Assembly: GCA_021323735.1 (NCBI GenBank)
Contig: JAJPKM010000013.1
Location: forward strand, 1-64,000
DNA: 64,000 nt
From: Gammaproteobacteria bacterium
Lineage (GTDB): Bacteria > Pseudomonadota > Gammaproteobacteria > Steroidobacterales > Steroidobacteraceae
Direction: 5' to 3'
Shown here in pieces: positions 1 to 64,000 of the stretch. The notes beneath the pieces were generated by a model. The model made no database searches. It had not been told where the DNA came from and saw only the letters and a list, made by a program, of their open reading frames with translations. A program made the translations under genes and the position numbers. The first letter of the stretch is position 1. Each line of letters starts with the position of its first letter.

Positions 1-75
1 CGCAGCAACCTGCGATCGATGCAGCGCCGGCCGACCCTTGTGCAGGCATTCTGGAAACAAGTTGATTTGTTCTGA
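1..75 (+). CDS. C-terminal end of an unidentified gene (partial)
   Basis: Frame 1 is open from the left edge to a TGA at 73-75, and the next gene's ATG lies only 2 nt later. That spacing suggests a translationally coupled upstream gene of the same accessory operon. Only about 24 residues are visible (ending ...KQVDLF) and they match no family I recognise. Such a short open frame could also be chance, so the call rests mostly on the tight junction. Confidence 0.4.
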   Translation, partial: RSNLRSMQRRPTLVQAFWKQVDLF

Positions 76-77
76 AT

Positions 78-692
78 ATGTCACTTATTTATGCAAGACT
101 CAATAGTCAGATCTTGCCCGACCGACTTAACGACTTTGTGCGGCATTACGAAAAGCCCAAATCTCGCAAAGCCCTTACGGCTGAAAGCTATCGTATCGAA
201 GACTTCCTGCAAGGATTGAGCGCGTCCAGCCACGGTCAGACAATAGTTGATCGAGAAGCAGCCATTCCCCATTTCGATCAGCAAAAGGCTATTGTCGAAG
301 CAGCGCAAGCTCGTTTTAAGAGTTCTCTATTCGACATCAAGCAGCTTATGCAGGCCGATCTGTTGGACTCAGAGCTAGACGCCGCACGAGAACTCGCATC
401 TCACAATTTTCTCCGTGCCGCGGGCGCGGTCGCGGGAGTAGTTCTAGAGAAACATTTAGCGCAGGTTTGCACCAACCACGGACTTACTTCTTCCAAGAAG
501 CATCCGACAATTTCGGATTTTAACGATGCGCTGAAAAACGCCAACGCCATTGATATCGGAGCTTGGCGGTTCAACCAGTTTCTAGGCGATATCAGAAATC
601 AATGCGATCACGGCAGAACGCCCGAGCCAACGTCAGTACAGATCGGCGATCTCATTGAGGGCGTGAACAAGGTCTCCAAGACAATTTTTTAG
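78..692 (+). CDS. HEPN-like / DUF4145-like helical protein, putative RNase or defence accessory
   Basis: A 204-residue, mostly helical protein with no signal peptide or membrane segment. The C-terminal half has the layout of HEPN or DUF4145 domains: a helix with R-A-A-G-A-V-A-G-V-V-L-E-K-H-L (about residues 115-130) followed by a helix ending R173-N-Q-C-D-H178. R173-X4-H178 fits the RX4-6H motif that forms the active site of HEPN ribonucleases. The N-terminal half is unrecognised. It begins 2 nt after a possible upstream gene and lies 256 nt before a STAND-NTPase defence gene on the same strand. HEPN proteins are frequent RNase effectors in defence and toxin-antitoxin loci. The motif is short, so RNase activity is an inference. 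A non-catalytic DUF4145 protein is the main alternative. Confidence 0.6.
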   Translation: MSLIYARLNSQILPDRLNDFVRHYEKPKSRKALTAESYRIEDFLQGLSASSHGQTIVDREAAIPHFDQQKAIVEAAQARFKSSLFDIKQLMQADLLDSELDAARELASHNFLRAAGAVAGVVLEKHLAQVCTNHGLTSSKKHPTISDFNDALKNANAIDIGAWRFNQFLGDIRNQCDHGRTPEPTSVQIGDLIEGVNKVSKTIF

Positions 693-770
693 CTCCTACA
701 ATCTGCAACGCTATTGACGCAATGCCGAGGCGCCTTTTATCTTGCGGTCGCTGCGCTACATTCCCGGCGC

Positions 771-786
771 GGCCATCCGGATGGCC
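771..786. repeat. Perfect 16-bp palindrome GGCCATCCGGATGGCC
   Basis: The 256-nt gap between the HEPN-like gene and the STAND gene holds a perfect palindrome at 771-786 in a GC-rich stretch. A related palindrome (GGTGGCCAT, 2 nt, ATGGCCACC) occurs at about 3983-4002 in the tRNA-derived repeats, so both may belong to one dispersed repeat family. There is no T-tract, so it is not a typical intrinsic terminator. The rest of the gap shows no gene. Confidence 0.5.
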
Positions 787-948
787 GGGGCTGCTCGCCC
801 ACGCGGTGGTGAATAGCTACAAGTTACGATCACCTGCCCTTATATATAGTCGTGGTCGCCCAATATCCTAACCACGCATCAAATTGAAAATAATGTGCAC
901 GCATGCAGACGGAGAGGTAGGGTGGCCAGAGAGTCGGAGGACATTCGG

Positions 949-3213
949 ATGTCGGACTACGATTTCGCTGAACTCAATGACAAAGAGTTTGAAATTCTCT
1001 GCACTGATTTGATTGGTGATGAGCGTGGGCATCGATTCGAGCGCTTCAAGCCCGGAAAAGACGGAGGCGTGGATGGGCGTTATTTCGCCGAAGATCGCAA
1101 GGAAGTCGTCCTGCAGTGCAAGCACTGGCCTGGCACACCAATCGAGCAACTCCTGTCCACACTGGAGAAAAAAGAAACCCAAAAGGTATCGAAGCTCAAG
1201 CCCCAATCGTACATTCTGGCCATATCAAAACAGCTTTCCAGGCTTGATAAACAGGCCTTAAGAAAGGCATTCGGGCCCTTCATCAAACGCGAGGACGATA
1301 TTTACGGTCGCGAGGACCTGAATCAACTTCTAAGCACCCGCCCTCATGTATTGAAACGACATACAAAGCTTTGGCTCAAGAACGCCGAAGTCCTAACGTC
1401 AATATTAAATTACGCCATTCTTGGACGTAGCCTTTACGCTGTGGAGGCGATGTTGGCTGCCGCGCGCACCTACGTCAGAACAAACAGTCATCTCGCAGCA
1501 GTGCAGATCGCCGAAGCGAACGGCGTTGTAATCCTTTCGGGCGAGCCTGGAATCGGCAAAACCACACTCGCGGAACAACTGTGTCTTGAATACATCGCGA
1601 GTGGGTTTACATTATACAAAATTGCGGATGACGTTTCGGGAGCCGAAGCCGTCTTTCGAGCCGACGACAAGCAAATCTTTTATTTTGATGATTTTCTTGG
1701 GCGCAATTACCTGGAGGCGTTTCGAGGTACAACCGGATCGCAGATCGTCAATTTTATAAACCGCGTTTCAAAAGCCAAGAGCAACAAGCGGTTCATTCTG
1801 ACATCGCGAAGTACGATATTGAATCGAGGAAAATTCGTGATGGATTACTATCGACACGAAAACATCGAAAACAATGAATACATCCTGACGATCAAATCAC
1901 TTACACAAATGGATCGGGCGCGAATTTTGTACAACCACATATGGTTCTCCGTTCTGCCCCCTGAATATGTGGAGGAAATTTATAAGCACAAACGTTACCG
2001 AGATATCGTCGGGCACGCTAATTACAACCCGCGCCTCATCCAGTTCATAACCAATCACGATCGCCTGAAAGAGTGCGCGCCCGATAAGTATTGGGGCTGT
2101 ATTGAGCAACATTTGGACAATCCAGCCGAAGTATGGGAGAACCCTTTTTCGTGGCAACTTGAGCCGAACGGTCGCATTCTCGTCCTGCTGGTTGCCACAC
2201 ATGGGAGGGAAATATCCGAAGAATCGCTCGGGATGGCCTTTGCGCGATTCGCCTCCTCAGCTGCTACTCAGCACTTGATGGGTGGCCTGGATTTCCTCGG
2301 CACGGTAAAACAGCTTACGGGCTCATTCATTTCAAGGAGAATCAGGGACGGCGGGACACCGTTAATTGATCTTTTTAACCCATCTATCGGAGACTATGTT
2401 CTTCGGCGTTTTGCGTCGGATGCAACCGCCCTTTTCTTCGCGATCAAAAGCTTGCGATCACTTCCTCCACTGAAAACGCTCCAATCGCAAGTAAGGGATG
2501 AAGTGATATCAAAACATTCATATTCCTCGATCACAAATGATTTGCTTGCGGATATGTGTGAGGGGGCATTCAAAGGCTTCACTGTCGATTACATTGCAGA
2601 GATTATTATCTTAAACATTCCTTTCGTCGAAATCGATCATAAGCGGAAACGCCTAGTCAAAACCGCTATACAGGCACTCGTGCTAGACGACCTGCCATCC
2701 GATTGCTCAACGATCTCATACGTTTACCAATGGTCTATCGGCCAAAACATAGTTTCGGAGAACGCAATCTTTGATTTCATTGTCGCCGCAAGCAAAACTA
2801 ACCGAGACGAAGAGGAGGTTCGTTCGTTAGCCAACTTGTTAGGCGATTTGGATCAGGCAGATCCTCAGTGGACCGACGCACACGATGCGCTGCGTGATTG
2901 TGCAGTCGAGTGGATGGCGGATAGCTTGCCCTACTATGTCGGCGACAACGACATTTTAGCTAGCGTTGGGTTTGAGGAGTATCTATCCGCAGAACGAGCC
3001 GTCGAAAGCGCTGTCGAGGAAAAACTGAAGGAGTTTTCGGCCCTGCAATTTACAAATGCGGACGTAGAGTCGGCAACTTCTAAATTTGATGCACGCGAAG
3101 CTCTCGACGACCGGTACACAGGCAGCGCCACGCAGGAGAGCTATTCATTCAGTAATGTCGGGAACTCGCTGGAGAGATTCGACGATATCGACGATTTATT
3201 TGAGCGTGGATAG
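949..3213 (+). CDS. Mrr-like restriction endonuclease - nSTAND NTPase fusion (Avs-like defence protein)
   Basis: A 754-residue cytoplasmic protein. Residues about 1-110 are a restriction-endonuclease fold of the Mrr type: a F-E-x-L-C-x-D-L helix, then G-K-D-G-G-V-D42-G-R and V-V-L-Q56-C-K58-H, the D...(E/Q)xK catalytic core. Residues about 180-330 are a STAND P-loop NTPase with Walker A G-E-P-G-I-G-K-T-T (about 198-206) and Walker B Y-F-D-D (about 247-248). The remaining 400 residues are helical and probably act as sensor. I chose the ATG at 949 because GGAGG sits 7-12 nt upstream; an ATG at 895 would add 18 unlikely basic residues. STAND NTPases with nuclease effectors sense phage proteins and kill the infected cell (Avs family, established). 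Assignment of this protein to the nSTAND3 class is from overall layout. AT content is visibly higher than in the core genes, consistent with transfer. Confidence 0.85.
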   Translation: MSDYDFAELNDKEFEILCTDLIGDERGHRFERFKPGKDGGVDGRYFAEDRKEVVLQCKHWPGTPIEQLLSTLEKKETQKVSKLKPQSYILAISKQLSRLDKQALRKAFGPFIKREDDIYGREDLNQLLSTRPHVLKRHTKLWLKNAEVLTSILNYAILGRSLYAVEAMLAAARTYVRTNSHLAAVQIAEANGVVILSGEPGIGKTTLAEQLCLEYIASGFTLYKIADDVSGAEAVFRADDKQIFYFDDFLGRNYLEAFRGTTGSQIVNFINRVSKAKSNKRFILTSRSTILNRGKFVMDYYRHENIENNEYILTIKSLTQMDRARILYNHIWFSVLPPEYVEEIYKHKRYRDIVGHANYNPRLIQFITNHDRLKECAPDKYWGCIEQHLDNPAEVWENPFSWQLEPNGRILVLLVATHGREISEESLGMAFARFASSAATQHLMGGLDFLGTVKQLTGSFISRRIRDGGTPLIDLFNPSIGDYVLRRFASDATALFFAIKSLRSLPPLKTLQSQVRDEVISKHSYSSITNDLLADMCEGAFKGFTVDYIAEIIILNIPFVEIDHKRKRLVKTAIQALVLDDLPSDCSTISYVYQWSIGQNIVSENAIFDFIVAASKTNRDEEEVRSLANLLGDLDQADPQWTDAHDALRDCAVEWMADSLPYYVGDNDILASVGFEEYLSAERAVESAVEEKLKEFSALQFTNADVESATSKFDAREALDDRYTGSATQESYSFSNVGNSLERFDDIDDLFERG

Positions 3214-3459
3214 GGATCAACTATTTATCGTTCTGAGGTGTGTTCTTCGCTCGCGTTGAGTAGTCAGATCGATCACATATTGTAAAGCGGGACGGTCGCT
3301 CGCGCGGGGTAGATACCGCCTGCCATGGGCCACAATGTGGCCCAAAAGTAAGCCGGAGGCTATCCTGCATATCGCCCTAAATGCAGCGAAACTCAAACAA
3401 CCGTTCCGTCGAAACTCAATAGTCACACCGCTTACGAAGCCCTCCGTCCGTATCGACGA

Positions 3460-3816
3460 TCACGCCAGTGCGGGGCGTTGCTCGCTACGGCGCAAACGAG
3501 ATTTCTGCGCCGGCTGGACCGTCAGGCGCAATCCAAAAGCCGCCAAGATCACCGCGAGGGTATCGAGCCGAGGATTGCCCCGCTCGGAAAGTGTCCTGTA
3601 CAGCGTCTCGCGGGAGAGCCCGGTCTTGTCGGCTAGTGCGGCCATGCCTCCCACGGCGTCCACCACGGTGCGCAGTGCAACGGGTACCGCGCGTGCGTCA
3701 ACGTCCTCTAGCATGGCTTCAATGTACGCCGCGACCTCGGCCTCGCTTCGCAGGTGATCCGCTGCTCTGTACGGGCGGCTTGGGGAGGCGGGCTTTGTAG
3801 TCTTTCCAGTACGCAT
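3460..3816 (-). CDS. HigA-type addiction-module antidote protein, apparently without its toxin
   Basis: A 118-residue protein with a C-terminal helix-turn-helix typical of the 'putative addiction module antidote' family: V-D-A-V-G-G-M-A-A-L-A-D-K-T-G-L-S-R-E-T-L-Y-R-T-L-S and then G-N-P-R-L-D-T-L. In this family a RelE/HigB-like toxin gene normally sits directly upstream. Here the upstream side is non-coding repeat DNA (3845-4326), and no toxin-like frame is present downstream either, so the antitoxin is orphaned or has been recruited as a regulator. It is transcribed towards the STAND gene (convergent). The basic N-terminal extension (about 20 residues, rich in K, P and R) may be non-native if translation starts later. 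Confidence 0.75.
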   Translation of the reverse strand: MRTGKTTKPASPSRPYRAADHLRSEAEVAAYIEAMLEDVDARAVPVALRTVVDAVGGMAALADKTGLSRETLYRTLSERGNPRLDTLAVILAAFGLRLTVQPAQKSRLRRSEQRPALA

Positions 3817-3828
3817 GGGCTGACCATT

Positions 3829-3844
3829 GTAGCCTAAAAGCTAC
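3829..3844. promoter_or_regulatory. Inverted repeat GTAGC-N6-GCTAC upstream of the antitoxin gene
   Basis: GTAGC (3829-3833) and GCTAC (3840-3844) flank CTAAAA, 13 nt upstream of the antitoxin start. The position suits an autoregulatory operator, as is usual for HTH antitoxins. Inferred from position and symmetry only. Confidence 0.4.
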
Positions 3845-3870
3845 GACCTGGGAGAATGGACCGTTTAGGC

Positions 3871-4326
3871 TGGTGCCGCAAAGAGGATTACTCGGCGCTA
3901 TGCGCCTCGCCCCTGCGGGGCCACCCTTCGGATGTTCAAATCGCCTGCGGCGATTTGTACTCGGCGCTGCGCGCAAGCCCTGGGTGGCCATCCATGGCCA
4001 CCCGTGCGACGCATGTGTCGCACCCCTTCGGGCGTTCGCCGCCGCTGCGCGGCGGCGTCGAACCGGCTTTTTGTCTGTCAGGGGTTCGAATAGAAGCGTC
4101 GAACGCTCGGCCCCGACGAACTTCCCCATACTTTTTTGTAAATTGGTGCCGCAAAGAGGATTACTCGGCGCTACGCGCCTCGCCCCTCGCTGACGCTCGG
4201 GGCCGCCCTTCGGGCGTTCGCCGCCGCTATGCGGCGGCGTCGAACCGGCTTTTTGTCTGTCAGGGGTTCGAACTAACGCGCAGAGCGGCACTGACCGGCG
4301 AGCGTCAGTAAAAATTTTTGTAAGGT
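3871..4326. repeat. Tandem tRNA-Thr-derived repeats, probable remnants of integration at the tRNA 3' end
   Basis: The non-coding stretch 3845-4326 holds two related units. The 19-mer TGGTGCCGCAAAGAGGATT, which is the 3' end of tRNA-Thr read from the other strand, occurs at 3871-3889 and 4144-4162, and again inside the tRNA gene at 4327-4345. In both extra copies it continues ACTCGGCGCT instead of the tRNA T-arm. Each unit ends with GTCAGGGGTTCGAA (4077-4090 and 4259-4272), the T-arm in inverted orientation, preceded by a shared stretch of about 45 nt with the arm GCCGCCGC(T)...GCGGCGGC. Long frames across here are translations of the repeats, not genes. The copies fit att-like duplications left by elements that insert at a tRNA 3' end, or a tRNA-tail dispersed repeat. 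Confidence 0.75.
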
Positions 4327-4402
4327 TGGTGCCGCAAAGAGGATTCGAACCCCTGACCCACGCATTACGAATGCGTTGCTCTACCGACTGAGCTATTGCG
4401 GC
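4327..4402 (-). tRNA. tRNA-Thr (CGT)
   Basis: The minus strand folds into a complete 76-nt cloverleaf. The acceptor stem is GCCGCAA/TTGCGGC, and the D arm carries AGCTCAGTCGGTAGAGC. The anticodon stem ACGCA/TGCGT has loop TTCGTAA (anticodon CGT, threonine), and the T arm is GGGGTTCGAATCC-like. The 3' CCA is encoded. It lies 21 nt downstream of ispH on the same strand. Its 3' end faces the accessory region at 1-4326, the usual geometry for an integrated element. Confidence 0.95.
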
Positions 4403-4423
4403 ATTTTCGGAAGGGCGGGCATT

Positions 4424-5404
4424 CTAACCCGTGGCGTCGCCGGACGTAAGACTGCTGCCGTGGCGGGCGACGTCGCGCAGCGCCCTGGGCAGGGCGAATA
4501 TCACATGTTCCTTGCGGCCGTCCAATTCGGCGGCGACTTCCCCGCCCCATTGGCGTAGCTGCGTAATCACGCCTTGGACCAGGACCTCGGGTGCGGAGGC
4601 CCCGGCGGTCACGCCGACGGTTTTGACGCCCTCGAACCATTCCCGGCGGAGATCCTCGGGTCCGTCGACCAGGTATCCCGGCTTGACGTTCTTGTCGGCC
4701 ATTTCGCGCAGGCGGTTGGAATTGGAGCTGGATTTCGACCCGACCACCACCAGAACCTCGCAGCGGCCGATCAGGTCCTTGACGGCGTCCTGGCGATTTT
4801 GCGTGGCGTAGCAGATGTCTTCCTTCACCGGGGCCTTGAGTTCGGGGAACCGGACGCGCAGCGCGGCCACGATCGATGCCGTGTCGTCCACCGACAAGGT
4901 GGTCTGGGTAACAAACGCGACGTGGCGGGGATCGCGTACCTTCAGGACCGCCACATCCTCCACCGTTTGCACCAGGTAAATCGAGCCGCCGAGCGATGCG
5001 TCGAATTGCCCGATGGTGCCCTCCACCTCCGGGTGCCCGGCGTGGCCGATCAGGAACACTTCGCGCGCCTCGCGGGCGTAGCGCGTGATCTCCATGTGCA
5101 CCTTGGTGACCAAGGGGCAGGTGGCATCGAACACATTCAGCGAGCGGCGCTGGGCTTCTTGCTGCACCGCCCGCGGCACGCCGTGGGCGCTGAAAATCAC
5201 CGTGGCGCCGTCCGGCACCTCGTGCAGCTCTTCGACGAACACCGCGCCGATGGTGCGCAGGCGGTCCACCACGTACTTGTTGTGCACCACTTCTTGTCTG
5301 ACATAGATGGGCGCGCCGAACAGCGTGACGGCACGCTCCACGATATCGATGGCGCGATCGACGCCCGCGCAAAATCCGCGGGGATTAGCGAGTAAAATTT
5401 GCAT
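4424..5404 (-). CDS. ispH: 4-hydroxy-3-methylbut-2-enyl diphosphate reductase (IspH/LytB)
   Basis: A 326-residue [4Fe-4S] enzyme of the last step of the MEP isoprenoid pathway, converting HMBPP to IPP and DMAPP in the cytosol. The start [18 protein letters not shown] carries the first cluster cysteine. [11 protein letters not shown] and [10 protein letters not shown] carry the other two. S-S-N-S-N-R-L and the E/T/H active-site motifs (E-G-T-I-G-Q, T-Q-T-T-L-S) are present. The start at 5404 overlaps the lspA 3' end by 20 nt, and upstream in-frame codons lie inside lspA. It is last in the ribF-ileS-lspA-ispH operon. The fkpB gene often found between lspA and ispH in gammaproteobacteria is absent. 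Confidence 0.97.
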
Positions 5405-5897
5405 CAGGTTTTCGTCTTCCTTCCAGCAAGGCATCCAACAGCAGACAGGCGGCACCGACCGTAATCGCTGAATCCGCCACGTTAAAGGCAGGAAAATACG
5501 CTCGATCCCAGTGAAAGTGAATGAAATCGATGACATGCCCCAAGCGGATGCGATCCAGGACATTGCCGAGGGCCCCGCCCAGCACCAGCGCGAGCCCGCA
5601 GGCCAGCAGGCCCTGAGCCTTTTCCCGGAGGCGCACCAGCCACACGATGATCCCGATGCTCACCACCAGCGCAAGCCCGATGAACACCCAGCGCTGCCAG
5701 CCGGAGGCCGAGGCCAAGAAACTGAACGCGGCTCCGACGTTGTGCATTCGGGTGATGTCCAGTACCGGCAGCACGCCGATGCGCTCGAATTCGCCGAAGT
5801 GCTCGGCGATGTAGTACTTGCTGGCCTGGTCCGCCACTACCACGAGCACCGACAACAACAGCCAGCTCGCCGCCCGACTTTGCTTGATCTGCGTCAT
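5385..5897 (-). CDS. lspA: Lipoprotein signal peptidase (signal peptidase II)
   Basis: A 170-residue inner-membrane aspartic protease that removes signal peptides from prolipoproteins. Four hydrophobic segments are visible. The catalytic aspartates lie in V-V-A-D-Q-A-S-K-Y and [10 protein letters not shown], with [15 protein letters not shown] between them. The start MTQIKQSR at 5897 makes an ATGA overlap with the ileS stop (5894-5897), implying translational coupling. Confidence 0.97.
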
Positions 5898-8725
5898 GCG
5901 AAATGGCGCTCCTCGCCCGGCCCCTCGACGTTCAGCACGCAGCGCGCACAAATTTCCGGATGATTCGCATGGCTCCCAATATCCGCGCGAAACTGATAGC
6001 AGCGCACGCATTTCGGGTGGGTACTCGGCTTGACCTCGATCCACACGCCCTCTTGCGTCGCCTTGACGGCGGACTCGGGGATCGTGGTGGCCGGCGCGAT
6101 GCGCGCCTCGCCGGTGATCAATAAAAATCGCATTTCGTCGCGCATCGTGTGATAAGCCGGTGCCAGTGCTTCGGGCACGAACACCGTGACCTCAGCCTCG
6201 AGCGAAGAGCCCACCAAACCCAGTGCCCGCAGCCGCTCGAGCTCGCGCGCCATGTCGGCCTTCAGCGCGATCAGCGAGTCCCAATCGATGGCGGAGCTGC
6301 GCTCGGCTCCCGCGGGAAATTGATGCCAGGCATTGAAGAACACCGACTCATTGGGGATGCCCGGCAAGTACTGCCACGCCTCCTCCGCCGTGAAGCTCAG
6401 TATCGGCGCCAGCCAGCGCACCATGGCCTGCGCCAGATGGTTGAGCGCGGTCTGCGCCGAACGCCGCGGCGCGCTGTTCGCGCCGGTGGTGTAGAGCCGA
6501 TCCTTGATGATGTCGAGATAGAAACCGCCCAGTTCGACCACGCAGAAGTTGTGGATCTCCTGGTAGATCTTGTGGAACTCATAGTTACGGTAGGCCGTGA
6601 CCACGTCGGCCTGCAGATTGAAAGTCTTCGAAATGATCCATTGATCGATGGCAACCAGATCATCGAAGGCCACCGCATGCTCCCGAGGATCGAATCCATG
6701 CAGGTTGCCCAGGAGAAAACGCAGCGTATTGCGCATGCGCCGGTAGGAATCCCCGATGCGCTTGAAGATCTCTTCCGAGACGCTCATTTCATTCGCGTAG
6801 TCGGTGGCCGCCACCCAGAGCCGGACGACATCCGCACCCAGCGTGCTGGTCAATTTCTGCGGCGCCAGAATATTGCCTAGCGACTTGGACATCTTGCGAC
6901 CGTTCTCGTCCACGGTGAATCCATGGGTGAGCACGCCGCGATACGGTGCACGGCCGTGCATGGCCACCGAGGTGAGGAGCGAGCTGCCAAACCAGCCCCG
7001 ATGCTGGTCCGAGCCTTCGAGGTACAGATCGGCAGGCGAGGTAATCTCAGGCCGAATGACCGACACGCCGTGGTGCACGGTACCCGAGTCGAACCAAACA
7101 TCCATGACGTCGGTGGCCTTCTCATACTTGTCCACCTCATCGCCCAGCAGAGTCGCAGGATCCAAGTCGAACCAGGCATCGATCCCGTCGCGCTCAACCA
7201 ACATGGCAACTTCGGCAATCAGTTCGTGGGTGCGCGGATGCAATTCGCCCGAGGTCTTGTCGACGAACAGCGGGATGGGCACTCCCCAGGTTCGCTGCCG
7301 CGACACGCACCAATCCGGCCGCGCGGCAACCATGCTGGCAATCCGCTGCTCGCCCCAGCCCGGCATCCAATCGACATGCGAAATCGCTTCCAATGCCGCT
7401 TTGCGCAGACCCGCCTGTTCCATGCTGATGAACCACTGCGGCGTGGCGCGAAAGATCACCGGCGTCTTGTGGCGCCAGCAATGCGGATACGAATGGTGAT
7501 ACGGCTCATCCTTGAGCAGACGGCCGTTCTCGATCAGCACCTTGATCACATGGGCGTTGGCGTCGAACACCTGCTCGCCGGCAAACAACGGCGTCCCCGG
7601 GAGAAATCGACCGTCGCCGCCGACCGGATTGTCGATTTCCAGGTTGTAACGCCGGCCTACGATGTAGTCATCGAGACCGTGTCCGGGAGAGGTGTGCACG
7701 GCGCCGGTGCCCGCATCCAACGTGACGTGATCGCCCAGAATCACCGGCACCTGGCGGTCATAGAAGGGATGCTGCAGGGTCAGCAGCTCGAGCGCCTCGC
7801 CCTTGGCCTGCGCGATGATGACCCAGGTACTCACACCCAAGGCGCTCATCACGGATGCCACGAGTTCATCCGCCAGCAGCAGCCGCTCGCGTCCCTCGCC
7901 TAAATCGAATTCCACCAGCGAATAGGTAAATTGCGGATGCAGCGCCACCGCCCGATTGGCCGGCAGCGTCCAGGGTGTCGTGGTCCAGATGGCCAGCGAG
8001 GTCGGTTCGTCGACCAGCGCCTGCCGCTGTTCGGCCGATGTGCCCATGCGCCGGCAGAGATCCGCATGATCCAGAACATCGAATCGCACGTAAACGCTGG
8101 GCGAGGTCTTGTCCTCGTATTCCACTTCCGCCTCCGCCAGTGCAGAGCGGCAGTTCAAGCACCAGTGCACGGGCTTGAAGCCCTTGTACAAGTGCCCGTT
8201 CTTGATGATGAGCGAGAAGGCGCGCAGCTGTTCCGCCTCGAATCGCGGCGCCATGGTGAGATAGGGATGATCCCAATCGCCCAGGACTCCGAGGCGCTTG
8301 AACTCTCCGCGCTGCAGGTCGACCTGCTTGATGGCATATTCACGGCAGGCGGCGCGAAAGGCCTTGGGGCTGATTTTCTGGCCGACGCGGCCGTGCGTCT
8401 TCTCCACCTGCATCTCGATGGGCAGGCCGTGGCAGTCCCAGCCGGGCAGATACGGCGCATCGTAACCATCCAGCGTTCGCGACTTGACGATGATGTCCTT
8501 GAGAATTTTATTGAGCGAATGACCGAGGTGCAGCGCGCCGTTCGCATACGGCGGGCCGTCGGTGAGGATGAAGGTCGGACGCCCTTTCGCCACTTTACGG
8601 ATCTTGCCGTAGATGTCATCCCGCTCCCACGCCGCCAGCATGCCGGGCTCGCGCTTGGCCAGATCGGCTTTCATGGGAAAGTCGGTGGCCGGGAGATTTA
8701 TCGTGCTCTTGTAGTCAGTCACCAT
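5894..8725 (-). CDS. ileS: Isoleucyl-tRNA synthetase
   Basis: A 943-residue class I aminoacyl-tRNA synthetase. The HIGH motif appears as G-P-P-Y-A-N-G-A-L-H-L-G-H (about residues 56-68), the KMSKS loop as N-G-R-K-M-S-K-S-L-G-N, and the editing domain is full length. The C-terminal zinc finger C-V-R-C...C-A-R-C is present, so it is the bacterial type 1 enzyme with all zinc ligands. The start shares one base with the ribF stop (TGATG) and the stop overlaps lspA. Confidence 0.98.
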   Translation of the reverse strand: MVTDYKSTINLPATDFPMKADLAKREPGMLAAWERDDIYGKIRKVAKGRPTFILTDGPPYANGALHLGHSLNKILKDIIVKSRTLDGYDAPYLPGWDCHGLPIEMQVEKTHGRVGQKISPKAFRAACREYAIKQVDLQRGEFKRLGVLGDWDHPYLTMAPRFEAEQLRAFSLIIKNGHLYKGFKPVHWCLNCRSALAEAEVEYEDKTSPSVYVRFDVLDHADLCRRMGTSAEQRQALVDEPTSLAIWTTTPWTLPANRAVALHPQFTYSLVEFDLGEGRERLLLADELVASVMSALGVSTWVIIAQAKGEALELLTLQHPFYDRQVPVILGDHVTLDAGTGAVHTSPGHGLDDYIVGRRYNLEIDNPVGGDGRFLPGTPLFAGEQVFDANAHVIKVLIENGRLLKDEPYHHSYPHCWRHKTPVIFRATPQWFISMEQAGLRKAALEAISHVDWMPGWGEQRIASMVAARPDWCVSRQRTWGVPIPLFVDKTSGELHPRTHELIAEVAMLVERDGIDAWFDLDPATLLGDEVDKYEKATDVMDVWFDSGTVHHGVSVIRPEITSPADLYLEGSDQHRGWFGSSLLTSVAMHGRAPYRGVLTHGFTVDENGRKMSKSLGNILAPQKLTSTLGADVVRLWVAATDYANEMSVSEEIFKRIGDSYRRMRNTLRFLLGNLHGFDPREHAVAFDDLVAIDQWIISKTFNLQADVVTAYRNYEFHKIYQEIHNFCVVELGGFYLDIIKDRLYTTGANSAPRRSAQTALNHLAQAMVRWLAPILSFTAEEAWQYLPGIPNESVFFNAWHQFPAGAERSSAIDWDSLIALKADMARELERLRALGLVGSSLEAEVTVFVPEALAPAYHTMRDEMRFLLITGEARIAPATTIPESAVKATQEGVWIEVKPSTHPKCVRCYQFRADIGSHANHPEICARCVLNVEGPGEERHFA

Positions 8726-9663
8726 CAGTCACTCTTCACCTTCGATAATAGATCGCGCGCCTGAGCCGCATCGATTTTCATTTGCTCGGTCAGCGCATCG
8801 AGAGAGTCGAATTTGACCTCGTCGCGCAGCTTGGCGACGAATTCAACCTCGATTTCCCGTCCATACAGCTCACCGGCGAAATCAAACACATGCACCTCGA
8901 GCAACACATCGGTGCCATCGACGGTGGGCCTGGTCCCGAGACTGGCCACCGCCGCCATGGCGTTGCGCTCAATGCCAAAAACACGTACCGCCATCACGCC
9001 CTGCACGGGCGGTTTGCGGCGCATGAGCCGCAAATTGGCGGTCGGAAACCCCAGCTTGCGGCCCAATTGCCGGCCGTGAATCACACGGCCGAGCATTCGA
9101 TAGGGGCGGCCCAACAGGCGCCCGGCGCCGACAAAATCGCTTTCGCCCAGGCGTTCGCGAATCGCGGTGCTGCTCACGCGCACGCCGTCGAACACGAAGG
9201 GCGCGATCTGCTCCACCCCAAAGCCGTGCGCCCCGCCCGCCGCTCGCAGGCTGTCGATCGTGCCGCCGGCATTGCAGCCATAGCGAAAATCATTGCCCAC
9301 CACGATGTGCCGCGTGCCCAGCGCATCAACGATCAGGTCATCGACGAAGCGCTCGGGCGTCATCTCCCGAACATCGTCATCGAAGCGCAAGGTCACCAGG
9401 CGATCGACCCCCTGCGCGGCCAGCGCCAGGAACTTCTCCCGCCAGCGTGTCAAACGAGGCGGCGCGCCCTCGGGGTCGATGAATTCTTTGGAGCTCGGCT
9501 CAAATACCAGCACCGTTGCCGCCGAGCGCAGTTCCGCGGCACGCGCCTTGAGCGCACCGATCATCCTTTGGTGCCCTAAATGCACACCATCGTAATTGCC
9601 CACGGTAAGTACGCAGCCTTCAGGCGTACGCGAAATATTATGAAGACCGCGAACTAGTTCCAT
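8725..9663 (-). CDS. ribF: Bifunctional riboflavin kinase / FAD synthetase
   Basis: A 312-residue protein making FMN and FAD. The N-terminal adenylyltransferase has V-G-N-Y-D-G-V-H-L-G-H-Q (a GxFDGxHxGH nucleotidyl-transfer motif) and S-S-T-A-I-R. The C-terminal kinase carries G-R-V-I-H-G-R-Q-L-G-R-K-L-G-F-P-T-A-N with the PTAN motif. It is first gene of ribF-ileS-lspA-ispH. There is no Shine-Dalgarno before the ATG at 9663, and a perfect -10 box lies only 15-20 nt upstream, so the mRNA may be nearly leaderless. Confidence 0.97.
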   Translation of the reverse strand: MELVRGLHNISRTPEGCVLTVGNYDGVHLGHQRMIGALKARAAELRSAATVLVFEPSSKEFIDPEGAPPRLTRWREKFLALAAQGVDRLVTLRFDDDVREMTPERFVDDLIVDALGTRHIVVGNDFRYGCNAGGTIDSLRAAGGAHGFGVEQIAPFVFDGVRVSSTAIRERLGESDFVGAGRLLGRPYRMLGRVIHGRQLGRKLGFPTANLRLMRRKPPVQGVMAVRVFGIERNAMAAVASLGTRPTVDGTDVLLEVHVFDFAGELYGREIEVEFVAKLRDEVKFDSLDALTEQMKIDAAQARDLLSKVKSD

Positions 9664-9677
9664 GGCGAAAGGCTGTG

Positions 9678-9683
9678 ATTATA
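9678..9683 (-). promoter_or_regulatory. Perfect -10 box (TATAAT) for the ribF operon
   Basis: The minus strand reads GAGTATAATCACAGCC just before ribF, a consensus TATAAT. I see no good -35 at 16-18 bp spacing. A start 6-8 nt downstream would leave a leader of roughly 8 nt. Confidence 0.6.
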
Positions 9684-9831
9684 CTCAGGTTCCCGGCCGC
9701 TTGAGTGGTCAGGCTCGAGGCGCTGTCCTCAGCCTAAGTCCGTCGCCCGGCAGGCGCCTCTCTCGCTCTGCCGGCCAACGGACACCCTGCAGCCGCGCTT
9801 CTACCCGCCACCCGCCGCACCCTCGCGCCGA

Positions 9832-9880
9832 TTGACAAGCACGGAGCCAATCGGCAAGCTACGCGGCTCTTTTAAAGGAG
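9832..9880 (+). promoter_or_regulatory. rpsT -35 element and Shine-Dalgarno
   Basis: TTGACA at 9832-9837 is a consensus -35, but the matching -10 region (about 9855-9861, CAAGCTA) is poor. AAAGGAG at 9874-9880, 8 nt before TTG 9889, is a strong ribosome binding site and decides the TTG start of rpsT. Confidence 0.5.
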
Positions 9881-9888
9881 TCTCTCGC

Positions 9889-10155
9889 TTGGCGAATACG
9901 AAATCTGCTGAAAAAGCTGCCCGACAGTCGACGGTGCATCGCGCCCGAAACGACGCGCTCACCTCGCAGCTGCGCAGCGCCATCCGTAAGGCGACCTTGG
10001 CGCTCAAGGCCGGCAAGCATATCGAAGCCGCGAAGGCGCTCGATGAAGCCACCCCGGTGATCGACAGCATGGTCAACAAGGGCATCATTCATCGCAACAA
10101 GGCAGCCCGCCACAAAAGCCGCCTGACCAAGCAGGTTCGCGCGCTCGCCAAGTAA
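9889..10155 (+). CDS. rpsT: Small ribosomal subunit protein bS20
   Basis: An 88-residue basic protein beginning (M)ANTKSAEKAARQS, the standard S20 N-terminus, with the typical ending H-R-N-K-A-A-R-H-K-S-R-L. The start is TTG, as in Escherichia coli rpsT, where the UUG codon is part of autoregulation. An ATG at 9832 would add 19 residues foreign to the family, and AAAGGAG lies 8 nt before the TTG. It is divergent from ribF and convergent with obgE, with a shared terminator between. Confidence 0.95.
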   Translation: MANTKSAEKAARQSTVHRARNDALTSQLRSAIRKATLALKAGKHIEAAKALDEATPVIDSMVNKGIIHRNKAARHKSRLTKQVRALAK

Positions 10156-10204
10156 AACCCCGGCAGGAGCGACGGAGCTTGCCTGAGCACGGACGGGTTT
10201 ATTA

Positions 10205-10234
10205 TAAAAAAGCCGGCAATGCCGGCTTTTTTTA
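10205..10234. terminator. Bidirectional intrinsic terminator between rpsT and obgE
   Basis: AAAAAAGCCGGC, loop AAT, GCCGGCTTTTTTT is a GC-rich stem with A-tract and T-tract. It works in both directions for the convergent rpsT and obgE genes. Confidence 0.93.
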
Positions 10235-10240
10235 TGCGCT

Positions 10241-11287
10241 TCACTCCGCGTCGGCCGCCACTTTCGCAGGCGCTCGCGGGTGCTCTTCCAGGTAACGCAT
10301 CACGGCTTGCTTGAGCTCTTCGGTACCCTCACCGGTGGCGCCGGACAGGAGCAGCACCGGACCCTTCCAGCGCAAACGCCGCACGATTTCCTTCGCGCGC
10401 TGCTGCGCCTCTTTAGGCTCCAATAAATCGATCTTGTTGATCAGCAGCCAGCGTTCCTTGGCAGCCAAATCCGCCGCGAATTTCTTCAGTTCCCCGACGA
10501 TGGTGCGGGCGTCCTTGACCGGATCGGCTTGCGGATCCGCGGGCGCGATGTCGATGAGATGCAGCAGCACCCGCGTGCGCTGCAGGTGTTTCAGGAAACG
10601 AATTCCCAGGCCGGCGCCGTCCGCGGCCCCCTCGATCAATCCGGGAATATCGGCCATCACGAAGCTGCGACCCAACCCGGCCGAAACCACCCCTAAGTTC
10701 GGGTGCAGGGTCGTGAAGGGATAATCGGCCACCTTGGGCCGCGCGGCGGATACGGCACGAATCAGCGTGGACTTGCCGGCGTTCGGCAGGCCCAGCAAGC
10801 CCACATCGGCGATGAGCTTCAACTCCAGTTGCAGCTCGCGTTTCTCGCCCGGCAGTCCTAAGCCGGATTTGCGCGGGGTACGGTTGGTGCTGGACTTGAA
10901 GCGAGTGTTGCCCCAGCCGCCCTTGCCGCCCTTGGCCACCAACAGGGTCTGGCCTTCCACGGTCAGATCCCCGAGCGTCTCGCCGGTGTCCTTGTCGACG
11001 ACCACGGTGCCGATGGGAATGGAGACCACCGTGTCCGCTCCGCCGTGGCCGGTGCAATCGTTGCCGCTGCCGCTCTCGCCGTTCTGGCCCTTGTAGGTGC
11101 GGGAAATACGAAAATCCGCCAGCGTGTTCATGCCCTCCACGGCCTTGAGATACACGCTGCCGCCCAGGCCGCCGTCGCCGCCGTCCGGGCCGCCGAAGGG
11201 CACGAACTTCTCGCGCCGGAAACTCACACAGCCTCGGCCGCCGTTGCCGGCCTGTACTTTGAGTTTGGCTTCGTCGACGAATTTCAT
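10241..11287 (-). CDS. obgE: Obg-family ribosome-assembly GTPase
   Basis: A 348-residue GTPase of late 50S assembly and stress response. The N-terminal Obg domain is glycine-rich ([14 protein letters not shown]). The G domain has G1 [10 protein letters not shown]3 [10 protein letters not shown]4 N-K-I-D and the SGA-type G5. The start at 11287 (MKFVDEAK) is the family N-terminus; an upstream in-frame ATG adds 23 low-complexity residues. It is the third gene of rplU-rpmA-obgE but is separated from rpmA by a terminator-like hairpin. Confidence 0.97.
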
Positions 11288-11351
11288 AATGGTCGCAGTT
11301 GGAGGAGTCGTGGAATGCGTGGGAGGCGTGGAATGCATGCGCCCGCGGGCG

Positions 11352-11395
11352 CACAAAAATACAAAAATAAAGGGGGCCCGGTTACCCTGCCCCCT
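11352..11395 (-). terminator. Terminator/attenuator hairpin between rpmA and obgE
   Basis: On the minus strand GGGGGC-AGGGTAACCGG-GCCCCC (11371-11395) is followed by TTTATTTTTGTATTTTT. This has the form of an intrinsic terminator inside the operon, and would lower obgE transcription relative to the ribosomal proteins. Confidence 0.7.
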
Positions 11396-11434
11396 CTTGA
11401 TTCGATTGGCGCGCCAAAAGCCCGCCCGAAGTCG

Positions 11435-11692
11435 CTACTTCGGAACGACGTTGACGTAGGTGTGCTGCTCGGTGCCCTTGACCTTGAATTCCACCACGCC
11501 GTGAGCTTTGGCAAACAAGGTGTGATCGGTACCGATGCCGACGTTTACGCCGGGACGATACTGGGTGCCACGCTGACGGATCAGGATATTGCCCGCGAGC
11601 ACATCCTCACCACCGAATTTCTTCACGCCCAAGCGCTTGGAATGCGAGTCGCGGCCGTTGCGAGTACTGCCGCCTGCCTTTTTATGTGACAT
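11435..11692 (-). CDS. rpmA: Large ribosomal subunit protein bL27
   Basis: An 85-residue protein with the L27 start [16 protein letters not shown] and [10 protein letters not shown]. The mature-type N-terminus reaches the peptidyl-transferase centre. It lies 35 nt downstream of rplU. Confidence 0.98.
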
Positions 11693-11727
11693 TTAGGTGA
11701 TCTCCGAAACTTAAGTACGTATCGTCG

Positions 11728-12039
11728 TTAAGCGACGATCGAGGTGATCTTCACATCGGTATACGGCTGCCGATGGGTCTTCTCACGCTTGTAGTGCTTA
11801 CGGCGGCGGAATTTGACGATCCGCACCTTGTCGCCCTTGCCGTGACTTTCGACCGTCGCCACCACCTTGGCCGTCCCCACGTAGGGAGCGCCAATGGTGA
11901 CGGAAGAGCCGGCACCCACCAGCAGAACCTGATTGAATTCGACGCTGGCGCCCTGGTCTGCGTCGAGCTTCTCGACACGCACCACGGAACCTTCTTGGAC
12001 GCGGTACTGTTTACCGCCCGTGGCTATCACGGCATACAT
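11728..12039 (-). CDS. rplU: Large ribosomal subunit protein bL21
   Basis: A 103-residue protein, [14 protein letters not shown] at the start and the basic R-R-R-K-H-Y-K-R tail typical of bL21. First gene of rplU-rpmA-obgE. Confidence 0.98.
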
Positions 12040-12085
12040 TGTTGCAACTCCGAGGACGGCCGACGAGGCCGCAAAAGAGCCGGGG

Positions 12086-12114
12086 ATTCTAACGACTTAG
12101 GGCCGGCGGGTCAA
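12086..12114 (-). promoter_or_regulatory. Sigma-70 promoter of rplU-rpmA-obgE
   Basis: On the minus strand TTGACC (12109-12114), a 17-bp spacer and TAGAAT (12086-12091) form a near-consensus promoter 47 nt upstream of rplU. The rest of the 314-nt gap to ispB (12115-12353) contains no gene. TATTCT at about 12244 may be a -10 for ispB, but I see no convincing -35. Confidence 0.75.
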
Positions 12115-12353
12115 ACCAACATTTGCTTAGGGCCTAAGGTGGGCGAAAGGCTTTTTGGCGTCGCCCCGCGGCACCATTTCCCACCCGCCGTGCCATCAGC
12201 TCTCACCTTAGAAGCTACTCGAAGCCACACCTGGCGGACGGCGTTATTCTCATCCGACGCTAGCGAATGCCGGCACCCACTCACCGGGGGCCTCGCAGCG
12301 TCGCGCCAGCCAGACCGATCTTAGGTACCATGGCGCATGTTTTTGAGCGTTGC

Positions 12354-13322
12354 ATGACACTAGAACAGATTCGTGGATTGGTAACCGCAGATTTTGATGC
12401 CGTCGATCGGGTCGTCAAACAGCGTTTGCACAGCAAAGTAGCCCTGGTCGACCAGGTCGCCACCTACATTATTTACGCAGGAGGCAAGCGCCTGCGCCCC
12501 CTTTTGGTGCTCCTGGCAGCACGTGCCTGCGGGCATTCGGGAGAGCGGCATGTCGATGCCGCCGCCATTATCGAATTTATTCACACCGCTACCCTGTTGC
12601 ATGACGACGTGGTGGACGAGTCCTCCCTGCGCCGCGGCCGCGACACCGCCAACGAGGTATTTGGCAATGCCACCAGCGTCTTGGTCGGCGATTTCTTGTA
12701 TTCCCGCGCCTTCCAGATGATGGTGACTTTAAATCGCATGCGCATCATGGAAATCCTGGCCGATGCCACCAACGCCATCGCGGAAGGTGAGGTGCTGCAG
12801 CTGATGAACGCGCGCGACCCGAATACCACCGAGGCGCGCTATATCGATGTCATCCGGCGCAAGACCGCGCGGCTGTTCGAGGCCGGCGCCCAGATTGCCG
12901 CCGTGTTGAGCGACGCCCCGCCGGCTCTGGAGGAGTCGTTGGCGCGCTATGGCCGGCATATTGGAACCGCATTCCAGCTGGTCGACGATGCGTTGGACTA
13001 TCAGGCCGACGAGGCCAGCCTGGGCAAGCACCTGGGCGATGACCTGGCGGAGGGCAAGCCCACCCTGCCCCTGATTTATGCCATGCAGCATGGCAGCGAA
13101 GTGCAACGCGCCATGATCCGCCACTCGATCGAAAACGGCGGATTGGATCATTTGGCGGAAATTACGCGTGCCGTTGCAAGCCTCGGGGGCCTTGCGTACA
13201 CTGCGCGCCTCGCTCAAAGCGAGGCCGATCAGGCGCTTGCGGCCCTGGCGCCCCTTCCCGAGAGTGCTTTCAAAGAAGGCTTGAGTGAACTGGCGAAGTT
13301 CGCCGTCGCGCGCAAAAATTGA
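12354..13322 (+). CDS. ispB: Octaprenyl (polyprenyl) diphosphate synthase
   Basis: A 322-residue all-helical trans-prenyltransferase making the ubiquinone side chain. It has G-G-K-R-L-R-P, the first aspartate-rich motif H-D-D-V-V-D-E-S with R-R-G downstream, and the second motif D-D-A-L-D-Y. The start M-T-L-E-Q-I-R at 12354 aligns with IspB proteins. In-frame ATGs at 12267 and 12330 give unlikely extensions. ispB divergent from rplU is common in gammaproteobacteria. A tRNA-Pro follows after 14 nt. Confidence 0.95.
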   Translation: MTLEQIRGLVTADFDAVDRVVKQRLHSKVALVDQVATYIIYAGGKRLRPLLVLLAARACGHSGERHVDAAAIIEFIHTATLLHDDVVDESSLRRGRDTANEVFGNATSVLVGDFLYSRAFQMMVTLNRMRIMEILADATNAIAEGEVLQLMNARDPNTTEARYIDVIRRKTARLFEAGAQIAAVLSDAPPALEESLARYGRHIGTAFQLVDDALDYQADEASLGKHLGDDLAEGKPTLPLIYAMQHGSEVQRAMIRHSIENGGLDHLAEITRAVASLGGLAYTARLAQSEADQALAALAPLPESAFKEGLSELAKFAVARKN

Positions 13323-13336
13323 TTTCGTTGTCGATT

Positions 13337-13413
<77 letters not shown>

Positions 13414-13535
13414 AATCAGTAACCTATGTGTCGGTAAGCTCACATGAGTAGTTCGACGTGCCCGTTCCAATTTGAACGGCAACCGCGGGCCTACGATTTG
13501 GCTATCCACGGACGACTACCGCACATCGTGCTGAG

Positions 13536-13552
13536 ATCGATTAATCGATCAT
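13536..13552. promoter_or_regulatory. Putative HipB operator O1
   Basis: ATCGATTAATCGATCAT, containing the palindrome ATCGATTAATCGAT, lies about 37 nt upstream of the hipBA -35 element. The same 17-mer with one change recurs over the hipB start. Confidence 0.55.
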
Positions 13553-13588
13553 TAAATGCTTACCAAGCGATTTAAGTGACATGAAGTC

Positions 13589-13617
13589 TTGACTCAGAAG
13601 GGAAGGATCGCTAGGCT
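13589..13617 (+). promoter_or_regulatory. hipBA promoter
   Basis: TTGACT (13589-13594), a 17-bp spacer and TAGGCT (13612-13617), placed between the two putative operators. The predicted start is about 13624. Confidence 0.55.
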
Positions 13618-13652
13618 TTGTGCATGATTAATCGAGCAATATCTTCTCAAGA

Positions 13653-13669
13653 ATCGATTAAACGATCAT
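13653..13669. promoter_or_regulatory. Putative HipB operator O2 overlapping the hipB start codon
   Basis: ATCGATTAAACGATCAT differs from O1 at one position and overlaps the ATG at 13668. No Shine-Dalgarno is visible, so operator binding and start selection share this site. Confidence 0.55.
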
Positions 13670-14009
13670 GAAAGTCACCCAGGCTGCAGTCCTGGCCCCC
13701 AACCTGGCCTCTGAAGCAAGAAAGCTGGGAGCCAACCTTGCGCGCTTGCGTATCGCTCGAGGCATGAAGCAAGACCAGGCGGCCTTGCGAGCCGGCTTGT
13801 CACGCAACACCGCATACCGGCTGGAAAAAGGTGATCCCGGAGTCGCGCTGGGCCAGGTCCTGCGCTACTTGGATGCCATTGTGCCGGGTAAGACACTTTT
13901 AGATCTCTTGGCCGAATCAGACCCTGCTCTCGCCGCGCTCAGCGCCCAAGAACAACGCCGGCGCGCCAGGGATCTCTCGAAGCGCGAATTGGATGAGATC
14001 GATTTCTAG
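13668..14009 (+). CDS. hipB: HipB-type XRE antitoxin
   Basis: A 113-residue protein. An XRE helix-turn-helix spans about residues 20-75 (L-G-A-N-L-A-R-L-R-I-A-R-G-M-K-Q, then A-G-L-S-R-N-T-A-Y-R-L-E-K-G-D-P). Its stop is 2 nt before hipA, the usual antitoxin-first order. It should bind DNA at the two 17-bp sites upstream and neutralise HipA. The C-terminal tail (S-K-R-E-L-D-E-I-D-F) is charged. Confidence 0.85.
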   Translation: MKVTQAAVLAPNLASEARKLGANLARLRIARGMKQDQAALRAGLSRNTAYRLEKGDPGVALGQVLRYLDAIVPGKTLLDLLAESDPALAALSAQEQRRRARDLSKRELDEIDF

Positions 14010-14011
14010 CC

Positions 14012-15358
14012 ATGGCCCGGAAGGAACAGAAACTGTTCGTCTTCGCTAACCTTGATGCGAAGTGGGCGCCTTGCGGACAACTCACTCTGACAGAGGACGG
14101 GGCGACATTGCTGGCCTCGACATTCGCTTACGGGTTGCGATACCTGGAACGCCCGAGCGCTCTTGAAGTGGATCCCGTGAGTCTAAGCATCCAAGACAAG
14201 AGCGCCGTGCGAGGCAGGGCGCTCTTTCCGCCGAACAACCTCCCGTTGTTCGGTGGGATTCGCGATGCCGCGCCAGACGCCTGGGGACGGCGAGTCATCG
14301 AGTCTCGCCTCAAGGCGCCCGCAAACAGTCTTCCAGAGTCCACTTATCTCCTCCATGCAGGCAGTCAGCGCGCCGGCGCGCTCGACATTCGTTCTTCGCT
14401 AGAAGCCGAGCCCACGCTGGGTTATGGCACTTGGGACAATTTGCAGTACCTGATGGATGCTGCCGAGCGCATCGATGAGGGCTTACCTGTTCCCGCCAAT
14501 CTCGAAGAGATCTTCGTGGAAGGCAGCCCATTGGGCGGTGCGCGTCCGAAGGCGACGGTTCGCGACAACGAACAGATACTGTGGTTGGCCAAGTTCGCAA
14601 GCCGGAAGGACGCGTTGGCCGTTCCTATCATCGAAACCGCAACGCTGCGGCTCGCAGCTGCGGCAGGCCTTACCGTTCCGCCGGTCAAGCTAGTTCAGTT
14701 GGGCGAGCGAGCCGTGATGCTGATTCGGCGATTCGACCGGTACTGGGCGAAACCGGGACAGGATGCCCACTTGCCCGAGGATCTCTTAAGCACAGCTCCC
14801 ATCGCTGGACTAGTCGAGAAGCGCTTGGGGTTCGTCAGCGGTCTAACGCTGATGGCATGTGATGAGATGGAATCACCGGACAAGGCCTATGCAGACCTGG
14901 CGCAAGCCATACGACGGTACTGCCACGAGAGCGTTATCCGCGAGAATAACCGCGAACTCTTTGATCGCCTGATTTTCAATATCTTCGTCAGCAACGACGA
15001 CGATCATCTCCGCAACCACGGCTTTGTCTGGGACGTCCGCCTCCCAGGCTGGAGGCTGAGTCCGCTCTATGATGTTATGCCACGAGCAAGCCTAGCCTCC
15101 GAGCGACGCTTACATCTGGGAGTAGGGCCCGAAGGTAGGAGCGCCACACTGGACAACGCTTTCGCAGGTCGGGAGACATTTACGTTAGCGACAGACACCG
15201 CTGCTCAGAGCATCTCCAGAATTTGGGCGACTGTCCGCGAGTGGAAAGGGCTTTTTGACGAATATAACGTGCCAGCAGATCAGATCGAAAAGATCGCACC
15301 CGCATTTCGGCACATTGATGACGTGTCCACACCGGCGTTGCGCAAATTAATTCCCTAA
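14012..15358 (+). CDS. hipA: HipA-type serine/threonine kinase toxin
   Basis: A 448-residue kinase. The N-terminal HipA-N subdomain has G-L-R-Y-L, L-F-G-G-I-R-D-A-A-P-D-A-W-G-R. The kinase part has the P-loop-like G-G-A-R-P-K, the catalytic F-V-S-N-D-D-D-H-L-R-N-H-G (about 323-335) and P-L-Y-D-V-M-P for metal binding, so all key residues are intact. Family HipA proteins phosphorylate aminoacyl-tRNA synthetases such as GltX and induce dormancy; the target here is unknown. It forms an operon with hipB. Confidence 0.9.
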   Translation: MARKEQKLFVFANLDAKWAPCGQLTLTEDGATLLASTFAYGLRYLERPSALEVDPVSLSIQDKSAVRGRALFPPNNLPLFGGIRDAAPDAWGRRVIESRLKAPANSLPESTYLLHAGSQRAGALDIRSSLEAEPTLGYGTWDNLQYLMDAAERIDEGLPVPANLEEIFVEGSPLGGARPKATVRDNEQILWLAKFASRKDALAVPIIETATLRLAAAAGLTVPPVKLVQLGERAVMLIRRFDRYWAKPGQDAHLPEDLLSTAPIAGLVEKRLGFVSGLTLMACDEMESPDKAYADLAQAIRRYCHESVIRENNRELFDRLIFNIFVSNDDDHLRNHGFVWDVRLPGWRLSPLYDVMPRASLASERRLHLGVGPEGRSATLDNAFAGRETFTLATDTAAQSISRIWATVREWKGLFDEYNVPADQIEKIAPAFRHIDDVSTPALRKLIP

Positions 15359-15645
15359 CAACGACATCGCCAGTTTCACGCTCTGCGACCGCAGTATCCA
15401 TGGCCCCGCGATGCCCGTTGATCGCGGTCGAAACTGCGGTCACACGCCGACGCGGCGACTAGTGTTGCAAGCTATTTAACACAACCTCAAGGGTTGTTGC
15501 TATCGGCAAAAAATGCGGGTGTGACGGGTGGCGAAATTTATTCCCTCAGCTCCCGGTCTCCTAGGGGGAAGTGTCGTCTCCACCGACGCGGTACAAACGG
15601 TGCGATGTGGCTCGAAATCTGTGGCCGATATCGAAAGAGTGCGGA

Positions 15646-16806
15646 ATGCGGAACCTGAAATCCCTGCCTTGGATCGCGCTTGCGATGTCACTCGCAGCCT
15701 GCGCTGGCAATAACGGCTCCAGCACGGCGGGTGGCCCGCCACCGCCTCCAGCATCACCATCACCGCCACCGCCGCCGCCACCTCCTTCGTCATCAGTGGT
15801 CTTTACGATGACCAACTCGACGGCCGGCAATGCAGTGCAGGCGTACTCACGCTCGTCCGATGGAACGTTAGTTAGCCTGGCGAGCACGCCAACCGGCGGG
15901 ACAGGTGTTGGCCACGGACTGGAGAACCAGGGAGCGCTGACACTGAGTGGCGATCGACAATTCCTGTATGTCGTGAATCCAGGGAGCAATGATCTGTCGG
16001 TGTTCCATGTCACGGACACGACCATGACGCTCGCCGATCGAGCGCCATCAGGTGGAACGCTGCCCGTAAGCGTCGCGGAATGGAACGGCATAGTCTACGT
16101 CCTGAACCGCAATGCCAGTAGCGGAACGGGGACCGGGCCCACGATTCAGGGGTTCCAAGTTTCGACCTCGGGAGCGCTGAGCCCCATCGCCGGGTCAACC
16201 ATGACCCTGCACCCGACGGATACCACCGCCACCCAGATCGCCATCAGTCCGGATGGACTGTGGATCATCGTTACCAACCGCGACTCCAACCAGATCGATG
16301 TGATCCCGCTCCAGCAGAACCATGCGCCGGGCACGCCGGTCACTGCGAAATCCGCCGGCAGCGGACCGTTTGGATTTGCGTTCACCGACGCCACGCATCT
16401 TTATATCTCCGAGTTTCAGGCGGGCACCACCTCGGCATACAGGCTCGACTCCCAAGGCAATTTGCATACACTGAGCGCCGCGGTCCCGACACAACAGAAA
16501 ACGACTTGCTGGCTGGCGATTACCCCGGACAGAAGCCTGGTCTATGTCTCCAACACCATCAGCGACTCGCTCAGCAGCTACCACATCGCGACCGACGGGA
16601 CCCTCGTTCAGCCGGTCCCGGTAGTCGCCGCCACTTCGGGCGGATCGCTCGACCTCATCGTGGATGCAACGGGCAATTACCTCAGCGTGCTGGCCACCGA
16701 CGGGTCCATTAAAACCTACCGCATCGACACGACTTCCGGAGCGCTGGCCTCCATTCAGACGATTTCGGGCCTGCCCAGCGGTACGAACGGCCTGATAGGC
16801 CGTTAG
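15646..16806 (+). CDS. Lipoprotein with 7-bladed beta-propeller (lactonase/YncE-like)
   Basis: A 386-residue protein starting at ATG 15646. The signal peptide ends in lipobox L-A-A-C, followed by a proline-rich linker (G-G-P-P-P-P-P then eight consecutive prolines) and repeated propeller blades (for example S-G-D-R-Q-F-L-Y-V-V-N-P-G-S, S-P-D-G-L-W-I-I-V-T-N, T-P-D-R-S-L-V-Y-V-S-N). Blades of this type occur in 6-phosphogluconolactonase-like and YncE-like proteins; enzymatic function is not shown. It is likely anchored to a membrane facing the periplasm. The 287-nt gap before it holds no gene, only a weak hairpin at 15481-15497 without a T-tract. Confidence 0.8.
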   Translation: MRNLKSLPWIALAMSLAACAGNNGSSTAGGPPPPPASPSPPPPPPPPSSSVVFTMTNSTAGNAVQAYSRSSDGTLVSLASTPTGGTGVGHGLENQGALTLSGDRQFLYVVNPGSNDLSVFHVTDTTMTLADRAPSGGTLPVSVAEWNGIVYVLNRNASSGTGTGPTIQGFQVSTSGALSPIAGSTMTLHPTDTTATQIAISPDGLWIIVTNRDSNQIDVIPLQQNHAPGTPVTAKSAGSGPFGFAFTDATHLYISEFQAGTTSAYRLDSQGNLHTLSAAVPTQQKTTCWLAITPDRSLVYVSNTISDSLSSYHIATDGTLVQPVPVVAATSGGSLDLIVDATGNYLSVLATDGSIKTYRIDTTSGALASIQTISGLPSGTNGLIGR

Positions 16807-16967
16807 TGCTTATGACCGCGCACTTTGTCGGCGCAATCCTCTCCGGACTTCGAGCTCCTGCGGTGTAATGACGGTGGCTACCTTCGCGCGTACCAGTAGC
16901 GTCACCAGCGCAGGTCGTCGCGTTCGGTTAAGGGCTGCTATCTCATCGAATCCGCGGCAGTGACAGA

Positions 16968-17363
16968 TCAGCTCCAGACTTCCACCTTGAGGCCGGACAC
17001 GTTTGAAAAATGCTTGAGATTGTTTGTAACCAGGGTCATTCCCTGGGAAACCGCGTGCGAGGCGATGAGAAGATCCATATTCCCGATCGGCTTACCGGAA
17101 CGCTCCAACTGTGAGCGGATCCGCGCATAGTGGCGCGTCACTTCGTGGGTCCAATCGAGAATCGCAAGCCGCTCCAAGTACGCCTCGACCAATTCAGAAA
17201 GTTTCGGCCGGTCCGCTTTCTCTGCGCCAAAACGCAACTCCGCGGCTGTAATCACCGACACGTTGAGCGTCTCGCCGTGTTTCTCGAATTTTTCGACCAA
17301 TGCCGCCGGCCGGCGCTTGATGATGTAGCTGGAAATATCCGTATCCAGCATAAACCCCGTCAT
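16968..17363 (-). CDS. vapC: VapC-type PIN-domain ribonuclease toxin
   Basis: A 131-residue PIN domain. The acidic metal-binding residues lie in M-L-D7-T-D9, A-A-E-L-R-F-G and G-N-M-D-L-L-I-A-S-H, with a T-N-N-L-K-H-F end. VapC toxins cleave tRNA or rRNA. The start overlaps the vapB stop (ATGA, 17360-17363), the canonical vapBC arrangement. Confidence 0.9.
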   Translation of the reverse strand: MTGFMLDTDISSYIIKRRPAALVEKFEKHGETLNVSVITAAELRFGAEKADRPKLSELVEAYLERLAILDWTHEVTRHYARIRSQLERSGKPIGNMDLLIASHAVSQGMTLVTNNLKHFSNVSGLKVEVWS

Positions 17364-17674
17364 AGAGGGTCGCGAGACTGCGGAGATGAATCGTTGCGGT
17401 TCTCCAGAAAGTCATCAGGTACGTCCACCTGCATCGCGAAGAACGATGACCAGTTAGGTTTGACCGGCGAAATGAACAACCCATCCCCTTGCCGTCTAAT
17501 CCTGACTTCCTTGACGTCTGCCGGGAAACGCAATTCCTGCGGAAGTCGCACAGCCTGATTGGCGCCATTGCGAAATATGGACGCTCGCTTGGCGACGGCA
17601 CTGGACATCGACCTGGCGGCCGCCTTCGGCGTCACTGATTTATTCTTTCCGGGTCGCACACGCTTCATTTGCAT
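17360..17674 (-). CDS. vapB: VapB-type AbrB/SpoVT antitoxin
   Basis: The core A-S-I-F-R-N-G-A-N-Q-A-V-R-L-P-Q-E and V-K-E-V-R-I-R-R-Q-G-D-G-L-F-I-S is the VapB swapped-hairpin DNA-binding domain. The C-terminal tail (W-S-S-F-F...F-L-E-N-R) should bind VapC. Starts are possible at 17674, 17668 or 17608. The last gives an 82-residue protein beginning M-S-S-A-V-A-K-R-A-S-I-F, closer to the family norm. A palindromic operator lies upstream. Confidence 0.85.
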   Translation of the reverse strand: MQMKRVRPGKNKSVTPKAAARSMSSAVAKRASIFRNGANQAVRLPQELRFPADVKEVRIRRQGDGLFISPVKPNWSSFFAMQVDVPDDFLENRNDSSPQSRDPL

Positions 17675-17697
17675 ATTCTCAGACTATATTGCTTCTA

Positions 17698-17715
17698 GCA
17701 TATGCCTTGCATATG
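17698..17715. promoter_or_regulatory. Putative VapBC operator: two GCATATG copies
   Basis: GCATATG at 17698-17704 and 17709-17715, each nearly palindromic, about 25 nt upstream of the longest vapB start. Position and symmetry match AbrB-fold autoregulatory sites. Confidence 0.5.
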
Positions 17716-17777
17716 GAGACGTCAATGGACTGCAGAGCCCGATGCCGAAGATCGATATTCTCAATTCAGGCGAGGAC

Positions 17778-17842
17778 TAAATGGATCGTAATTCTCGTAG
17801 CGCTGGCTACCTCCGCGTGCACGAGAAATCCATCCATTTAGT
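17778..17842. repeat. Long imperfect inverted repeat (65 nt)
   Basis: CTAAATGGAT (17778-17787) pairs with ATCCATTTAG (17833-17842), and TCTCGT (17794-17799) pairs with ACGAGA (17822-17827), giving one extended stem with a loop of about 22 nt. No T-tract follows. It lies in the 393-nt gap between vapB and the AAA gene. The rest of that gap (17843-18067) shows no supportable gene. Confidence 0.6.
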
Positions 17843-18067
17843 ACGCTATCGTTCACGCCAAGCCGCCCAATAAAAGCGAGGACGCAGGAAAACTGATGGA
17901 CGCCCCCCGCATTCTCCAGTCCGAACTCGATTTGACGGGCGGCACCGGCCGATGGTGGGTTTTCCGCCCGCGTCGTTGGATCGCATCGTCTTGGAACCAG
18001 CCGTTGGCGTGGAAATACGTCGACGCGTCACCGTTCAACCCTTAAGAGACGACCGCCTGACCGCGAT

Positions 18068-20281
18068 CTAGTGTTGGGGCCGCACGCGCCGAGGCGCATT
18101 TTTGATGTCGCACTCGATTTGCAGCTGATCCAGCCACTCTTCCGCTGAGAGCTGAGTATCGAGCGCTATACATTGGCGTTTGACCGTCGCAAAGTCTCCA
18201 GGGGTCAAGAATTTCATGAGCGTGAGCTTTTGCTGCCACCGCTCTTTCGTGGCGGCCGCGATGTCGGCGATAGTCTCGGTGAGGCCCGCTTCGCGCAAAA
18301 ACATAGACCAGCGCTGTGCGACGTCGAGCTCGAGGAATTCCATTTTGAACGTAAAGCGGCGCAGCGCCGCAGCATCGAGGTCTCGAAATAAATTGGTCGC
18401 CATGATCACGATACCGTCGAAGCGCTCCATTTTCTGCAACAGCTCATTGACCCGAGTCACCTCCCAACCAGCGCTGGCATGTTCACGGCTCTGCAAAAAG
18501 CTATCAGCCTCGTCGAGGAACAAAGCCCCGTCTTCCGCTGCTGCCTCTTCGAATGCGGCGGCGATATTCTTCTCATTGTCCCCTACCCATTTGCTCATCA
18601 AGTCCGAAGCCGTTTTGGCAATCAAGGGGATGGCGAGCTGCTGGCACAAGTGCTCGGTGAACTGGGACTTGCCCGTGCCTGGCGGCCCGTAGAGCAGCAC
18701 CGAACCGCGCGGTCGCTTCTTCAAGCACTTCAGGATGTCTTTTGGTGTAAAGCGCCCGGCGGTGTTCAAATAGTCCAAGGAATACGCAGTCACCGAGGGT
18801 TTGTGCTTTTCGGTCAGATCGCGTGACAATGCTTTTTGGCTGCGCCTGATTGCCTGCACGACCGCCGCATCGTGATCAGCCTTGGAGAGATTTCCCGCGA
18901 GGCGAGCAGCCTTCACGGCGGATTCGAGCTGCGCGCTCGACACACCGTCGAGTTTCAGAATTTCGGCGGTGGCTGCCTTGGATAATTTCAACTTCTTCAC
19001 CCGCAGTTGCACCAAACGTGCATGTTCTGCGCGATCCGCTTTCTTTAGGGGGGCGTGGAACACAAAGCGAGCAATCGTATCTTCCGGCAAACTCGCGCTG
19101 TCCGAAGCGAGCCAAATGGCCGGCACTGGATTCGTCGCGAGCAAGTTCTCATCGAACGGAAGCGCATCCTCCGCCCTGATCTCCACCCCAAAAAGCGCCC
19201 GCAACATCTGGGAGGTATGGGTCTGAAGCACATCAGCCGGACGCTCAACGATGAGGACCGCTGGATCCTTCCGGGCCGCGAGCAACGAGAAGGCCGCAAA
19301 TGTCAGGGAGGGCAATACCGCCCGTCCTGGACTATCGAAGCGGCGAACGCGGTACGCCTGGCGCCCCGATTTGCCAATGACATCTTGCAGCAACTGGCGC
19401 TTTTCGAGGGATGGCGCGCCATACAATAGGAGATTCACCCCGGGCTCAGCGTCATTTTTCAATATCTCGGTGGCGAGAATGCGATCGTCCTCGAGCAGGC
19501 GCGCCGGGCGACCGGAGCCGATTTTGTTGTCGAAGGGCTCGAGCAGCGAGTCAAACAGGGACTCGTCACCCGCGATCAAGTCGATCCAAAATTCCGATAC
19601 CCTGGCGATCTGGACTCGCCGGCCGGCGGCCATCAGCATCCCGCTCAAGCGCAGTGGCGAATTGGGTCGCATGGCTTTGCCGAGTTCCTCGGCATTCGTA
19701 TTGAACAGAGCAGTCCACAGTATTCCGGCCGTCCAGCGATTCTCGGCGAGATGCTCGAAAATGCCAGCGAGTCCTTGAGACGCGGTCGTTAGGAAGGCAA
19801 ACGCTAGGATGTCCTGCTCGAGAGCCGATAGACCGAGTATCCGCCCGAGCTGATGCAGCCGCGCGGCAAATGGGGAAATAGCCTCGCGGGTGTGGTCGGA
19901 GATGTCATCCAGCGCCGCGAGGGTCACCTGCTTATCCGCTGCGAGGGCTCGAAATTCATCTGCATTGTCAGAGACCCAATCATGGACCGCATAGCCCTCG
20001 AGAAGGAGTTTCGCCTGCTCGGCACTCGCGCGGCCTGAAAAGGCGTGGTTCATCTGAGCGAGCAACTTCATCACCCGATCGAGTGAAAGCTTTTTCGCAC
20101 GCTCGGCACCTTGAATCGTTTCGACTTCGTCCGGCCAATCGAGCAGGCCGTTCGCCGCTGCGTACCACGCGGAGAAGGCAACCGCGTCACGACACAGGTT
20201 ATCGGAGAGCTGCGGGTGCGCCGCAAGACGTAAGAGCCAGGAGGCGGCCTGCGGGATGGAAATCTGGGGTTTAGACGACAT
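18068..20281 (-). CDS. Two-domain AAA+ ATPase of unknown function
   Basis: A 737-residue cytoplasmic protein. The N-terminal 270 residues are helical. A first AAA-like domain (about 275-430) has a degenerate P-loop (L-L-L-Y-G-A-P-S-L-E-K-R) and is probably inactive. The second (about 500-700) is intact: Walker A G-P-P-G-T-G-K-S, pore-loop-like S-K-W-V-G-D-N-E-K-N, Walker B L-F-L-D-E-A-D, sensor-1 A-T-N and arginine finger L-R-R-F. This resembles remodelling ATPases of the CDC48/SpoVK type. The start ATG 20281 is preferred; 20323 would extend into the divergent promoter. It is divergent from an XRE regulator whose product may control it through the TATCC/GGATA site. No partner substrate gene is evident. 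Confidence 0.75.
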   Translation of the reverse strand: MSSKPQISIPQAASWLLRLAAHPQLSDNLCRDAVAFSAWYAAANGLLDWPDEVETIQGAERAKKLSLDRVMKLLAQMNHAFSGRASAEQAKLLLEGYAVHDWVSDNADEFRALAADKQVTLAALDDISDHTREAISPFAARLHQLGRILGLSALEQDILAFAFLTTASQGLAGIFEHLAENRWTAGILWTALFNTNAEELGKAMRPNSPLRLSGMLMAAGRRVQIARVSEFWIDLIAGDESLFDSLLEPFDNKIGSGRPARLLEDDRILATEILKNDAEPGVNLLLYGAPSLEKRQLLQDVIGKSGRQAYRVRRFDSPGRAVLPSLTFAAFSLLAARKDPAVLIVERPADVLQTHTSQMLRALFGVEIRAEDALPFDENLLATNPVPAIWLASDSASLPEDTIARFVFHAPLKKADRAEHARLVQLRVKKLKLSKAATAEILKLDGVSSAQLESAVKAARLAGNLSKADHDAAVVQAIRRSQKALSRDLTEKHKPSVTAYSLDYLNTAGRFTPKDILKCLKKRPRGSVLLYGPPGTGKSQFTEHLCQQLAIPLIAKTASDLMSKWVGDNEKNIAAAFEEAAAEDGALFLDEADSFLQSREHASAGWEVTRVNELLQKMERFDGIVIMATNLFRDLDAAALRRFTFKMEFLELDVAQRWSMFLREAGLTETIADIAAATKERWQQKLTLMKFLTPGDFATVKRQCIALDTQLSAEEWLDQLQIECDIKNAPRRVRPQH

Positions 20282-20337
20282 GTAACGGACCTCAGTACTT
20301 GGTGTTATCCGCGATGCGCTCAAGAACCCATGATGCT

Positions 20338-20354
20338 TATCCAGTTATTGGATA
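20338..20354. promoter_or_regulatory. Inverted repeat TATCC-N7-GGATA in the AAA/XRE divergent promoter
   Basis: TATCC (20338-20342), AGTTATT, GGATA (20350-20354) is midway between the divergent AAA and XRE starts. It resembles the TATCC-N8-GGATA sites bound by E. coli HipB, also an XRE protein. Its core CCAGTTATT recurs exactly at 20699-20707, upstream of the Fic gene. Confidence 0.6.
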
Positions 20355-20416
20355 CTTATATGTAGTCTATCTATAAAGTGGTAGCGATGGAAGTAGCAGA
20401 TGAATACCTTGCTTGA

Positions 20417-20641
20417 ATGAGGGAGGAAAAGCTTCTAACGAGCCTCGCCACCGTGATTCGCAAGCGACGAATGGCGCTAAAAGTCAGCCAAGAGGCATTT
20501 GCTGATCTAATCGGAATGCACCGCGCGTATTACAGCGCAATTGAGCGCGGCCAAAGGAACGTAACTCTCGGCACCCTCCATCGGGTTGCCAAGGGGCTCG
20601 GTGTGCGGATGGCAGATCTTATGCGGGATTGTAATATCTGA
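20417..20641 (+). CDS. Small XRE-family regulator (controller-protein-like)
   Basis: A 74-residue protein that is almost entirely one helix-turn-helix: V-I-R-K-R-R-M-A-L-K-V-S-Q-E-A-F-A-D, then H-R-A-Y-Y-S-A-I-E-R-G-Q-R-N-V-T-L. Size and sequence fit controller proteins of restriction-modification systems and phage-like repressors, but no methylase or nuclease is adjacent. It lies between the divergent AAA gene and the Fic gene, flanked by a candidate operator on each side. Confidence 0.85.
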   Translation: MREEKLLTSLATVIRKRRMALKVSQEAFADLIGMHRAYYSAIERGQRNVTLGTLHRVAKGLGVRMADLMRDCNI

Positions 20642-20696
20642 AGCGCTCTCGCCCCGGATGCGCTTCTGGCGCGCCTTCACCAATCCAAATGGTATG

Positions 20697-20792
20697 TACC
20701 AGTTATTCCCTTGAAACTTGTTTTTGAACAACATCTTAAACTTGTAATACACAATCACTAAAGACTTGATATAATACAGCATTAAAGACTTG
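20697..20792. repeat. Four direct repeats with exact 24-bp period upstream of the Fic gene
   Basis: CTTG-ended boxes (TTGAAACTTG, CTTAAACTTG, CTAAAGACTTG, TTAAAGACTTG) end at 20720, 20744, 20768 and 20792, exactly 24 bp apart. The last two share TAAAGACTTGA. A consensus TATAAT (20770-20775) lies between boxes 3 and 4 with no recognisable -35 at normal spacing. CCAGTTATT (20699-20707), shared with the AAA/XRE operator, precedes box 1. This looks like a regulated, activator-dependent or repressed promoter for the Fic gene. Confidence 0.75.
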
Positions 20793-20802
20793 AGATCATG
20801 CG

Positions 20803-22356
20803 ATGCCTGCCCTCCACAGAAAGCTCGCCGAATCGCTGGCGGAACTTGCGAAGGCTCAGACCGGCAACAGGCGGGTATTTCGATCCGAAGAACTCTCACG
20901 CGTACACCGCGAACGACTGCTGCGGGCAGGCCTCTTACAGCAGGTTGTGCGGGGCTGGCTCATCGCCTCAAGCCCTGGCACAGCCCAGAGCGAGAGTACG
21001 CCCTGGTTTGCCTCCTTCTGGGAGTTCTGTGCTCGCTATTGCGAAGTGCGATTCGCGACCGAGTGGCATTTGTCAGCCGAGCAATCGTTGCTGCTTCACG
21101 CCGAAAACAGCGTCATTCCCCCACAGGTCATCATCTACAGCCCTAAGGGCGCTAACAATTCGACGAGTCTTCTCTTCGGCACCTCCCTCTACGATTTGAA
21201 GGAGACACAGCCCCCACCCGCGGCAGACCTCCTCGTGAGGAATGGGTTACGCCTACTCGCAATCGAAGCCGCGCTGATCAAGGTGCCCGAGGCATTTTTC
21301 GCGGCCAAGCCCATCGAGGCACAAGTGGCGCTATCGACCATTCGCGAGCCATCGGGGCTGCTTCGAAGGCTACTGGAAGGCGGTAACTCCGTGGTCGCAG
21401 GTCGACTGATCGGTGCTTTTCGCCGTATCGGTCGTCCCGAGATCGCCGATGAAATCCGCGCCGCGATGACCGCCGTCGGGTATGCAGTCCGGGAGTCGGA
21501 TCCTTTTGTCGCGGGATATGAATTCGGCACGATTGCGCCAGCAGAGGCACCCATTGTCAGCCGTATTAAGAGCTTGTGGCAGGCGATGCGAGACCCTGTG
21601 TTACGCGCCTTTCCACCGGTACCCGGACTGCCCCGGGATCGTCGGGTTTATCTCCGCTTTGTCGACGAGATCTATCGGAGCGACGCCTACCATTCGTTGT
21701 CAATCGAAGGCTACCAGGTCACGCCAGCCATGATTGAGCGTGTGCGCTCCGGCGACTGGAGTCCCGGATCGAGCGACGCAGATCGTCAGAGTCGTAACGC
21801 TTTGGCGGCACGTGGCTACTGGCAGGCATTCCAATTGGTCAAGGGCTCAGTGCGGGAGATCATTGCCGGCGCGAACCCAGGTACCCAGGTTCGATTCGCT
21901 CACCGAGATTGGTATCGAGAACTGTTCCAACCCTCGGTTGCAGCCGGAATCATTCCCGCGAGCGCATTGGCGGGATATCGCAACGATTTCGTTTTCTTGC
22001 GCACATCTCGCTACGTCCCACCACGATGGGAGGCCGTGCATGACGCGATACCGGCGCTCTTTGATCTTCTGGAGGCGGAAGTCGAGCCCGCGGTTCGATC
22101 TGTGCTCGGTCATTGGCTCTTGGGTTACATTCATCCGTACATGGACGGCAACGGACGAATGGCCCGTTTCCTGATGAATGCCATGTTGGCCTCGGGCGGA
22201 TACCCATGGACCGTCGTGCGAGTCGAGGACCGCGCTCGCTATCTTCGCGCCTTGGACAGCGCAAGTATCGATCTTAACATCGAGCCCTTCGCCACCTTCC
22301 TCGCAGAGCGCGTTGCGTGGTCGGCCGCGCAGGACCCCGCCGCCACGCTGCCTTGA
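20803..22356 (+). CDS. Fic-domain AMP-transferase with N-terminal AbiEi-like domain
   Basis: A 517-residue protein. Residues about 1-200 resemble the winged-helix antitoxin AbiEi (F-R-S-E-E-L, G-L-L-Q-Q-V-V-R-G-W-L-I). The C-terminal Fic domain has the complete catalytic motif H444-P-Y-M-D-G-N-G-R452. An inhibitory motif S298-L-S-I-E302-G303 precedes it, fitting the (S/T)xxxE(G/N) helix of autoinhibited Fic proteins. Fic enzymes AMPylate target proteins; the target here is unknown. Start ATG 20803 is in frame with the best coding; an ATG at 20798 is out of frame. Transcription is likely from the TATAAT within the 24-bp repeat array. Confidence 0.88.
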   Translation: MPALHRKLAESLAELAKAQTGNRRVFRSEELSRVHRERLLRAGLLQQVVRGWLIASSPGTAQSESTPWFASFWEFCARYCEVRFATEWHLSAEQSLLLHAENSVIPPQVIIYSPKGANNSTSLLFGTSLYDLKETQPPPAADLLVRNGLRLLAIEAALIKVPEAFFAAKPIEAQVALSTIREPSGLLRRLLEGGNSVVAGRLIGAFRRIGRPEIADEIRAAMTAVGYAVRESDPFVAGYEFGTIAPAEAPIVSRIKSLWQAMRDPVLRAFPPVPGLPRDRRVYLRFVDEIYRSDAYHSLSIEGYQVTPAMIERVRSGDWSPGSSDADRQSRNALAARGYWQAFQLVKGSVREIIAGANPGTQVRFAHRDWYRELFQPSVAAGIIPASALAGYRNDFVFLRTSRYVPPRWEAVHDAIPALFDLLEAEVEPAVRSVLGHWLLGYIHPYMDGNGRMARFLMNAMLASGGYPWTVVRVEDRARYLRALDSASIDLNIEPFATFLAERVAWSAAQDPAATLP

Positions 22357-22390
22357 TTGAAACTTGGCGCCGGGTGATTCAAAGAGGCAA

Positions 22391-22909
22391 CTAACGCGCG
22401 GCGTCGGTCGTTTCGGCCAGACCCAGCACGGCATAGCCTCTGGCTTTCAGCATCGCCAGCAGACCACTCGGGAGCAGCACGTCGCTCATCTTGAGCACGG
22501 CGAAACTTTGTCCGTTTTCCGACAACGCCTTCTCGGCTGCTTTCAGCCATGCGTCATGGATGCTTGCCTCAATATCCTGAACACCCAAGTCCTTGACGAA
22601 GGAAACCTCTCTGAACCCCTCCCAGCAGGGATCTCGTGGCTTCCTCTCGATGCTCGACTTCAACCACTTCATGCGCTTGGGAAGAGCGGAGATAGTGCCC
22701 AGCACCCAGAGCACATGATCGCCCTTGCTGACTTTCCACAAGCCTGGTCCCGGTTGCTCGCCGGTGACGACCAGTTCCGGCACCCCGTCACCGGTACCCT
22801 CCGATTTGACCGAGGGACCGTCCGCCGAGTACGCATCACCAGCGCAAAGGAATGCCGTTGCCACGGCTGCAGCTGCGCAGATGCCTATTGTTGGCCTGAT
22901 ACTTCGCAC
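22391..22909 (-). pseudogene. Internally deleted GumN/TraB-family gene
   Basis: Translation from a GTG at 22909, preceded by AGGAGAGG, gives 172 residues: a signal peptide (S-I-R-P-T-I-G-I-C-A-A-A-A-V-A-T-A-F), the N-terminal family block G-P-G-L-W-K-V-S-K-G-D-H-V-L-W-V-L-G-T, and then almost directly the C-terminal block F-A-V-L-K-M-S-D-V-L-L-P-S-G-L-L. Full-length GumN/TraB proteins are about 300 residues, so roughly 120-150 central residues are missing without a frameshift. It may be a decaying gene or a minimal variant. Longer in-frame starts to 23311 run through the neighbouring nucleotidyltransferase gene and are not credible. Confidence 0.65.
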
Positions 22910-23033
22910 CAGCCCTCTCCTCGCGCGAATGTCCCGCCGACGTCCGGCCACGGATACCTTCACTACCCGTATGAATCCAGCCTCGATTGGACGCCGTACC
23001 CTGATCAACGTTCCATGCAGGTTTGCCGGCAAG

Positions 23034-23819
23034 TCACTTCGCGGACCGGGTAGCCTTCGATGAGAGCTTTCGCAGTGATTCCCTCTTCTCACCGACCTCC
23101 GCAACGATTTGTGGCCAGCGCACCTTGTGAAGGGCAGTGGTGGTTCGAAATTCCTCGAGCGGAACGGCCTTGAGGGGGTCGATGCCATAGAGCAGGAATA
23201 CCCTGATCGCAGCGATGTCACCGGCGATATCGGCGACACGTTCGAGAAGTTTGAGACCAGTCCTTTCGTCTCGAGCCACGACTTCCTGTCGAATGAATGC
23301 TCGCGCGACATTCACAGCAAGCCGCGCCTGGCCGATTCCCGCATCGGTGCGCTTTTGGGGCAATAAATGCAGATTCTGGATGCGGCTGTCCAGCACGTCT
23401 ATCGGATGGATAACTCGCAGGTGACCGATCTTCGGCATCTTCAGCTCGATCGCACGACGGGCGAGATCTTTGGTGGTAAGACCAGCAACACCCGAGAGGA
23501 AATCCACTTGCTTCACTTGCCCACCTCTCGTGCGGTGAGTCACTTTGCCGGTTTGCGGCGTCGAATCATCGAGCGCCGGTATCCAGATCTGCCAGCCGAG
23601 ACGCCGAGCAAGATCCTTTGCGAGAACGGAATCGCCGATGAAATCGGCATCTGCCGTCACACCCGAAACGAGATTCTCTGGAAGCTCCACCTTCAGATGA
23701 TCTGCCCAGAAGGCTAGCGCCTGGCCGCCTACCAGCAAACCGCGGGGCGAGCATATGCTCAGGATCTTCTGCACATCCTCAGGACTCAGAGGCGCCTCGA
23801 TATCGCGCTCACTCTTCAT
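23034..23819 (-). CDS. Nucleotidyltransferase-fold protein, putative toxin paired with Phd
   Basis: A 261-residue protein with a polymerase-beta-type nucleotidyltransferase core: L-L-V-G-G-Q-A-L-A-F-W, then T-A-D-A-D-F (DxD) and K-Q-V-D-F-L as third acidic strand, followed by a helical region. This matches the AbiEii/MNT-like fold. It overlaps the upstream Phd-like gene by 11 nt, so the two are co-translated. AbiEii toxins transfer nucleotides to tRNA or proteins and are usually paired with AbiEi. Here the partner is a Phd/YefM antitoxin. Toxicity is inferred from context only. Confidence 0.75.
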   Translation of the reverse strand: MKSERDIEAPLSPEDVQKILSICSPRGLLVGGQALAFWADHLKVELPENLVSGVTADADFIGDSVLAKDLARRLGWQIWIPALDDSTPQTGKVTHRTRGGQVKQVDFLSGVAGLTTKDLARRAIELKMPKIGHLRVIHPIDVLDSRIQNLHLLPQKRTDAGIGQARLAVNVARAFIRQEVVARDERTGLKLLERVADIAGDIAAIRVFLLYGIDPLKAVPLEEFRTTTALHKVRWPQIVAEVGEKRESLRKLSSKATRSAK

Positions 23820-24072
23820 CGAAGGTGCTCGCAGGATTCAAGATTCGTGCAGCGCGCGCAAGCTCCGGGGGAATCATGTGCTTACTGCCCCGATCCTCGT
23901 CCTTCGCTCCTGCAACAGATTCGGCCAAAGACGAAGCGAACGCCCGCGGGGAAAGCACTACGGCGACGAGCCGCCCGTGCTTCACGATGTCCACCCGGCC
24001 CAATGCCGCAACATCGTCGAGAAGACCGCCGAAATTGTTCTTGGCGTTGCTGGCAGATACAGTTTTTGACAT
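23809..24072 (-). CDS. Phd/YefM-family antitoxin
   Basis: An 87-residue protein with the Phd N-terminal DNA-binding fold: V-S-A-S-N-A-K-N-N-F-G-G-L-L-D-D-V, then V-D-I-V-K-H-G-R-L-V-A-V-V-L-S. The acidic C-terminal tail (I-L-N-P-A-S-T-F-D-E-E) is suited to toxin binding. A palindrome overlaps its start codon, and the nucleotidyltransferase gene overlaps its end by 11 nt. Confidence 0.88.
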   Translation of the reverse strand: MSKTVSASNAKNNFGGLLDDVAALGRVDIVKHGRLVAVVLSPRAFASSLAESVAGAKDEDRGSKHMIPPELARAARILNPASTFDEE

Positions 24073-24090
24073 TTGGCCATTTTAGCCAAA
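24072..24090. promoter_or_regulatory. Palindrome TTTGGC-N7-GCCAAA at the phd start
   Basis: TTTGGC (24072-24077) and GCCAAA (24085-24090), touching the phd ATG, form a probable autoregulatory operator. The remaining 277 nt to the glycosyltransferase gene contain no visible gene. Confidence 0.55.
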
Positions 24091-24367
24091 ACAGGTATGG
24101 CTAGGCAAGTAAGGCCCTGGGCCGCAAAGCGCTGCAGAGTCAACCGGCGGCGCACGAAGGCACTGGGGAGTGGCATGCCGGGCTCCGCATGCGCCCAGCC
24201 GTGCGCCTTCAGGTGATGCGCATCACAAATCCGATCAATCCGACCGCCTCATTCACCATATTCAACGGCAAAGCGTCGACTCTCCGCTACTGGCATACGC
24301 GTTAGTGCGGATATCCTCCGCGATCCTTTTGCATTGAGTATGTACGCATCCACTTATCGGAATATGA

Positions 24368-25786
24368 ATGGCGGAATTCCCCACCGGGACCTCACAAGCG
24401 ACGGTTGTGCGGCGGACGGCCACCAGCGTCCGGCGCGAGAGGCTACGAACCCTGAGTCGAGCCACGTCGGCCGTGTTTGGCCGCCGCACCCTGTACCTGT
24501 CCACGCGCATCAAGTTCTTCGTAAATCTTCTCGTCGCAGCGGCGTGGGCCGTCATTTCCTACCGCCTGGCCGGACGCTGGATCGCTGATCTGACCGTCGT
24601 AGTGGGTTCCGTGATTGCGCAGACCGCAATCCTATCCATCGCGATTATTCCGGGGTTCATGAATGCCTTCATGGCATGTGGCTTGCTGCTCGATCGGCGG
24701 CCGTTGCGGCGGCGGATCGAAACCTATCCCAACATCAGCATCATCATCGCCGCATACAACGAGCAAGACTCCATCGCCAGCACCATCGAGAGCATTGCGC
24801 AGCAGAACTACCCGGGAGCGCTCGACGTCATCGTTGTCGACGACGGCTCCACGGACAACACCCTGCGGGAATCGCAGCGGCTCAATTACCCGTGGCTGCG
24901 GGTGCTCGACCTGCAGCAGAACGGCGGCAAGTCGAAGGCGCTGAACCGAGCGCTGACACTGGTGCGCTACCCGCTCACGATCACCCTCGACGCCGACTCA
25001 CTGCTTCACCGAGACGCGCTTGCCAACCTCGTCGGGCGCCTCGTGAGCGACCCTATCGGCACCGCGGCAGTGGCCGGTGCGGTATTGGTGCGCAACTCCC
25101 GCCTCAATTTCGTCACGAAGGTCCAGGAGTGGGATTACTTCCACGGCATCGCCGCCGTCAAGCGCCTGCAAAGTTTCTATCACGGGACACTGGTGGCGCA
25201 GGGCGCATTTTCAATCTATCGCACGGCCGTCCTGCACGAGGTCGGCGGGTGGCCGGATTGCGTCGGCGAGGACATCGTGCTCACCTGGGCCATCTTGCGC
25301 CGCGGCTACCGCGTCGGATTCGCGGAGGACGCCGTTGCATTCACCAACGTGCCGGTGACCATCATGCAACTCATTCGCCAGCGACAGCGCTGGTCGCGGG
25401 GTCTCATCGAAGCATTCCGACATCATTGGCCTCTGCTGTTCCACCTACGAATGACGACGCTGTTCATCTGGTGGAACCTGACGTTCCCCATCCTCGACCT
25501 CACGTTCACCTTCCTGTTCATACCCGGCATCGTGCTCGCGTTGGCGGGCGTCTACTGGCTCGCCGGGCCCATGACGTTGCTCGTACTCCCCCTGGCCACG
25601 CTCATCAACCAGCTGATGTACCGGATCCAGTCCGGCATGTTCGTCGCACAGCGGCTGAAGGTCCGCCGCAATCCAATCGGATTTCTGGCGTACGTATTGC
25701 TGTATTCGTTCGTGCTCCAGCCCGCTTGCGTCATCGGCTATTTCAAGGAACTGCTCGGCATGCGCAAGCTGTGGGGAACCAAATGA
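24368..25786 (+). CDS. Family 2 processive glycosyltransferase (PgaC/IcaA-like)
   Basis: A 472-residue inner-membrane glycosyltransferase. Two hydrophobic segments (about 50-105) precede a GT-A domain with S-I-I-I-A-A-Y-N-E, V-V-D-D158-G-S-T-D, D208-A-D, E-D302 and Q338-R-Q-R-W342. The last is the Q/RxxRW motif of processive synthases, and about four membrane segments follow. No PilZ domain is present, so PNAG-type synthesis is more likely than cellulose. The stop overlaps the start of the outer-membrane partner (ATGA, 25783-25786). No PgaB deacetylase or PgaD is present. The exact sugar polymer is unknown. Confidence 0.85.
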   Translation: MAEFPTGTSQATVVRRTATSVRRERLRTLSRATSAVFGRRTLYLSTRIKFFVNLLVAAAWAVISYRLAGRWIADLTVVVGSVIAQTAILSIAIIPGFMNAFMACGLLLDRRPLRRRIETYPNISIIIAAYNEQDSIASTIESIAQQNYPGALDVIVVDDGSTDNTLRESQRLNYPWLRVLDLQQNGGKSKALNRALTLVRYPLTITLDADSLLHRDALANLVGRLVSDPIGTAAVAGAVLVRNSRLNFVTKVQEWDYFHGIAAVKRLQSFYHGTLVAQGAFSIYRTAVLHEVGGWPDCVGEDIVLTWAILRRGYRVGFAEDAVAFTNVPVTIMQLIRQRQRWSRGLIEAFRHHWPLLFHLRMTTLFIWWNLTFPILDLTFTFLFIPGIVLALAGVYWLAGPMTLLVLPLATLINQLMYRIQSGMFVAQRLKVRRNPIGFLAYVLLYSFVLQPACVIGYFKELLGMRKLWGTK

Positions 25787-27195
25787 AACCGGCGTGGCTC
25801 CTGCTCGGCCTGTGGCTTGCCGCGGCGGCATGGGGCGCCGATTCCGACGGTACCGCACACATCCGCGCGGGCCGTGCGGCACTCGAGGCCAGCAATCCGG
25901 GATTGGCCCGCGCGGAGTTCCAGGCCGCGGTCAGTGCGGCACAGGTCGACGAAGATCGACTGGCAGCCCTGATAGGTCTGGGTCGAGCGGAACTTTGGCT
26001 GGGGCACTATCGCGCGGCCCTCGAGGCGTTCGACCAGGCCCGGCGCTTTGCCGTGAGCACTGCTGATCGACAGGTGGTCGACACGGGCGCCGCCCGCGCG
26101 CTAAACGCGCTCGACTATCACCAACGAGCTTATGCGCTGGTGGCACCCTATGCGCCCGGAGACGCGGCAACGAGCCTCGAACTGGTGCGGGCGGCCACGG
26201 CACTGGGACGCGCGGACGAGGCGCAGCGCTTCATGTCCGCGATTCCCGCACCCGATCCGGCGACGCGCATCGGTATCGATTTACTACGGGCGCAGTCCCA
26301 GGTCGATTTCGAGCTCGCCCCACGACTCCAGGGCGGATTCTCGTTCATGCACGACAGCGACGGCCTCGTCATCAACACCTACAGTCTCACGACGTTGCTG
26401 CCCGGAACGCCGGGCGGCGCTACCTTCAACACCTGGCGCCTCTTTGCTGCGACGTCGGATGTCAGCGGGTCCGGGCAGAGCGATCACCTGACCGAGGCTG
26501 CCGTCGGCGACCGCCTGCGCATCGGGAGTCTTCAGCACCTCGACATTCAAGCGGGCGCAGGCAGCGTCTCCGGCCGTAGCTTCTTCGAAGGATCCATTCA
26601 GTGGGATGATCAGCTGAGCGATGTAGCCTCCGTCTTTGCCTCGGCCGACCGGGTACCGATCGTCACGCCGACGGCACTGGCAAGCGAGATCCTCTACAGT
26701 ACGTTCAGCCTGGGAGGCAGCGTTCGGGCCGCAGACCACTGGATGCTGGTCCCTGTTTACTATCACCAGGCGTTCTCCGACGGCAACCAGCGCGACGGCG
26801 CTCGATTCAAGGTCGTGCTCGCGCCGTTCGAAATACCCGATTCCGGCTCCGCGCTCGGCGCCCAACTCGAGGCGCGCGCATACCGCAGCACTCAGCCCTC
26901 GGCCGGCACCTATTTCAATCCGGCACGGTACGATCAAGTGCAGGTCGGCCTCATCGGGATACACCAATTCAACCCCGACTGGCGCATGCGATTCACGGCG
27001 GGCGTCGGACCGGAGACCATCGACGGTTCGAGCGCACAGACTTTTTCGTGGGCGCTGTCGCTGACCGGGCGCCTCCCGGGCAACGGCCGCCTCGAGTTGC
27101 AGGTGGGCCGGGATTCCTTTGCCTCCTTGCAGGGCGGCGGTTCAGGTTACCGGAGCAATGAAGGGTCCCTGACGGTCGGTTGGCCAATCTTTTAG
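25783..27195 (+). CDS. TPR plus outer-membrane beta-barrel protein, putative exopolysaccharide exporter
   Basis: A 470-residue protein with signal peptide M-K-P-A-W-L-L-L-G-L-W-L-A-A-A-A-W-G-A. Residues about 25-175 form TPR-like helical pairs (A-A-L-E-A-S-N-P-G-L-A-R-A-E-F-Q-A-A). About 180-470 show alternating strands rich in aromatic and polar residues ending in W-P-I-F, as in barrel proteins. The layout mimics PgaA or YaiO-type exporters. Start 25783 is fixed by the ATGA overlap with the glycosyltransferase. Longer in-frame extension upstream is antiphase to the glycosyltransferase and not coding. Confidence 0.75.
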   Translation: MKPAWLLLGLWLAAAAWGADSDGTAHIRAGRAALEASNPGLARAEFQAAVSAAQVDEDRLAALIGLGRAELWLGHYRAALEAFDQARRFAVSTADRQVVDTGAARALNALDYHQRAYALVAPYAPGDAATSLELVRAATALGRADEAQRFMSAIPAPDPATRIGIDLLRAQSQVDFELAPRLQGGFSFMHDSDGLVINTYSLTTLLPGTPGGATFNTWRLFAATSDVSGSGQSDHLTEAAVGDRLRIGSLQHLDIQAGAGSVSGRSFFEGSIQWDDQLSDVASVFASADRVPIVTPTALASEILYSTFSLGGSVRAADHWMLVPVYYHQAFSDGNQRDGARFKVVLAPFEIPDSGSALGAQLEARAYRSTQPSAGTYFNPARYDQVQVGLIGIHQFNPDWRMRFTAGVGPETIDGSSAQTFSWALSLTGRLPGNGRLELQVGRDSFASLQGGGSGYRSNEGSLTVGWPIF

Positions 27196-27353
27196 GCACA
27201 CGCCCCTCGCGGCGGTAGCTTCGCGATCTCCCGAAGAACGACTACTCCCTCAGCAGATGCCTGTAGATGCCTGTGGAATCTTCGCAGCGGAACAGTCAGC
27301 TGCGCTGTCGCAAGGGTCTATACTCAGTGGCTTCTTTCGCTTGGCGGAACGCT

Positions 27354-28523
27354 ATGAAAAATTCAAAAGTCGCACTCGCGTTTTGTTCTCTGCTATTCGC
27401 GGTTACCGCCTCTGCACAGGTGGCACTGAAATCCGATACACCCAGCATCTTGTTCTGGACGCCTGAACAGCAGAGCACGGGATATCGCAGCATCGAAAAG
27501 ATCTACCAGGTCGTCACCGTAAAGCGCGGCGCCAAGGTGCACCCCTTACCCAAGGCTCCCGGGCAACTGTCGCCGACTTGGGACTACGCGGGCCGTCAGT
27601 GGACGGTCGCCGACTACATGAGCGCGAACCGAACCTCGGGTGTCTTGGTTCTGAAGGATGGCAAGATTGTGTTGGAGCGCTATGGCCTGGGCCGCACACC
27701 AAAAGATCGCTGGACTTCGTTCTCTGTCGCCAAATCCCTGACCTCGACGCTGGTCGGTGCGGCCATTCAGGACGGCAAGATCAAGGGACCGGACGACCTG
27801 GTCACGAACTACGTGCCCGAGCTCAAGGGCTCAGCCTACGATGGTGTCACCGTGAGGCAGCTGCTCATGATGAGCTCGGGGGTGAAATGGAATGAGGATT
27901 ACACGGATCCTAAGTCGGACGTGGCCCAGGCGGGCTTTACCGGCAGCGAACCGGGCATGGACCCTTTGGTGAGTTACATGCGTCATTTGCCGCGCGCCAC
28001 CGAACCGGGCACGAAGTGGCACTACGATACGGGCGAGACGGACATGGTCGGCATCCTGGTCGCCAATGCCATCGGCGAACCCCTCTCGCAATACCTCTCC
28101 GAAAAAGTCTGGACCACCTATGGCATGGAGCAGGATGCGGTGTGGATGGTGGATGCATCGGGCAAGCAGGAACGCGGCGGCTGCTGCATGTCCATGACCC
28201 TGCGCGACTATGCGCGCGTCGGACAATTCATCCTGGATGGCGGCAAGGCGCAAGGTCGACAGGTAGTTCCTTCCTGGTGGGTGGCGCAGGCCACGACCAA
28301 GGAGATCGACAACGGCGCGGGTGGCTACGGCTATTTCTGGTGGATCCGGGAAAATGGCAGCTACGAAGCGGTCGGTATCTTTGGCCAATCGATCACGACG
28401 TTCAAGGACGACCGGTTGATCATCGTCATCAATTCGGCGTGGCCGGCCGCTACCGGCAAGGAATACAGCGCGGCCCGCACTGCGTTCGTCAACGCATTGC
28501 ACGACGCAGCGAAATCCCTCTGA
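27354..28523 (+). CDS. Serine hydrolase of the beta-lactamase / class C family
   Basis: A 389-residue periplasmic protein with signal peptide M-K-N-S-K-V-A-L-A-F-C-S-L-L-F-A-V-T-A-S-A-Q. The catalytic S124-V-A-K127 follows F, and Y224-D-T stands where class C enzymes have Y-A-N. The family (Pfam Beta-lactamase) includes esterases, D-aminopeptidases and 6-aminohexanoate-dimer hydrolase-like enzymes, so antibiotic hydrolysis should not be assumed. The ATG at 27354 is chosen for the signal peptide. A 10-bp direct repeat (ATGCCTGTAG/ATGCCTGTGG) lies upstream at about 27258-27277. Confidence 0.85.
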   Translation: MKNSKVALAFCSLLFAVTASAQVALKSDTPSILFWTPEQQSTGYRSIEKIYQVVTVKRGAKVHPLPKAPGQLSPTWDYAGRQWTVADYMSANRTSGVLVLKDGKIVLERYGLGRTPKDRWTSFSVAKSLTSTLVGAAIQDGKIKGPDDLVTNYVPELKGSAYDGVTVRQLLMMSSGVKWNEDYTDPKSDVAQAGFTGSEPGMDPLVSYMRHLPRATEPGTKWHYDTGETDMVGILVANAIGEPLSQYLSEKVWTTYGMEQDAVWMVDASGKQERGGCCMSMTLRDYARVGQFILDGGKAQGRQVVPSWWVAQATTKEIDNGAGGYGYFWWIRENGSYEAVGIFGQSITTFKDDRLIIVINSAWPAATGKEYSAARTAFVNALHDAAKSL

Positions 28524-28670
28524 GGGCGTCTACGCGATCAGGCTATCAGTCCAGCGACGGCTACGATCGTGTGCCCTGGAACCGCGGAAACCCGTTGGTC
28601 AGATGCGTCGAGTTGCCAAGGGCGTCGGGCTGCCATGCGTCTAGCGCACAAACGCGGTACCAGCGCTCCG

Positions 28671-28979
28671 TCAGGCGCCGGTTTTCGCGTCTTGATCACC
28701 GCGCCCGACATAGCGCCGCTCGCCGGTGCGCGGGTCGAACATGACTTCCACGGGCTCTCCGGTTGATGGATCGATAAACTTCTCATCCGTCCGCTGCCAG
28801 TGGCCATTCGGTGGCTGCTCGTTGCGACGGTAACGCCAGCACTCGAACAGGGTGCCGATGAGGACGATCGCGCCGAGGGCCAGCAGCTGCCAGCCGGGCG
28901 CATGAATTCCACAGGCCAAGAGGACGATACCGACGCCGGTGAGGATTGCTGCCACCGCAATCACGACGGTCCGCAGCAT
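28671..28979 (-). CDS. Small membrane protein, two transmembrane helices
   Basis: A 102-residue protein with two N-terminal hydrophobic helices (V-V-I-A-V-A-A-I-L-T-G-V-G-I-V-L-L-A and L-L-A-L-G-A-I-V-L-I-G-T-L-F) and a soluble tail with F-I-D-P-S-T-G-E-P-V-E-V-M-F-D-P-R-T-G-E-R-R-Y. The two DP.TGE segments look like a short internal repeat. It starts 2 nt after the YbjQ gene, so the two are co-transcribed. The family is not recognised. Confidence 0.7.
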   Translation of the reverse strand: MLRTVVIAVAAILTGVGIVLLACGIHAPGWQLLALGAIVLIGTLFECWRYRRNEQPPNGHWQRTDEKFIDPSTGEPVEVMFDPRTGERRYVGRGDQDAKTGA

Positions 28980-28981
28980 GA

Positions 28982-29305
28982 TCAGACCGCCGGTTCCAGC
29001 ACCACTGCCGTTCCGTAGGCAACGATCTCGCTCATCGTCTGGCCGATCTCGGATGAATCGAATCGCATCATCACAATGGCATTGGCGTGCATGAGATTTG
29101 CGTTGCGGACCATGCGATCGACGGCATGCCGCCGCGCCTCCTCGAGTAATTGGGTGTACTCGGTGATTTCACCGCCGACGATTGAGCGCAGCCCCGCCAT
29201 GATATTTCCGCCAAGCCCGCGGCTTCTGACCACCACGCCGAAGACCTGACCCTTGACCTCGCGGACGCGATGTCCGGGCACGTTCTCTGTGGTCACGACA
29301 AGCAT
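28982..29305 (-). CDS. YbjQ/UPF0145-family protein
   Basis: A 107-residue protein with V-V-T-T-E-N-V-P-G-H-R-V, G-V-V-V-R-S-R-G-L-G-G-N and A-N-A-I-V-M-M-R-F-D-S-S, the conserved blocks of the YbjQ family (pentameric, sometimes called heavy-metal-binding; function unproven). It is followed 2 nt later by a small membrane protein. Confidence 0.9.
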   Translation of the reverse strand: MLVVTTENVPGHRVREVKGQVFGVVVRSRGLGGNIMAGLRSIVGGEITEYTQLLEEARRHAVDRMVRNANLMHANAIVMMRFDSSEIGQTMSEIVAYGTAVVLEPAV

Positions 29306-29466
29306 GGCACCTCCGCAGGGGTTGCAACCGGTCCTGGTAGGCTACCTGAGCGGACCCTCCTTGGCGAGAAGGCCTCATTCACTCGTCAGATATCACCAAT
29401 CCGGCCGCCAAGTCGAACCATCCCTGCCTTCTCCGCTTGCGCAGTCCACGGCGCCGTTTCTTCGGC

Positions 29467-30936
29467 TCAGGGCTTACGGTCGCGGTAGGGGAAAAACCAG
29501 GGTTTACGCTCCATTACCCAATCCAAGTGAACGTGCTTGGGCTCGCGGAACGCATCGAGCCCTTCGGACCCGAGTTCACGTCCGATGCCACTGTGGCGCA
29601 TGCCCCCGAAAGGCGCGGCGTCGTTATCGGTCAGAGGATCGTTGATCCAGAAAGTGCCCGCCTTGATCGATTCCATCGCACGCATCGCGGTTGCCAGGTC
29701 CTTGGTGTAAATCGAAGCACCCAGCCCGTACTCGGAATCGTTGGCGAAGCGGATGGCCTCGTCCGCATCCGCCACCGTCGTGATCGACAGCACCGGCCCG
29801 AAGATCTCCTCGCGCGTGGCGACGCTGCCGTGAGGCACGTCGGTGAGGATGGTGGGTTGGAAGAAGTGCCCGGGAAGCCCCGCCTGCCGCGACATTCCGC
29901 CGCCGAGCTTGAGGGTGGCCCCGTCCTTTGCCGCGCGTGCCACCTGATCTTCGACCCGCCGCGCCGCTTCCTGCGAAATCAGCGGGCCTATGTCCGTGTC
30001 GGGTACCATCGGGTTGCCGACTTTGAGCCGCGCGACGTACTCGTGCATCCGCTGCGTAAACTCCGTCGCGATCGGATGCTCCACATAGATGCGCTTGCTC
30101 GACGTGCACACCTGACCGGCGTTGAGCAGCCGCGCCCAGGCAACGCCGGGGACCGCAACATCAAGATCGGCATCCTTGAAGACGATGAACGGATCGATCG
30201 AACCGAGCTCGAGATTGACCTTCTTGAGTTGTGCGCCGGCGGCAGCCGCGATCTTGCGTCCGACCGCGTTGGAGCCGGTGAACGCGATGAGATCTACATC
30301 CGGATGCTCGATGAGTGCCGTGGCGGTATCGGCCGCGCCGGTCAGGACATTGACGACGCCTGCGGGCAATAGCTCGTACACTTCTGCCAGCTTGAGGTTC
30401 GACAGCGGGTTCTGGTGGGGCGGCTTGCAGACTACCGTGTTGCCGGCCACAATGGCCGGCGCCACCTTCCAGGCCATCAGCAACAGGGGGAAATTGAACG
30501 GCACGATCGCTGCGACGACGCCGAAGGGCTCCTTGATCGTGAAGTTCAGCTGGTGGGGCGCCACCGGCGGTACCGAATTACCATAGGACGAGCGCGCCAC
30601 CTCGCCGTAGTACTCGAAACAGGCCGCGACCCAATCGATGCAGTCGACGGCCTCGCACAACGGTTTCCCGGTCTCCTCGGTCATCAGCGACGCCAGCGCG
30701 TGCTCGCGGGCGCGGATTCGAGCGCCGATCTCGCGCAGCAGCTTCGCCTTCTCCACTCCCGGCACTTTCCACCACGCATGCTGCGCAGCTTTTGCCGCCG
30801 CGACGGCACGAGTCACATCCGCGGGGCCGCAGTCCGGGACCCGACCGAGCAATTCCAGCGTCGCCGGATTCCTGATCTCACGGCTGCTGCCGCTCCGCGC
30901 ATCGACCCATTCGCCGTTGATCAGGATCTTATGCAT
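29467..30936 (-). CDS. NAD(P)-dependent aldehyde dehydrogenase
   Basis: A 489-residue ALDH-superfamily enzyme. The Rossmann part has P-F-N-F-P-L-L-L-M-A-W-K and F-T-G-S-N-A-V-G-R. The general base is in N-L-E-L-G and the catalytic cysteine in N-A-G-Q-V-C-T-S. The ELGG motif is E-L-G-S-I-D-P. Closest groups are succinate-semialdehyde and betaine-aldehyde dehydrogenases; the substrate is not determined. It is monocistronic, with no pathway neighbours. Confidence 0.92.
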   Translation of the reverse strand: MHKILINGEWVDARSGSSREIRNPATLELLGRVPDCGPADVTRAVAAAKAAQHAWWKVPGVEKAKLLREIGARIRAREHALASLMTEETGKPLCEAVDCIDWVAACFEYYGEVARSSYGNSVPPVAPHQLNFTIKEPFGVVAAIVPFNFPLLLMAWKVAPAIVAGNTVVCKPPHQNPLSNLKLAEVYELLPAGVVNVLTGAADTATALIEHPDVDLIAFTGSNAVGRKIAAAAGAQLKKVNLELGSIDPFIVFKDADLDVAVPGVAWARLLNAGQVCTSSKRIYVEHPIATEFTQRMHEYVARLKVGNPMVPDTDIGPLISQEAARRVEDQVARAAKDGATLKLGGGMSRQAGLPGHFFQPTILTDVPHGSVATREEIFGPVLSITTVADADEAIRFANDSEYGLGASIYTKDLATAMRAMESIKAGTFWINDPLTDNDAAPFGGMRHSGIGRELGSEGLDAFREPKHVHLDWVMERKPWFFPYRDRKP

Positions 30937-31033
30937 GTCTTCGTGCCCTTGAAGCTGCGTAAACGCCTCCTATGATGCCTGAGCGGCGCTGAATCCCGAT
31001 AGCGTGGCAGAATCCCGCGGGGCAGAATAGGCA

Positions 31034-31921
31034 ATGTCCGCTACGCCCACCGCTGCCGCCCTGCTCGTCTGGCTGACACCCTCGATGTTCGCGCTGTTCC
31101 TATATGGCATCGGGCAGGGACTCATCAAGCGGTACATCGGCGAAGTGTCGCCGGCCCGTTTCTGCCTGTACTTCGTGCTCGCCAAGGCGATGGTCAACTT
31201 GTCGTGGTTCTTCACCCATGACCACCCCCCACTGCTGTCGGCGGACGGACGGCCCTTCCTGGAGCTCGGCGTCCTCGCCTACATCATCGACGGCACCGGC
31301 TGGATCCTGTACTTCGAGTCGATCATCGCGGGTCCAATCACCATCGTCGGAACTCTGTCGGCGGCGTATCCCGCACTCACCGTCCTGTTCGCGCGGATTT
31401 TTCTCGGGGAGCAATTGGGCACCCTGCAGTACGCAGCGGTGGCCCTGGTGATCGGCGGCTGCCTCGGGCTGTCCTATTCACCGCCGGACACCGAAGCAAA
31501 AATTCGCAGCCAGCGCTGGATCCCGCTCGCCTTCCTTGCGCTCATATGCTGGGCCACCTCCAACACCCTGGTCAAACACGCCTACTCGTTTGCCGAGGCG
31601 AGCGAGGTCAGCCTCATGCTGTGCAACACCATCGGCGGCGCACTATCGCTCGGCCTGTACGGATTGCTCAAGGGCCGGCAGGGGGCGCACTCAGCACGCG
31701 AGTATCTGCATTCGTTCATCCCCATGGGGATGATGGCCGGCGGCGACCTCGGCGTGATCGTTGCGAGCCGCTACGGGCCCATTTCCATCGTCATTCCGTT
31801 GACAGGTGCATATCCGGTGGTGACGCTTGCGTTCGCAGCGCTGATTCTCAAAGAGCGCATCTCCATGCTCCAGTACGGTTGCATCGGCGCGATCATTGTC
31901 GGCATGGTGTTCTGCACCTGA
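31034..31921 (+). CDS. EamA/DMT-family transporter
   Basis: A 295-residue inner-membrane protein with about ten hydrophobic helices in two homologous halves. The EamA signatures include the end of each half (L-S-A-A-Y-P-A-L-T-V-L-F-A-R-I-F-L-G-E and L-T-G-A-Y-P-V-V-T-L-A-F-A-A-L-I-L-K-E). Such transporters export or import metabolites; the substrate is unknown. It is divergent from the aldehyde dehydrogenase across 97 nt. Confidence 0.88.
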   Translation: MSATPTAAALLVWLTPSMFALFLYGIGQGLIKRYIGEVSPARFCLYFVLAKAMVNLSWFFTHDHPPLLSADGRPFLELGVLAYIIDGTGWILYFESIIAGPITIVGTLSAAYPALTVLFARIFLGEQLGTLQYAAVALVIGGCLGLSYSPPDTEAKIRSQRWIPLAFLALICWATSNTLVKHAYSFAEASEVSLMLCNTIGGALSLGLYGLLKGRQGAHSAREYLHSFIPMGMMAGGDLGVIVASRYGPISIVIPLTGAYPVVTLAFAALILKERISMLQYGCIGAIIVGMVFCT

Positions 31922-32109
31922 CCATCGGCGCGCGGCTCCGAATGCGGTTGGGGCTCTCTTGCCCGCAGGGCGCCAGGCCCCGTGACCTCTTTGTCAGTTC
32001 CCTGCAGCGCCAAATGCAGTAATCTTTTGCCGGTTCCCTGCAACTTGCACGACCCCTGCGGTGTTATGAGCGTAAGGATCGATGCAACCACCTACGCCGG
32101 GAGACCCAG

Positions 32110-32271
32110 ATGACTACCCTCTCTTCCAAACTTACCGCCTTTGCGGCTGCCATAGTTGTGAACGGCCTGGTCATGGGAGCCCTCGGATTTCTGTTCGAAA
32201 TCCAGTCGAACCCCCATATGTCGGTGCTCTCATTCGCCAGGGCAGTCGCCGCGCATCAGTGGTTGAGCTAG
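32110..32271 (+). CDS. Small single-helix membrane protein (53 residues)
   Basis: An ATG at 32110 preceded by GGGAG (6-8 nt spacing) opens a 53-residue frame: M-T-T-L-S-S-K-L-T-A-F-A, a hydrophobic stretch A-A-I-V-V-N-G-L-V-M-G-A-L-G-F-L-F, and an amphipathic tail ending H-Q-W-L-S. Its stop overlaps the histidine-kinase stop codon on the other strand. The good ribosome site and sensible protein make it a likely real small gene, function unknown. Confidence 0.65.
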   Translation: MTTLSSKLTAFAAAIVVNGLVMGALGFLFEIQSNPHMSVLSFARAVAAHQWLS

Positions 32272-33281
32272 CATAAAGGTATCGTGACCGTCGCTACCAG
32301 CCCACCCTCGGGACGATTGCAAAGTGCAAGGCCGCCGCCGTGGGCTTTGGCGATTCGATCCACGATGGACAATCCAAGCCCCGCGCCCAACTGCGCTCCG
32401 CGCGCGACGTGTTCTCGGGCAAAGGGTTTGATCAAGCTGTTCGGATCCATCAAGCGGACGCCGGGCCCGTGATCCAGCACGCTCAAGGTCATGCTGCCGT
32501 CCCGGTAAAGCGTGCTCACCTCGATCTGGCCGCCCCCATAGCGAGCCGCGTTGTCCACCAGATTGGTAACTAACCGTCTGATGGCAAGCGCGCGGAATCC
32601 AAACGCCGGCAGGTTCGCCAGTTCCCAACGCACCGCCTTGCCGGCGGCAACATAGCGCTGACAGACTTCAGCAACGACCTGATTGAAATCACCCTCCACC
32701 GGCTCCTCTTCCCTCCCCGTCTTGGCGTAGTCCGCGAACTGCAAAAGAATGCCGTTCATTTCCTCGATATCCTGCAGCATGCCCGAAATCTGACTCACGT
32801 CCGGTCTCATCTGCGCCAGTTCAATGGCCAGTCGCAGGCGGGTGAGAGGCGTCGATAAATCATGCGAAATGCCCACGAGCATCAAACGCCGATCGGAGTC
32901 GAGTGCTTCCAGATTTAGCGCCAACTGATTGAATCCACGGCTGAGTTCGCGGATTTCCTCAGGACCGCTTTCAGGCAGCGGCGCGAGCATTTGCCCACGT
33001 CCTAGAGTCCGGGCCGCGCCCAGCAGGCTCTGCAGCTGGCGCCGCAACCAATAAAAAATGATGTAGACGCCAATCGTGCAGATTACCAAGGCGAACAAGG
33101 CCCACTCGACGTCCACCAAGAATCTCAAGATGCCTTTCGGATGATAGATCTGGTAAGGCTGCACGTAGCGCTCGTAGACCGCCGGACGAACCACCGCAAT
33201 CCACAGAAAATTATTCAGGATCAACACGAGGGTCAGGAACAGTGCGTTGCGACCGACCAGGGATTTGGGCAGCAGTCTCAT
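32268..33281 (-). CDS. EnvZ-like sensor histidine kinase
   Basis: A 337-residue inner-membrane kinase. Two membrane helices (about 13-30 and 57-80) flank a short periplasmic loop. A HAMP domain follows, then the H-box V-G-I-S-H-D-L-S-T-P-L-T-R-L, an N-box with V-D-N-A-A-R-Y-G-G-G-Q and G boxes D-H-G-P-G-V and G-A-G-L-G-L-S. The HDL(S/R)TPLTR pattern and size match EnvZ. Its response regulator lies directly upstream, separated by 119 nt of tandem repeats instead of the usual overlap. Confidence 0.92.
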   Translation of the reverse strand: MRLLPKSLVGRNALFLTLVLILNNFLWIAVVRPAVYERYVQPYQIYHPKGILRFLVDVEWALFALVICTIGVYIIFYWLRRQLQSLLGAARTLGRGQMLAPLPESGPEEIRELSRGFNQLALNLEALDSDRRLMLVGISHDLSTPLTRLRLAIELAQMRPDVSQISGMLQDIEEMNGILLQFADYAKTGREEEPVEGDFNQVVAEVCQRYVAAGKAVRWELANLPAFGFRALAIRRLVTNLVDNAARYGGGQIEVSTLYRDGSMTLSVLDHGPGVRLMDPNSLIKPFAREHVARGAQLGAGLGLSIVDRIAKAHGGGLALCNRPEGGLVATVTIPLC

Positions 33282-33295
33282 ATCATTTACTCATC

Positions 33296-33376
33296 GGGTC
33301 ATTGCGTATCAGGGTCATTGCGTATCAGGGTCATTGCGTATCAGGATCGTTGGGTATCGGGGTCATCCATGCATCA
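33296..33376. repeat. 16-bp tandem repeat between response regulator and kinase
   Basis: GGGTCATTGCGTATCA occurs three times perfectly (33296-33343), followed by a degenerate 16-bp copy (33344-33359) and a 17-bp copy (33360-33376). It lies in the regulator-kinase gap, immediately before the kinase start in transcription order. Confidence 0.95.
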
Positions 33377-33400
33377 GGGTTAATTGCGCGTCCGATCCAT

Positions 33401-34114
33401 TCATGCGTCGGGCACGAAAACGTAGCCGAAGCCCCATACGGTTTGTATGAACTTAGGCTCTGCGGAATCGGTTTCAATCAAGCGGCGAAGCCGGGAAATT
33501 TGCACATCCATGCTGCGATCGTAGGCGCCATGCTCGCGCCCGCGTGCAAACTCCATCAGTTTCTCCCGCGATAGCGGCTTGCGCGGGTGACGCACGAGCG
33601 CCTCGAGTACTGCGAACTCCCCGGTCGTCAACGCAAGCGTCTTCCCGGCCCTTGCAAGAATCCGCGTCCCCAGATTGAGTTCAAAGTCGCCGAAGCGGAT
33701 AACGGCATCGCGCTCCGCTGGTGCGCCGATCGGAGGCTTTCGGTCGCGCCGCAAGACCGCGTTGATTCGAGCCACCAACTCCCGCGGATTGAAGGGCTTC
33801 GCCAGGTAATCGTCCGCGCCCATTTCCAGACCGACGATCCGGTCGACGTCGCCACCTTTGGCGGTGAGCATGATGATGGGCAGCTCGACTCCCGTGCCGC
33901 GCAAACGTCGGCACAGACTCAGTCCATCCTCTCCCGGAAGCATGAGGTCAAGCACCAACAGATCGACCTTTTGCCTGGCAAGAATCGCGTCCAATTGTTC
34001 GCCATCTGGGGCCGTGGCGACGATAAACCCTACCTCTTGGAGATAGGACTGCAGCAGAGTGCGCGTGCGGCGATCATCATCCACGACCAGTATTTTGATG
34101 GGGCCACGTTTCAT
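33401..34114 (-). CDS. OmpR-family response regulator
   Basis: A 237-residue regulator starting M-K-R-G-P-I-K-I-L-V-V-D-D-D. The receiver domain has the phospho-acceptor in V-L-D-L-M-L-P-G-E-D-G, T in M-L-T-A-K and K in Y-L-A-K-P-F-N. The winged-helix output domain has R-E-K-L-M and D-V-Q-I-S-R-L-R-R-L-I and ends in Q-T-V-W-G-F-G-Y-V-F. The ATG at 34114 is chosen; the upstream in-frame extension translates the 19-bp repeats and is not family-like. It pairs with the downstream kinase. Confidence 0.94.
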   Translation of the reverse strand: MKRGPIKILVVDDDRRTRTLLQSYLQEVGFIVATAPDGEQLDAILARQKVDLLVLDLMLPGEDGLSLCRRLRGTGVELPIIMLTAKGGDVDRIVGLEMGADDYLAKPFNPRELVARINAVLRRDRKPPIGAPAERDAVIRFGDFELNLGTRILARAGKTLALTTGEFAVLEALVRHPRKPLSREKLMEFARGREHGAYDRSMDVQISRLRRLIETDSAEPKFIQTVWGFGYVFVPDA

Positions 34115-34122
34115 AACGCATC

Positions 34123-34199
34123 GATCCAATGTCCAACGGCGGATCCCAAGGCCTAACGGCAGATCATAAGTCCAACGGCGCATCTTGAGTCTAACGCCG
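34123..34199. repeat. 19-20-bp tandem repeat in the response-regulator leader
   Basis: Four units aligned on GATCCAATGTCCAACGGCG start at 34123, 34142, 34162 and 34181, the last more degenerate. They begin 9 nt upstream of the regulator start. A further short repeat, ACTTACAACCC, occurs twice at about 34291-34314. Confidence 0.85.
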
Positions 34200-34379
34200 C
34201 CGCCCCCGCCGGGCTCGGACGGAAACATTTGTTTACAAAATTTCGGGCCGCTGAAACAGCCCATTTACAACCAACCCCTACGATTCATCCCTACTTACAA
34301 CCCAACTTACAACCCGCCTATTGAAACCCACCCCTGCGACGCATCCATCCAAAATAAAATGACGTTCCGAGTACTACCG

Positions 34380-34991
34380 ATGCGACCTCACGCCGATATT
34401 CCAGGAAAGTTCCCGGACGACTCATCGGCGCATTACAGCCGCACGGCAATGATGTTCCATTGGACGATTGCGGTGCTCATATTGTTCGAATTCGCCTCGG
34501 CCCTATCGTTCAGCCTCTTCAATCCCGGCGATGCAGGATATTTTCACTCCGCCTATCGCTTGCACATGTCGGCGGGCATGGCGCTGCTCGTGTTTAGTGC
34601 GTCGTGCATTGCGTGGCGGCTGATGCACAAATATCCCCCTCTGCCGCGCGACATGCACGCAGCGACGCGCGCGCTGGCCACGCTGGCGCTCATCCTGCTG
34701 TATGTCTTCATCATCTCCGTCCCGGCAATCGGCTGGGCAATACTCTCCACTCGAAACACGGCGGTTGGGATATTTGGGAAGCTCCATTGGCCCAACATCG
34801 CCTATCTCGGCCAGATGACCTACGGGCAGCGCGTCCGCCTGCATGGTTTCTTGGTCGCAGTACACACCAAGCTGGCATATCTCGGAATTGGCTTGGTCGG
34901 CCTGCATGTTGCGGCGTCGCTGTACCACCACTTCTACCGACGCGATGATGTTCTGACACGCATGCTGCCGGAAATAAAACCCAAACATTGA
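34380..34991 (+). CDS. Cytochrome b561-family protein
   Basis: A 203-residue inner-membrane b-type cytochrome with four helices. Candidate heme histidines lie in M-M-F-H-W-T, F-H-S-A-Y-R-L-H-M-S and the late G-F-L-V-A-V-H-T-K-L-A and L-H-V-A-A-S-L-Y-H-H-F helices. R-Y-S-R-T-like Y-S-R-T-A precedes the first helix as in the family. The start may be 34359 or 34380; the longer frame to 34185 reads repeat DNA. It precedes a YceI gene, a frequent pairing with b561. Confidence 0.88.
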   Translation: MRPHADIPGKFPDDSSAHYSRTAMMFHWTIAVLILFEFASALSFSLFNPGDAGYFHSAYRLHMSAGMALLVFSASCIAWRLMHKYPPLPRDMHAATRALATLALILLYVFIISVPAIGWAILSTRNTAVGIFGKLHWPNIAYLGQMTYGQRVRLHGFLVAVHTKLAYLGIGLVGLHVAASLYHHFYRRDDVLTRMLPEIKPKH

Positions 34992-35056
34992 GAATGAACC
35001 AAACATCGGTTGTTACAAGGTAAGGCCGATTCCTCAGGATTTTAGGATCAAAATAA

Positions 35057-35644
35057 ATGCATTACACCGCCACCCTCTGTATTTTCTTGGCCGCCGCCGG
35101 CGTTGCCGCAGCCTCGCAGACCACCTACAACATAGATCCGAATCATACTCACCCGGTGTTCGAGGCCGATCACCTGGGCGGCGTTTCCGTGTGGCGCGGC
35201 CTTTTCAAAAAGACCCGCGGCACCATCGTTCTCGATTCCGCCGCACGTACCGGCACCGTGGATGTCGCCGTCGACATGGCCAGCGTCGACTTCGGCAATG
35301 ACGATCTCAACGACGTCGCGGTCAATTCTTCGGCGCCGCCGATCTTCGAGGCAAAGAAATATCCCGAGGCGTACTACAAAGGCACGCTGGGTGACTTCGT
35401 CGATGGCTCGCCGACGACCGCCACGGGATCACTGACTCTTCATGGGGTCACGAGGCCCATGACCTTGGCAATCAACTCCTTCAAATGTGTCGACGACAAA
35501 CCGTTGCCGAAGCAACAAGTGTGCGGCGCCGACGCGTTCTGTGTGTTCAACCGCGCGGACTTCGGTATAACCGTCGGCCAAAGATACGGCTTTAGAATGC
35601 AGGTGACGCTGCGCATTCAGGTGGAAGCCATCCGCGCCGAGTGA
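35057..35644 (+). CDS. YceI-family periplasmic lipid-binding protein
   Basis: A 195-residue protein with signal peptide M-H-Y-T-A-T-L-C-I-F-L-A-A-A-G-V-A-A-A-S. The YceI lipocalin-like barrel has Y-N-I-D-P-N-H-T-H-P-V-F, D-M-A-S-V-D-F-G-N-D-D-L-N and L-T-L-H-G-V-T-R-P-M-T-L. The family binds isoprenoid quinone-like lipids. The location 65 nt after cytochrome b561 suggests an operon concerned with quinone or redox stress. Confidence 0.93.
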   Translation: MHYTATLCIFLAAAGVAAASQTTYNIDPNHTHPVFEADHLGGVSVWRGLFKKTRGTIVLDSAARTGTVDVAVDMASVDFGNDDLNDVAVNSSAPPIFEAKKYPEAYYKGTLGDFVDGSPTTATGSLTLHGVTRPMTLAINSFKCVDDKPLPKQQVCGADAFCVFNRADFGITVGQRYGFRMQVTLRIQVEAIRAE

Positions 35645-35841
35645 CCCGGCGTTGCGGGCCGGCCCGTGGCATCGTAGGCTCCTGGCTTCGGGTTCTTTGC
35701 GCTCGCCCATCGAGAATGACGTGTACCCGCAAAATGGGATTCGTGCACGACACGCCACCCTGTGCTAAGTTATAAATCCCATCGGTAGGCGCGAATCAGC
35801 TCGTAACGAAAGCAGCGGTTCAGGTGGACTTAAGGCGAATT

Positions 35842-36234
35842 ATGTTCCATAGAATTGCAGTCATCTGGTTGCTCAGCGCCGGCTTAGGCTTAGCTGGTGT
35901 TCCCGCCGCAGCCTGCTGCGATGCCACGGCGCCGATACGGGATTGCTGCCCCGGACAGCAGTCGGGCCAAGGCAGCCCGATTTCGAGCGGCGCCTCGGTC
36001 GCCGCGGTGTGTTGCACGGCCGCCGCGACGCAACCGGCGACAACGAACGCGCAGGCCGGGACGCCGCAAACTCGGAAGTATCCGCCGCATCCGGACCCGA
36101 TGACGCTGATCGCGTGGCCGATCCTCGCGGTATCCGATCACACCTCGCCATCGTCCGAAGTTTGTTCCGCCGCTCCTGCTTACTATCCCTCCCAGTCCAA
36201 GCTGTACCTCACCAGCGGACACCTGCGCCTCTAG
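35842..36234 (+). CDS. Cysteine-rich secreted small protein leading a copper efflux operon
   Basis: A 130-residue protein with signal peptide M-F-H-R-I-A-V-I-W-L-L-S-A-G-L-G-L-A-G-V-P-A-A. The mature part has three Cys-Cys pairs (A-C-C-D, D-C-C-P, V-C-C-T) and a lone Cys near the end. Its tail P-A-Y-Y-P-S-Q-S-K-L-Y-L-T-S-G-H-L-R-L resembles small proteins that precede CzcCBA/CusCBA operons. A periplasmic metal-binding role is inferred from the vicinal cysteines and position. A start at 35824 adds six residues. Confidence 0.65.
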   Translation: MFHRIAVIWLLSAGLGLAGVPAAACCDATAPIRDCCPGQQSGQGSPISSGASVAAVCCTAAATQPATTNAQAGTPQTRKYPPHPDPMTLIAWPILAVSDHTSPSSEVCSAAPAYYPSQSKLYLTSGHLRL

Positions 36235-36329
36235 CTCTAGCCTCTACGTTTCTGTCGGGCCACACGGCCCTCCCCATTGAGCTGATCTTGCCGGGGTTCG
36301 CGCATGCGCGGCCTCGCAATGAGGCATGT

Positions 36330-37718
36330 ATGCAACCTTTCGCGAATTTGTCCCGGTTGGGACTGTTGAACGTCATCGGCTTTTTGGCCGGCGTTCTTCC
36401 CTGTGTTCTCCCCTTCGCTTTTCCCTTCGTGTCAGGGATTGCGCATTCCTCACCGGCGGCCGATGAAGGCCAATCTCTGCCAGCCCAAGCCGGCTCAGAG
36501 GGCCATCCCGTCGCAGATACGAATCTACCGCTCACGATGGAGCAAGCCGCGCGGCTCGCAACCATCGATCAACCGCTGCTCACGGCGCGCGAAGCGAAGA
36601 TCCATGCCGAGGAACACCAAGCAGTGGCTGCGGCGCAGCTACCCGATCCACAACTCTCCGGAGGGATCAGGGAACTCCCGATCGACACCTCGGAATCCTT
36701 CAGTACGCGCCGCGATAACTTCACCGAGTTCACCATCGGTCTGAGTCAGGATTTTCCGCGCGCCGAGAAGCGCAGGCTCGAGAGCGCCCGCAAGCAACTC
36801 GATGCCGAGGCAGATCGTGCCGCGCTCGAGAACGAGCAGCGGATGGTGCGCCGAGATGCGTCGCTCGCCTGGCTCGATGTCTACGAAGCCGAGCAAAGCT
36901 TGAAGATCGCACAACGACTGGTGGATGAGGCGGCCCTGCAAGTGCAGGCGCTGGAAAAAGACTACGGCAGCGGCAAGGCATCGCAGGCCGACTGGCTGGC
37001 GTCCAAGGTCGAAGTCGGCCTCGCCGCCGATAAGGCCCACGACTGGTTGCATCATGTGCAGCGCTCACGGGCGGCCTTGAGTCGCTGGATAGGCGCTGCC
37101 GCGGAACAGCCGATCGCGGAGTCTCTTACCATGCCCGGAACTTTAAGTCCGTTGCCCGGCTTGATGGCCGGTGCCGACCATCATCCGGTGATCGGAAACC
37201 TGGACAAACAGATCGAAGCTTCTTCCACCGAGGTTGCGCTCGCCCGGCAATCCTATAAGCCCGACTATTCGGTGGAGGTGTACTACGCCTACCGGCGCGA
37301 CTTCGCCGATTTCGCCGGCATTCAGTTCAAGGTTGGCCTGCCGTATTTCACCAAGAATCGACAGGATCGCGGGCTGGCCGCCGCCCTCGAGCAGTCGCAT
37401 GTCAGCGAAGATCGGAAGCGCGACTTGCTGCGCGAGCTGCATGCGCAGGTGACTCAGGACTACGTCGACCGGCGGCATTATCAAGAACGCATCGCCGACT
37501 TCGATGCCTCGATCATTCCCGACGCCGAGCGCCGGGCCGAAACGGCGCGCGGCACCTACCAAGCGGGCCACGGCAGCTTCGACGCGGTGCTCCTCGTGCG
37601 CCGCGCTCTGCTCGAGGTGCGGCTGCAACGTCTCGCCCTGGAGGTCGAGTCGGCGCGCGCCCAGGTTCGCCTGGATTACTGGAGTGCCGCGCGCATTCCG
37701 GCCGGAGAAGCGCCATGA
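36330..37718 (+). CDS. Outer-membrane efflux protein (CusC/CzcC-type)
   Basis: A 462-residue TolC-superfamily protein. Start ATG 36330, preceded by GAGG, gives a long hydrophobic leader (L-L-N-V-I-G-F-L-A-G-V-L-P-C-V-L-P). It then has the long coiled helices of the OEP family (E-Q-A-A-R-L-A, S-A-R-K-Q-L-D-A-E-A-D-R-A and the second half R-G-T-Y-Q-A-G-H-G-S-F-D-A-V-L). It forms the outer-membrane channel of the downstream pump. The stop overlaps the adaptor start (ATGA, 37715-37718). Confidence 0.88.
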   Translation: MQPFANLSRLGLLNVIGFLAGVLPCVLPFAFPFVSGIAHSSPAADEGQSLPAQAGSEGHPVADTNLPLTMEQAARLATIDQPLLTAREAKIHAEEHQAVAAAQLPDPQLSGGIRELPIDTSESFSTRRDNFTEFTIGLSQDFPRAEKRRLESARKQLDAEADRAALENEQRMVRRDASLAWLDVYEAEQSLKIAQRLVDEAALQVQALEKDYGSGKASQADWLASKVEVGLAADKAHDWLHHVQRSRAALSRWIGAAAEQPIAESLTMPGTLSPLPGLMAGADHHPVIGNLDKQIEASSTEVALARQSYKPDYSVEVYYAYRRDFADFAGIQFKVGLPYFTKNRQDRGLAAALEQSHVSEDRKRDLLRELHAQVTQDYVDRRHYQERIADFDASIIPDAERRAETARGTYQAGHGSFDAVLLVRRALLEVRLQRLALEVESARAQVRLDYWSAARIPAGEAP

Positions 37719-39055
37719 AACGACCTCTCAAGCTTGTGGTTGTTCTTATTGGCGTTGCATCGGTCGTCATCACTGGGATTCTGGGCTTCCTCATGCGCCA
37801 TCACGCGACTACGGCGATCGAGGCGATCGCTCCCGCCTCCAAGCAGGCGAGCTACTGGTACGACCCGATGCACCCGGATCAGCATTTTGACCGGCCCGGC
37901 AAATCCCCGTTCATGGACATGCAATTGATACCCAAGTACAGGGACCAAACCTCCGCCGGTGGCGGTTCCGACGGCGGCCGTGGCAGCATCCTCATCGACC
38001 CGCGCATTGTCCAAACGCTTGGCATCCGCCTGGCAACTGTCGAGCGAAGCCGCTTCGCACGGGTGGTAGATACGGTCGGGTTGGTGGCTGTCGATGAACA
38101 CCGCATCGAAGCCATTCAAGTTCGCGAACCCGGCTGGGTCGAGCGGCTCGAGATACGCGCGACCGGCGACTCGGTGCACCGCGGTCAGCTGCTCGCGAGC
38201 ATTTATTCGCCTGATCTTCTCGCAACCCAGCAGGAACTGTTGATTGCACGAAGCTCCAATGATCGCCAGCTGATCGAGGCAGCCCGGCACCGGCTGGAGC
38301 TGTTCGGTTTGTCGGCCGCACAGATCGCTCGCATTGAAAAGACGGGCAAGGTCGAGCGGCGGATCGAATACTTCGCACCATTCGATGGCTACGTGATGGA
38401 ACTGGGATCTCGCCAGGGTGCGGCCGTCGAACCCGGCAGCACTCTCTTTCAGCTCGTTAACTTGAGCACGGTGTGGCTGATCGCCGAAGTGCCCGAGGTG
38501 CAGGCCGCATGGATCAAGGCCGGCGATACAGCGCAGGCCGAAGTCCCGGCGCTACCCGGTGAACGCTTCGACGGTAAGGTCGACTACCTGTATCCGGAAC
38601 TCATTGAGGCTTCTCGGACATTGAAAGTGCGAGTGGCCATCAAAAACCCCGGTCAGCTTTTGCGGCCCGGGATGTTTGCGACCGTTCATTTGCAGGGTCG
38701 CCAGCAAGAATCTGCGCTGACCATACCCACCGAGGCGGTGATCAAAACCGGATCTCGGAGCATCGTGATCATTGCGGATGACGCCACGCACTTTCGCCCA
38801 TTACCGGTGCAGATCGGGGCCGAGCACAATGGAAGGTCGGAAGTCCTATCCGGTCTTGACGTCGGACAAAGCGTGGTGGCCTCCGGGCAGTTCCTCCTCG
38901 ACTCCGAGTCCAACCTGCGCGCAGCCTTCGACAACCTCGCAGGCTCCGACGGCTCCACCGGCTCGACGACCGACGCTAACCAGACCTTGATGCCGGTGTC
39001 AGTACCAATGCCGGTGCCGATACCGGCGGCACCGCCACCCGAGGGGGCGCGCTAA
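37715..39055 (+). CDS. cusB: CusB-type periplasmic adaptor of a Cu/Ag efflux pump
   Basis: A 446-residue membrane-fusion protein. After an N-terminal anchor it has [21 protein letters not shown]-like residues at about 48-70, the Met-containing metal-binding segment characteristic of CusB. Lipoyl, hairpin and beta-barrel domains follow ([18 protein letters not shown]). The tail is rich in M, P and V. Its stop shares one base with the cusA start (TAATG). Confidence 0.9.
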
Positions 39056-42000
39056 TGCTCGCCGGGATGATCCGTTGGTCGATCCAGAACCGCTTGCTGG
39101 TGCTGATGGCGACCGCCCTGCTCGCCGCTTGGGGCATTCACGCCACCCTCGTCACACCGCTCGATGCACTGCCGGATCTCTCCGATACCCAGGTCATCAT
39201 CCGCACCGAATTCCCCGGGCAGGCACCGCAGGTGGTCGAAGATCAAGTCACGTATCCTCTCACCACGACGATGTTGTCGGTGCCCGGGGCACGGACGGTT
39301 CGCGGCTATTCGTTCTTCGGTGACTCCTACGTCTATGTCATCTTCGACGACAAGACCGACCTCTACTGGGCCCGATCGCGGGTGCTCGAATACCTGAGCC
39401 AGGTCAGCGGGAAATTACCCCCGTCGGCCAAGCCGACCTTGGGGCCCGATGGCACGGGAGTGGGCTGGATCTACGAGTATGCCCTGGTTGACCATCGTGG
39501 AAAGTATGACATCGGGCAGCTACGGGCACTGCAAGATTGGTTTCTGAAGTACGAACTGAAGAGCGTACCGAATGTCGCCGAAGTCGCGAGCGTCGGCGGG
39601 CTGGTCAAACAATATCAGGTCGTGCTCGATCCGGATCGCTTGAGGGCGCTCAAAGTTACGATCGATCGGGTCAGGCAGGCCCTGACCAACTCCAACAATG
39701 AAACGGGTGGCTCGGTCCTAGAACTCGGCGAGGCGGAATATGCCGTCCGTGCCACGGGGTACCTTAAGACCCTCGACGACTTCCGCAATGTCCCGGTGGG
39801 TTTAGGCGCCGGGGGCACTCCGATTTTGCTGGGCGATGTCGCACGTATTCAGATCGGACCTGAACTTCGCCGAGGAATTTCCGAACTTGACGGCAAGGGC
39901 GAGGCGGTGGGCGGCGTCATTGTCATGCGCGCCGGCAAGAACGCGCTGGAAACGATCGATGCCGTCAAGTCGAAGATAGCCAGTCTCAGTGCAAGCCTCC
40001 CGCCCGGGGTGGAGATCGTTCCAACTTATGACCGATCCGAACTGATCCATCAATCGGTCGCGACGTTGCGCAATCGGCTGATCGAGGAATTCATCGTCGT
40101 CGCACTGGTTTGCGTGCTCTTTCTGTTTCACCTGCGATCCGCCTTCGTCGCCATTGTCAGCCTGCCGCTGGGAATTCTCGCCGCCTTCACCGTGATGAAT
40201 TGGCAGGGTGTCGATGCCAACATCATGTCCCTGGGCGGTATCGCCATCGCCATCGGCGCCATGGTCGATGCAGCGGTGGTCATGATAGAGAACGCGCACA
40301 AGCACCTGGAAACCTGGCATCACGAGAATCCGGACCGAAAACCGACCGCGATGGAGCAGTGCCGGCTGATCGGCGTGGCGGCCGCGGAAGTGGGTCCGCC
40401 GCTCTTCTTCAGCTTGCTGATCATCACCTTGAGCTTCCTGCCCGTGTTCACGCTGGAGGCTCAGGAGGGCAAGTTGTTCGGACCTCTGGCGTTCACTAAG
40501 ACCTATTCGATGGCCGCTGCCGCGGGTCTGTCAGTGACCCTGATCCCCGTGCTGATGTTCTACTTCGTCCGTGGACGGATACCGCGGGAGCGCAGCAATC
40601 CCATCAACCGTGTCCTCATCCACGGGTACCGGCCGCTGCTCGATGTCGTACTGCGGCATCCGATGTCGACATTGATCGTTTCCTTGCTATTGACGCTGGC
40701 CGCCATCGTGCCGCTCACGCAACTCGGCAGCGAATTCATGCCGCCGCTGGTGGAAGGTGATCTGCTGTACATGCCCTCCGCGCTACCGGGGCTGTCCGCC
40801 GACAAGGCATCTCAGCTGCTGCAGCAAACCGACAAAGTGCTCATGCAATTTCCGGAGGTGGAGCGTGTCTTCGGCAAGATAGGACGCGCCGAGACGGCGA
40901 CCGATCCCGCCGGGCTCGAGATGTTCGAAACCACCATCCAGTTCAAACCACGGTCCGCATGGCCCAAGGACATGACTCAGGATGAGTTGATCGACCAGAT
41001 GAACCTGGCACTGCAAATCCCGGGGCTGTCCAATCTCTGGGTCCAACCGATCCGCAACCGCATCGACATGCTCTCGACCGGCATCAAGAGTCCGGTCGGC
41101 ATCAAGATTGCCGGCCCTGACCTGAAGGTCATCGCGAAGATCGGAGGCCAGATCGAAGCGGCCCTGCGCGACGTTGCGGGGACGCGTTCGGCATATGCCG
41201 AGCGCGTTCAGAGCGGCCGTTACATCGAAGTACGTATCGATCGCGTCCGCGCGGCCCGCGTCGGCCTCACATTGTCCGACGTTCAGCAAGTCGTGGCCCT
41301 TGCCGTCGGCGGTGAGAATATCGGCCAGACGGTCGAAGGCTTGCAGCGCTTCCCGATCAATATCCGCTATCCGCGCGAGCTGCGCGACTCGGTGGAAAGG
41401 CTCACCCTGCTGCCCATCGTCACCGAATCGGGCGCAACCACGACCCTAGGCGCCGTCGCCGATCTCGTCGTCACCGAAGGGCCGCCGCAGATTCGCAGCG
41501 AGAACGCACGTCTCAACGGCTGGGTCTATGTGGACATCAGCGGGCACGATCTTGGCGGCTATGTCCGTCGGGCGCAGCAACTCGTCGCCCAGCGTGTGGC
41601 ATTGCCACCCGGATATTCGATCGCCTGGTCCGGCCAGTTCGAATACCTGGAGAGAGCCGCGAAGAAACTGGCCTTGGTCGTGCCCATGACGCTGGCGATC
41701 ATCTTCGTGCTGCTGTACCTCACCTTCCGAAAGATCGGCGAGGCCATGCTGATCATGGTCACCCTGCCGTTTTCCCTCATCGGTGGGCTGTGGATGCTTT
41801 ACTTGCTGGGATACAACTTGTCGATCGCCTCCGCGATCGGCTTCATCGCGCTTGCCGGTGTATCCGCAGAGTTCGGGATCGTGATGCTGATCTATCTCGA
41901 TCAGGCGATTGCGAAGCGTCGAGCCCTGGACCGATTCAACACCGAACGCGATCTGGTCGATGCCATCGAGGAAGGGGCGGTGCTGCGAGTGCGCCCCAAG

Positions 42001-42195
42001 GCGATGACGGTCACCGTGATCATCGCCGGGCTATTGCCCATTATGTTCGGCGGCGGCGCAGGCTCGGAAGTGATGCGCCGAATCGCCGCTCCCATGGTCG
42101 GCGGCATGATCACGGCGCCCATGCTGTCCCTGCTGGTACTCCCGGCGGCCTACTTGCTGCTGCATCGACGCAAGTTGCGGCGCCCCAGTGAATGA
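39055..42195 (+). CDS. cusA: CusA-type RND copper/silver efflux transporter
   Basis: A 1046-residue heavy-metal RND pump with twelve membrane helices and two large periplasmic loops. Met residues fall at exactly 573 (L-L-Y-M-P-S), 623 (L-E-M-F-E-T-T) and 672 (I-D-M-L-S-T-G), the three methionines of the E. coli CusA metal site, so specificity for Cu(I)/Ag(I) is well supported. Proton-relay motifs occur in helix 4 ([13 protein letters not shown]). It is last gene of the small protein-C-B-A operon. No CusF is present. Confidence 0.95.
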
Positions 42196-42210
42196 ATCAC
42201 AGGCAGGCTC

Positions 42211-43614
42211 CTAGTGCAGCGCCAGCGTATCCCGCCGCCATGCGATGTCCTGCCAGCGGCCAAAGTCCCGTAGCAGTTCGGGGCTGCTCGCCTGGCGCAC
42301 CAAGGCCAGGTCATCGAGCCGCAGCTCCTCGAAGCTCCGTCGGAATCGCCCGCGATCCTTGAGCTCTTTGGCGATGAGCAGGCGCCGGGTGCCCGGCGCG
42401 TAGCCCGCAAAGTCCACATAGCCCTCCTCCGGATTGTCGAGCCCCGGCGGGAGCACGTCGATCGTCCACTCTCCCGCCTTTTGATGGAATACCCAGAGTT
42501 CACGCCAACTCTCCAGCGGTTGCACGGCGAGCACCATCGCCGGACCTTCGGGAATGACTCGTATCGAAGCCATCCTCACGATTCCGTAGGTACAGCGCCG
42601 GATGACGGAGGTGGCGCGCGGCCGACGCGCATCCGCCAGAGCCACGCAGGTTTGGCCTGGGTCCCCCGGCGCCGCGCTCAGAGTCAGTGGTCCCGGCTGC
42701 GCCGCGGGCAATGTGCCGGCCCAGCGGATGGCGCTGACCCGCAGCAGGGCATCCAAGTACTCCAGCCGCCGGTCCTCACCCAGATCATCCGGATGCACGG
42801 CAATAAGCTCTGCGAGTGCACGCTCCGCTGCGGCACCGGCAGGTCCACCGCGGCGGTCATCGGCATAGGCGACCGAAGCCCATACTCCGGCACGCCGTGC
42901 ATGCAAACGGCTCCGCATCAGCGCGCTCAATTCAGCGTCTTTGACTAGATCGAGCAGTTGGGCGCGCTCAGTATCGATGGATGCTCGCAGACCGGGACTC
43001 AAGTCGGGATTGATGCAATCCGGCCGCGTGAGGCCAAGGGCCGCGCGAGCGCGCTCTTCCGGCCGTGCCCCGGGAAGCGCCAGAACTCGGCGAAACAATT
43101 CGCCGTCGTAGCACACACGCATCCGACCGTTGCGCTCGAAATTTCGCATGCGAACGCCGAACTGTTCCACCACTTCCAGATGCGGGGCGACATCGGCGAC
43201 AGGGTTTGCGCTGCCTGAGGCCTGGTCGGCAAGCCGTTCGGCCATCTGTGCGATGGCGTCTAAGGGCTCGGCTGTCATGGCCCGCGGTGGTATGGCCTTC
43301 AGATAGGCCGCGCCGTAGCTGATGCCAAGCGCCTCGGATCCTGAGCTCTGGCGCAGAAAGCGCAGCACGGCGAGAAGTTCGGGGGCAGCGGTCTCGGACA
43401 CGTCGAGGGGCCGAGACGCATCCTCGCGTAGATACCCGCCCCGCTCGCGACGATAGTCGTAGACTTTTAAGTATCCGGCATGTTCGCCGCGCACCTCCAG
43501 CAGCTCTCCTTGCCATAGTTGCGTGAGCTCGGCAGCGTTCGAGCGCGGCGCTGCGCGCAGGGCCGCGTGGTCCTGTACCACGATGGCGAGCGCAGCAGTG
43601 AGCGCGGAAATCAC
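42211..43614 (-). CDS. SH3-like-domain protein of unknown function, partner of an SPFH protein
   Basis: A 467-residue protein starting at GTG 43614 in a GTGA overlap with the SPFH gene. An N-terminal signal-like segment (S-A-L-T-A-A-L-A-I-V-V) leads into an SH3-like region (A-A-L-R-A-A-P-R-S-N-A-A, W-Q-G-E-L-L-E-V-R-G, Y-L-K-V-Y-D-Y-R). A helical middle and a beta-rich C-terminus follow, the latter with a cysteine pair (Q-T-C-V-A, R-R-C-T-Y-G). It is probably periplasmic. I do not recognise a family; function is inferred only from co-translation with SPFH. Confidence 0.7.
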   Translation of the reverse strand: MISALTAALAIVVQDHAALRAAPRSNAAELTQLWQGELLEVRGEHAGYLKVYDYRRERGGYLREDASRPLDVSETAAPELLAVLRFLRQSSGSEALGISYGAAYLKAIPPRAMTAEPLDAIAQMAERLADQASGSANPVADVAPHLEVVEQFGVRMRNFERNGRMRVCYDGELFRRVLALPGARPEERARAALGLTRPDCINPDLSPGLRASIDTERAQLLDLVKDAELSALMRSRLHARRAGVWASVAYADDRRGGPAGAAAERALAELIAVHPDDLGEDRRLEYLDALLRVSAIRWAGTLPAAQPGPLTLSAAPGDPGQTCVALADARRPRATSVIRRCTYGIVRMASIRVIPEGPAMVLAVQPLESWRELWVFHQKAGEWTIDVLPPGLDNPEEGYVDFAGYAPGTRRLLIAKELKDRGRFRRSFEELRLDDLALVRQASSPELLRDFGRWQDIAWRRDTLALH

Positions 43615-44885
43615 CGCGCGCCCACCCGGGAGGCCACGGCTGCGGCGTCCTCGACGGGATTTACCGAGCTTGGGTCGCCCACCAGGCCCGAGCCGATGAA
43701 CTTGCCCGCGGCCGGCAGCGGCGCGATGATGACCTGCACCTTATCGGATAGCTTGTCCGCGAGGGTCTTCTGGATCAGCAGCGGATACCGCGCCACCAGC
43801 GCCCCCTCGCGCTCCATCTGGCCGGAGTTCGCCTTGCCCACCAGATCCAGCCGGTAGGCTTCCGCATCCGCGAGCTTTTGCCGCGAATCGGCCTCGCCCC
43901 TGGCCTCGATGCGCCGCGCCTCGGCAGCACCCTCCGCGGTGCGAATGCGCGCGACTTTTTCGGCTTCAGCTTCGAGCTGCCTTTGTTCGATCTGCTTCTG
44001 CTTGAACGGCAAAATGTGCCGCATGGTCTCCTCTTGTGCGCGAGCCGCGATGACCTGCTCCTGGCCGGCGGCTTCGGCGGCGGTTTGCCGCCGCACCTTG
44101 TCGGCCTCGGCCTCGAGCTGCTGTTGTTTGACCTGTGCCTCCTTGAGCTGCAAGGTGTAATGAACCTTTTCGGTCTCCAACTCCTCCGACAGGAGCTTCT
44201 CCATGCCGGCTCGATAGTCGGCAGGCAGGTCGACCTTCCCCATATCGAGTTCGCGCAGCACCAGTCCCATCGCCGTGAACTTTGGTTTGAGTTCCGCGAT
44301 AAGCTGCTGCTGGATTTCCGTGCGCCGCTGCGAAAAGATTTCCCGCACGGAGTAGCGGGCAAAGGTGGGATAGACGATGGACTGAACGGCGGGAGCGACC
44401 AGATCCACGCCGATGTCGTCGGGGAATTCCTTTGCCGTCTGGGCGAGACGGTCACGGTCTACGGCCCAGCGCACGGTGAGATCGACGCCGATCGACAGAC
44501 CCTCGATCGACTGGAATGGCGCCGCGCCGATCGCACTCGCACTCCCGGCCGGACGATACACCTGATCGCGAATCGAGTAGCGTCGTACCTGATGGATTCC
44601 AGGCAGGACGAGCACCGTGCCTGCGGAGTAGACGGTCACCGATCCGTCGAACACGTCGGTACGCGTCAGGACCTCGCCCCGGTGTACGGAATCAAATGGC
44701 GGATGGGTCCATAGACCATAAACGATCAAGACCGCGACCGCGGTCATCGCAACCCGCCCGCGAAAGCGCCACAGCCCCGTGGCGAGTGCCGCGAGGGCTA
44801 CACCCCCTAAACTGAAGAGCCGGCCCAGCGGTTCGACCAGCCCCCTCCGCACGAACTCGAAAAACGCATCCAAGCGACCCGACAT
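43611..44885 (-). CDS. SPFH/Band-7 (prohibitin-like) membrane protein
   Basis: A 424-residue protein starting M-S-G-R-L-D-A-F-F at 44885. It has one or two N-terminal membrane helices, then an SPFH domain (L-S-I-G-V-D-L-T-V-R-W-A-V, V-Y-P-T-F-A-R-Y-S-V-R-E-I-F). A long Glu/Lys/Ala/Gln coiled coil (about 240-360) and a soluble tail follow. SPFH proteins form large membrane rings that organise proteases or lipid domains. It is co-translated with an SH3-like protein. A start at 44966 adds 27 residues without family support. Confidence 0.85.
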   Translation of the reverse strand: MSGRLDAFFEFVRRGLVEPLGRLFSLGGVALAALATGLWRFRGRVAMTAVAVLIVYGLWTHPPFDSVHRGEVLTRTDVFDGSVTVYSAGTVLVLPGIHQVRRYSIRDQVYRPAGSASAIGAAPFQSIEGLSIGVDLTVRWAVDRDRLAQTAKEFPDDIGVDLVAPAVQSIVYPTFARYSVREIFSQRRTEIQQQLIAELKPKFTAMGLVLRELDMGKVDLPADYRAGMEKLLSEELETEKVHYTLQLKEAQVKQQQLEAEADKVRRQTAAEAAGQEQVIAARAQEETMRHILPFKQKQIEQRQLEAEAEKVARIRTAEGAAEARRIEARGEADSRQKLADAEAYRLDLVGKANSGQMEREGALVARYPLLIQKTLADKLSDKVQVIIAPLPAAGKFIGSGLVGDPSSVNPVEDAAAVASRVGAR

Positions 44886-45039
44886 GTTTGCCAAACTCCC
44901 GTAACTTAAGCCTACCGGCTCGACAGGATCAGTCTCGCAGTCCTTTGTGGCGAGCCTGTGGGGCAACTATGGCGAAGTGTGGCAGTGCGGAGTGGCCGCA
45001 ACGGCCTCGCCGATGCTTGGGTTCGCGAGCAAATCTTAA

Positions 45040-45107
45040 GATTTCGGGCCTGAGGCTCGATCTCTCCCGGCGAGCAATTCTGTGATCTCGGACCTGAGCC
45101 TCAATCT
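45040..45107. repeat. 24-bp direct repeat at the NiCoT 3' end
   Basis: GATTTCGGGCCTGAGGCTCG (first 20 nt, from 45040) recurs with few changes from 45084, 44 bp away; the second copy overlaps the NiCoT stop codon. The 215-nt gap between NiCoT and SPFH has no other feature. Confidence 0.7.
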
Positions 45108-46129
45108 TTTGTTTCGACAAGGACCTCGATCTCGTCGAACCGCTTCCATCGGTAGACTACGTACGAAACACCCCACGCCGCAGCGAACAGGCCGATGATG
45201 GCGAAGCCTAAGGTATTGAAATGCTCGGCAAGGCCGCTGGCGATCGTCCATCCGCCGCCGTTCAGTTCGAGCTTTTTGGCGATCAATGCGGTGGTTTCGA
45301 TACCTCCGACGATGATGGCGACCAGCGCCGAGACGCCGGTGATGGTCATATTGTAGTAGAGCTTGCGGATGGGCTTTACGAAGGCCCATTCATAGGCACC
45401 GAGCATCAGTACTCCGTCGGTGGTGTCGATGAGAGCCATGCCGGCGGCAAACAGCGCCGGAAACACCAGAATTCCTGCCCATGAAACGCCATGAGCCGCT
45501 TGGGCGCCGGCCAACCCAAGCAAAGAGACTTCCGTGGCGGTGTCGAATCCCAACCCGAACAAGAAACCCAGCGGCGCCATCTGCCAACCGTGCCGAATCA
45601 GTGCGAACAGGGGTCGAAACAAGCGTGACAGCAGCCCCCGGCCGCCCAGCAAGACATCGAGGTCATCCGCGAAATACTTGCCGCCTTTGCGAACGATGTC
45701 GAATCGATGCCAGACCGAACGCAGTATCGCCAGATTCATGGCCGCAATCGCAAATAGAAAAGTTGCGGACGTCGCCGTCGCAATCACGCCGCCGATGCGG
45801 GAGAAATTCTCGAAGTGCGCCATCGCCCCTACGGTGAAGGCGATGAGCGCGGCGGCAATCAACACGATGGTGGAGTGTCCGAGCGCGAAGAAGAAGCCGA
45901 CGGTGATGGGCCGTTTGCCGTCCTGAATCAATTTTCTGGTCACATTGTCGATGGCGGCAATGTGATCCGCGTCGACCGCGTGACGCAAGCCTAAGCTGTA
46001 GGCAAGCAAGGCGGTGCCGAGTTTCACCGAGTCATCGCCGAACAGCAGGAATGCCCAGATGCCGACGACAATATTCGCGCAAACGAGCACGGCATATAGG
46101 GCAATCAGGCGGGCCCTGAACGATGTCAC
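45101..46129 (-). CDS. NiCoT-family cobalt/nickel permease
   Basis: A 342-residue inner-membrane transporter with eight helices. The family signature [14 protein letters not shown] lies in helix 2, with [10 protein letters not shown] and L-G-F-D-T-A-T-E-V later. It starts at GTG 46129 in a GTGA overlap with cobW and is downstream of a cobalamin riboswitch. This makes cobalt, the B12 metal, the likely substrate rather than nickel. Confidence 0.93.
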
Positions 46130-47505
46130 GCTGGGTGCGCCTCACCATCCGTCAGGCAGGTGTCGAAGCCCTGCGTCAGTACACTTTGATCCAGTTCGCG
46201 CCCGATGAACACCAGCTGCGTTTTCCGCGGCCTATCGCCCCACGGCCCATGCGAGCTGCTGTCGACGACCATATGCACGCCCTGAATAATGATGCGTTCA
46301 TTCGCACCTTGAAAATTCAAGAATCCCTTCATGCGATACAGCTGCGTACCCTGCGTTTGCAGCGTGTGGGTAAGCCATGCCTGAAATCGCTCGGCATCCA
46401 CCGGACGATCGGTCTCGATGCTGAACGAGCCGACGCGCGCATCGTGAGAGTGCCCGGGATCGAAGTTCCTGTGCACTCGCGGCGCCAATTCCATCCCAAG
46501 GCTGCCCGACAACGTCAGCGCGAACTCCTCTGGCAGATGCTGCGTAAAAAGCCAGTACGACCCGCCCGTCTTGATGCGCAGCACGAATTTCGCTTCGATG
46601 CCGCCCGGCAGGTCGAGGTGCTGTGCGCGCAAGGCGGGCTCGATCATCGCGCCCGGGGAATCGGACGCGATGTCGCCGGAGAACAGGGTAAAGACGCGCT
46701 CGGCGGCCTTGGCCGGATCGAGGTTGTCGGACGGCAGCGTTTCGCAAAGGACGATCTTCATGCCCGGATCCGGGCCCTCCTGAAGCGTCAAGGTGTAGTC
46801 ACCCGCAGAAAATTCGTACGCTCCCGCCCATTCAAAGGGATATTCAGGTTCGAGAAAGGTCGGCTTGTACTCCAGCGCCCGCGCCAGGTCGAACCCGCCG
46901 ATCCCCAGCACCGCGCTCATGGGCACGGCGGCCCGTCGCTCAGGATCCGCGCGCACGATCTTCGCCATCGCATTGATGGCGCGCACCCGTCGCTCCAAGA
47001 CATCGAGGTCGGCGCCGCTCACCAGATCGGTCTTGTTCAAGACGATGACGTCGGCAAATGCAATCTGAGTGCTCGTCTCCTCGCTGTCCGCAAGCTGCTG
47101 ATCGAAGTGGCGCGCATCGACCATCGTCACGATTCCATCCAGCTCGAATTCCTCGCGCATTCCTTCGTCGACAAAAAAGGTTTGCGCAACGGGCCCGGGA
47201 TTGGCGAGACCGGTGGTCTCCAACACGATGCGGTCGAACTTGTCGCGGCGGGTCATCAGATTGCCGAGAATCCGAATCAGGTCGCCGCGCACGGTGCAAC
47301 AAATGCAGCCGTTGTTCATTTCGAAGATCTCTTCCTCGGCATTGATGACCAGTTCCTGATCCACGCCGATCTCACCGAATTCATTCTCGATCACGGCGAT
47401 CCGCTGGCCGTGATTTTCCGTCAAGATGCGATTCAACAGCGTCGTCTTGCCGGAGCCCAAGAAGCCCGTCAGCACGGTCACAGGAATTCGGTTAGTTTCA
47501 CTCAT
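46126..47505 (-). CDS. cobW: CobW-family zinc/cobalt metallochaperone GTPase
   Basis: A 459-residue GTPase. The P-loop is G-F-L-G-S-G-K-T-T, the metal site C-I-C-C-T-V, and N-K-T-D follows. The C-terminal CobW-C domain ends with L-V-F-I-G-R-E-L-D. It is about 100 residues longer than usual CobW, with an inserted region (about 250-350) between GTPase and C-terminal domains, and H-S-H-D-A-R as short His segment. A cobalamin riboswitch precedes it and a cobalt permease follows, so it probably supplies cobalt for corrin synthesis. Confidence 0.92.
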
Positions 47506-47600
47506 GTCTCACGCCCTCCCAAACTCTGCCATGCCCTCTCGCGCTCCCACGCTCCACACTCCCACGTTCTCACGACCGCTCGTTCTCACGCACTCGCGCC
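47506..47600 (-). repeat. Degenerate purine-rich repeat in the cobW leader
   Basis: The transcribed (minus) strand is strongly G/A-rich with recurring GTGAGAACG, GTGGGAG and GCGAGAG words. It lies between the riboswitch and the cobW start. The 717-nt gap 47506-48222 otherwise holds the riboswitch and a direct repeat, with no gene. Confidence 0.55.
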
Positions 47601-47771
47601 CGCAACGCGAGCGCAGCTGGGTCGATGCGAACCTTCGCGCGTTGGAGATTCGCGCGTGGGAGATTTAAGGGGAATCGCCGGAAGGATACGGGATGCCGGT
47701 CTTTTATGCCGCGCACCGACCGAACCAAAAGCAACGCACCAATCGCCCACCGCGATGTTCGCCAGTCTCAA

Positions 47772-47965
47772 GGGTCAGGCCGGTCTCCGGACTCACGAGC
47801 GCATATGAAATGCCGGCGAATCACCTTCCCGCGTCCATGACGCAGTGGCTTATCGACCGCCGTTACTCGTTTACCGTTGCGGGGGCAGCGCCGGGTTTGG
47901 TTCTCATCAGTGAAGAACACGCACCGGCTTCCCGTTTCACTTCGCCTTCCCGGTACACCGAGATT
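47772..47965 (-). ncRNA. Cobalamin riboswitch upstream of cobW-NiCoT
   Basis: On the minus strand, in order: GGGAAGCCGGTG, GCTGCCCCCGCAACGGTAA, the B12 box GCCACTG (complement at 47843-47849), GGGAAGG and GTCCGGAGACCGGCC. These are the conserved blocks of the AdoCbl-type riboswitch (Rfam Cobalamin family). It should repress cobW and the cobalt permease when B12 is abundant. End points are approximate. Confidence 0.92.
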
Positions 47966-48058
47966 CGCGGCAAAGCACCTGACAACTTCGGGCAGGATGC
48001 TAACCGTCGCAAAAGGGCTTGGCAAGCTGAGAAAGCCGGCCCGGCGAGTCGTTCAATG

Positions 48059-48163
48059 CGGGTCTTGATTGCCATGCGCAAGGCAAGCCCGCGAACGCAG
48101 CCCTGAGGGCTCGCCGGTCGATACGGGAATCTTGATTGAGGCGCAAGGCAAGCCGCGCAGCCC
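48059..48163. repeat. Direct repeat upstream of cobQ
   Basis: Two units of 40-45 nt (48059-48103 and 48124-48163) share TCTTGATTG and GCGCAAGGCAAGCC in the same order. They lie in the 5' region of the cobQ operon. No riboswitch blocks are visible on this strand. Confidence 0.7.
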
Positions 48164-48222
48164 ATCGAGCTCGGCGTCTGATAGATTACCGCGCGACGTA
48201 GCGCCGGAGCTGTCCTACATTC

Positions 48223-49677
48223 ATGAAAGCCTTGTCAATTCTTGGGTCGGGTTCCGGTGCGGGTAAGAGCTGGATCACGACCGCGCTCGCTGCCTGGCTG
48301 CACGGCCAGGGGATTCGTGTGGCTCCCTTCAAAGCCCAGAACATGTCCAACAATGCCTGGGTCACTCTGGACGGCGGCGAGATTGGGCGCGCGCAGGCAG
48401 TTCAAGCGGAGGCATGCGGCCTGACGCCGACCGTCGAGATGAATCCCATTTTGCTCAAACCCAGCGGTGCCCAAGGATCTCAATTGATCGTTCTGGGTCA
48501 ATCGAGGGGCCACTGCCCCGCGGCCGAGTACTACCGGCACTTCGAGTCACTCTGGCAAACCGTCAGGGAAGTCCTCGACGGCTGGCAGAAGCGATGCGAT
48601 GTGTTGCTGATGGAAGGCGCCGGTAGTCCGGTGGAGCTGAATTTATTGCACCGTGACCTCGTGAATCTACGACCCTGCCAATATATGAACGGTCGCTGGA
48701 TATTTGTCGGCGATATCGACCGTGGCGGCATATTCGCGCAGCTCGCCGGCCTCTGGAGCCTGCTCTCGCCGGCCGACCGTGCGCGGAGCTTAGGCGCCAT
48801 CGTGAATCGCTTCCGCGGCGATCTATCGCTCTTTTCCAATCCGCAGCAGTGGCTCGAACCGCACGCGCCCGGTTTTACGATACTGGGCACGTTGCCGTTC
48901 AGAGCCGATCTGCAGCCGGAGGAAGAGGACGGACTATCCGGCGCCGACACCGTCCGGGGAAGCGGTGATGTGATGGCTTGGGTACGCTTCCCGCACGTAT
49001 CGAACCTTACCGATTGTCAGCCTTGGTGGTCCGATACCGGCATCCAGGTTCGATGGGTGGTGAATCCACAGGAAATTCTCGACGCTCGCGTCATTGTGCT
49101 GCCCGGTAGCAAGAATACTCTGGCCGACTTGCATTGGCTGCGAGCGAGCGGACTGGCCGATGCCATCGTCGCGGCTTCTCGGTGCGGTGCGCTGGTCATC
49201 GGCGTCTGCGGCGGCTTTCAAATGCTCGGCGCGTCACTCATCGATGAACCGGGCCATGCCGGAGATGCTGGCCGCGTACCGGGCCTTGGACTGCTCCCGG
49301 CTGAAACCGAGTTCAGCGCCGCCAAGACTCTGCTCCAAGTCACGGCACGTTGCGGCAACAGCGAGTGGCTTGCCTACGAAATCCACATGGGCCAGACACG
49401 GGCGCTCGCGCCAATCGAACCGCTGCACACGGTGCAGGACGCGGAGGGCACGCGGCCCGAAGGCATGCGACTCGGCAAGGTCTGGGGCACGTACCTGCAT
49501 GGCTGGTTCGAATCCCCGCAACTGCGGTCGCAGGTTGCAGCCGCCGCCGGCATGCACCAGCATCACCCGCATCCTGTACCCTGGGCCGAACAGCGCAAAG
49601 AGATTTACCACGCGATGGCGGAGCACCTCGTCGCGCATGTCGATTTGGACCCGATCAGGCGCTACCTATGTCTCTGA
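48223..49677 (+). CDS. cobQ: Adenosylcobyric acid synthase (glutamine-hydrolysing)
   Basis: A 484-residue enzyme amidating positions b, d, e and g of adenosylcobyrinate a,c-diamide. The N-terminal domain has G-S-G-S-G-A-G-K-S and F-K-A-Q-N-M-S-N-N. The C-terminal class I glutamine amidotransferase has the nucleophile in V-I-G-V-C-G-G-F-Q-M-L and the late His in G-T-Y-L-H-G-W-F. It is first gene of a rightward operon, overlapping the next gene by 10 nt. Confidence 0.96.
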   Translation: MKALSILGSGSGAGKSWITTALAAWLHGQGIRVAPFKAQNMSNNAWVTLDGGEIGRAQAVQAEACGLTPTVEMNPILLKPSGAQGSQLIVLGQSRGHCPAAEYYRHFESLWQTVREVLDGWQKRCDVLLMEGAGSPVELNLLHRDLVNLRPCQYMNGRWIFVGDIDRGGIFAQLAGLWSLLSPADRARSLGAIVNRFRGDLSLFSNPQQWLEPHAPGFTILGTLPFRADLQPEEEDGLSGADTVRGSGDVMAWVRFPHVSNLTDCQPWWSDTGIQVRWVVNPQEILDARVIVLPGSKNTLADLHWLRASGLADAIVAASRCGALVIGVCGGFQMLGASLIDEPGHAGDAGRVPGLGLLPAETEFSAAKTLLQVTARCGNSEWLAYEIHMGQTRALAPIEPLHTVQDAEGTRPEGMRLGKVWGTYLHGWFESPQLRSQVAAAAGMHQHHPHPVPWAEQRKEIYHAMAEHLVAHVDLDPIRRYLCL

Positions 49678-50252
49678 CAGTAGGCAACATCCCCGTGGCA
49701 TCTTCGCAGCGCATCGTGATTGCCGGCGGCCCGGGGTCCGGCAAGAGCACCCTGCTCAAAGCCTTGGCAGCCTCCGGTGAGAACTGTCACGACGAAGTGT
49801 CGAGGGTGTTGATACGGGAACAAATCGCCCTAAGGGGTGACCATCTACCCTGGGGCAATCTAGCGGCGTTTGCACAGAAGTGCGGTGAGCGCATGCAGAC
49901 GCAACTCGTGCAGTGCACGTGCCGCGGACGGTGCTTCTTCGATCGCGGGCTACCCGACCTCACCGGCTACTTGAACCGCAGCGGGCAAATTGCACCCAAT
50001 GACTGGCGAGAGGCATCGCGCACCTTTGCGCGGGAAGTCTTTTTCGCCCCACCGTGGCGCAAGATCTATGTGAACGATGCCGAACGGCCGCAAACGTTTG
50101 CCGAGGCGCAGGCACTGAGCAAGCACATCCGAAATGCCTATCTGGACTACGGCTTTCGCGTCATCGACCTCATCGAGGGCCCAGTAGCCGATCGTATGCA
50201 ACAAATCCTGCAGCACCTGGGCGCGAACGCGCGCGAGTCTCGGTATGGGTGA
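49668..50252 (+). CDS. AAA_28-like P-loop NTPase inserted in the cobalamin operon
   Basis: A 194-residue protein with Walker A A-G-G-P-G-S-G-K-S-T (about 19-28), C-x-C-R-G-R-C-F-F-D-R-G (a cysteine-rich stretch with the Walker-B-like F-D-R-G) and D-A-E-R-P-Q-T-F near the end. Layout resembles the AAA_28 family of small NTPases/kinases. It overlaps cobQ by 10 nt and cobU by 8 nt, so it is translated with them. A kinase or nucleotide-dependent role in cobalamin assembly is inferred; no known cob enzyme matches. Start ATG 49668; longer in-frame extension lies antiphase inside cobQ. Confidence 0.8.
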   Translation: MSLTVGNIPVASSQRIVIAGGPGSGKSTLLKALAASGENCHDEVSRVLIREQIALRGDHLPWGNLAAFAQKCGERMQTQLVQCTCRGRCFFDRGLPDLTGYLNRSGQIAPNDWREASRTFAREVFFAPPWRKIYVNDAERPQTFAEAQALSKHIRNAYLDYGFRVIDLIEGPVADRMQQILQHLGANARESRYG

Positions 50253-50760
50253 ACTGACCTTCATCACCGGACCCGTGCGCAGCGGCAAGAGTCAACGCGC
50301 CGTGGAGCACGCCAAGCGATGGGGAAGCAACACGGTATTCGTCGCGACCTACCGCAGCGACGGGTCGGATGAAGAAATGATGGCGCGTGTCCGCCGCCAT
50401 CGGGCCGAGCGGCCCTCGTGGCGCACGCTCGAAGCCCCGCTCGATATCGCCGCAAATCTCGCGACGCTTTCGCCCCCACCGAGCGGAGTTATCCTCGATT
50501 GCCTGACGCTGTGGGCGAGTGCACGATTCAGCGCTTCGGACGACGCGATTCTGAGTGACTGGAGCGCACAGCTCGCCGCATTCAAGAAGGCGCCCTGGCC
50601 GATCATCATCGTGAGCAACGAGTTGGGCTGGAGTTTGGTGCCTCCCGATCGCGAAACACGCCGCTTCAGGGATCTCGCCGGCACGCTCGCGCAGTTCACG
50701 GCGGCGGCGGCGGACGAAGCCTGGCTCATGGTGGCCGGTTGTCCTCTGCGGCTGAAATGA
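50245..50760 (+). CDS. cobU: Adenosylcobinamide kinase / GTP guanylyltransferase
   Basis: A 171-residue enzyme of nucleotide-loop assembly. It has T-G-P-V-R-S-G-K-S (Walker A), a T-Y-R-S-D-G-S-D-E-E-M region and H-R-A-E-R-P, and the family motif V-S-N-E-L-G-W-S-L-V-P. It overlaps the preceding NTPase gene. CobS/CobV and CobT, the next enzymes, are not in the window. Confidence 0.95.
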   Translation: MGELTFITGPVRSGKSQRAVEHAKRWGSNTVFVATYRSDGSDEEMMARVRRHRAERPSWRTLEAPLDIAANLATLSPPPSGVILDCLTLWASARFSASDDAILSDWSAQLAAFKKAPWPIIIVSNELGWSLVPPDRETRRFRDLAGTLAQFTAAAADEAWLMVAGCPLRLK

Positions 50761-50831
50761 AGCAGCGCTTCCGGTGGCGATTACGCGGCGTGAGTCCGAT
50801 GCACTGCCAGCCCTTGCAGGTAGGACGCGGC

Positions 50832-52469
50832 CTAGGACTGCAGCCTTTCCACAAACCGCCGTGCGATGCCGGCGCGCTGGCCGAAATGGATATGCACGTA
50901 ACTGGCGAGCAAGTTGCCGCTGACAAAGCCCGCGGAATCGGTGGGCGCCGCGCCTCTCGATCCGCTCACCCGCCAGGCGCTGTCGCCTGCGGCAATGGGC
51001 GCCTCGCATACCCAGTTGCTGTAGCGAAATTCATGACCGCGCAGCGCTTCGCCGCCATCGACGAGCAGGTTCGAGCTCTGCGCAACTGCGTGCCGATAGC
51101 CAAGAGCAGCCAGCTTGTCGGTCATTCGTGTCACACCGGGAACCAAACCTGCCATCGGCCAGCAGCGCCCTTCGCGATCGATCAAGCCCTCGGTGAGCAC
51201 CATGAAGCCGCCGCACTCGGCATAGATCGGTGCATTCCGCGAGCGCAGTTCCCGCAGCACGCGCCACAGCGGGGCATTGGCCGCCAGTGCCCCACCATGC
51301 AGCTCGGGATAACCGCCGCCCAGATAAACACCGCCGGCCCGCGAGCTCGGGCATTCGCCCTTCAAGGGACTGAAAAATTCGATGTCGGCGCCGGCTTCAG
51401 CCAACAACTCCAGATTCTCGGGATAATAAAAGCAGAACGCGGCATCGCGCGCGACGGCGATCACCGGCCGATGTCTGCCCAGTGCTACGTGTGATTTCGA
51501 GATTGGTTCGGCGATTTCCCGCCGATGCATGACCGACGGTTCGTCGGGATTCGCGGTCGATTCGGCGATTACCCCCCGGCGCGCGCCCGGTGCTTCGTTG
51601 GAACTCGAGGTCGATTCGATTACCGGCCGATATGCACCCGCTTCCTGATGCGATTTCGGCGCCTGAGCGGCGACGCCCGGCAATTCTCCGGCCGTGCGCG
51701 CCGTATGAAGTACAGCAGCCAAATCGAATCGCTGCGTGATCTCGCCTGCAATCCGCGCGATCAACGCGTCAGGATCGGAATGCTCGGCGCCCGGCACCAG
51801 CCCGAGATGCCGTTCCGGAATCTCGAGCCCCAATCGACGCGGCAGCCAACCGAGCATGGGCAGTCCGGTTCGCGACGTGATGGCCTCGCCGCAGCCCTTG
51901 GCGTGCGCTTCGGACCCGGCAAAATTCAACAGCACACCGCGAAGCGCCAAATCGGGATCGAACTGCTGACAGCCGAGCACCACGGCCGCCGCGCTGCGTG
52001 CCGCGCCGGCAATATCCACGACCAGCAACAGGGGAGCGCCGAGAAGCTTGGCGATCTGCGCCGTGGAGGCGCGTTCATCATGCCAGTCGCTGCCGTCGAA
52101 CAGCCCCATGACTCCCTCGATCACGGCGATGTCGGCGCCGCGGCAGGCGCGTGAGAATCCCTCCAAAAGCTGTGCATCGTTCAGCATCCAAGCGTCGAGA
52201 TTGCGGCACGGCCTCCCGGCTGCGCGCTCGTGGTAGCTGGGATCGATGTAATCGGGACCGCATTTGAACGGCTGCACAGTCAAGCCCCGTCGGCGCAGGG
52301 CGGCGATCAGTCCGGCCGTCATCGTGGTCTTGCCGACACCTGAGGACGCGCCGGCGATGACGATGCGCGGCACGGCGTGCGTCACGGTGTGCGGCGTCAC
52401 GCCGTGCAACGCGTGACGCGGCGAATCGCCCTGCCCACCGCCCGGCACGTTATGCGGCCCCGCACTCAT
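50832..52469 (-). CDS. cobB: Cobyrinic acid a,c-diamide synthase with a minisatellite linker
   Basis: A 545-residue enzyme: N-terminal P-loop A-S-S-G-V-G-K-T-T, D-Y-I-D-P-S-Y-H and a C-terminal glutamine amidotransferase with A-E-C-G-G-F-M and S-Y-V-H-I-H-F. It is about 90 residues longer than usual. The excess is a linker of three 18-residue imperfect repeats coded by a 54-bp tandem array directly before R-P-V-I-A-V-A-R-D-A-A-F, the start of the amidotransferase domain. Start 52469 forms an ATGA overlap with the upstream cobC stop. It is last gene of the leftward operon and convergent with cobU. Confidence 0.94.
   Translation of the reverse strand: MSAGPHNVPGGGQGDSPRHALHGVTPHTVTHAVPRIVIAGASSGVGKTTMTAGLIAALRRRGLTVQPFKCGPDYIDPSYHERAAGRPCRNLDAWMLNDAQLLEGFSRACRGADIAVIEGVMGLFDGSDWHDERASTAQIAKLLGAPLLLVVDIAGAARSAAAVVLGCQQFDPDLALRGVLLNFAGSEAHAKGCGEAITSRTGLPMLGWLPRRLGLEIPERHLGLVPGAEHSDPDALIARIAGEITQRFDLAAVLHTARTAGELPGVAAQAPKSHQEAGAYRPVIESTSSSNEAPGARRGVIAESTANPDEPSVMHRREIAEPISKSHVALGRHRPVIAVARDAAFCFYYPENLELLAEAGADIEFFSPLKGECPSSRAGGVYLGGGYPELHGGALAANAPLWRVLRELRSRNAPIYAECGGFMVLTEGLIDREGRCWPMAGLVPGVTRMTDKLAALGYRHAVAQSSNLLVDGGEALRGHEFRYSNWVCEAPIAAGDSAWRVSGSRGAAPTDSAGFVSGNLLASYVHIHFGQRAGIARRFVERLQS
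51457..51664. repeat. 54-bp minisatellite inside cobB
   Basis: Units start at 51457, 51511 and 51565, each exactly 54 bp with ends like GATTCG/GGTTCG, plus a partial fourth from 51619. Being a multiple of three, the array keeps the frame and encodes R-(P/G/E)-(V/E)-I-A-type 18-residue repeats that mimic the start of the amidotransferase domain. Confidence 0.9.
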
Positions 52470-53470
52470 AGAATTTTTTCCAGTGCCGCCAGCAGGGCCT
52501 TTTGGGTGGCGGGCGGCTGTGCGCTCAGTCGAATCCATTGACGCAAACCGAAGGAGCCGGCGTCGCGCACTCGTATGTCACATCGTCTCAAGGACTCGGC
52601 AATTCGCGCGGCATCTCCCACCTTGGCCAGCAAGAAAGTCGCCGGGCTCTGCCGCACACTGAGTCCGAGCCGCTGCAGCGAAGCTGCAAGCCGTTCGCGC
52701 CAGCCCTGCAATCGTGGACGCGCCGCGGCGAGCCAGGCATGAGCCTCCGGCTCGACGACCGCCTCCAGGAACGCCACGGCATCGCGCCCGACCACCCAAC
52801 TCGGCGCAGCCTGGGTAAGGCGTCGATCGACGCGCGGTGTGATCACATAGGCGCCTCGAATACCGGTCAGGCCGAAGGCTTTGTTGGGGGAATATAGCCG
52901 GTAAGCTCCCTGAGCCACCGCTTCGATGGCGGCCGAATGACCTTCCTCGCACAGCGATGCATACGCCAAGTCCACCACCAAGGGTCCCGCAGCAGCAGCC
53001 GCCGAGATGAAATCCAAGGGCCACGTATCGCCGGTGGGATTGTTCGGCCAGCACACGAATCCGATGCCTGGATGAGCCGCTTGCGCCCGCAGGAATGCGG
53101 CCGGCGAGCGCGCCGAGATCAATCGCCGGCGCATCGTCCTCGACCCATGCGCATACTCGGAAAACGTCGGCGCAAGCTGCGTTACGCTGCCGTCGATGCA
53201 GCGAATCAGGCGCAGGATCAATTCGCTGGCGCCGGCGCCCACCACGATGCGATCGGGAGTGGTCCGATGATGGGCCGCAAGCGTCTCGCGCAATTGCGTG
53301 TATTGCGGATCGGGGTAGCGAGTCACATCGGCATTGCGCACGGCGACAAGCACCGATGGACAAGGCCCCAAGGCGTTGGCGTTGCTCGAGAAATCGTAGC
53401 GTGGATCCGGCATCGAATCCGTGCCGCCGTGAGTCGGCAGCAAACCAACGAATTCAAGCTTCCTAGGCAT
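52466..53470 (-). CDS. cobC: Threonine-phosphate decarboxylase-type PLP aminotransferase
   Basis: A 334-residue fold-type I PLP enzyme supplying (R)-1-amino-2-propanol phosphate. It has H-G-G at the N-terminus, F-S-S-N-A-N, C-W-P-N-N-P-T-G-D, V-D-L-A-Y-A-S and the PLP lysine in S-P-N-K-A-F-G-L-T-G-I-R-G. In this pathway the gene is cobC (Pseudomonas) or cobD (Salmonella). The start M-P-R-K-L-E-F at 53470 overlaps the cbiB stop by 8 nt; 53482 is an alternative. Confidence 0.9.
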   Translation of the reverse strand: MPRKLEFVGLLPTHGGTDSMPDPRYDFSSNANALGPCPSVLVAVRNADVTRYPDPQYTQLRETLAAHHRTTPDRIVVGAGASELILRLIRCIDGSVTQLAPTFSEYAHGSRTMRRRLISARSPAAFLRAQAAHPGIGFVCWPNNPTGDTWPLDFISAAAAAGPLVVDLAYASLCEEGHSAAIEAVAQGAYRLYSPNKAFGLTGIRGAYVITPRVDRRLTQAAPSWVVGRDAVAFLEAVVEPEAHAWLAAARPRLQGWRERLAASLQRLGLSVRQSPATFLLAKVGDAARIAESLRRCDIRVRDAGSFGLRQWIRLSAQPPATQKALLAALEKIL

Positions 53471-54371
53471 GGGCGACTCCATGCAACAGCGCCATCGCCA
53501 TGGCCAACAGCACTGCCGCCACCCACGCCACGTTGCGCGCCTGACGCAACGCCGTGGCCATATCCGCGGAAGACGGTGCGGCACCGCCGGCATTCAAGGT
53601 GTAGACCTCTGGCTTTCGTAGCCGGACATTCAGCGACAGCGCGAGCGCACCCATCGGCCAGCCTGAATTTGGCGATGCGGTATGTGCCGCTTCGCAGGGC
53701 AGGCGCCGCAGTCGCGCCAGACGATTCGGACCCGCCAACAGCAGCCCCAGCGCGGTGATGCGCGCCGGTATCAGATTCAACAGGTCATCCACCCGCGCGG
53801 CAAATTTCCCGGCCCACTCCCAGTGCCCGCGATACCCCCACATGGCGTCGGCGGTATTGGCGAATCGATAGACGGCCGCACCCGGCAGGCCGAAGAGAGC
53901 GAACCAAAACAGCGGCGCGATGACCGAATCGGAGAGATTCTCCGCCAGCGACTCCAACGCCGATTCGCGTACCTCATCGGGGTCGAGCCGCGAAGTGTCG
54001 CGGCTTACGATCATGGCGAGGCGCGCCCGGCCGCGCTCGAGACTCTCGGCGAGACACTGCTCCACCGCGGCCACTTCTTCGGTCAGCATGCGCAAGGCGA
54101 GCAGCGGTTTAAGAAGGAATGCGGTGAGTACGACGCCCAGCCACCATGGCAACTTCGCGACGAAGACGCCGGCGTAGCCATAGGCCGCCGCCACCAGCGC
54201 CGCACCGGCCAACCAGCACGCCGCGCCGAGGAACAGTGCCCGAAACGGTCCGCGCGCAGGCAATCCGCTCCCCATGAACTTCAAGTAGCTGCCCATCCAG
54301 ACGACGGGGTGGATGCGCGCCGGCGGCTCGCCCCATCGGCGATCGATCAGCAGCGCGAGCAGTATGCTCAC
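53463..54371 (-). CDS. cbiB: Adenosylcobinamide-phosphate synthase (CbiB/CobD type)
   Basis: A 302-residue membrane protein attaching the aminopropanol arm. It begins (V/M)-S-I-L-L-A-L-L-I-D at a GTG that overlaps the chlID stop (GTGA, 54368-54371). The conserved blocks are [30 protein letters not shown] and the periplasmic/helical segments typical of CbiB. The long extension to 54548 is antiphase inside chlID. Confidence 0.94.
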
Positions 54372-56230
54372 AGCGTCTCGAGGCGCCGATGGATGTGAAG
54401 CGTCAGCGTCGAATGGTCCAATGCGTCGAGCGCAACGCATTCCGCACCGAGCGCCTGCGCGAGCAGGCGGGCGCGCCCCAACACGATCGGCCCCGATTCG
54501 CAATCGATCACCAGGGCGCCGGCGCATCCGGCGCGCAATTCCCGGCATGCGGCCAGCGCCTGCTCCCAGGGATCCGCACCGTCGGCCGCCACGTTCGCGC
54601 GCCCATCGGTGAGCAGCACCAGTAAGGCGGGGTCGCGCGTCTGCAGCAGCGATGCGGCGTCGAACAGCGCGCGTGCCAAGGGGGTGCGTCCACCGGTAGG
54701 CACCGACCGCAGCGCCTGCTCGATGCGCGCGATATCGCGCGTAAAGGGCAGAACCAGGTCCGTGCCCTCGGCGCGAAACACCATGAGCGCCACTTCATCG
54801 CGCCGTTGATAGCTCGACGCCAGAAGATCCAGCGCGGCACCCTTCGCCAGCTCCAACCGTCGCTGCGTTGCCATCGAGCCGCTGGCGTCGACCAGGAACA
54901 GAACATGGCCGGCCCCGGCTCCGCGGCGTTCATGCTGCTTAAGGTCGGATGCCTCGAGGGACAGACCCCTCTCGCCGATTCGAGCTCCGCGCTTCGCCGC
55001 CGCGATCAAGGTATCGCCGACCGCCAGCGTGCCGGTGTTCTTGAAGGGAGCGACACCGATGACATGTTGCGCGGCCAACGATTCGGTATCGCGGCGGCCG
55101 GGGCGTTCGCGGTCTACTCGATCGGTCACCAAGTGCAGCGGCTTGACTCCCGGCGCAGGCGGCGCGGGTTGCAGCCGCGGAGCGTCCGATTGGCCTGACA
55201 TGCCGTTGCCCGTTTCTTCCTCACCGGCCGCCGCCGCATGATCTTTCTTAGAGGTCAAGGTGGATTGCGGGGCAATGTTGGGGGTGGAGTCAGGAGTGAG
55301 GCTGAAGGCAGCACGCGGCTGACCTCGGGTCTTCTTGCGCCGCGCTCGATGGAGCAGCGCGAATTCCGCGGCGCGGCGGATATGTTCCTCCGTGATCGCG
55401 GGCGCCGCCAGCCATGCCGCCAAGGCGCGCGCGGCCTTGGCGATGGCCAGATCACCGCGAATTCCATCCAGCTGATGCTCCACCGACAATGCGGCGACCA
55501 TGGACAGATGGTCCTCCGAGATGGGCAGGTTCCACAGCCGTTGCCGAGCGGCGACGATTCCCTCGCGCAACGCCTGCTCCTGCGGTCGTGCCGCCTCGAG
55601 AACCCCGGCGGGATCTTCATCGAACGCCAGGCGTCCGCGAATCGCCGCGATCCGTTCGCCGGCCGCGTCGAGCCCGCGAATCTGCACACATAGTCCGAAG
55701 CGATCCACGAACTGCGGCCGCAGCTCACCCTCCTCGGGATTCATGGTACCCACCAAGACGAAGCGCGCGGACTCGCCGGCGGAAATACCATCACGCTCGA
55801 TCGTGACCCAACCGCTGGCCGCGGCGTCCAGAAGCAGGTCGACGATGTGATCCGGGAGCAGATTGACTTCATCGACATACAAGACGCCACCGTCCGCTCG
55901 GGCGAGCAAGCCCGACCGCAGCTCGGCACTGCCACTCTGCAACACCCTCGAGATGTCCAACGCTCCAATCACCCGATCCTCGGTCGCACCGATGGGCAAC
56001 TCGACGAACGGTGCCGATTTCCCTTCCGGACTCTTCGGCAGGAGCGCGGCCAGTCCGCGCGCCGCGGTGCTCTTGGCCGTACCTCTTTCTCCGCTGATCA
56101 AGACGCCGCCGATGCTCGGATCGACGGCGACCAACACCAGCGCGAGTTTCAGATCATCCTGGCCCACGACGGCAGAGAACGGGAAGTCGGGTTTCACAGG
56201 GGAGTCAGTCACTGGAAAATCAGATCTCAT
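54368..56230 (-). CDS. Fused ChlI/ChlD-type chelatase ATPase subunit for CobN
   Basis: A 620-residue protein. The N-terminal MoxR/ChlI AAA+ domain has S-G-E-R-G-T-A-K-S (about 42-51), Y-V-D-E-V-N-L-L and the magnesium-chelatase inserts. A charged, proline-rich linker (about 310-400) follows, then a VWA domain with the MIDAS motif D-A-S-G-S-M (about 445), T-x and D. It corresponds to ChlI+ChlD of magnesium chelatases, serving CobN in place of separate CobS and CobT. It sits directly after cobN in the same operon. The N-terminus (about residues 1-20) reads [15 protein letters not shown], which looks repeat-derived. Confidence 0.9.
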
Positions 56231-56234
56231 AGGG

Positions 56235-56258
56235 GAATCGGGTCATGAATCGGGTCAT
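56235..56258. repeat. 12-bp tandem repeat in the cobN-chlID gap
   Basis: GAATCGGGTCAT occurs twice in tandem, followed by a degenerate copy (GAATCTGGTCTC). The words resemble the GGGTCAT-containing repeat at 33296. It lies in the 44-nt gap upstream of the chlID start. Confidence 0.8.
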
Positions 56259-56274
56259 TTAGTTGAATCTGGTC

Positions 56275-59200
56275 TCAAAGGGAACTCTCGGCCGCTTCCT
56301 CGACGGTTGACTCGCTCGACAGCAGTGCCGCGCGCAACCTCTTTAGCGTTTCAGGCTTAGGTACCCATAGCCGACGTTGTTCCGCCTCGAGCAGCCGTTC
56401 GACGATGGCATTCAACGCCCACGGATTATCCCTTTGCAAGAAGCGCTGCGCCTCATCGCCGGCAAAGCTCTCCGCAATACCCTCGAACATCCAGTCGGTG
56501 ACGATCCCGGCGGTGGCGGAAAAGCCGAACAGCGCATCCACGGTTGCCGCCATTTCCAGGCCGCCCCGGTAGCCGTGGCGCCGGATGCCCTCCAGCCACT
56601 TCGGATTCACGACGCGTGAGCGATAAACCCGCAGAGCCTCCCCTTGCAAGGTTCGAACGCGCGGGCGGGAGGCATCGGACGAATCGCCGAAGTAGGCCTG
56701 CGGCGCCGTGTTCGAAGCCACGGACACCGCGGCCACCAACCCCCCGTGAAATTCGAAGTAGTCGCTGGAATCGAATAAGTCCTGCTCGAGGTTGTCTTGG
56801 TTGTGCAGCACCAGATCAACACTCGCAAGCTTGCGGCGGAACGATTCCACCGCCTCCACGCCGTCACTGCATTGCGGTGAGTAGGCCCACCCGCCCCACA
56901 GCAACACGGCTTCCGCGAGATCGCTGGTATCGCGCCACGCGCTCTGATCCATGATCTGCATCAACCCCGTGCCGTAGGCGCCGGGCTTGGAGCTGAAAAC
57001 ACGATACGAGGCGCGACGCTGCGCCAAAATCTCCCCGCATCCCTGAACCTGCAAAGCCGCAGTCTCCGCCAGCCAATGCTTGCGGATAAAGTTCTGCTCC
57101 AAGGGCTCATCGAGAATCACCACACGCTGCACGGCCTCATCGAACAGGTGCATCAAGGCAGGAAACGCATCGCGGAAAAATCCGCTCACGCGCAGCGTGA
57201 CATCGACCCTTGGACGCCCGAGTTCGGAGAGCGGAATGATCTTAAGACCGCAGGTGCGGCGGCTCTCGGTCTCCCAAACAGGACGTACCCCGATCAAGGC
57301 CAGTGCCTGCGCGACATCGTCCCCGCCCGTGCGCATGGTTGGTGTTCCCCATACGCTGAGCGCAATGCTTTCCGGCCATCGCCCCTTTTGTGCGAAATGA
57401 CGGTCAAGCGCCTCGCGCGCCAGCGCCGCCCCGGTCGACCAAGCAGCCGGCGTGGGCAGACCGCGCGGGTCGATCGTGTAGAAATTCCGGCCCGTCGGCA
57501 ACACATGCGCCATGCCACGGCTCGGCGATCCGGAAGGCCCGGCCGGCACGTAGCTGCCGTTGAGCGCCGCCAGCAAATGGCGCGTTTCATCGGTGGTGCG
57601 CGCCAAATTCGGCGCCAATGTGGAGCACGTAAATTCCAAGACCTGCAATAGACCCGCCAGACCCTGCGTCTGCGCTTGCCCCTGCATCTGCGCGAAGCGC
57701 CGGTCTATCAACGCCCCAACGCAGGCGAGCGAGAAGCCCTCGTCCTGTAAATCGCGCAACAGCGCGCGCGCCAATTCATCGAGCGCGATGCGCACCTGCC
57801 CCACGGTCGGAACGCCGCTCACCCATACGCCAAGCACCGGCGACAGCGCATCGGGCCATACACCCTGACTTTCGCGCAAGGTAGAGGGCTCGATTCCGAC
57901 GGCCCGCGTCAGCGCATCGATCAAGGAAGGAACATTGCCATTGGGACTTCGCAATATCGCGAACAGCAGATCCACCAGTGCCTGCCCCTCAGGCGGCGCA
58001 CCGAAAATATGCAACCCCGCGCGAATCTGCGCCCGGCCTAGATCGCACAGATAGGCATCGAGGTCTTCCAGCAAATGCGCAAGCCCTCGGCCCGACAGTC
58101 GCTCCAGCGCGCGCGGGATCCCCTGTTCATTGATGCGATCGTCCCACGGATGCTCGTGATCGCCGTGCCGCTGGAGCCTGATTTGTTTGAGATCATCCTC
58201 GAGCTGCGCGGTACGCACGAGGTCCCACACCTGGCGACGCAGCACCGGAAGTTTGTTCGTATCGAGCACTTCCGCGCGATAGTACTCCTCGACCAGCCGC
58301 GAAAGCGCCGCCAACGGCCCGTAGGTATCCGCATGGGTGAGCGGCGGCACGAGGTGATCCAGGATGACGGCGTGCGTACGGCGCTTCGCTTGTGCACCTT
58401 CGCCCGGATTATTGACCACGAAGGGATAGAACAATGGTAGATCGTCCAGCAGCACGTCCGGCGCGCAGTCCGCCGACATGGCCATACTCTTGCCGGGCAG
58501 CCACTCCAGGGTTCCATGCGTGCCGAAATGAATCATCGCATCGGCCTGCCATTCACCGGCCAGCCAGCGATAGAACGCAGCATAGTGATGGCACGGCGGC
58601 AGATCCGGGGCGTGATACACCGCCTCCGGGTCGACTCCGAAGCCGCGCGGCGGCTGAATCGCGACGAAAACATTGCCGAACTTCAAGCCGCTGAACAGGT
58701 AGTCATGGTCATCGGAAAACGGTTCATGGAGCGCAAGCAAGGGCGAGCGGCGCGCAGATTGCATGTTGCCGCGCCAGAACGGCGGCGCCACCGTCGGCCC
58801 TGTCGCGGTCGGCCTACCCCACATGTCGCTTATCGCGGTTTGAAATCCCGTGGATTGCGCGCTGAACCACCGCGTATAGCGCGCGCGAGACATGCGCCAG
58901 GCAGTCGAAGGATCAAGCGGCAGCTTGTCGTCGTAACAGCCCCGTGCCAGCAATTGCCTCATCAGCTCATCGGAAGAGCGCGGCAGCACACCCACCTCGT
59001 AGCCCGCGGCGCGCATGTCGGTGAGCCAACGCAGCAGCGATGCCGGGGTATCCAGGCCGACCGCACCGCCGATTCGCTGCGCCTTTCCGCCGGCATTGCT
59101 GAGCACGATCGCCACCCTCTTCTCGGCATTGGATTTGCTGCGCAGCACCGCGAGCCGGCGGGCGAAGTCGGCGACGCGCGCCATGCGTTCCGGGTCGGAA

Positions 59201-60612
59201 ACGTAGCGATGATTTTCCTTGAACGAGACGGGCACGGAGATCACGCGGCCGTCGCATTCGGGCAGCGCGACGTTCATCGCGGCCTCCGACGGACTCAAGC
59301 CCCGCTCCGATTGACTCCACACGGCGCGTGGTGTCCCGCAGCAGATTGCTTGGATCAATGGCACACCGATCGTCTCAAAAGGCGCTGCTGGTCCGCCAGG
59401 CGCACCGATTGTTGCGACAGGCGTGCCGTCTCCGCGCGGAAGGCCTTCGGGCGGACTCGACTTAGGTTCCGGCGTGAAGACCGGAAAGCTCACGGTGTTG
59501 ACGATGATGTCCGGGAAATCGGGCAGCAGCCGCAATGCCAGCGGCAGGCCTGCCGCATCGCAATCACGCAATGAACTGGTAAAGATTCCGATCGCGGAAA
59601 AACCACGCCCTTCCAGGGCTCGGACCGCGGCGTCGACAAAGGCCAGATTTCCGCTCAGCACATGGGCGCGGTAAAACAGCACGGCCGCGACGGGCCTGTC
59701 GAGCGCGCGGTAGCTGCTCCATTCCGCGGCATGGGTCACCAACAGGTCCGGGTGATACAGACCGTGAGCAGGCATGGGGCGCGGCGCCGTAAATTCCGCG
59801 CGATGGCCTAGATGAGTCACCGCGGCATAGCGCAGGGCCTGCGCCACGTTCGTCACGCCGCCCGCCATGAAATAGGACGTCAGGTTCGATGCCAGTTCAG
59901 GTGTGAGATTGGCGGTGCGGGGCAGTAACTCCATATTCCCGCCGACGCCGCTGATCACGACCAGCCCCCAGCCCTCTTCATGCGCCAGGCCGATGAGGTC
60001 GGTGAGTCCGGGCACGCTGGGCACCGTGCCGTGAATGCGCACGATCGCCAACAGCCGCGCCGAGCGCCGCGCACCGAACAATGCAAACAGCGCGTCCGAA
60101 CCGGACAAACCGAGGAGAGAATGGCCCCTGACTGCCGGGAAATCCGCCGGGAGTTCGCCACGGGCGCGTTCGAGTGCCAGCAAGTCCGTTTCCGCGTGGG
60201 AAAGCAGCACTAAGCCTTCGAGGGGTACGGCGGCGTTCGATGCCGACTCTTCGATCGCGGTTCCGGAAATACGAGCCGACAACTCGGTCAACCCTGAATC
60301 GCCGTCCGGCGAGAACCCGCCGGCGTCGAGTACCGCGCAGGCGTACTCGATTGCCAGGCGGCGTTTATCCGCGTCGTCGATCGGCCCGAACCAGCGCAGC
60401 GTCTCGCCGAACCCCAACCCGACCGCATGCCGAGATTGCGAATCACTGCGAGAGACGCGCTGCAGCGCGATTCGGGATGCATGGGGGCTCGCCTCCCGCG
60501 CCGCGCGCCAGTCCTCCCAGGATTTTTCATCGACCCCGTTCATGGCGACCAGTATCCGAATGCGCGATGGCCTCGAGATCGGCGGGCCGGCCGCGGGCGT
60601 CATCGAGTCCAT
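56275..60612 (-). CDS. cobN: Cobaltochelatase large subunit CobN
   Basis: A 1445-residue H-subunit-type chelatase inserting Co(II) into hydrogenobyrinic acid a,c-diamide in the aerobic pathway. Family blocks are visible: E-W-L-P-G-K-S, H-F-G-T-H-G-T-L-E, P-C-H-H-Y-A-A-F-Y, R-T-G-G-D-D-V-A-Q-A. Its ATG follows the cobO stop with no spacing (TGA|ATG). It is longer than common CobN (about 1250-1300) because of proline/glycine segments in the first third. Confidence 0.95.
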   Translation of the reverse strand: MDSMTPAAGPPISRPSRIRILVAMNGVDEKSWEDWRAAREASPHASRIALQRVSRSDSQSRHAVGLGFGETLRWFGPIDDADKRRLAIEYACAVLDAGGFSPDGDSGLTELSARISGTAIEESASNAAVPLEGLVLLSHAETDLLALERARGELPADFPAVRGHSLLGLSGSDALFALFGARRSARLLAIVRIHGTVPSVPGLTDLIGLAHEEGWGLVVISGVGGNMELLPRTANLTPELASNLTSYFMAGGVTNVAQALRYAAVTHLGHRAEFTAPRPMPAHGLYHPDLLVTHAAEWSSYRALDRPVAAVLFYRAHVLSGNLAFVDAAVRALEGRGFSAIGIFTSSLRDCDAAGLPLALRLLPDFPDIIVNTVSFPVFTPEPKSSPPEGLPRGDGTPVATIGAPGGPAAPFETIGVPLIQAICCGTPRAVWSQSERGLSPSEAAMNVALPECDGRVISVPVSFKENHRYVSDPERMARVADFARRLAVLRSKSNAEKRVAIVLSNAGGKAQRIGGAVGLDTPASLLRWLTDMRAAGYEVGVLPRSSDELMRQLLARGCYDDKLPLDPSTAWRMSRARYTRWFSAQSTGFQTAISDMWGRPTATGPTVAPPFWRGNMQSARRSPLLALHEPFSDDHDYLFSGLKFGNVFVAIQPPRGFGVDPEAVYHAPDLPPCHHYAAFYRWLAGEWQADAMIHFGTHGTLEWLPGKSMAMSADCAPDVLLDDLPLFYPFVVNNPGEGAQAKRRTHAVILDHLVPPLTHADTYGPLAALSRLVEEYYRAEVLDTNKLPVLRRQVWDLVRTAQLEDDLKQIRLQRHGDHEHPWDDRINEQGIPRALERLSGRGLAHLLEDLDAYLCDLGRAQIRAGLHIFGAPPEGQALVDLLFAILRSPNGNVPSLIDALTRAVGIEPSTLRESQGVWPDALSPVLGVWVSGVPTVGQVRIALDELARALLRDLQDEGFSLACVGALIDRRFAQMQGQAQTQGLAGLLQVLEFTCSTLAPNLARTTDETRHLLAALNGSYVPAGPSGSPSRGMAHVLPTGRNFYTIDPRGLPTPAAWSTGAALAREALDRHFAQKGRWPESIALSVWGTPTMRTGGDDVAQALALIGVRPVWETESRRTCGLKIIPLSELGRPRVDVTLRVSGFFRDAFPALMHLFDEAVQRVVILDEPLEQNFIRKHWLAETAALQVQGCGEILAQRRASYRVFSSKPGAYGTGLMQIMDQSAWRDTSDLAEAVLLWGGWAYSPQCSDGVEAVESFRRKLASVDLVLHNQDNLEQDLFDSSDYFEFHGGLVAAVSVASNTAPQAYFGDSSDASRPRVRTLQGEALRVYRSRVVNPKWLEGIRRHGYRGGLEMAATVDALFGFSATAGIVTDWMFEGIAESFAGDEAQRFLQRDNPWALNAIVERLLEAEQRRLWVPKPETLKRLRAALLSSESTVEEAAESSL

Positions 60613-61263
60613 TCAGAACTCGATGCCGGCTTGCGCACGAATGCGCTGCAGCTTCAAGGGATGTTTGATCAGGCTCATTTCGGTCACCAAGTCGGCGCGC
60701 TCGATCAGTTCCTGCGGCGCATTTCGTCCGGTGAGCACCACATGGGTTTTCGGCGGCCGCCGGTCGATGCCGGCCAATACCTGCTCGATGGACAAGTAGT
60801 CTTTCTTCAGGGCCACATTGACCTCGTCCAACAACACCAGGTGGTACTCGGCGTCGATCAAGTAGCGCAGGGCAATCTCCCATCCCGCCTGCGCCATGAG
60901 TCTGTCGCGGACCTTGTCCTGCGTTTCCCAGGTAAAGCCTTCGCCTGAGGCGTGAAATTGAAGCTGGCTACCCCAAGGCTCGAATGCTCGCTTCTCAGCC
61001 GGTTCCCATGCCCCCTTGATGAATTGCACGATGGCAACGCGGTAGCCATGACCCAAGCTGCGCAATACCATCCCGAGCGCGGCGGTGGTTTTCCCCTTCC
61101 CGGCTCCGGTGTGAACGATGACCAGCCCTCGATCCGTCACGGTTTCGGCCATGCGCCGATCCTGAATCTCCTTGCGCCGCCGTATCCGCTGCGCATAGGC
61201 CTCGGTATCGGTATGGGTATCGGTGTCTTCGGACGCTTCAGAGCCCAAGTTGGATTCCGCCAT
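60613..61263 (-). CDS. cobO: Corrinoid adenosyltransferase CobO
   Basis: A 216-residue CobA/CobO-type ATP:corrinoid adenosyltransferase. It has H-T-G-A-G-K-G-K-T-T-A-A-L-G (P-loop), V-Q-F-I-K-G-A-W, L-L-D-E-V-N and L-T-G-R-N-A-P. The N-terminal 45 residues are charged (T-D-T-H-T-D-T-E) with R-R-K-E-I-Q-D-R-R-M. The start ATG 61263 is chosen; extension to 61743 reads through tandem repeats and the riboswitch. First gene of the leftward operon cobO-cobN-chlID-cbiB-cobC-cobB. Confidence 0.94.
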   Translation of the reverse strand: MAESNLGSEASEDTDTHTDTEAYAQRIRRRKEIQDRRMAETVTDRGLVIVHTGAGKGKTTAALGMVLRSLGHGYRVAIVQFIKGAWEPAEKRAFEPWGSQLQFHASGEGFTWETQDKVRDRLMAQAGWEIALRYLIDAEYHLVLLDEVNVALKKDYLSIEQVLAGIDRRPPKTHVVLTGRNAPQELIERADLVTEMSLIKHPLKLQRIRAQAGIEF

Positions 61264-61288
61264 TCGCTTACCTCGCAGGGAATTGGTT

Positions 61289-61372
61289 CTTGACCGGCAA
61301 TACAGAACCGGCCGCATAGAACCGGCAGCGCAGAACCGATCGCACAGAACCAGCCACACCGGACCGGCAACG
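61289..61372. repeat. 14-bp tandem repeat, six units, in the cobO leader
   Basis: Units of exactly 14 bp (core AGAACCGGC) start at 61289, 61303, 61317, 61331, 61345 and 61359. The unit length is not a multiple of three and it lies between the cobO start and its presumed promoter, so it is not coding. Confidence 0.93.
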
Positions 61373-61429
61373 CAATAGTATGCGGCGAGGCGGTCATTGA
61401 GGATAGCACCGGCGGCGGCTAGGTCGCCA

Positions 61430-61458
61430 TTGACAACGCGTGGGCGCAACGTTGTACT
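61430..61458 (+). promoter_or_regulatory. Sigma-70 promoter driving the riboswitch-DUF1636-cobGH transcript
   Basis: TTGACA (61430-61435), exactly 17 bp, TGTACT (61453-61458). Start near 61465, just before the riboswitch. Confidence 0.7.
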
Positions 61459-61467
61459 AGCGCCCTT

Positions 61468-61656
61468 GATGGCCTCTCTCGAGTGAGAGAGCGATGAGGG
61501 AATGTGGTACGCATCGCGCCTCGAAGGCGAATGCCAACCCACGGCTGCCCCCGCAACTGTAAGCGGCGAGCGCTTGCCTGATGCCACTGATCTGTCCTTA
61601 GCGGCGGGTCGGGAAGGCGGCAAGCTGCACTGACCCGCGAGCCAGGAGACCTGCCA
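61468..61656 (+). ncRNA. Cobalamin riboswitch upstream of DUF1636-cobG-cobH
   Basis: On the plus strand: GAGGGAATGTGGT, GCTGCCCCCGCAACTGTAA, the B12 box GCCACTG, GGGAAGGCGGC and GAGCCAGGAGACCTGCC, the ordered AdoCbl-riboswitch blocks. It should switch off corrin-ring genes when B12 is sufficient. Downstream, TGAGGAG at 61767-61773 is the ribosome binding site of the first gene and may be the regulated element. The rest of the 518-nt gap 61264-61781 holds the 14-bp repeats and promoters. Confidence 0.95.
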
Positions 61657-61781
61657 TCCCATTGGTCGCGTGCCGGGCGGGGTGCCTCGGCGACGGTCGA
61701 GTTCGTCTCGACTGTGTGCGAATCGGCCCAACCGATTCGGCACCGGTTCCGCACCCCGAGCTTAAGTGAGGAGCCGTACGA

Positions 61782-62210
61782 ATGATCGACGCCGGGCCGG
61801 CCGCCCAACCCACGGTCATGGTATGCATTACTTGCCGCACGCCGACGGACCCGCCGGGCGAGTTAGACGCAGACGCGCCTCGAGCGGGTAGCGCTCTGGC
61901 CGACGCCACCCTCGCTGCTGCCGCCGCTGCTACAGCTGCTACCGCTGCCCCTGACGTTAACGTGCAACGCATCCGCTGCCTAGGTAACTGCAGTCGCGGA
62001 TTGAGTGCGGCAATCCGCTGTGAGAATACCTGGACCTATGTATTCGGAGGCCTCGACCCCGCGCGAGATGGTCCCTCTCTCATCATCGGCGCGCGATTGC
62101 TGGCACAGGCGGCGGACGGGATCATGCCATGGCGCGGCCGGCCGGATTCCTTGAAACGAGGCCTTATTGCCCGCATTCCGCCGGTCGACTTTCGCGAAGT
62201 ATTACCGTGA
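61782..62210 (+). CDS. DUF1636 metal/iron-sulfur-binding protein
   Basis: A 142-residue protein with C-I-T-C-R-T-P at the N-terminus and C-L-G-N-C-S-R-G in the middle, a thioredoxin-like 2Fe-2S arrangement typical of DUF1636. Between them lies an alanine-rich stretch (A-D-A-T-L-A-A-A-A-A-A-T-A-A-T-A-A). The family accompanies cobalamin genes; its role is unproven. It overlaps cobG by GTGA (62207-62210). Confidence 0.88.
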   Translation: MIDAGPAAQPTVMVCITCRTPTDPPGELDADAPRAGSALADATLAAAAAATAATAAPDVNVQRIRCLGNCSRGLSAAIRCENTWTYVFGGLDPARDGPSLIIGARLLAQAADGIMPWRGRPDSLKRGLIARIPPVDFREVLP

Positions 62211-63529
62211 ATTCCCTGCGTCGCGGTGCATGTCCCGGCGTCTTTAATCCCATGCCCACCGGCGACGGACTTCTCGCCCGTCTCATGCCGTCCGGGCCGC
62301 TTGCCATCGACACCGTGGTTGCCCTGTGTGACGCCGGACAAGTCCATGGCAACGGCATTGTCGAGGTGACGCAACGCGGCAGCCTGCAATTCAGGGGGCT
62401 TTCCGCAGCTTCCGCACCGGAGTTTGCGCGCTGCGTGGTGGCGCTCGGACTGGACGCGGGAGGCGGCGCTCCCCTCATTGCCTCACCCTTGATGGGCTTG
62501 GACGCCCATGAGTTTGCCGATCTGCGCCCATTGCTTGCCGCGCTGCGCGCGGAATTGGCGAACCACCGCTTCGCTTCGGTCGGCCCCAAAGTTTCGGTGT
62601 TGATCGATGGCGGCGGCAGCTTGCATTTGGACGGCGTGCCGGGCGACATACGAGTGCAGGCCGTGCCGGCCGCCGAAGATTCTCGCCTGCATGTGAGCAT
62701 TGCCGGAAACGCCGCCACCGGAACCGCGCTGGGCTGGACGGAGCCGCAGCATGCTCTCGAGGTCATCGCCCACGTCCTCTCATGCATCGCAAGTCGCGGC
62801 ACGGATGCCAGAGCGCGAGATTTCGCGAACGGCGCCGATGCGCAGGCCCTGCGCACTCTGGCGCACCTGAGCGACGCACCGCCGCCGAACCCGCGACCGC
62901 CGGCGGAGCCGATCGGTGTCCATCGGCTCAATACCGGACAAGTGGCGCTCGGAATCGCCCTCGCCTTCGGATTCACCGAGGCCGCCGTGCTCAAACGTTT
63001 GGCGCAGGTTGCCGCGGCCTGCGGCGCGTCCTCCATACAAACCTCGCCCGGCCGCTCGCTGCTGGCCATCGGATTGGACGTGAACGGGGCAAATGAATTG
63101 AGCGCTGCGGCAGCGGCGGCGGGATTTCTGGTGCGACCCAATGATCCGCGCCGGCATGTCGTCGCCTGCGCCGGCGCGCCGGCCTGTGGGTCCGCCCGAC
63201 TGGCCACGCGCGAACTCGCCCCGGCCATCGCCGAGGCCGCAAAACCATTGCTCGATGGTTCATTAACCATACACCTGTCCGGCTGCGCCAAGGGGTGTGC
63301 GCATCCCGGCGCTGCCGCATTGACCTTTGTCGGACCCGATCGCCTCGTCGTGCAGGGCTGCGCCGGCGACACACCGCACGGCATGGCGCCGATCGCCCAA
63401 TTCATCGCCGGCCTTTCCCGCCTGAGCGCGCAGCGGCAATCGTCCGGCATTCCGGAAAGCAGCGCGGGGTTGGTGTCGAGGCTCGGTGCAGCCGGCGTGC
63501 TTGACGCCATGGGTGCGGCACATGGCTGA
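62207..63529 (+). CDS. cobG: Precorrin-3B synthase
   Basis: A 440-residue oxygen-dependent enzyme of the aerobic pathway, in the sulfite/nitrite reductase superfamily. Both half-repeats are present: G-D-G-L-L-A-R-L and H-R-L-N-T-G-Q-V-A-L-G. The 4Fe-4S/siroheme cysteines are in A-C-A-G-A-P-A-C-G and H-L-S-G-C-A-K-G-C-A-H-P. The GTG start at 62207 overlaps the DUF1636 stop; an ATG at 62129 is antiphase upstream. Its presence shows a CobG-type, O2-requiring ring contraction. Confidence 0.93.
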   Translation: MNSLRRGACPGVFNPMPTGDGLLARLMPSGPLAIDTVVALCDAGQVHGNGIVEVTQRGSLQFRGLSAASAPEFARCVVALGLDAGGGAPLIASPLMGLDAHEFADLRPLLAALRAELANHRFASVGPKVSVLIDGGGSLHLDGVPGDIRVQAVPAAEDSRLHVSIAGNAATGTALGWTEPQHALEVIAHVLSCIASRGTDARARDFANGADAQALRTLAHLSDAPPPNPRPPAEPIGVHRLNTGQVALGIALAFGFTEAAVLKRLAQVAAACGASSIQTSPGRSLLAIGLDVNGANELSAAAAAAGFLVRPNDPRRHVVACAGAPACGSARLATRELAPAIAEAAKPLLDGSLTIHLSGCAKGCAHPGAAALTFVGPDRLVVQGCAGDTPHGMAPIAQFIAGLSRLSAQRQSSGIPESSAGLVSRLGAAGVLDAMGAAHG

Positions 63530-64000
63530 GTACCTGCGCCAGGGCAGCGCCATCTATGAGCAATCGTTTGCCATCATCCGTGCCGAAGCGGATCTGGCAC
63601 GATTTTCAGCAGAGGAAGCGGATGTTGCGATCCGCATGCTCCATGCCTGCGGTATGGTTGAGCTCGCCGAGCACATCGTGTTCGCGGACGGCGTCATCGC
63701 GGCAGCTCGGCGGGCGCTGCACGCCGGCGCTGCCGTCCTGTGCGACTCAGAAATGGTCAGCCACGGCATCACCCGCGCGCGCCTTCCGGCCAACAATGCG
63801 GTTATCTGCACCTTGCGCGATCCGGCGGTGCCGGCGCTTGCCGAGAAATTGGGAACGACCCGCTCCGCCGCGGCGCTGGAGCTTTGGCTCGACCGGCTCG
63901 AGGGAGCCATCGTCGCCATCGGCAATGCCCCGACCTCCTTGTTCCGGCTGCTGGAAATGCTGGACGAAGGAGCACCCCATCCCGCGGCGATATTGGGGAT
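63522..64000 (+). CDS. cobH: Precorrin-8X methylmutase (truncated by the window edge)
   Basis: ATG 63522 overlaps the cobG stop by 8 nt. The frame stays open to the end (about 159 residues visible). It has the catalytic-His block R-M-L-H-A-C-G-M, V-L-C-D-S-E-M-V-S-H-G-I-T-R and G-N-A-P-T-S-L-F-R-L-L-E, diagnostic for CobH/CbiC. The remaining aerobic ring genes (cobI, J, K, L, M) probably follow to the right. Confidence 0.96.
   Translation, partial: MAEYLRQGSAIYEQSFAIIRAEADLARFSAEEADVAIRMLHACGMVELAEHIVFADGVIAAARRALHAGAAVLCDSEMVSHGITRARLPANNAVICTLRDPAVPALAEKLGTTRSAAALELWLDRLEGAIVAIGNAPTSLFRLLEMLDEGAPHPAAILG

Follow-up and report, generated by a model that had tools for sequence, protein, structure and literature searches.

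Probably a decayed integrative element at tRNA-Thr, with a surviving gene of the PDC-S73 candidate defence family and an insertion-truncated HEPN gene

Introduction

Beside a tRNA-Thr gene at one edge of a Steroidobacteraceae contig (the window, the whole 64,000-nucleotide stretch that was analysed) lie two genes of defensive appearance, one for a HEPN-motif protein and one for a restriction endonuclease fused to a STAND NTPase, with short copies of the tRNA 3' end between them and the tRNA. Are these two genes a system, and are the copies the footprints of an integrative element? We hold, with a probability of roughly 80%, that positions 1-4402 (Table 1) are a decayed integrative element at tRNA-Thr, in which a cargo gene of the PDC-S73 kind survives, and that the adjoining HEPN gene was broken by an insertion sequence and is not its partner.

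Table 1. Features at the tRNA-Thr edge of the window
Feature	Positions	Strand	Evidence
Right end of DDE_3 insertion sequence	1-105	+	Identity to C20:1-107; 90% to G372 element
Chimeric ORF, 10 insertion-sequence-end codons + truncated HEPN gene	78-692	+	Homology; likely HEPN fold
Intact gene for a 754-aa protein with Mrr endonuclease, nSTAND3 NTPase and a C-terminal helical region	949-3213	+	Pfam, PADLOC, alignment, fold
Block conserved in tRNA-Thr islands of G371 and G385	3411-3822	.	Of 413 columns, 361 (87%) identical in G371 and 354 (86%) in G385
HI1420-type antitoxin gene, no whole partner here	3460-3816	-	PF21716 E 7.4e-19; TIGR02684 E 3.1e-22
Toxin gene remnant, last 34 codons; remainder absent	3722-3823	-	91% identity to G371 toxin residues 96-129
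RtT-type repeat, distal unit, ends in 19-nt tRNA-Thr 3' end	3871-4091	-	Rfam RtT 21.1 bits, below cut-off
RtT-type repeat, proximal unit, ends in 19-nt tRNA-Thr 3' end	4144-4272	-	Rfam RtT 17.8 bits, below cut-off
tRNA-Thr(CGT), likely island integration site	4327-4402	-	ARAGORN, Rfam

Results

The island is accessory and its tRNA-Thr site varies

The locus is an accessory island of the defence type, and the tRNA-Thr site where it lies is variable. Its G+C content (51.7% in positions 1-4000) lies below that of the 15 other 4-kb bins of the window (57.9-66.2%), its left end runs off the contig at position 1, beyond which more cargo or a left att site may lie, and the 3' end of tRNA-Thr(CGT) points toward the accessory block, as the preliminary description had stated. 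Among the 15 congener loci holding the tRNA, ispH and the tRNA fall within one match in 14, and in the fifteenth (G385) the contig begins at the tRNA. The genes downstream vary among congeners, though not at every locus; TonB receptors occur in two, and 9 of the 19 scanned proteins downstream of congener tRNA-Thr genes matched no family.

No integrase match was found in the window. The same had been noted before, with the supposition that the integrase would lie to the left, but it need not do so: a tyrosine integrase stands beside tRNA-Thr in the congeners G371 (whole) and G385 (two ORFs), where it separates the tRNA from a toxin-antitoxin pair, and the same place in the window holds none. 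This integrase-toxin-antitoxin module was found beside tRNA-Thr in only 2 of the 15 congener loci. The window antitoxin shares 94% and 92% of its amino acids with those of G371 and G385; the G371 toxin, of which the window keeps a remnant, matches Gp49 below the cut-off (E 0.003), and the G385 sequence at and upstream of the toxin gene start resumes at window positions 3825-3844 (20/20 nt). The order in these relatives is tRNA-Thr, tyrosine integrase, toxin, antitoxin and cargo. In the window, the element would have lost its integrase and all but the last codons of the toxin gene, leaving an orphaned antitoxin; the surviving cargo gene would be that of the Mrr-nSTAND3 protein of the PDC-S73 kind, and the upstream HEPN RNase gene would be separate cargo or debris, broken by the DDE_3 insertion. 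A 12-nt repeat (98-109 and 3414-3425) was considered as the ends of an element and rejected as a chance match, its second copy being native-like sequence in G371 and G385.

The STAND nuclease belongs to a catalogued candidate family

The endonuclease-STAND fusion reported earlier was confirmed by Pfam, which recognises Mrr_cat (E 4.8e-6) and nSTAND3 (E 2.3e-47). Residues E15, D38, G40, D42, Q56 and K58 and the motifs GxPGxGK and DDFxG are invariant in 16 of 16 sequences, and the Walker motifs formed by the latter two are intact and lie between the effector and the C-terminal region. The PADLOC model PDC-S73 (PDLC05079) matches residues 1-753 of 754 over model positions 1-751 of 752 (841.5 bits, E 2.2e-253), with no difference found along its full length; by this match the gene is PDC-S73, an already catalogued candidate anti-phage family (PDC presumably standing for 'phage defence candidate'), and not a new one. 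The literature searched yielded no paper that mentions PDC-S73 by name. PADLOC Aga models also match residues 3-160 (E 2e-39 and 9.6e-29).

The kinship with Avs proteins that had been proposed holds at the level of the modelled fold, since Avs4, Avs5 and Avs3 are the first PDB matches (E 1.7e-7 to 1.1e-6). This match is not Avs-specific, the eukaryotic STAND proteins NLRC4 and NOD2 ranking close behind; the first four matches have low TM-scores (0.22-0.38 over the query), and the model is weak across most of residues 600-741. A sequence search of solved structures gave weak matches only, centred on the P-loop region, and no Avs model was among the 9 PADLOC matches at E up to 1. The protein shares with Avs proteins a STAND fold, an N-terminal effector and a C-terminal helical region. 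Its 754 aa are close to the solved Avs5 chains (767-833 aa) and far from the Avs4 and Avs3 chains (1534-2004 aa). An excerpt of PMC12931631 describes nSTAND3 in Avs5 as well, after a Sir2-like effector, whereas the effector here is Mrr. Judged from fold and catalytic residues, the C-terminal region would sense a phage product, the STAND module would oligomerise with ATP, and the Mrr domain would cut DNA, stopping phage or cell.

A contig scan with the single STAND protein as query returned no relatives, and one with the STAND alignment returned at least 15 loci. Within the genus, matches were found in 3 of 23 genomes (the window's own, G378 at 33% identity and G375 with a weak partial match); two unannotated phage records also hold relatives. 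Of 20 loci, 18 encode the STAND relative as an ORF of 745-791 aa; that of L050 is shorter and that of L068 split. Among 102 neighbours from 27 loci, 3 are OLD-like TOPRIM proteins, 3 phage integrases and 2 ResIII proteins. This Pfam tally aligned 102 of 105 neighbours (three long ones were left out) and covers the first 25 families out of 90; it rules out a HEPN family shared by at least two neighbours, but not one confined to a single neighbour. An all-against-all comparison of neighbours in 20 loci yielded two further common groups only, ATPases in 3 and 2 loci. In G057, a STAND relative and an integrase of 50% identity stand at a tmRNA, with 1.5 kb between the two. A role outside defence, which the sparse distribution (9 of 398 genomes in a phylum sample) could suggest, is rather unlikely in view of the PADLOC candidate family, the Avs-like fold and the defence and integrase neighbours of some relatives.

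The HEPN gene is cut short by an insertion sequence

The HEPN motif pointed out in the preliminary description is present, in a protein that likely has a HEPN fold, but its gene is not whole, and the first codons of the ORF belong to the end of a DDE_3 element. This element end holds the last 24 transposase codons, with a stop at 73-75, and terminates at about TA 104-105. The start of the window is identical to the end of another contig (C20) of the same genome, beyond which the two contigs diverge, and all 11 alignments obtained with a 160-base query stop matching at 105-107. The transposase of the related element in the congener G372, to which identity extends over 105 nt, matches DDE_3 (PF13358, E 9.7e-29) and adjoins an HTH_33 ORF. 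DDE_3 marks IS630-type elements, which insert at TA, and we take the element at the window start to be of this type. Its end was found in 8 of 118 genomes of relatives, the window's own included; a 19-nt pattern search found the two contig ends only, and DNA and protein searches of plasmids found none. A 14-nt match on contig C37 was set aside, as it lies inside other genes and does not extend.

HEPN homology begins near base 108. The product is 60% identical to residues 71-269 of a 269-aa plasmid protein of Paraburkholderia phymatum, and some 70-75 N-terminal residues present in three full-length relatives are missing; by this alignment, the gene has been cut short by the insertion sequence. 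A product may still arise from the ORF. That it is translated and acts alone as an RNase is unlikely: ATG 78 just past the transposase stop would permit re-initiation, the frame is open for about 194 codons past the junction, the RxxxxH residues R173 and H178 (both invariant in 8 of 8 sequences) are kept and the modelled core is mostly confident (mean pLDDT of 78-94 per block across residues 91-200), but the N-terminal residues are absent and no Shine-Dalgarno-like sequence is seen by eye before the ATG.

The fold assignment comes from Foldseek, in which 5 of the first 10 PDB matches are named HEPN, and a sixth, 1wwp, is listed as HEPN in an excerpt of PMC3710099; probabilities are 0.96-1.00, and the best E value is 1.8e-3, with none at 0.001 or below. 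A sequence search of solved structures gave one match (E 0.71). Pfam, PADLOC and NCBIfam gave no significant match for the protein, curated profiles gave none for its P. phymatum and G342 relatives, and the relative at L014 matches HEPN profiles below their cut-offs. A search of phage records that started from the P. phymatum protein found no relatives. With its motif and likely fold the protein resembles DUF4145-type HEPN proteins, and its plasmid relatives are annotated DUF4145 or HEPN; unlike those proteins, it is truncated by an insertion sequence and has no significant family model match.

The copies of the tRNA 3' end belong to RtT-type repeats

The tRNA-Thr 3' end does recur exactly, over 19 nt, at 3871-3889 and 4144-4162, but by comparison of their sequence context these att-like copies are parts of RtT-type tRNA-trailer repeats, not att sites of the island. 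RtT has long been known at tyrT. As in the E. coli RtT/rttR repeats (tyrV-tyrT), each unit ends in GCYGAGTAATCC and an exact copy of the 19 nt that close the upstream tRNA, and similar hairpins precede the core in the units of the genus; at E. coli tyrV, three units carry the exact 19-nt tRNA 3' end behind GCTGAGT. Unlike the E. coli repeats, the units stand at tRNA-Thr(CGT) and eight further tRNA types in the genus, and those of the window score below the Rfam gathering cut-off for RtT (RF00391, 45 bits). At this threshold no RtT was found in the window or in L030, L031, L033, L034 and L115, while the controls gave 133.8-137.5 bits for E. coli and 47.0 bits, above the cut-off, for the tRNA-Gln(TTG) trailer of G372 (L175). 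Among the best-matching papers of the literature searched, none relevant to rttR or to RtT/tyrT repeats was found.

The copies could instead be att scars of successive integrations, being exact and facing the island; moreover, the 3' part of the tRNA is copied over 46 and 45 nt in G378, where an integrase in two frames lies 250 bp beyond the second copy, and over 44 nt in G386, where an integrase is partially matched 330 bp away. This explanation is very unlikely. The copies with an integrase nearby measure 44-46 nt, not 19; the same unit, carrying the 19-nt end of its own tRNA, occurs after nine tRNA types of the genus, tRNA-Thr included, and after E. coli tyrV; and in 67 short stretches that surround the motif, mostly of 1.4-3 kb, the G371 integrase has no match.

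The two genes are not linked elsewhere

HEPN relatives are present in none of 27 STAND-relative loci, and STAND relatives in none of 11 HEPN-relative loci. In the 398-genome sample, 7 genomes have the HEPN protein and 2 have both, and the genes are adjacent in the window's own genome only; the HEPN gene is thus unlinked to the STAND gene in the other genomes sampled, the outcome that the preliminary description had named as refuting a joint system. That the two form a genuine two-gene defence system that degrades both DNA and RNA, as their common strand, the gap of 256 nt, the kept motif and likely fold of the HEPN protein and the operons shared elsewhere by DUF4145-type HEPN genes and restriction systems (an excerpt of PMC3710099) might suggest, is extremely improbable because the linkage fails and the HEPN gene is truncated. 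The earlier reading of one locus with two activities was therefore abandoned. No named system with this pair was found among the papers listed in the literature searched, in agreement with the preliminary description, but the STAND gene by itself has a PADLOC name. Since no partner is common to more than 3 of 20 loci and no HEPN relative was met, PDC-S73 would be a single-gene candidate with no obligate partner, and we read the 'S' of its label in this way. The HEPN gene is probably non-functional and no partner of the STAND gene.

Discussion

The locus can be struck off as a false candidate for a two-gene HEPN-STAND system, and it exemplifies a misleading juxtaposition, in which an insertion-sequence end joined to a gene fragment adjoins a defence gene in a decaying island. 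One more intact PDC-S73 protein is also available for phage testing.

Exact copies of a tRNA 3' end beside the tRNA need not be att sites, as RtT-type repeats make them. More tentatively, the units may represent a dispersed RtT-type family, in which hairpins and the core GCYGARTAATCC precede a 19-nt copy of the host tRNA's 3' end, that is, a general element re-copying the 3' end of its host. If so, RtT would be a general element and not a curiosity of tyrT, re-copying could proceed via gene conversion, tandem duplication or mobility targeted to tRNA ends, and the units would perhaps supply decoy 3' ends to tRNA-processing enzymes.

After each of the nine tRNA types in the genus, the RtT-type units copy the 3' end of their own tRNA, and this cognate-end copying is the more interesting part of the locus.

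The STAND gene

The STAND gene (product 754 aa, start ATG at 949) encodes a new member of an already catalogued candidate defence family, PADLOC PDC-S73, whose model matches the protein full-length (E 2.2e-253); PADLOC Aga models also match residues 3-160 (E 2e-39 and 9.6e-29). The sequence features of the preliminary description were largely borne out, namely the tRNA-Thr gene, the STAND ORF with the Mrr_cat and nSTAND3 domains recovered by profile search, and a likely HEPN domain with R173/H178 (see table). Residues E15, D38, G40, D42, Q56 and K58, those of Walker A and the DDFxG motif are invariant among 16 aligned STAND sequences. For the structure model built from this alignment (mean pLDDT 71, <50 over most of 600-741), the top PDB fold matches, at E 1.7e-7 to 1.1e-6, are Avs4 together with a phage portal, filaments of Avs5, and Avs3 together with a terminase; their TM-scores, taken over the query, are low (0.22-0.38). 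The next matches are NLRC4 and NOD2, and the likeness is therefore to STAND proteins at large, with Avs first. An excerpt of PMC12931631 places nSTAND3 also in Avs5, after a Sir2-like effector, whereas the effector here is Mrr. The suggested resemblance to Avs thus holds for the architecture and the first fold matches, but no PADLOC Avs model matches the protein at E up to 1, and we class it as PDC-S73. Domains and catalytic residues, like the island decay and insertion-sequence truncation treated below, are read from the sequence; in the mechanism we infer, the protein would sense a phage product and oligomerise, whereupon the Mrr domain would cut DNA.

Features of the window
Feature	Position	Strand	Location	Source
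HEPN ORF	78-692	+	left of tRNA-Thr	
STAND ORF	949-3213	+	left of tRNA-Thr	
Mrr_cat	residues 8-75		STAND protein	Pfam
nSTAND3	residues 175-333		STAND protein	Pfam
antitoxin ORF	3460-3816	minus	left of tRNA-Thr	
repeat-rich stretch			left of tRNA-Thr	
tRNA-Thr(CGT)	4327-4402	minus		ARAGORN
ispH	about 4424-5404		right of tRNA-Thr	recognised from sequence, without profile search
cobalamin riboswitch	47774-47983	minus		Rfam, above gathering score
cobalamin riboswitch	61453-61672	+		Rfam, above gathering score

The HEPN and STAND genes

The two genes had been proposed to form one defence system. By tblastn (E <= 1e-3; eight HEPN queries and one STAND query), HEPN relatives were found in 0/27 STAND-relative loci and STAND relatives in 0/11 HEPN-relative loci. 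The 27 loci came from the class sample (5), a profile search of genome contigs (15, among the matches listed) and phylum and genus samples (7), and the flanks searched were mostly 8-10 kb, shorter at contig ends (e.g. L050, L056, L059, L142). In the class sample of 369 genomes, HEPN occurs in six (E <= 1e-3) and STAND in six (E <= 1e-40), both being present in the window's own genome (G000) and in G224, where ~510 kb separates them. The phylum sample of 398 genomes, with STAND in nine (E <= 1e-60) and HEPN in seven (E <= 1e-8), again has both in these two alone, adjacent in G000 only. This lack of linkage, together with the cut HEPN gene, makes a two-gene system very unlikely. Across the genus (23 genomes), STAND is found in G000, in G378 (33% identity, different place) and as a weak partial match in G375.

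All-against-all comparison of the neighbours of 20 STAND loci gave, besides STAND, one ATPase group in three loci, OLD-like by sequence and neighbour family tally, and another in two. Among the 102 neighbour proteins of the 27 loci there are OLD-like, integrase, restriction and GajA-like families, and none of the families listed accounts for more than 5 of them. At a tmRNA gene in G057 (C6, L053 8051-13569), 1.5 kb separates a STAND relative from a tyrosine integrase (50% identity).

The HEPN ORF product gave no significant profile match in Pfam, PADLOC or NCBIfam. Its relatives, the invariance of R173 and H178 (8/8 sequences) and the predicted fold (best E 1.8e-3 in a fold search) make a HEPN domain likely. 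Judged by alignment, the gene is not whole, and homology begins near base 108 of the window. The related proteins in Paraburkholderia phymatum (269 aa; 60% identical across 199 aa), in G342 (271 aa) and in G709 are longer at the N-terminus by about 70-85 residues. The HEPN gene was therefore most likely cut by a DDE_3 (IS630-type) element: bases 1-107 recur without a mismatch at the end of contig C20 of this genome, beyond which the contigs differ; the match to a 160-base query stops at base 105-107 in 11/11 alignments; and the copy in the congener G372 carries an HTH_33 ORF alongside the DDE_3 transposase gene. Sequence like the first ~107 bases occurs in 8/118 genomes searched, G000 counted. 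The ORF start at 78 falls inside the element, and the fragment is probably inert.

The island at tRNA-Thr

Window base 1 is base 1 of contig C33, with no readable sequence further left. G+C is 51.7% in 1-4000 versus 57.9-66.2% across the 15 remaining 4-kb bins; the genes right of tRNA-Thr besides ispH, recognised from their sequences without profile search, look like core genes. An ispH-tRNA-Thr query finds 57/60 relatives at E <= 0.001, some matches spanning only a tRNA. The tRNA is present in 15 fetched congener loci, and the genes downstream differ among them; the region's supposed accessory character is supported by this and by the low G+C, though the difference does not extend to every locus.

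In two of the 15 loci (G371, G385), next after tRNA-Thr comes a tyrosine integrase, intact in G371 and split between two ORFs in G385. Beyond it lie a toxin gene that matches Gp49 weakly and an antitoxin, to which the window antitoxin is 94% and 92% identical, respectively. Window 3411-3822 is the retained part of this module (86-87% DNA identity), with the toxin gene reduced to its last 34 codons; sequence from the start of the G385 toxin gene picks up again at 3825, and no integrase match was found in the window. In G371, a PIN-domain gene adjoins the toxin-antitoxin pair (L108 5754-6149). In G378, tRNA-Thr is followed by two tRNA copies, 46 and 45 nt long, which look like true att sites, and by an integrase in two frames ~250 bp past the second; this stretch (C19, L100 1152-18376), which also holds a HipA-like gene, apparently represents tandem islands. 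The congener G369 has a gene matching DUF4062, a domain of other conflict systems, 160 nt past tRNA-Thr (L117 785-1816).

Repeats behind tRNA genes

The tRNA 3' copies of the window had been taken for att-like sites. Two repeat units lie on the tRNA strand within 3871-4272, each with 14-15 nt of the T-arm, inverted, at its start and GCCGAGTAATCCTCTTTGCGGCACCA, the exact last 19 nt of tRNA-Thr, at its end. Across 23 congener genomes there are 68 occurrences of the motif GCYGARTAATCC, versus two of a reversed control pattern, and a same-strand tRNA lies <=900 nt upstream in 20. In 14 of these, spanning nine tRNA types, the next 19 nt match the tRNA's own 3' end at >=17 positions. Leaving out the shared AATCC, the adjacent tRNA's type is matched at >=10/14 positions in 18/20 (at only six in L205), and is the unique best of ten types compared in 19/20, L219 being the exception. 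A tRNA-like tail also follows 4/48 motif occurrences without a detected tRNA; it is absent at the other 44, so that the motif by itself lacks specificity. The short stretches around the motif places hold no match to the G371 integrase.

As a control, E. coli K-12 tyrV has an annotated rttR RNA downstream, and its own last 19 nt recur three times there, each time after GCTGAGT; the three units score 133.8-137.5 bits with Rfam RtT (RF00391). At E up to 1, RtT matched 9/12 congener stretches, of which only the G372 tRNA-Gln(TTG) trailer (47.0 bits) exceeds the cut-off of 45. The window units (21.1 and 17.8 bits) give no RtT match at the gathering threshold; they are RtT-type by anatomy but fail the cut-off that the related G372 member passes. 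This anatomy, with cognate ends over nine tRNA types and at E. coli tyrV, speaks against att sites, and the repeats merit study in their own right. Behind the G372 tRNA-Gln(TTG) lie three tandem RtT matches (C50, L175 1261-1663; 41.3, 47.0 and 31.9 bits). Further RtT-type trailer repeats occur in G000 on C26 (L202), C40 (L204), C14 (L183), C3 (L164) and C52 (L205), the cognate last 19 nt being partial in L164 and weak in L205.
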